Below, in pieces: positions 1-8,488 of a stretch of DNA of 8,488 bases. The notes beneath the pieces were generated by a model. It saw only the letters and a program-made list of their open reading frames with translations. It ran no database searches and was not told the origin of the DNA. Position numbers and translations under genes: made by a program. Every line of letters starts with the position of its first letter. Positions within the stretch are counted from its first letter, which is position 1. The stretch spans positions 1 through 8,488 of the forward strand of contig JANLFM010000042.1 of NCBI GenBank assembly GCA_024655865.1. The letters run 5' to 3'. The stretch comes from Caldisericota bacterium. Its GTDB lineage: Bacteria; Caldisericota; JANLFM01.

Positions 1-129
1 TGGTGGGGTTGGCTTACAATTGGATTAGCTGCCCTGGCATATATGGGGATCGTTTACTGGCTTTGGACAATGAAAACGAGGAAAACCAATATAAGGGGAA
101 ACCCGAGAACGCTCAGCCCTTCACCTTAG
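1..129 (+). CDS. C-terminal part of a small two-membrane-segment protein (5' end outside window)
   Basis: The reading frame is open from base 1 to the TAG at 127-129 and gives 42 residues. It begins with WWGW, continues as a hydrophobic membrane segment (about residues 4-23) and ends in a basic tail (MKTRKTN...). The pattern WWxW, then about 20 apolar residues containing LAALAY, then a basic tail, matches the second membrane segment of the 99-residue protein at 816-1115 (WWAW... VAIAY...). The two are therefore probably paralogs, and this tail belongs to a neighbouring copy of the same cassette. By comparison with the complete paralog, roughly 70 N-terminal residues lie upstream of the window. 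The likely topology is a membrane anchor with a cytoplasmic basic C-terminus. Function is unknown. The frame is confident; the paralogy is judged by eye on a short segment. Confidence 0.6.
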   Translation, partial: WWGWLTIGLAALAYMGIVYWLWTMKTRKTNIRGNPRTLSPSP

Positions 130-257
130 AAGACCATCTTTCGCTGCTGCTTTTTTCTTGAACTTATGATAGATCTCCTTCATCTGAGGATTGAATTTCC
201 CTTAGATAATAGAAGGAACTTAATTTCCTGGATCGAAGCGCGGAGCGACTTTGACTA

Positions 258-364
258 TCCGCTGGCAAGGCCAAGTCGAGACCCTCTCCTTGAAAGTCAA
301 AGATTAAATGGACAAGATTTCCCTTTCCTGCGTCTTTAAACATAAAGAGCAGTAGTGAAAAAGG
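258..364 (+). promoter_or_regulatory. Structured leader of the first LuxR-type gene (leader copy 1)
   Basis: Bases 258-349 align without gaps to 6681-6772, with 79 of 92 matching in a hand alignment. The last part can fold into a two-part hairpin. The outer arm is CCTTT 322-326 with AAAGG 360-364. The inner arm is CTGC 328-331 and TCTTT 333-337 with AAAGA 344-348 and GCAG 349-352. The 3' outer arm contains the only purine-rich SD-like stretch ahead of the ATG at 375, so the fold could hide it. CTGC/GCAG replaces different bases at the same place in the other copies, yet it still pairs. This could equally be a DNA inverted repeat bound by a LuxR-type dimer. I match it to no known riboswitch. 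The upstream stretch 130-257 holds no gene I can support. Confidence 0.6.
290..318 (+). promoter_or_regulatory. Candidate sigma-A-type promoter for the first LuxR-type gene
   Basis: TTGAAA at 290-295 resembles a -35 box. A 17-base spacer leads to CAAGAT at 313-318, a poor -10 box. The same TTGAAA and spacer occur ahead of the second complete LuxR-type gene (6713-6741), where the -10 reads CAGAAT. Support comes from conservation and spacing more than from box quality. Transcription would begin close to the foot of the leader hairpin. Confidence 0.35.
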
Positions 365-374
365 CGCTTTCTAA

Positions 375-656
375 ATGAAGGGCTTGACGGAGAGGGGAAA
401 GGAGATACTACAACTTTTGGCTCTGGGATGGAGCACTTCCTCAATTGCCAAGAAACTGTTGATCAGCGAGAAAACTGTGAGGAAACACCTGGAGCACATT
501 TACAGGAAACTTAAGATCCATTCTCACATTGAGGCGGTAGCTTGGGCCTGGAGGGAGGGGTTAGTAAAGGGGCAACCCCCCTCGTTTATGAATTGTTCCT
601 CAAAAACGGGAGGAGCTATAGGAAACGAGGATAAGAAACCTAACAGGCGATCATGA
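375..656 (+). CDS. Stand-alone LuxR/GerE-type HTH DNA-binding protein
   Basis: This 93-residue protein is almost entirely a LuxR C-terminal (GerE) DNA-binding domain. It opens LTERGKEILQLLALG. The recognition-helix region SEKTVRKHLEHIYRKL is the family hallmark at about residues 31-46, followed by the fourth helix at about 50-62. There is no receiver, autoinducer-binding or ATPase domain, so any signal input must come from elsewhere or from expression level. The last 28 residues or so (from KGQPPS) are hydrophilic and not part of the fold. The ATG at 375 is chosen because the domain begins at residue 4. Its SD is weak (AAGG at 361-364, 10 bases away) and lies inside the leader hairpin. It sits at the head of a cassette with the genes at 816 and 1119, and is likely a cytoplasmic regulator of itself and its neighbours (inference). 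The 3' part is duplicated at 1785-1957. Confidence 0.88.
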   Translation: MKGLTERGKEILQLLALGWSTSSIAKKLLISEKTVRKHLEHIYRKLKIHSHIEAVAWAWREGLVKGQPPSFMNCSSKTGGAIGNEDKKPNRRS

Positions 657-684
657 AATACGTCATTTGCCGTATTGACGGGGT
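513..684 (+). repeat. 172-bp direct repeat, copy A (3' part of LuxR-type gene and flank)
   Basis: Starting at AAGATCC and ending at GACGGGGT, this stretch recurs at 1785-1957 with about five substitutions and one inserted C. It covers the last third of the LuxR fold, the hydrophilic tail, the stop codon and 28 bases beyond. That non-coding end contains nested inverted repeats: ATACG 658-662 with CGTAT 671-675, and CGTCA 661-665 with TGACG 676-680. The non-coding end is as well conserved as the coding part, which suggests a recent copy event. Confidence 0.9.
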
Positions 685-702
685 AATAAATCGGCTTAAA
701 AT
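675..702 (+). promoter_or_regulatory. Candidate internal promoter ahead of the two-membrane-segment gene
   Basis: TTGACG at 675-680 is one base from the consensus -35. A 16-base spacer leads to TAAAAT at 697-702, one base from TATAAT. This would give the genes at 816 and 1119 a start independent of the LuxR gene. The -35 also forms an arm of the inverted repeat CGTCA/TGACG, a plausible operator position. The second repeat copy keeps TTGACG at 1948-1953, but the sequence after it is unrelated and has no good -10. Confidence 0.4.
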
Positions 703-815
703 TTCAAAGGTATCAATTTCAAGGAAAGGAGGAAAGATAATCTTAAAGGATGAGAGAAACGAACTATTGCCATCATTTAAATGTAAAAGTTAACACTGGT
801 TAAGGGGTGAGTAAA

Positions 816-1115
816 ATGAAGCATAAAGGGCTCCTTATAGGAATGGGGGTAGTGGTTTTTCTTGTTTTTCTTTATTTTTTAGTCTGGCAAACAGGGCTTT
901 TGCTCAGAATTTCTCTTCCTATTTATCCTCAGGGCGAAGTTTCTTTTTCCGCTCAGCCTCCTGAAATAGCTCCTCCCAAGACAGGGGTTACTCCCCAGAC
1001 TGCGATCATTAGGTATGGCCCTCCCTGGTGGGCTTGGGCTGCACTTGCCTTAGTAGCCATTGCCTATTCGGGGACTGTTGGTTATTTTTTGGCGAAAAGC
1101 AGGGAAGAGAGGTAA
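816..1115 (+). CDS. Small two-membrane-segment protein with a proline-rich loop
   Basis: The protein has 99 residues. Membrane segment 1 covers about residues 5-24. A proline-rich extracytoplasmic loop of about 45 residues (PIYPQG...QPPEIAPPKTG) follows. Membrane segment 2 covers about 71-92 (PWWAWAALALVAIAY...), with a short charged tail KSREER. The ATG at 816 is preferred over the in-frame GTG at 807 because AAGGGGTGA lies at the right distance from the ATG and overlaps that GTG. A small hairpin, TTAAC 790-794 with GTTAA 799-803, directly precedes the SD. The stop is three bases before the next start at 1119, so the two genes are probably translated together. The second segment resembles the partial protein at 1-129. 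Family and function are unknown; an anchor or partner for the secreted product is a guess from position. Confidence 0.72.
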   Translation: MKHKGLLIGMGVVVFLVFLYFLVWQTGLLLRISLPIYPQGEVSFSAQPPEIAPPKTGVTPQTAIIRYGPPWWAWAALALVAIAYSGTVGYFLAKSREER

Positions 1116-1118
1116 GAA

Positions 1119-1564
1119 ATGAAATCCTTTCGCAAGATAAAAGGTATAAAAACTTTTAGATATTTTGTCCTTATCCTGGTCCAGGTTTTTTGGCTACCTT
1201 GTCTGTAGGGAACGTTTCTGCGACACCAGACTTAATTGCTCCTGACCTTTATTACCAAACAATCAATATACCCATTACATCTGTTTGCTGGCCCTATTGT
1301 AATTACAAAGGTCCATATTATGACGTTTATTGGGCGCAGTTAACGCTATACTGGACTCCTTCATCCGCCGTGAAAAGCGCTTGGGTAGCTTTAAGATATT
1401 CAGCAACTCCGCCCGATTACTGGGGTACCATCCTGGTACCCGGCGCTAATACGATAACCTGGAGCAATATCGATCACACTAAGCCTGTTTACATTTTTGT
1501 TGCTCCGCCTGGTTTTGGATGCATCACCTATTATGGAACCCTTACCTTGGGCGTTGGTCCCTGA
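1119..1564 (+). CDS. Secreted beta-rich protein with a frameshift in its signal peptide
   Basis: The ATG at 1119 has a good SD (GAGAGG, 1107-1112) and starts a typical export signal: basic n-region MKSFRKIKGIKTFRY, then FVLILVQVF. That frame stops at 1206 after 29 residues. The rest of the signal (LATLSVGNVSA) and the mature domain (from TPDLIAP) are in the -1 frame, entered at the T6 run 1186-1191. Seven Ts would give one continuous 148-residue protein with cleavage after VSA, residue 35. A TTG at 1190 is in the mature frame, but it has no usable signal or SD. The mature part is about 113 residues, rich in aromatic residues and beta-type, with three cysteines (two in VCWPYCNY) and an ending YGTLTLGVGP. 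The middle and end resemble the C-terminal domain of the protein at 4055-4666. Possibilities are a real mutation, a switchable T tract, ribosomal slippage or a read error. No known family. Confidence 0.66.
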
Positions 1565-1636
1565 TTTTCAAGAGACAAAGGGTTAAATGTTTGCCAACCT
1601 GCCTTGAGATATAGGAGAGAAGATCGTCTGGTATCG

Positions 1637-1661
1637 CCCGGAATGCCTTTGGAATTCCGGG
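1637..1661 (+). terminator. GC-rich hairpin downstream of the frameshifted secreted gene
   Basis: CCCGGAAT (1637-1644) pairs perfectly with ATTCCGGG (1654-1661) across a 9-base loop, 73 bases after the stop at 1564. No T run follows, so it is not a classic intrinsic terminator. It may instead stop RNA decay or mark a transcript end. The rest of 1565-1710 holds no gene I can support. Confidence 0.35.
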
Positions 1662-1710
1662 ATTGTAAAGCCTGCAAATTCTGATTTGTCCCTTTAGAAG
1701 ATCTCTTAAA

Positions 1711-1775
1711 AAAGATTAGGCGTACAGAATTTCCCTTTCACTCGTCTTTAAAAACAAAAAGACAACGACGAAAGG
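1711..1775 (+). promoter_or_regulatory. Leader copy 2, ahead of the truncated LuxR copy
   Basis: Bases 1711-1758 are identical to 6722-6769 (48 of 48), so this leader is nearest to the one of the second complete LuxR gene. The two-part hairpin is present here too: outer CCTTTC 1734-1739 with GAAAGG 1770-1775, inner GTCTTT 1744-1749 with AAAGAC 1758-1763. Bases upstream of 1711 do not match the other leaders, and the TTGAAA -35 element is missing, so this copy may have lost its promoter. It ends next to a deletion that removed the LuxR start. Confidence 0.6.
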
Positions 1776-1784
1776 TGTTTTCTC

Positions 1785-1929
1785 AAGATCCATTCTCACA
1801 TTGAGGCCGTGGCTTGGGCCTGGAGGGAGGGGTTAGTAAAGGGGCCACCCCCCCTCGTTTATGAATTGTTCCTCAAAAACGGGAGGAGTTATAGGAAACG
1901 AGGATGAGAAACCTAACAGGCGATCATGA
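1785..1929 (+). pseudogene. Truncated, frameshifted remnant of a LuxR-type HTH gene
   Basis: The remnant corresponds to 513-656 of the intact gene. The start codon and about the first 46 codons, including the recognition helix, are missing. The leader runs directly into AAGATCC. Two early differences (GCG to GCC, GTA to GTG) are silent. One extra C in the run at about 1829-1835 then shifts the frame. No start or SD serves the remnant, so no DNA-binding protein can be made from it. It lies between the leader and the C39-like gene at 2026, where the other cassettes have an intact LuxR gene. Confidence 0.8.
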
Positions 1930-1957
1930 AATACGTCATTTGCCGTATTGACGGGGT
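1785..1957 (+). repeat. 172/173-bp direct repeat, copy B
   Basis: This is the second copy of 513-684, with about five substitutions and one inserted C. Similarity stops just after the -35-like TTGACG (1948-1953) in GACGGGGT, as in copy A. Beyond this point the cassettes carry unrelated downstream sequence. Confidence 0.9.
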
Positions 1958-2025
1958 TTCCAGTTCGTATTAGTTGTCTTAAAAAGTGTCGTTGAAAGGG
2001 GACGACGAAATCGGGGGTGTAAAAA

Positions 2026-2784
2026 ATGAAAAAATTAGGAACCTGCAAGATTGGATTGCTTTTGGCGGTGCTTGCACTCTTATCGGGGCTCTGTCTTTTA
2101 CCAGGTCAAGGTCTTTTAGCCAACTCTTCTGAATTCCAACAGCCAGAACCCAGACAGCCGATTTCCGATGAGCAAAAAAAATTAGATGAAACTGTAGAGA
2201 AAAAATTTGAGAAGTGGAAGGTTCAATTGCAGGAAGTAGGAATACTGTCAGGACAGTCTCGGATTTTAGCTGTTAATGCAGTTGACCAAATATACGATAA
2301 TTGGTGCGGTCCCGCTGCTACCAAGGAAATCCTCGATTACCGAGGAGATTACCATTCTCTATCTACATTGGCAAGCTGGTTGGGAACTGACAGCACCGGA
2401 ACAAGGATCGACAACGTTATTTCTCTTCTTAACGCCCACCAGTGGCGGCAGTACGTTCGCTATAATACTGATTATTACCCCACTTCCCCTTCTTGGCAGT
2501 ACCAATGGTTCCTGAAAGTGTATAACGACATTTGGAACTATGCTTCTCCAAATTTGGTGCAGGTCAGGTTGGATGACTTTGATCCTTACTATATTCCAAA
2601 TGGAGCTCACTACCTTGCCATTAAAGGGTTTTATTACGATACTTCTGGACAAAGCGACACAACGGTAACTTGGGTCGATTCGTATAACAAGGTTATAAAT
2701 GGAGTGAATCCTTTTGGCACCCATACGATGGAATACCGGGCTTTTGCCTACAACGTTTGGGTTTCAGCTGTAGGATCTCCCTGA
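2026..2784 (+). CDS. Secreted C39-like (papain-fold) cysteine peptidase
   Basis: The protein has 252 residues. A signal peptide covers about 1-32 (MKKLGTCKIGLLLAVLALL..., likely cut after LLA before NSS). A charged, probably helical linker rich in E, K and Q spans about 35-75. The catalytic domain spans about 80-250. Within it, QIYDNWCGPAA gives the nucleophile Cys94 and the usual upstream Gln88 for the oxyanion hole. HYLAIKGFYYD gives His195 and WVDSYN gives Asp218. Order and spacing fit the peptidase C39-like family, whose members cut peptides or bind them. No ABC transporter domain is present, so this is not a bacteriocin exporter. The start is set by GGGGGTG at 2013-2019, six bases before the ATG. 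A short hairpin, GTCGT 1988-1992 with ACGAC 2002-2006, lies just upstream. The lipoprotein gene starts eight bases after the stop. It may process neighbouring exported proteins (inference). Confidence 0.78.
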   Translation: MKKLGTCKIGLLLAVLALLSGLCLLPGQGLLANSSEFQQPEPRQPISDEQKKLDETVEKKFEKWKVQLQEVGILSGQSRILAVNAVDQIYDNWCGPAATKEILDYRGDYHSLSTLASWLGTDSTGTRIDNVISLLNAHQWRQYVRYNTDYYPTSPSWQYQWFLKVYNDIWNYASPNLVQVRLDDFDPYYIPNGAHYLAIKGFYYDTSGQSDTTVTWVDSYNKVINGVNPFGTHTMEYRAFAYNVWVSAVGSP

Positions 2785-2792
2785 AATAAAGC

Positions 2793-3938
2793 ATGAAAAC
2801 TCGACTTCTGACAGTTTCCTGGATTCTCCTTGTGGGGTTTTTGGTCAGTTGCAGCTCCTCCGCTGTGAGGTGGCCTGACTCTGCTGACTTCACTCTCCCG
2901 CTCCCTTCTATCGGCGAGGGGAGTGTCTGTGGAAAAATTGACACAGGGGAGATAGTCATTTCAGCATGTGATCTTCCCCGCGGTTCTCAATACGGGAACG
3001 ATCCCTACCCCAATTCTCGTTTGCTTCTTCTCCGTCCTGACGGAAGCTTGGAAGAATTCTACCGGTCTCCGGAAGAGCTGGTGGAAGCCCAGCATATAGT
3101 AGCAGAGGGCAACTGGATTGTATGGACAGTGGCTGATCGGATGTATGCGCTCGATCGAAAGTCGGGGAATAGAGAGGAAATTCCCGCCAAATTAGGGCTC
3201 ATGACCAATCTTTCCCTCTCCGATGGTAAAGCTGTCTGGCGTGAGGATGAAGGAGCTCACAGTGGACATCTGAAGCTATGGGATTTAGAAAGAAACCAAC
3301 TCCTGGAGCTAAAGAATATCCCGGAACCTACCTCGGACTCTCATACTCTGGCGGTATACCGCAAGGGTAAACTCTTCACCTGCACCTCCTCCGCTCTCGT
3401 ACTGCTCGATTTGAAAACAGGACGGACGCTGAGGACCTTCGACTGGAAAGAAGAAAGCTGGCTTGGAACTGCAGATTTTGGTCCCTGGCGGCTTTACCTG
3501 GCCGATAACCATGTCGCCTGGATCGAGTTGGGTAAGCTGGCTTATTTGAATAAGGGCGGGACAGACATGTGCTCCCGCCTGGTATTGGTGGACCTGCAAA
3601 CGGGAGAGAAGTTGATTCTGGGACAGGGAGGAAAAGAACAGCCCGAGGGCGGGAATGCTATAACCGCCGCTCTGACCGACCGGTTCATCGCCTGGCGTGG
3701 TTGGCCCAAGGATAGCTTTTCTCGCGATCCCATCGAATCAAAAATTTTCCTCTACTATTTCGCCGATAAAAGACAGGTCTCCTTCGCCGGAACGCCCGGG
3801 GGGGGTCAGGTGCCTGTCGCCCTCGATGAAGAGACAATTGCCTGGCTGACTTTGCCGCCAAAATTTTTTGAAGGCCCTAAACCGGGAGATTCTGTCTCAT
3901 TGCGCATCGTTAAGCCAATGGAGGTGGCAATTCCTTAA
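2793..3938 (+). CDS. Lipoprotein with a beta-propeller-like repeat domain
   Basis: The protein has 381 residues. The N-terminus MKTRLLTVSWILLVGFLVSC ends in a lipobox (LVSC), so Cys20 should be lipidated after export and anchor the protein to a membrane. The rest shows at least five imperfect repeats of the form 'dG..vaW......l..lDl.tG....l': for example around ALDRKSGNREEI, KLWDLERNQLLEL, LLDLKTGRTLRTF, LVDLQTGEKLIL and FLYYFADKRQVSF. This pattern is typical of TolB/WD40-like propellers, which usually bind partners rather than catalyse. Only eight bases separate it from the C39-like gene and the ATG has no clear SD, so translation probably depends on the upstream gene. Its DNA looks richer in GC than its neighbours, and it contains a G8 run at 3798-3805 that is in frame as given. 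Partner unknown; exact propeller family not assigned. Confidence 0.75.
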   Translation: MKTRLLTVSWILLVGFLVSCSSSAVRWPDSADFTLPLPSIGEGSVCGKIDTGEIVISACDLPRGSQYGNDPYPNSRLLLLRPDGSLEEFYRSPEELVEAQHIVAEGNWIVWTVADRMYALDRKSGNREEIPAKLGLMTNLSLSDGKAVWREDEGAHSGHLKLWDLERNQLLELKNIPEPTSDSHTLAVYRKGKLFTCTSSALVLLDLKTGRTLRTFDWKEESWLGTADFGPWRLYLADNHVAWIELGKLAYLNKGGTDMCSRLVLVDLQTGEKLILGQGGKEQPEGGNAITAALTDRFIAWRGWPKDSFSRDPIESKIFLYYFADKRQVSFAGTPGGGQVPVALDEETIAWLTLPPKFFEGPKPGDSVSLRIVKPMEVAIP

Positions 3939-4054
3939 TTAGGGAAGCTTGCGATCTAGATTTTTTTAAAAGTGGAACATTCTGAAGATTTTTACGTTTT
4001 CTATATTGAGGGTGTAATTAAGTAAAAGTACCCAGTTTTTGGAAAGTAAAGGAA

Positions 4055-4666
4055 ATGGGAAGGGCAGAAACGAAGAGGATAGTTAAAGGGCTGGTTGTGG
4101 TGGGATTGGTTTTTCTTATGATCATTGGATTTTCCCTAAGTGGGGTCGCCTCGGATGCTTACTCTGAAAGTAATTTCACTTTTTCAGAGACAGCATTTGA
4201 TACCGCCTTAACTCCTGAGGAGCAGGAAACCATACAAACTATGGAAAGAGATCAGGAACTTATTCGGGCTTTCGAACAAAAAATTACTACAGATCAAAAT
4301 AAGTTGTCCGGGACTGAACTTCTGCCGGAATCTTTTACTCCCATAAGAGATTGTGAACCGAAATGGTATTCCTACATCACGGTAAGCGGTTCCCTTCGTT
4401 ATGGGGAATCAATTTGGTATGGACGTTACTCAGGCATGGATTCCTTGATAATCCAGGTCAACTGGGTGCCGACGCCTCTTTCACTTACTGCAGTCATATT
4501 GGATGTAACTGAGGGGACAAGCACTCAATACAGATGGGTTGGAGGTTTGGGAAGCGTCATCTGTAATGTCAATCCTTCCCATGCCTATCTGGTTGGTTTC
4601 ATGAATTGCGCCGGGGCAGGCACCACCATCACCTTAAATGGAACTTTAACCCTTGTTCTCCACTGA
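4055..4666 (+). CDS. Secreted protein: helical linker plus beta-sandwich-like domain
   Basis: The protein has 203 residues. The N-terminus MGRAETKRIVKGLVVVGLVFLMIIGFSLSGVASDA is a signal peptide. A Glu/Gln-rich helical linker follows (TPEEQETIQTMERDQELIRA, extending to about residue 83). The domain from about residue 100 alternates in a beta pattern and contains Cys100, Cys170 and Cys185. Its core (VNWVPTPLSLTAVILDVTEG) and end (NGTLTLVLH) resemble LYWTPSSAVKSAWVALRYSA and YGTLTLGVGP in the protein at 1119-1564. The two are therefore probably distant paralogs. ATG 4055 is the only reasonable start in frame (a TAA lies at 4019-4021), but its SD (AAAGGAA) is very close. A better SD-like GAGGGTG at 4010-4016 lies 38 bases upstream and serves no start, so this region may have been rearranged. 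No known family. Confidence 0.72.
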   Translation: MGRAETKRIVKGLVVVGLVFLMIIGFSLSGVASDAYSESNFTFSETAFDTALTPEEQETIQTMERDQELIRAFEQKITTDQNKLSGTELLPESFTPIRDCEPKWYSYITVSGSLRYGESIWYGRYSGMDSLIIQVNWVPTPLSLTAVILDVTEGTSTQYRWVGGLGSVICNVNPSHAYLVGFMNCAGAGTTITLNGTLTLVLH

Positions 4667-4668
4667 TC

Positions 4669-4690
4669 TTCTGGTTTTGCCTTGAGCTGA
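4669..4690 (+). repeat. 22-bp intergenic repeat, copy 1
   Basis: The stretch from TTCTGG to GAGCTGA recurs at 6588-6609 with a single difference (G/C at the sixth base). Both copies lie after a secreted-protein gene and upstream of the next transcription unit. A weaker match (CTGCTTTTTTCTTGA...) starts near 147, ahead of leader copy 1. This suggests that cassette upstream regions share sequence beyond the leader. Role unknown. Confidence 0.6.
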
Positions 4691-4799
4691 TATTCCTTAA
4701 AAAAATTTTTTTGAAAAAGCTGGATATTTTGGAGAACAATTCCGTCTTTTATGTTGGAGGATGTTTGTAAGAAAAAACACTCATAACTGGAGTGAAGAA

Positions 4800-5696
4800 A
4801 TGAAGAGATTTAAAATAAGGAAGGTAGGATTGGTCCTTTTGGCGGGTGTACTCTTGATAGGGCTCTGTTTTTTACCCGGCTCGGATCTTTTGGCTAATAG
4901 TTCATTCCCTCGTTCCTCAGGCAATGATATTAACGAAGTCAACTTAATAGGCAGTGAGCCACAACCTCCCAGCCCCGAGTTATTGGAGAAAATCGCTTAT
5001 GAGGGAATGGACGAGCCAGCTGGAGAGGAAATGGCCCCCATTGGATTTCTGGAACCGTTCCCCAATCCCAAAATACACGCGAATATAAGCCTTTCTTCCT
5101 CCCTTTTCGGAACCCAGTATTGGTTTGCTGGCGTAGAATGCTGGTATCAGTTCCAAGGGGTTTACGCTTCTCTGTTAACAAGACGATCACCAATCTCGTT
5201 GAACCAAGACGACCGGATTTCAGGATGGATTGGCTTAACCTCATCTGATGGGAACACTTTTGTTCAAACTGGATGGGTTTATCTCCAACAAGGTTCTAGC
5301 GGCTATAATGGTATTTATGCTTTTTATCAAGTAGGGTCTAATCCAGCTAGGCTAGTTGCTCTGTTGTCAGCGGATACTTATTATCAGTTTAGAATAAGAT
5401 ATCAAGACCCAAATTACTGGCGATGTGAAGTATTTATGAATAATCAGTGGATATTATTAGGTTCAGCATACTATCCCGGTGTTACAAGTCTTTATCCGCA
5501 AGCTTATGGTGAAAGCCAATCAGCCGATGGTTACCATTTGGGAATGTTCCCGATAAGCACTAGTTGGGGAGCTCAAGTGTTAGCGGGCACTCAATGGCAA
5601 TACTGGACACACCAATCATTGCAAGAGAGTATACCGGGGGTGATGAATTTAGCAATTCTGAACTACTATTACAACATTCAATATTGGGGCTCTTAA
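4800..5696 (+). CDS. Secreted beta-rich protein with the shared 39-residue linker
   Basis: The protein has 298 residues from the ATG at 4800. That start is preferred over the ATG at 4761: 4800 has GGAGTGA five bases upstream and begins directly with the n-region MKRFKIRKVG, whereas GGAGG abuts the 4761 ATG with no spacer. The signal peptide (to about LLA, residue 32) is close to that of the C39-like protein: both read ...GLC(L/F)LPG..LLANSS. Residues 53-91 (EPQPPSPELLEKIAYEG...EPFPNPK) are identical to residues 34-72 of the next protein. The remaining 200 or so residues are rich in Tyr, Trp, Gln and Ser and look beta-structured. SGWIGL followed by FVQTGWVYL faintly recalls secreted glutamic-peptidase/neprosin-type beta-sandwiches or lectin-like folds, but I cannot assign a family or active site. 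Confidence 0.75.
   Translation: MKRFKIRKVGLVLLAGVLLIGLCFLPGSDLLANSSFPRSSGNDINEVNLIGSEPQPPSPELLEKIAYEGMDEPAGEEMAPIGFLEPFPNPKIHANISLSSSLFGTQYWFAGVECWYQFQGVYASLLTRRSPISLNQDDRISGWIGLTSSDGNTFVQTGWVYLQQGSSGYNGIYAFYQVGSNPARLVALLSADTYYQFRIRYQDPNYWRCEVFMNNQWILLGSAYYPGVTSLYPQAYGESQSADGYHLGMFPISTSWGAQVLAGTQWQYWTHQSLQESIPGVMNLAILNYYYNIQYWGS
4955..5071 (+). repeat. 117-bp coding repeat, copy 1
   Basis: This stretch matches 5843-5959 at 116 of 117 bases. The only difference is C at 5039 against T at 5927, which is silent (CCC/CCT, Pro). It encodes a Pro/Glu-rich segment just after the signal peptide, in the same frame in both genes. Flanking DNA on either side is unrelated, so the repeat is a bounded module. 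Confidence 0.95.
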
Positions 5697-5744
5697 TTTT
5701 TACTTGCATGGAGAGGAAAAACCCGATCAGGAAAGAATGATGAG

Positions 5745-6431
5745 ATGATGCGCCGGATTTTGATAGTTGTTTTTATGGGGTTCTTTGTTTTTTTCGTGGC
5801 ATCAATAGTGCAAGCATCGCTGAGTTCTTCTATAAATTCGCTTGAGCCACAACCTCCCAGCCCCGAGTTATTGGAGAAAATCGCTTATGAGGGAATGGAC
5901 GAGCCAGCTGGAGAGGAAATGGCCCCTATTGGATTTCTGGAACCGTTCCCCAATCCCAAGAACTACCTCACTGTGACTTCCAGCTCTCAACCTATGAAGG
6001 AAGTGGAGATCACAAATTTAGGAGGGATTACTTTACCTCATCCGCTACGCATGCTTTTTGTCTGGGAACTGGATGCCAGTTATGCCCCCGTGGGCCTTAA
6101 AATACCGGTGCGCTTTTACCTCCAAAACACAGGAAGCTCTACCATCTTTGGCCAGTTCGAGCTCAAACCGTTCGACCTGGAATTCGGATTAGAAGGTCAA
6201 CCAGGGAGAAACTGGAAAGAGGAGCAGGTTTCGGAGACCCCTTTAATGCAACCTTTGGCTATTCCTCCGGGTGCTATTATCACGGACAGAATTGAGATTC
6301 AATTTGATGCTCCCGGTTCATACTGGCTTATCCCCGTGGCTGTTTTTCAGGTAAAGGGCGAAGGGGACACTTTTGTCCCTTATTCCCTAAAGGGCGAGGC
6401 TCTGCAGTTGAAGGTCGTTGAAGTGAAATAG
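5745..6431 (+). CDS. Secreted Ig-like-fold protein with the shared 39-residue linker
   Basis: The protein has 228 residues. The signal peptide is MMRRILIVVFMGFFVFFVASIVQA (about residues 1-24). The linker at residues 34-72 is identical to that of the upstream protein. A C-terminal domain of about 150 residues follows. Its features, PVRFYLQNTGSSTI...FELKPFDLEF and then LAIPPGAIITDRIEIQFDAPGSYWLIPV, look like a seven-strand Ig-like sandwich. The arrangement is reminiscent of BsuPI-type inhibitor or secreted adaptor domains, but this is by eye only. Two adjacent ATGs (5745, 5748) are possible starts, with AGGAAAG at 5729-5735 as the SD. It follows the 4800 gene by 48 bases with no obvious terminator, so the two are probably one transcript. 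It may be a binding or inhibitor subunit; no catalytic motif is visible. Confidence 0.74.
   Translation: MMRRILIVVFMGFFVFFVASIVQASLSSSINSLEPQPPSPELLEKIAYEGMDEPAGEEMAPIGFLEPFPNPKNYLTVTSSSQPMKEVEITNLGGITLPHPLRMLFVWELDASYAPVGLKIPVRFYLQNTGSSTIFGQFELKPFDLEFGLEGQPGRNWKEEQVSETPLMQPLAIPPGAIITDRIEIQFDAPGSYWLIPVAVFQVKGEGDTFVPYSLKGEALQLKVVEVK
5843..5959 (+). repeat. 117-bp coding repeat, copy 2
   Basis: This is the second copy of 4955-5071, shifted by 888 bases, with one silent change. Such near-identity between genes whose other parts are unrelated points to recent duplication or gene conversion of the linker segment alone. Confidence 0.95.
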
Positions 6432-6446
6432 GTTCATTTTAGAATT

Positions 6447-6470
6447 AGAAAGGGTCGCATTCCTTTTTCT
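6447..6470 (+). terminator. Weak terminator candidate after the Ig-like gene
   Basis: AAAGG (6449-6453) can pair with CCTTT (6462-6466) across an 8-base loop, and the 3' arm runs into TTCTT. The stem is short and AT-rich, so termination would be inefficient. Its position 15 bases after a stop codon and before a new leader is the main support. Confidence 0.3.
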
Positions 6471-6587
6471 TGGCCTTCCTATTTTTGGTCTTCTCCTGAT
6501 TTTCCTTTTCCTCTTTGGCCCTCCAGGGGCCCTCAGGTTTTCTCCTCCAGTAGTTTTTACTTGTCTTCACCATCGAGCTTAATTTCC

Positions 6588-6609
6588 TTCTGCTTTTGCC
6601 TTGAGCTGA
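6588..6609 (+). repeat. 22-bp intergenic repeat, copy 2
   Basis: This matches 4669-4690 at 21 of 22 bases. It lies 72 bases upstream of leader copy 3. Confidence 0.6.
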
Positions 6610-6680
6610 GATTTCTGGAAAAACTTACGATCTTCTGATTGAAAGAGCGCATCCTGGGCGAAGCAACCAATAGGTAACTG

Positions 6681-6788
6681 TCCGCTGGCAAGGCCACGTT
6701 GAGACCCTCTCCTTGAAAGTCAAAGATTAGGCGTACAGAATTTCCCTTTCACTCGTCTTTAAAAACAAAGAGATAAGCGGTGAAAGGG
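6681..6788 (+). promoter_or_regulatory. Structured leader of the second LuxR-type gene (leader copy 3)
   Basis: Bases 6681-6772 match leader copy 1 at 79 of 92 positions, and 6722-6769 match copy 2 exactly. This copy has the strongest hairpin. Its outer stem is CCCTTTCAC 6744-6752 with GTGAAAGGG 6780-6788, a perfect 9 bp. Its inner stem is TCTTT 6756-6760 with AAAGA 6767-6771. The 3' outer arm contains the SD (AAAGGG, followed by TG) of the ATG at 6796, so folding should block ribosome entry. The fold might be opened by a ligand, temperature, a protein or translation. Alternatively the same bases are a dimer operator for the LuxR protein. Confidence 0.65.
6713..6741 (+). promoter_or_regulatory. 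Candidate promoter for the second LuxR-type operon
   Basis: TTGAAA at 6713-6718, a 17-base spacer, and CAGAAT at 6736-6741 (four of six to TATAAT) form the candidate. Box positions agree with those before the first LuxR-type gene (290-318). The predicted start would fall at the foot of the leader hairpin. Confidence 0.38.
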
Positions 6789-6795
6789 TGCTAAA

Positions 6796-7026
6796 ATGGA
6801 AAGTTTAACAAAGAGAGAAAAAACGGTTCTGGATCAGCTGCTTCAAGGAAAGAGCAATAAGGAAATAGCAATGGTTCTCAGCGTCAGCGAGAAAACCGTG
6901 GAAAAACACCTCACGAGCATTTACCATAAGCTGGGGGTATCTGGAAGAGCAGAAGCAATTGTTCTCTCCTATAGCGAGATGCCCAAGAAAGCGGAGGCCA
7001 AAGGTAAAAGGTATGGATTTCCCTAA
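6796..7026 (+). CDS. Stand-alone LuxR/GerE-type HTH DNA-binding protein (second copy)
   Basis: The protein has 76 residues and consists of a GerE-type domain from LTKREKTVLDQLLQGKSNKE onward. The hallmark SVSEKTVEKHLTSIYHKLGV covers about residues 29-48, and a short basic tail (KKAEAKGKRYGFP) ends it. As in the protein at 375-656, no sensory domain is present. The two share the domain layout, SEKTV(R/E)KHL and IY(R/H)KL, but differ widely elsewhere, so they are older paralogs than their leaders suggest. The SD AAGGGTG lies five bases before the ATG and inside the leader hairpin. The secreted-protein gene begins 50 bases downstream and the SurA-like gene follows, so this regulator heads a three-gene operon. 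It likely binds DNA as a dimer in the cytoplasm; the target is not shown, and its own leader is the obvious candidate (inference). Confidence 0.88.
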   Translation: MESLTKREKTVLDQLLQGKSNKEIAMVLSVSEKTVEKHLTSIYHKLGVSGRAEAIVLSYSEMPKKAEAKGKRYGFP

Positions 7027-7076
7027 TTGACAAAGATTACCCTTGTTTTAAGCTCTTTTTGGAGGTGAAGAAGAAA

Positions 7077-7613
7077 TTGAGAGGAAAAAAGAGAACGATT
7101 GCCACTTTTGTCTCTCTTGCGGTAGCTATGGTTATTTTCCTTAGTTTACCAGGATCCACATTAGCATTGGACAAAAACGCCAATGATTATTCAGTTTTTG
7201 TGTTCCAGGTACCTGGCTATCCTTGGTTGACATCTATAGGAATCAGCAGGTATCTTAGCATTTACTATTACTTCGTCGGGTCTGGTTATTATTCCACCTG
7301 TATAGTTGCTTCGCACATTCATTATGGATTCCTCAAGGGTTACTGGACACTTCCTCTGGTTCAAGAAGGAATTTTGTGGGTGGATGCTACAGGAAAGAAC
7401 GTTTACTATGCTAATAACAACTATGTGACTACAGTTAACATCCCTAACAATGCTGATGGTTGGTATGATCCAAATGACAAAATTTGGGGAGGGTCTATCG
7501 CTACTAATGTAAACCTCTGGCCATCATACAATTTGGCGTGTGATGGGGTAATGGAGGTCTTCTCCAATGGTCTTCCATACTATTCCTGGCGAACTCTCCG
7601 GATCACCTTTTAG
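7077..7613 (+). CDS. Secreted aromatic-rich protein of unknown family
   Basis: The protein has 178 residues from a TTG start. GGAGGTG at 7061-7067 is a strong SD nine bases before TTG 7077. In-frame GTG 7065 and TTG 7059 overlap that SD and are unlikely starts. The N-terminus MRGKKRTIATFVSLAVAMVIFLSLPGSTLA is a signal peptide, likely cut after residue 30. The mature part (about 148 residues) is rich in Tyr, Trp, Asn and Gly, looks beta-structured, and has two cysteines (STCIVAS and LACDG) that could form a disulfide. I recognise no family and no catalytic motif. It lies between the LuxR-type gene and the SurA-like gene, with only ten bases to the latter. It is therefore a natural client for that chaperone and a target of that regulator (inference from gene order). 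Confidence 0.72.
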   Translation: MRGKKRTIATFVSLAVAMVIFLSLPGSTLALDKNANDYSVFVFQVPGYPWLTSIGISRYLSIYYYFVGSGYYSTCIVASHIHYGFLKGYWTLPLVQEGILWVDATGKNVYYANNNYVTTVNIPNNADGWYDPNDKIWGGSIATNVNLWPSYNLACDGVMEVFSNGLPYYSWRTLRITF

Positions 7614-7623
7614 GAGGTGAAAA

Positions 7624-8400
7624 ATGAAAATTAAGAAAAGTTACCTAACTTTGATTGCCGTAGTTGTGGCTGCCGGCCTTATCGGTTGGGGAGTTTTTCA
7701 AGCATTGAGTGCTCAATCAAGTGCCCAGCTTTGGGGTGAGTCCTGGAAAAATGCCACTGACCGAGTGGTTCTCAAGGTTAATGACCAGGAGGCGACCGAG
7801 AAGGACTTGGTCTCATTTTACCTCACCTTACGCTACAATCCTGCTCTTTCTTCGAAGGGCGACCAAGAGCTCAAGGTTGAGGCCTTGGCGCGGTTAATTG
7901 AGGATAAGGTCCTCCTCTCAGAGGCCCTGAAGAGGGGGTACGGGGTAAGCGAGGAGGAAGCCAGAGCCTATTCAGAGGAAATTCGAAAAAGCATGAACTT
8001 TCCTGATGTAATTGGGAAAGAATGGTTTGAAGACTTAATAAAGGGCATGGGAGTAAGCCAGCAGGAATATTGGGAGATGGCGCCTAAGGGCTACCAGATG
8101 ATACTATCTGTGAGTAACCTGATGGCTAGCCTGAGAAAAAACATTCCTCCTCCCACCGCAGAGGAGATACAGGCCTGGAAGAAGGAGCATCCCAATTACC
8201 AGAATGCACCTCTGGAGGTTTTGCAGCAAGAGGTAGCTCAGGATAATTTTGAACGCTTCCGCCAGGACTTCGTCAAAGGGCTATTAAAAGAAGCCGAGAT
8301 CAATGCCCTCGATCCTCAGCTTCAAGAGCTTCTCCCCCAGGCTCTTAAGCTCATCGAGCAAGGTCTGGGGCCAATCCCCATACCTACGCCTTCCCCTTAA
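7624..8400 (+). CDS. Membrane-anchored SurA-N-like chaperone without parvulin domain
   Basis: The protein has 258 residues. A single N-terminal hydrophobic segment (about 6-28; anchor or signal peptide with possible cleavage after SSA) precedes the body. VVLKVNDQEATEKDLVSFY at about 48-66 is the typical start of the SurA/PrsA N-terminal chaperone domain (V.VNg..it..d). Helices carrying LARLIEDKVLLSEALKRGYGVSEEEA follow, then a C-terminal helix returning at about 195-225. The PpiC/parvulin isomerase domain usual in SurA and PrsA is absent, and the protein ends in IPIPTPSP. It should act outside the cytoplasmic membrane as a holding chaperone for exported proteins. GGAGGTG at 7614-7620 directly follows the stop of the previous gene and sits well for the ATG, so the two genes are tightly co-expressed. 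Confidence in the fold is good; the client is inferred. Confidence 0.78.
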   Translation: MKIKKSYLTLIAVVVAAGLIGWGVFQALSAQSSAQLWGESWKNATDRVVLKVNDQEATEKDLVSFYLTLRYNPALSSKGDQELKVEALARLIEDKVLLSEALKRGYGVSEEEARAYSEEIRKSMNFPDVIGKEWFEDLIKGMGVSQQEYWEMAPKGYQMILSVSNLMASLRKNIPPPTAEEIQAWKKEHPNYQNAPLEVLQQEVAQDNFERFRQDFVKGLLKEAEINALDPQLQELLPQALKLIEQGLGPIPIPTPSP

Positions 8401-8427
8401 GGTATCCAGAGGAGCTTGCTTTAAAAA

Positions 8428-8460
8428 AGGCTAATTCAGGGCTCTCGTTACTGAAAGCCT
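8428..8460 (+). terminator. Hairpin downstream of the SurA-like gene
   Basis: AGGCT (8428-8432) and TTCAG (8435-8439) pair with CTGAA (8451-8455) and AGCCT (8456-8460). This gives ten base pairs with a two-base bulge and an 11-base loop, 27 bases after the stop. No T run follows, so it is a terminator or 3'-end-stabilising candidate rather than a clear intrinsic terminator. No gene is visible in 8461-8488. Confidence 0.4.
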
Positions 8461-8488
8461 ACAATTTAAGCTAAATATTTTATCCGTA

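What the first reader, a model, noticed from the sequence alone, without database searches (positions are those of the whole stretch)
258..8400. Repeated 'leader - DNA-binding-only LuxR protein - exported protein' cassettes
Three leaders of one family (258, 1711, 6681) each precede a LuxR-type gene: two intact, one broken. Each is followed by one or more exported proteins, and a further cassette seems to end at base 129. LuxR-type regulators without any input domain, repeated beside unrelated secreted or membrane proteins, do not match a system I know. This could be a modular family of envelope or secreted-effector loci, each with its own regulator.
Basis: partly seen in the sequence, partly recalled or inferred. 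Interest (0 to 1): 0.8.

Follow-up and report, generated by a model that had tools for sequence, protein, structure and literature searches.

The report
Exported-protein regulon with tiny LuxR regulators
In one uncultured bacterium, a family of at least a dozen genes for exported proteins shares one promoter type, which also drives two tiny LuxR-like DNA-binding proteins whose probable target site has stayed intact beside exported-protein genes even where the regulator gene next to it has decayed.

Summary
Three related leaders (254-349, 1711-1775, 6677-6772) precede two intact and one broken DNA-binding-only LuxR genes, each followed by exported-protein genes. The genome holds one more leader (contig C41) and, counting doubtful cases, four more remnants of such genes.

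The interpretation needs changing. The leader is not an RNA element of its own. Its first half is the relic 3' end of a lipoprotein gene, still intact on C41. Its second half carries an ECF-sigma-type promoter core, GNACA-N3-T-N11/12-CGTCTT. A genome search for that core gives 16 hits against 1 for the control pattern. Fourteen of them lie before the four mini-LuxR genes or in exported-gene leaders. C41 encodes an ECF sigma factor.

Behind the A-type mini-LuxR genes lies a NarL-like 7-2-7 dyad abutting TTGAC. It occurs exactly four times in the genome (about 0.0002 expected), each time before an exported gene. One regulator copy is truncated, one is a decayed relic and one is barely recognisable, yet the 21-bp site stays intact.

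I read this as a lineage-specific two-tier regulon (ECF promoter, then GerE-like mini-LuxR, then exported proteins), not self-contained cassettes each with its own regulator. All functions are inferred from sequence.

The parts
1..129 (+). C-terminus of a small membrane protein (WWGWLTIGLAALAYMGIVYWLW...), paralogue of 822-1115
   Evidence: direct translation; same PWWAWAA..AY.G.V motif as 822-1115 and C25:3784-4110 (52% id between the latter two)
233..307 (+). relic 3' end of a lipoprotein gene (..LTIRWQGQVETLSLKVKD*), first half of leader 1
   Evidence: intact ORF C41:6299-6775 ends ..LTIRWQGQVETLSLRVED*
310..336 (+). ECF-type promoter core GGACA-N3-T-N12-CGTCTT of leader 1
   Evidence: (16 genome hits, control 1)
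375..656 (+). mini-LuxR A, 93 aa, intact, DNA-binding domain only
   Evidence: PF00196 63.5 bits; best solved match is the NarL DNA-binding domain, 8u3b/1je8
659..674 (+). candidate operator TACGTCA-TT-TGCCGTA (7-2-7 dyad), followed by TTGACG 675-680 (-35-like)
   Evidence: 4 exact genome hits, 0 control, 0 in 25 relatives for the 21-bp pattern; expected 0.0002
822..1115 (+). two-TM membrane protein, 97 aa (ORF from GTG 807)
   Evidence: hydropathy
1120..1564 (+). secreted protein whose signal peptide is separated from the mature part by a frameshift near 1183
   Evidence: read from sequence
1711..1775 (+). leader 2 with ECF-type promoter core 1722-1748
1782..1926 (+). broken mini-LuxR A (N-terminal ~45 codons missing)
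   Evidence: 96% DNA identity to the corresponding part of 510-684; stops in frame
1932..1947 (+). candidate operator TACGTCATTTGCCGTA, followed by TTGACG 1948-1953
2026..2784 (+). exported C39-like cysteine peptidase, 252 aa
   Evidence: PF13529 34.5 bits, cut-off 24
2793..3938 (+). lipoprotein-like exported protein, 381 aa (weak BamB/PQQ propeller similarity)
3957..4054 (+). exported-gene leader (E-leader) with promoter core GAACA..CGTTTT at 3975-4000
   Evidence: covariance model R1, 67.3 bits (this sequence was in the training set)
4055..4666 (+). exported protein of the KGLVVV signal-peptide family
4704..4800 (+). E-leader with promoter core GGATA..CGTCTT at 4722-4748
   Evidence: R1, 76.1 bits (this sequence was in the training set)
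4800..5696 (+). exported protein, 298 aa, paralogues on C40, C16, C25
5745..6431 (+). exported protein sharing a 117-nt segment (5843-5959) with its neighbour (4955-5071)
6674..6730 (+). relic lipoprotein 3' end (VTVRWQGHVETLSLKVKD*), first half of leader 3
6733..6759 (+). ECF-type promoter core GTACA-N3-T-N12-CGTCTT of leader 3
6796..7026 (+). mini-LuxR B, 76 aa, intact
   Evidence: PF00196 77 bits; best solved match GerE 1fse; 44% identical to A
7011..7026 (+). weak candidate operator GTATGGA-TT-TCCCTAA followed by TTGACA 7027-7032
   Evidence: same geometry as the A site; only in C36 and the two C40 copies, so not independent
7077..7613 (+). exported protein, 178 aa; its paralogue on C16 sits directly behind an E-leader
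   Evidence: 43% identity to the C16 protein
7624..8400 (+). SurA-like N-domain exported protein, 258 aa
   Evidence: PF13624 30.9 bits; paralogues on C40 and C16

Best explanation
The window is part of a two-tier regulon for exported proteins. Tier 1 is an ECF-type promoter (GNAC-N16/17-CGTCTT). It stands directly before many paralogous exported-protein genes and before the mini-LuxR genes, and is probably read by the ECF sigma factor encoded on contig C41 with its possible membrane-anchored partner. Tier 2 is mini-LuxR A, a GerE-sized protein with no input domain, so its activity is probably set by how much is made. It binds as a dimer to a 7-2-7 dyad abutting a -35 box and switches on (or off) the exported genes behind it. 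The repeats arose by copying a ~400-bp piece (relic lipoprotein end, promoter, mini-LuxR, operator) in front of different exported genes. In some copies the regulator decayed while the operator was kept, so the surviving copies act in trans. Shown: the sequence architecture, the genome-wide counts, the family assignments and the operator retention. Inferred: sigma recognition, DNA binding, activation and physiological role.
For: Promoter core: 16 genome hits against 1 for the control pattern. Fourteen lie before the 4 mini-LuxR genes or in 10 exported-gene leaders, one of which runs off a contig end before its gene. Six of the exported-gene hits were not used to design the pattern. A covariance model of the exported-gene leader gives 14 hits here (11 of them training sequences), 1 in a same-family genome (also a training sequence) and none in 24 others. 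An AC/AAC -35 motif about 17 nt before CGTC matches ECF promoters (PMC4153023; PMC6767563). An ECF sigma lies on C41 with a possible membrane-anchored anti-sigma, a response regulator, a histidine kinase and a cut mini-LuxR copy. Operator: exactly 4 hits to the 21-bp pattern, 0.0002 expected, none in 25 relatives, each about 60-160 bp before an exported gene. Mini-LuxR A's best solved relative is the NarL DNA-binding domain, and NarL sites are 7-2-7 (PMC9314961). The site centre lies about 8 bp from the -35 box, about -43, the class II position (lux box -42.5, PMC3376562). On C40 the operator follows a decayed mini-LuxR relic (0 of 300 shuffles as good) and on C37 a possible one (2 of 300).
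Against: No expression or binding data exist. The 14 promoter hits and 4 operators come from few independent lineages, because the genes are paralogues; I count about 3 independent operators. Sigma-A -10 boxes behind the operator are poor at 1932. The E-leader has no covariation support. The mini-LuxR genes are absent from the one other genome of the genus and from the other phylum genomes searched, so there is no cross-species conservation. The genome also has an NarL-type response regulator (C20) that could own the 7-2-7 site. The link between the C41 ECF sigma and this promoter rests on proximity.
Confidence: 0.6

Rival explanations
1. The repeats are debris of segmental duplication around a C41-like locus. 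Leaders and mini-LuxR copies are drifting and no longer regulate anything in particular.
For: One of the window's three copies and both C40 copies are truncated. Leader halves are relics of an upstream gene. Several exported genes look frameshifted (C37, C25, window 1120-1564).
Against: The 21-bp operator pattern is met in full at four loci, including two where the regulator is unrecognisable or nearly so. The A and B proteins are 44% identical yet both keep complete HTH domains. The promoter core is kept at 14 places.
Confidence: 0.2
2. The shared 27-bp element is the binding site of the OmpR-type response regulator on C41 (or of another regulator), not an ECF promoter.
For: An OmpR-family regulator and kinase lie directly upstream of the C41 copy of the cassette.
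Against: The element is two blocks with a 16 or 17 bp spacer ending in CGTCTT, the form of ECF promoters, and shows no direct repeat as expected for OmpR-type sites. It lies at promoter distance from start codons.
Confidence: 0.15
3. The leader is an RNA element (riboswitch or thermometer): the CCCTTTCAC..GTGAAAGGG stem hides the ribosome binding site of the mini-LuxR gene.
For: In leader 3 the 58-nt stem region folds with z -4.6.
Against: The other two window leaders fold no better than shuffles. No Rfam family matches. The pair count gave no support, though the structure tested was loosely placed. If the promoter is placed correctly, the 5' arm lies upstream of the transcription start.
Confidence: 0.05

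Closest known systems
GerE of Bacillus subtilis (74 aa, LuxR HTH only)
   Same: DNA-binding-only LuxR protein of the same size as mini-LuxR B (best solved match, 1fse, E 8e-12). GerE is part of a sigma-factor cascade (PMC517825) that controls spore outer-layer proteins.
   Different: GerE is a single chromosomal gene tied to sporulation and sigma K. Here there are several copies beside exported-protein genes, a different operator and an ECF-type promoter; no sporulation genes were looked for.
PedR of cyanobacteria (small LuxR-type regulator, NCBIfam NF052366)
   Same: Stand-alone LuxR HTH of about 74 aa; regulator without a sensory domain (PMC4361706).
   Different: PedR is redox-controlled through thioredoxin. 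Mini-LuxR B has no cysteine and A has one, in its tail. Scores are far below the PedR cut-off.
NarL DNA-binding domain and its 7-2-7 sites
   Same: Best solved relative of mini-LuxR A; inverted heptamers with a 2-bp gap (PMC9314961), here beginning TAC.
   Different: NarL has a receiver domain and responds to nitrate through a kinase. The heptamer here is TACGNCA, and no receiver is present.
ECF sigma regulons of envelope genes (sigma W/M of Bacillus, sigma E of Streptomyces)
   Same: -35 AC/AAC and -10 CGTC promoters before many envelope and exported genes, with the sigma gene next to a possible membrane-anchored partner.
   Different: Here the targets are lineage-specific paralogous exported proteins, and the promoter also drives mini-LuxR genes that carry their own operator. 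The assignment to the C41 sigma is untested.

Membership tests
LuxR/GerE HTH family (PF00196) | HTH domain above the curated cut-off | tested here: met
   63.5 and 77 bits against cut-off 23.5
GerE-like (stand-alone LuxR HTH) | no receiver or ligand-binding domain; whole protein about 75-95 aa | tested here: met
   93 and 76 aa, only HTH families match
GerE orthologue | function in a sporulation cascade | not tested
   no search for sporulation genes was made
NarL-type 7-2-7 operator | two inverted 7-bp elements separated by 2 bp | tested here: met
   TACGTCA-TT-TGCCGTA, 6 of 7 dyad positions match, 4 genome copies
NarL-type 7-2-7 operator | bound by a LuxR-family dimer | not testable with these tools
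   needs a binding assay
ECF sigma promoter | AAC-like -35 motif and CGT -10 motif 16-17 bp apart, before genes of a common class | tested here: met
   GNAC-N16/17-CGTCTT at 14 of 16 hits before mini-LuxR genes or in exported-gene leaders
ECF sigma promoter | transcription depends on an ECF sigma | not testable with these tools
   an ECF sigma is encoded on C41 (PF04542 55.4 bits); dependence not shown
Structured RNA leader (riboswitch or thermometer) | stem conserved by compensatory changes | tested here: inconclusive
   no supported covariation in four leaders with a loosely placed structure, no Rfam match

The most novel reading that the evidence does not exclude
A regulator-plus-operator cassette spreads by duplication in front of unrelated exported genes. 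The regulator copies then decay while the operators stay, so a set of self-contained cassettes turns into one trans-acting regulon nested inside an ECF sigma regulon. That would be a regulon caught in the act of being built.
Probability: 0.35. Interest if true: 0.65.

Novelty: new variant of a known kind. Interest (0 to 1): 0.5.

Why it matters
How new regulons arise is usually inferred from long-diverged genomes. Here copies at different stages sit in one genome: intact regulator with operator, truncated regulator with operator, and decayed or possible relic with operator. If binding is confirmed, it would show a route by which a promoter-regulator-operator unit is copied onto secreted-protein genes and then reduced to its operator. 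It would also give a first regulon, with a defined promoter and operator, for an uncultured group one of whose relatives is deposited as Coprothermobacterota.

Tried and rejected
1) RNA leader: folds, Rfam and pair counts gave no support; the structure was loosely placed. 2) Neprosin-like peptidase for the 298-aa exported family: my impression from motifs; Pfam and PDB profile searches found nothing credible, and the AlphaFold model was too poor (pLDDT 40), so no fold search was run. 3) B-type operator: same geometry, but present only in copies of the same gene; the two further near-matches are not before exported genes. 4) Mobile element: no match to the cassette DNA in phages or plasmids, and the leader is absent from viral contigs; no transposase was noticed among the ORFs listed beside the cassettes. 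5) Mini-LuxR in relatives: none in the phylum genomes (54 genomes with this one); the hits there are longer proteins, mostly response-regulator-sized. 6) A genome-contig scan with the 298-aa protein alone found nothing; with an alignment it found one relative, the same-family genome deposited as Coprothermobacterota.
Full report
SETTING. The window is the whole of contig C36 of a 1.82-Mb, 63-contig genome. A genome of the same family was identified as a record deposited as 'Coprothermobacterota bacterium', Lake Pavin. The genome is incomplete, and most contigs with these loci are short: C36, C37, C40, C41 and C46 are 5-8.5 kb; C16 and C25 are 13-23 kb.

OBSERVATION. The three leaders are real repeats and there is one more, at the very end of C41. 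They precede mini-LuxR A (375-656), a broken A copy (1782-1926), mini-LuxR B (6796-7026) and a cut A-type start on C41. Both intact proteins are nothing but a LuxR HTH. A and B are only 44% identical, although their leaders are 85% identical in DNA. What lies downstream is different each time and, apart from the frameshifted 1120-1564, starts with a signal-like segment: a two-TM protein, a C39-like peptidase, a lipoprotein, families without known relatives, and a SurA-like protein.

WHAT THE LEADER IS. On C41 the first half of the leader is the end of an intact lipoprotein gene (...LTIRWQGQVETLSLRVED*). In the window the same codons are left as a relic. The second half contains GNACA-NNNT-N11/12-CGTCTT. 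The same block stands before exported-protein genes that have no mini-LuxR. Searching the genome with it gave 16 hits against 1 for the reversed pattern. Four are the mini-LuxR leaders; ten are in leaders of the exported-gene type on C16 (3), C25, C37, C41, C46 (3) and C50, one of the C46 leaders running off the contig before its gene; two on C62 look like chance. Six of those exported-gene hits had not been used to design the pattern. The two exported genes in the middle of the window have the block with one or two departures (3975, 4722). A covariance model of the exported-gene leader (12 training sequences) finds 14 copies in this genome, including ones not in the training set at C37:1442, C40:2180 and C46:1-93, one in the same-family genome (a training sequence) and none in 24 other relatives. 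The form of the block, AC/AAC then 16-17 bp then CGTC, is that of ECF sigma promoters (PMC4153023; PMC6767563). C41 encodes an ECF sigma factor and a membrane protein overlapping it, which may be its anti-sigma, in the same cluster. That this sigma reads these promoters is inference.

THE OPERATOR. Between each A-type mini-LuxR 3' end and the next exported gene lies TACGTCATTTGCCGTATTGACG. It is a 7-2-7 dyad directly followed by a -35-like TTGAC. The 21-bp pattern occurs four times in the genome (C36 twice, C37, C40), never in 25 relatives, with 0.0002 expected by chance. On C40 it is reached through a decayed mini-LuxR C-terminus (0 of 300 shuffles as similar) and on C37 through a possible one (2 of 300). 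So the site was kept where the regulator was lost. The two C36 sites are copies of each other, so I count about three independent cases. Mini-LuxR A is closest, among solved proteins, to the NarL DNA-binding domain, whose sites are 7-2-7 (PMC9314961). The spacing to the -35 box puts the dyad centre near -43, the position of the lux box (-42.5, PMC3376562), that is, of a class II activator. Activation rather than repression is a guess from that geometry.

COPYING. The gene pair behind regulator B (7077 and 7624) has a paralogous pair on C16 (43% and 41% identity) that sits directly behind an exported-gene leader with no regulator. The cassette has therefore probably replaced or been added to an existing promoter. 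The exported families are much older than the cassette copies: the proteins are mostly 40-50% identical, the cassettes 85-96% in DNA.

VERDICT. It is better described as a two-tier regulon of exported proteins with GerE-like mini-regulators than as modular loci each with its own regulator. The parts are known kinds; the combination and the stages of decay are not something I found described, but my paper searches were few and cannot exclude it.

Noticed in passing
4955-5071 and 5843-5959: Two adjacent, otherwise different exported genes share a 117-nt segment at 99% DNA identity (about 40 aa near the N-terminus). C40 has its own matching pair with a different shared segment, which suggests concerted evolution of this part.
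   Followed up: partly
about 1183 (1120-1564): A frame break at a run of six T lies between the signal peptide and the mature part of a secreted protein. Exported genes on C37 and C25 also look frameshifted; errors, decay or phase variation cannot be told apart here.
   Followed up: no
L021 (C40): about 4003-6947: An apparently exact ~1.47-kb tandem repeat runs to the contig end; a real duplication or an assembly artefact.
   Followed up: no
3957-4054, 4704-4800 and 12 further loci: The exported-gene leader ends in a GGGTGT..ACACCC hairpin with AGGA/AAGGAGA in its loop beside the ribosome binding site; a CsrA-like site is possible. Two such sequences fold with z -3.4 and -4.3, but covariation is lacking.
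   Followed up: partly
L022 (C41):257 and 4095, L115 (C46), L116 (C16), L026 (C25), window 4055: Six exported proteins share a closely related signal peptide (MKREVIKGLVVVGLVFLVTMGLFPG) with different mature parts.
   Followed up: partly
L058 (C11):1501-1520: An 18-nt exact copy of AGGGATTTCCCTAATTGA, the B-type candidate site, lies in a gap between two reverse-strand genes with no exported gene behind it.
   Followed up: no
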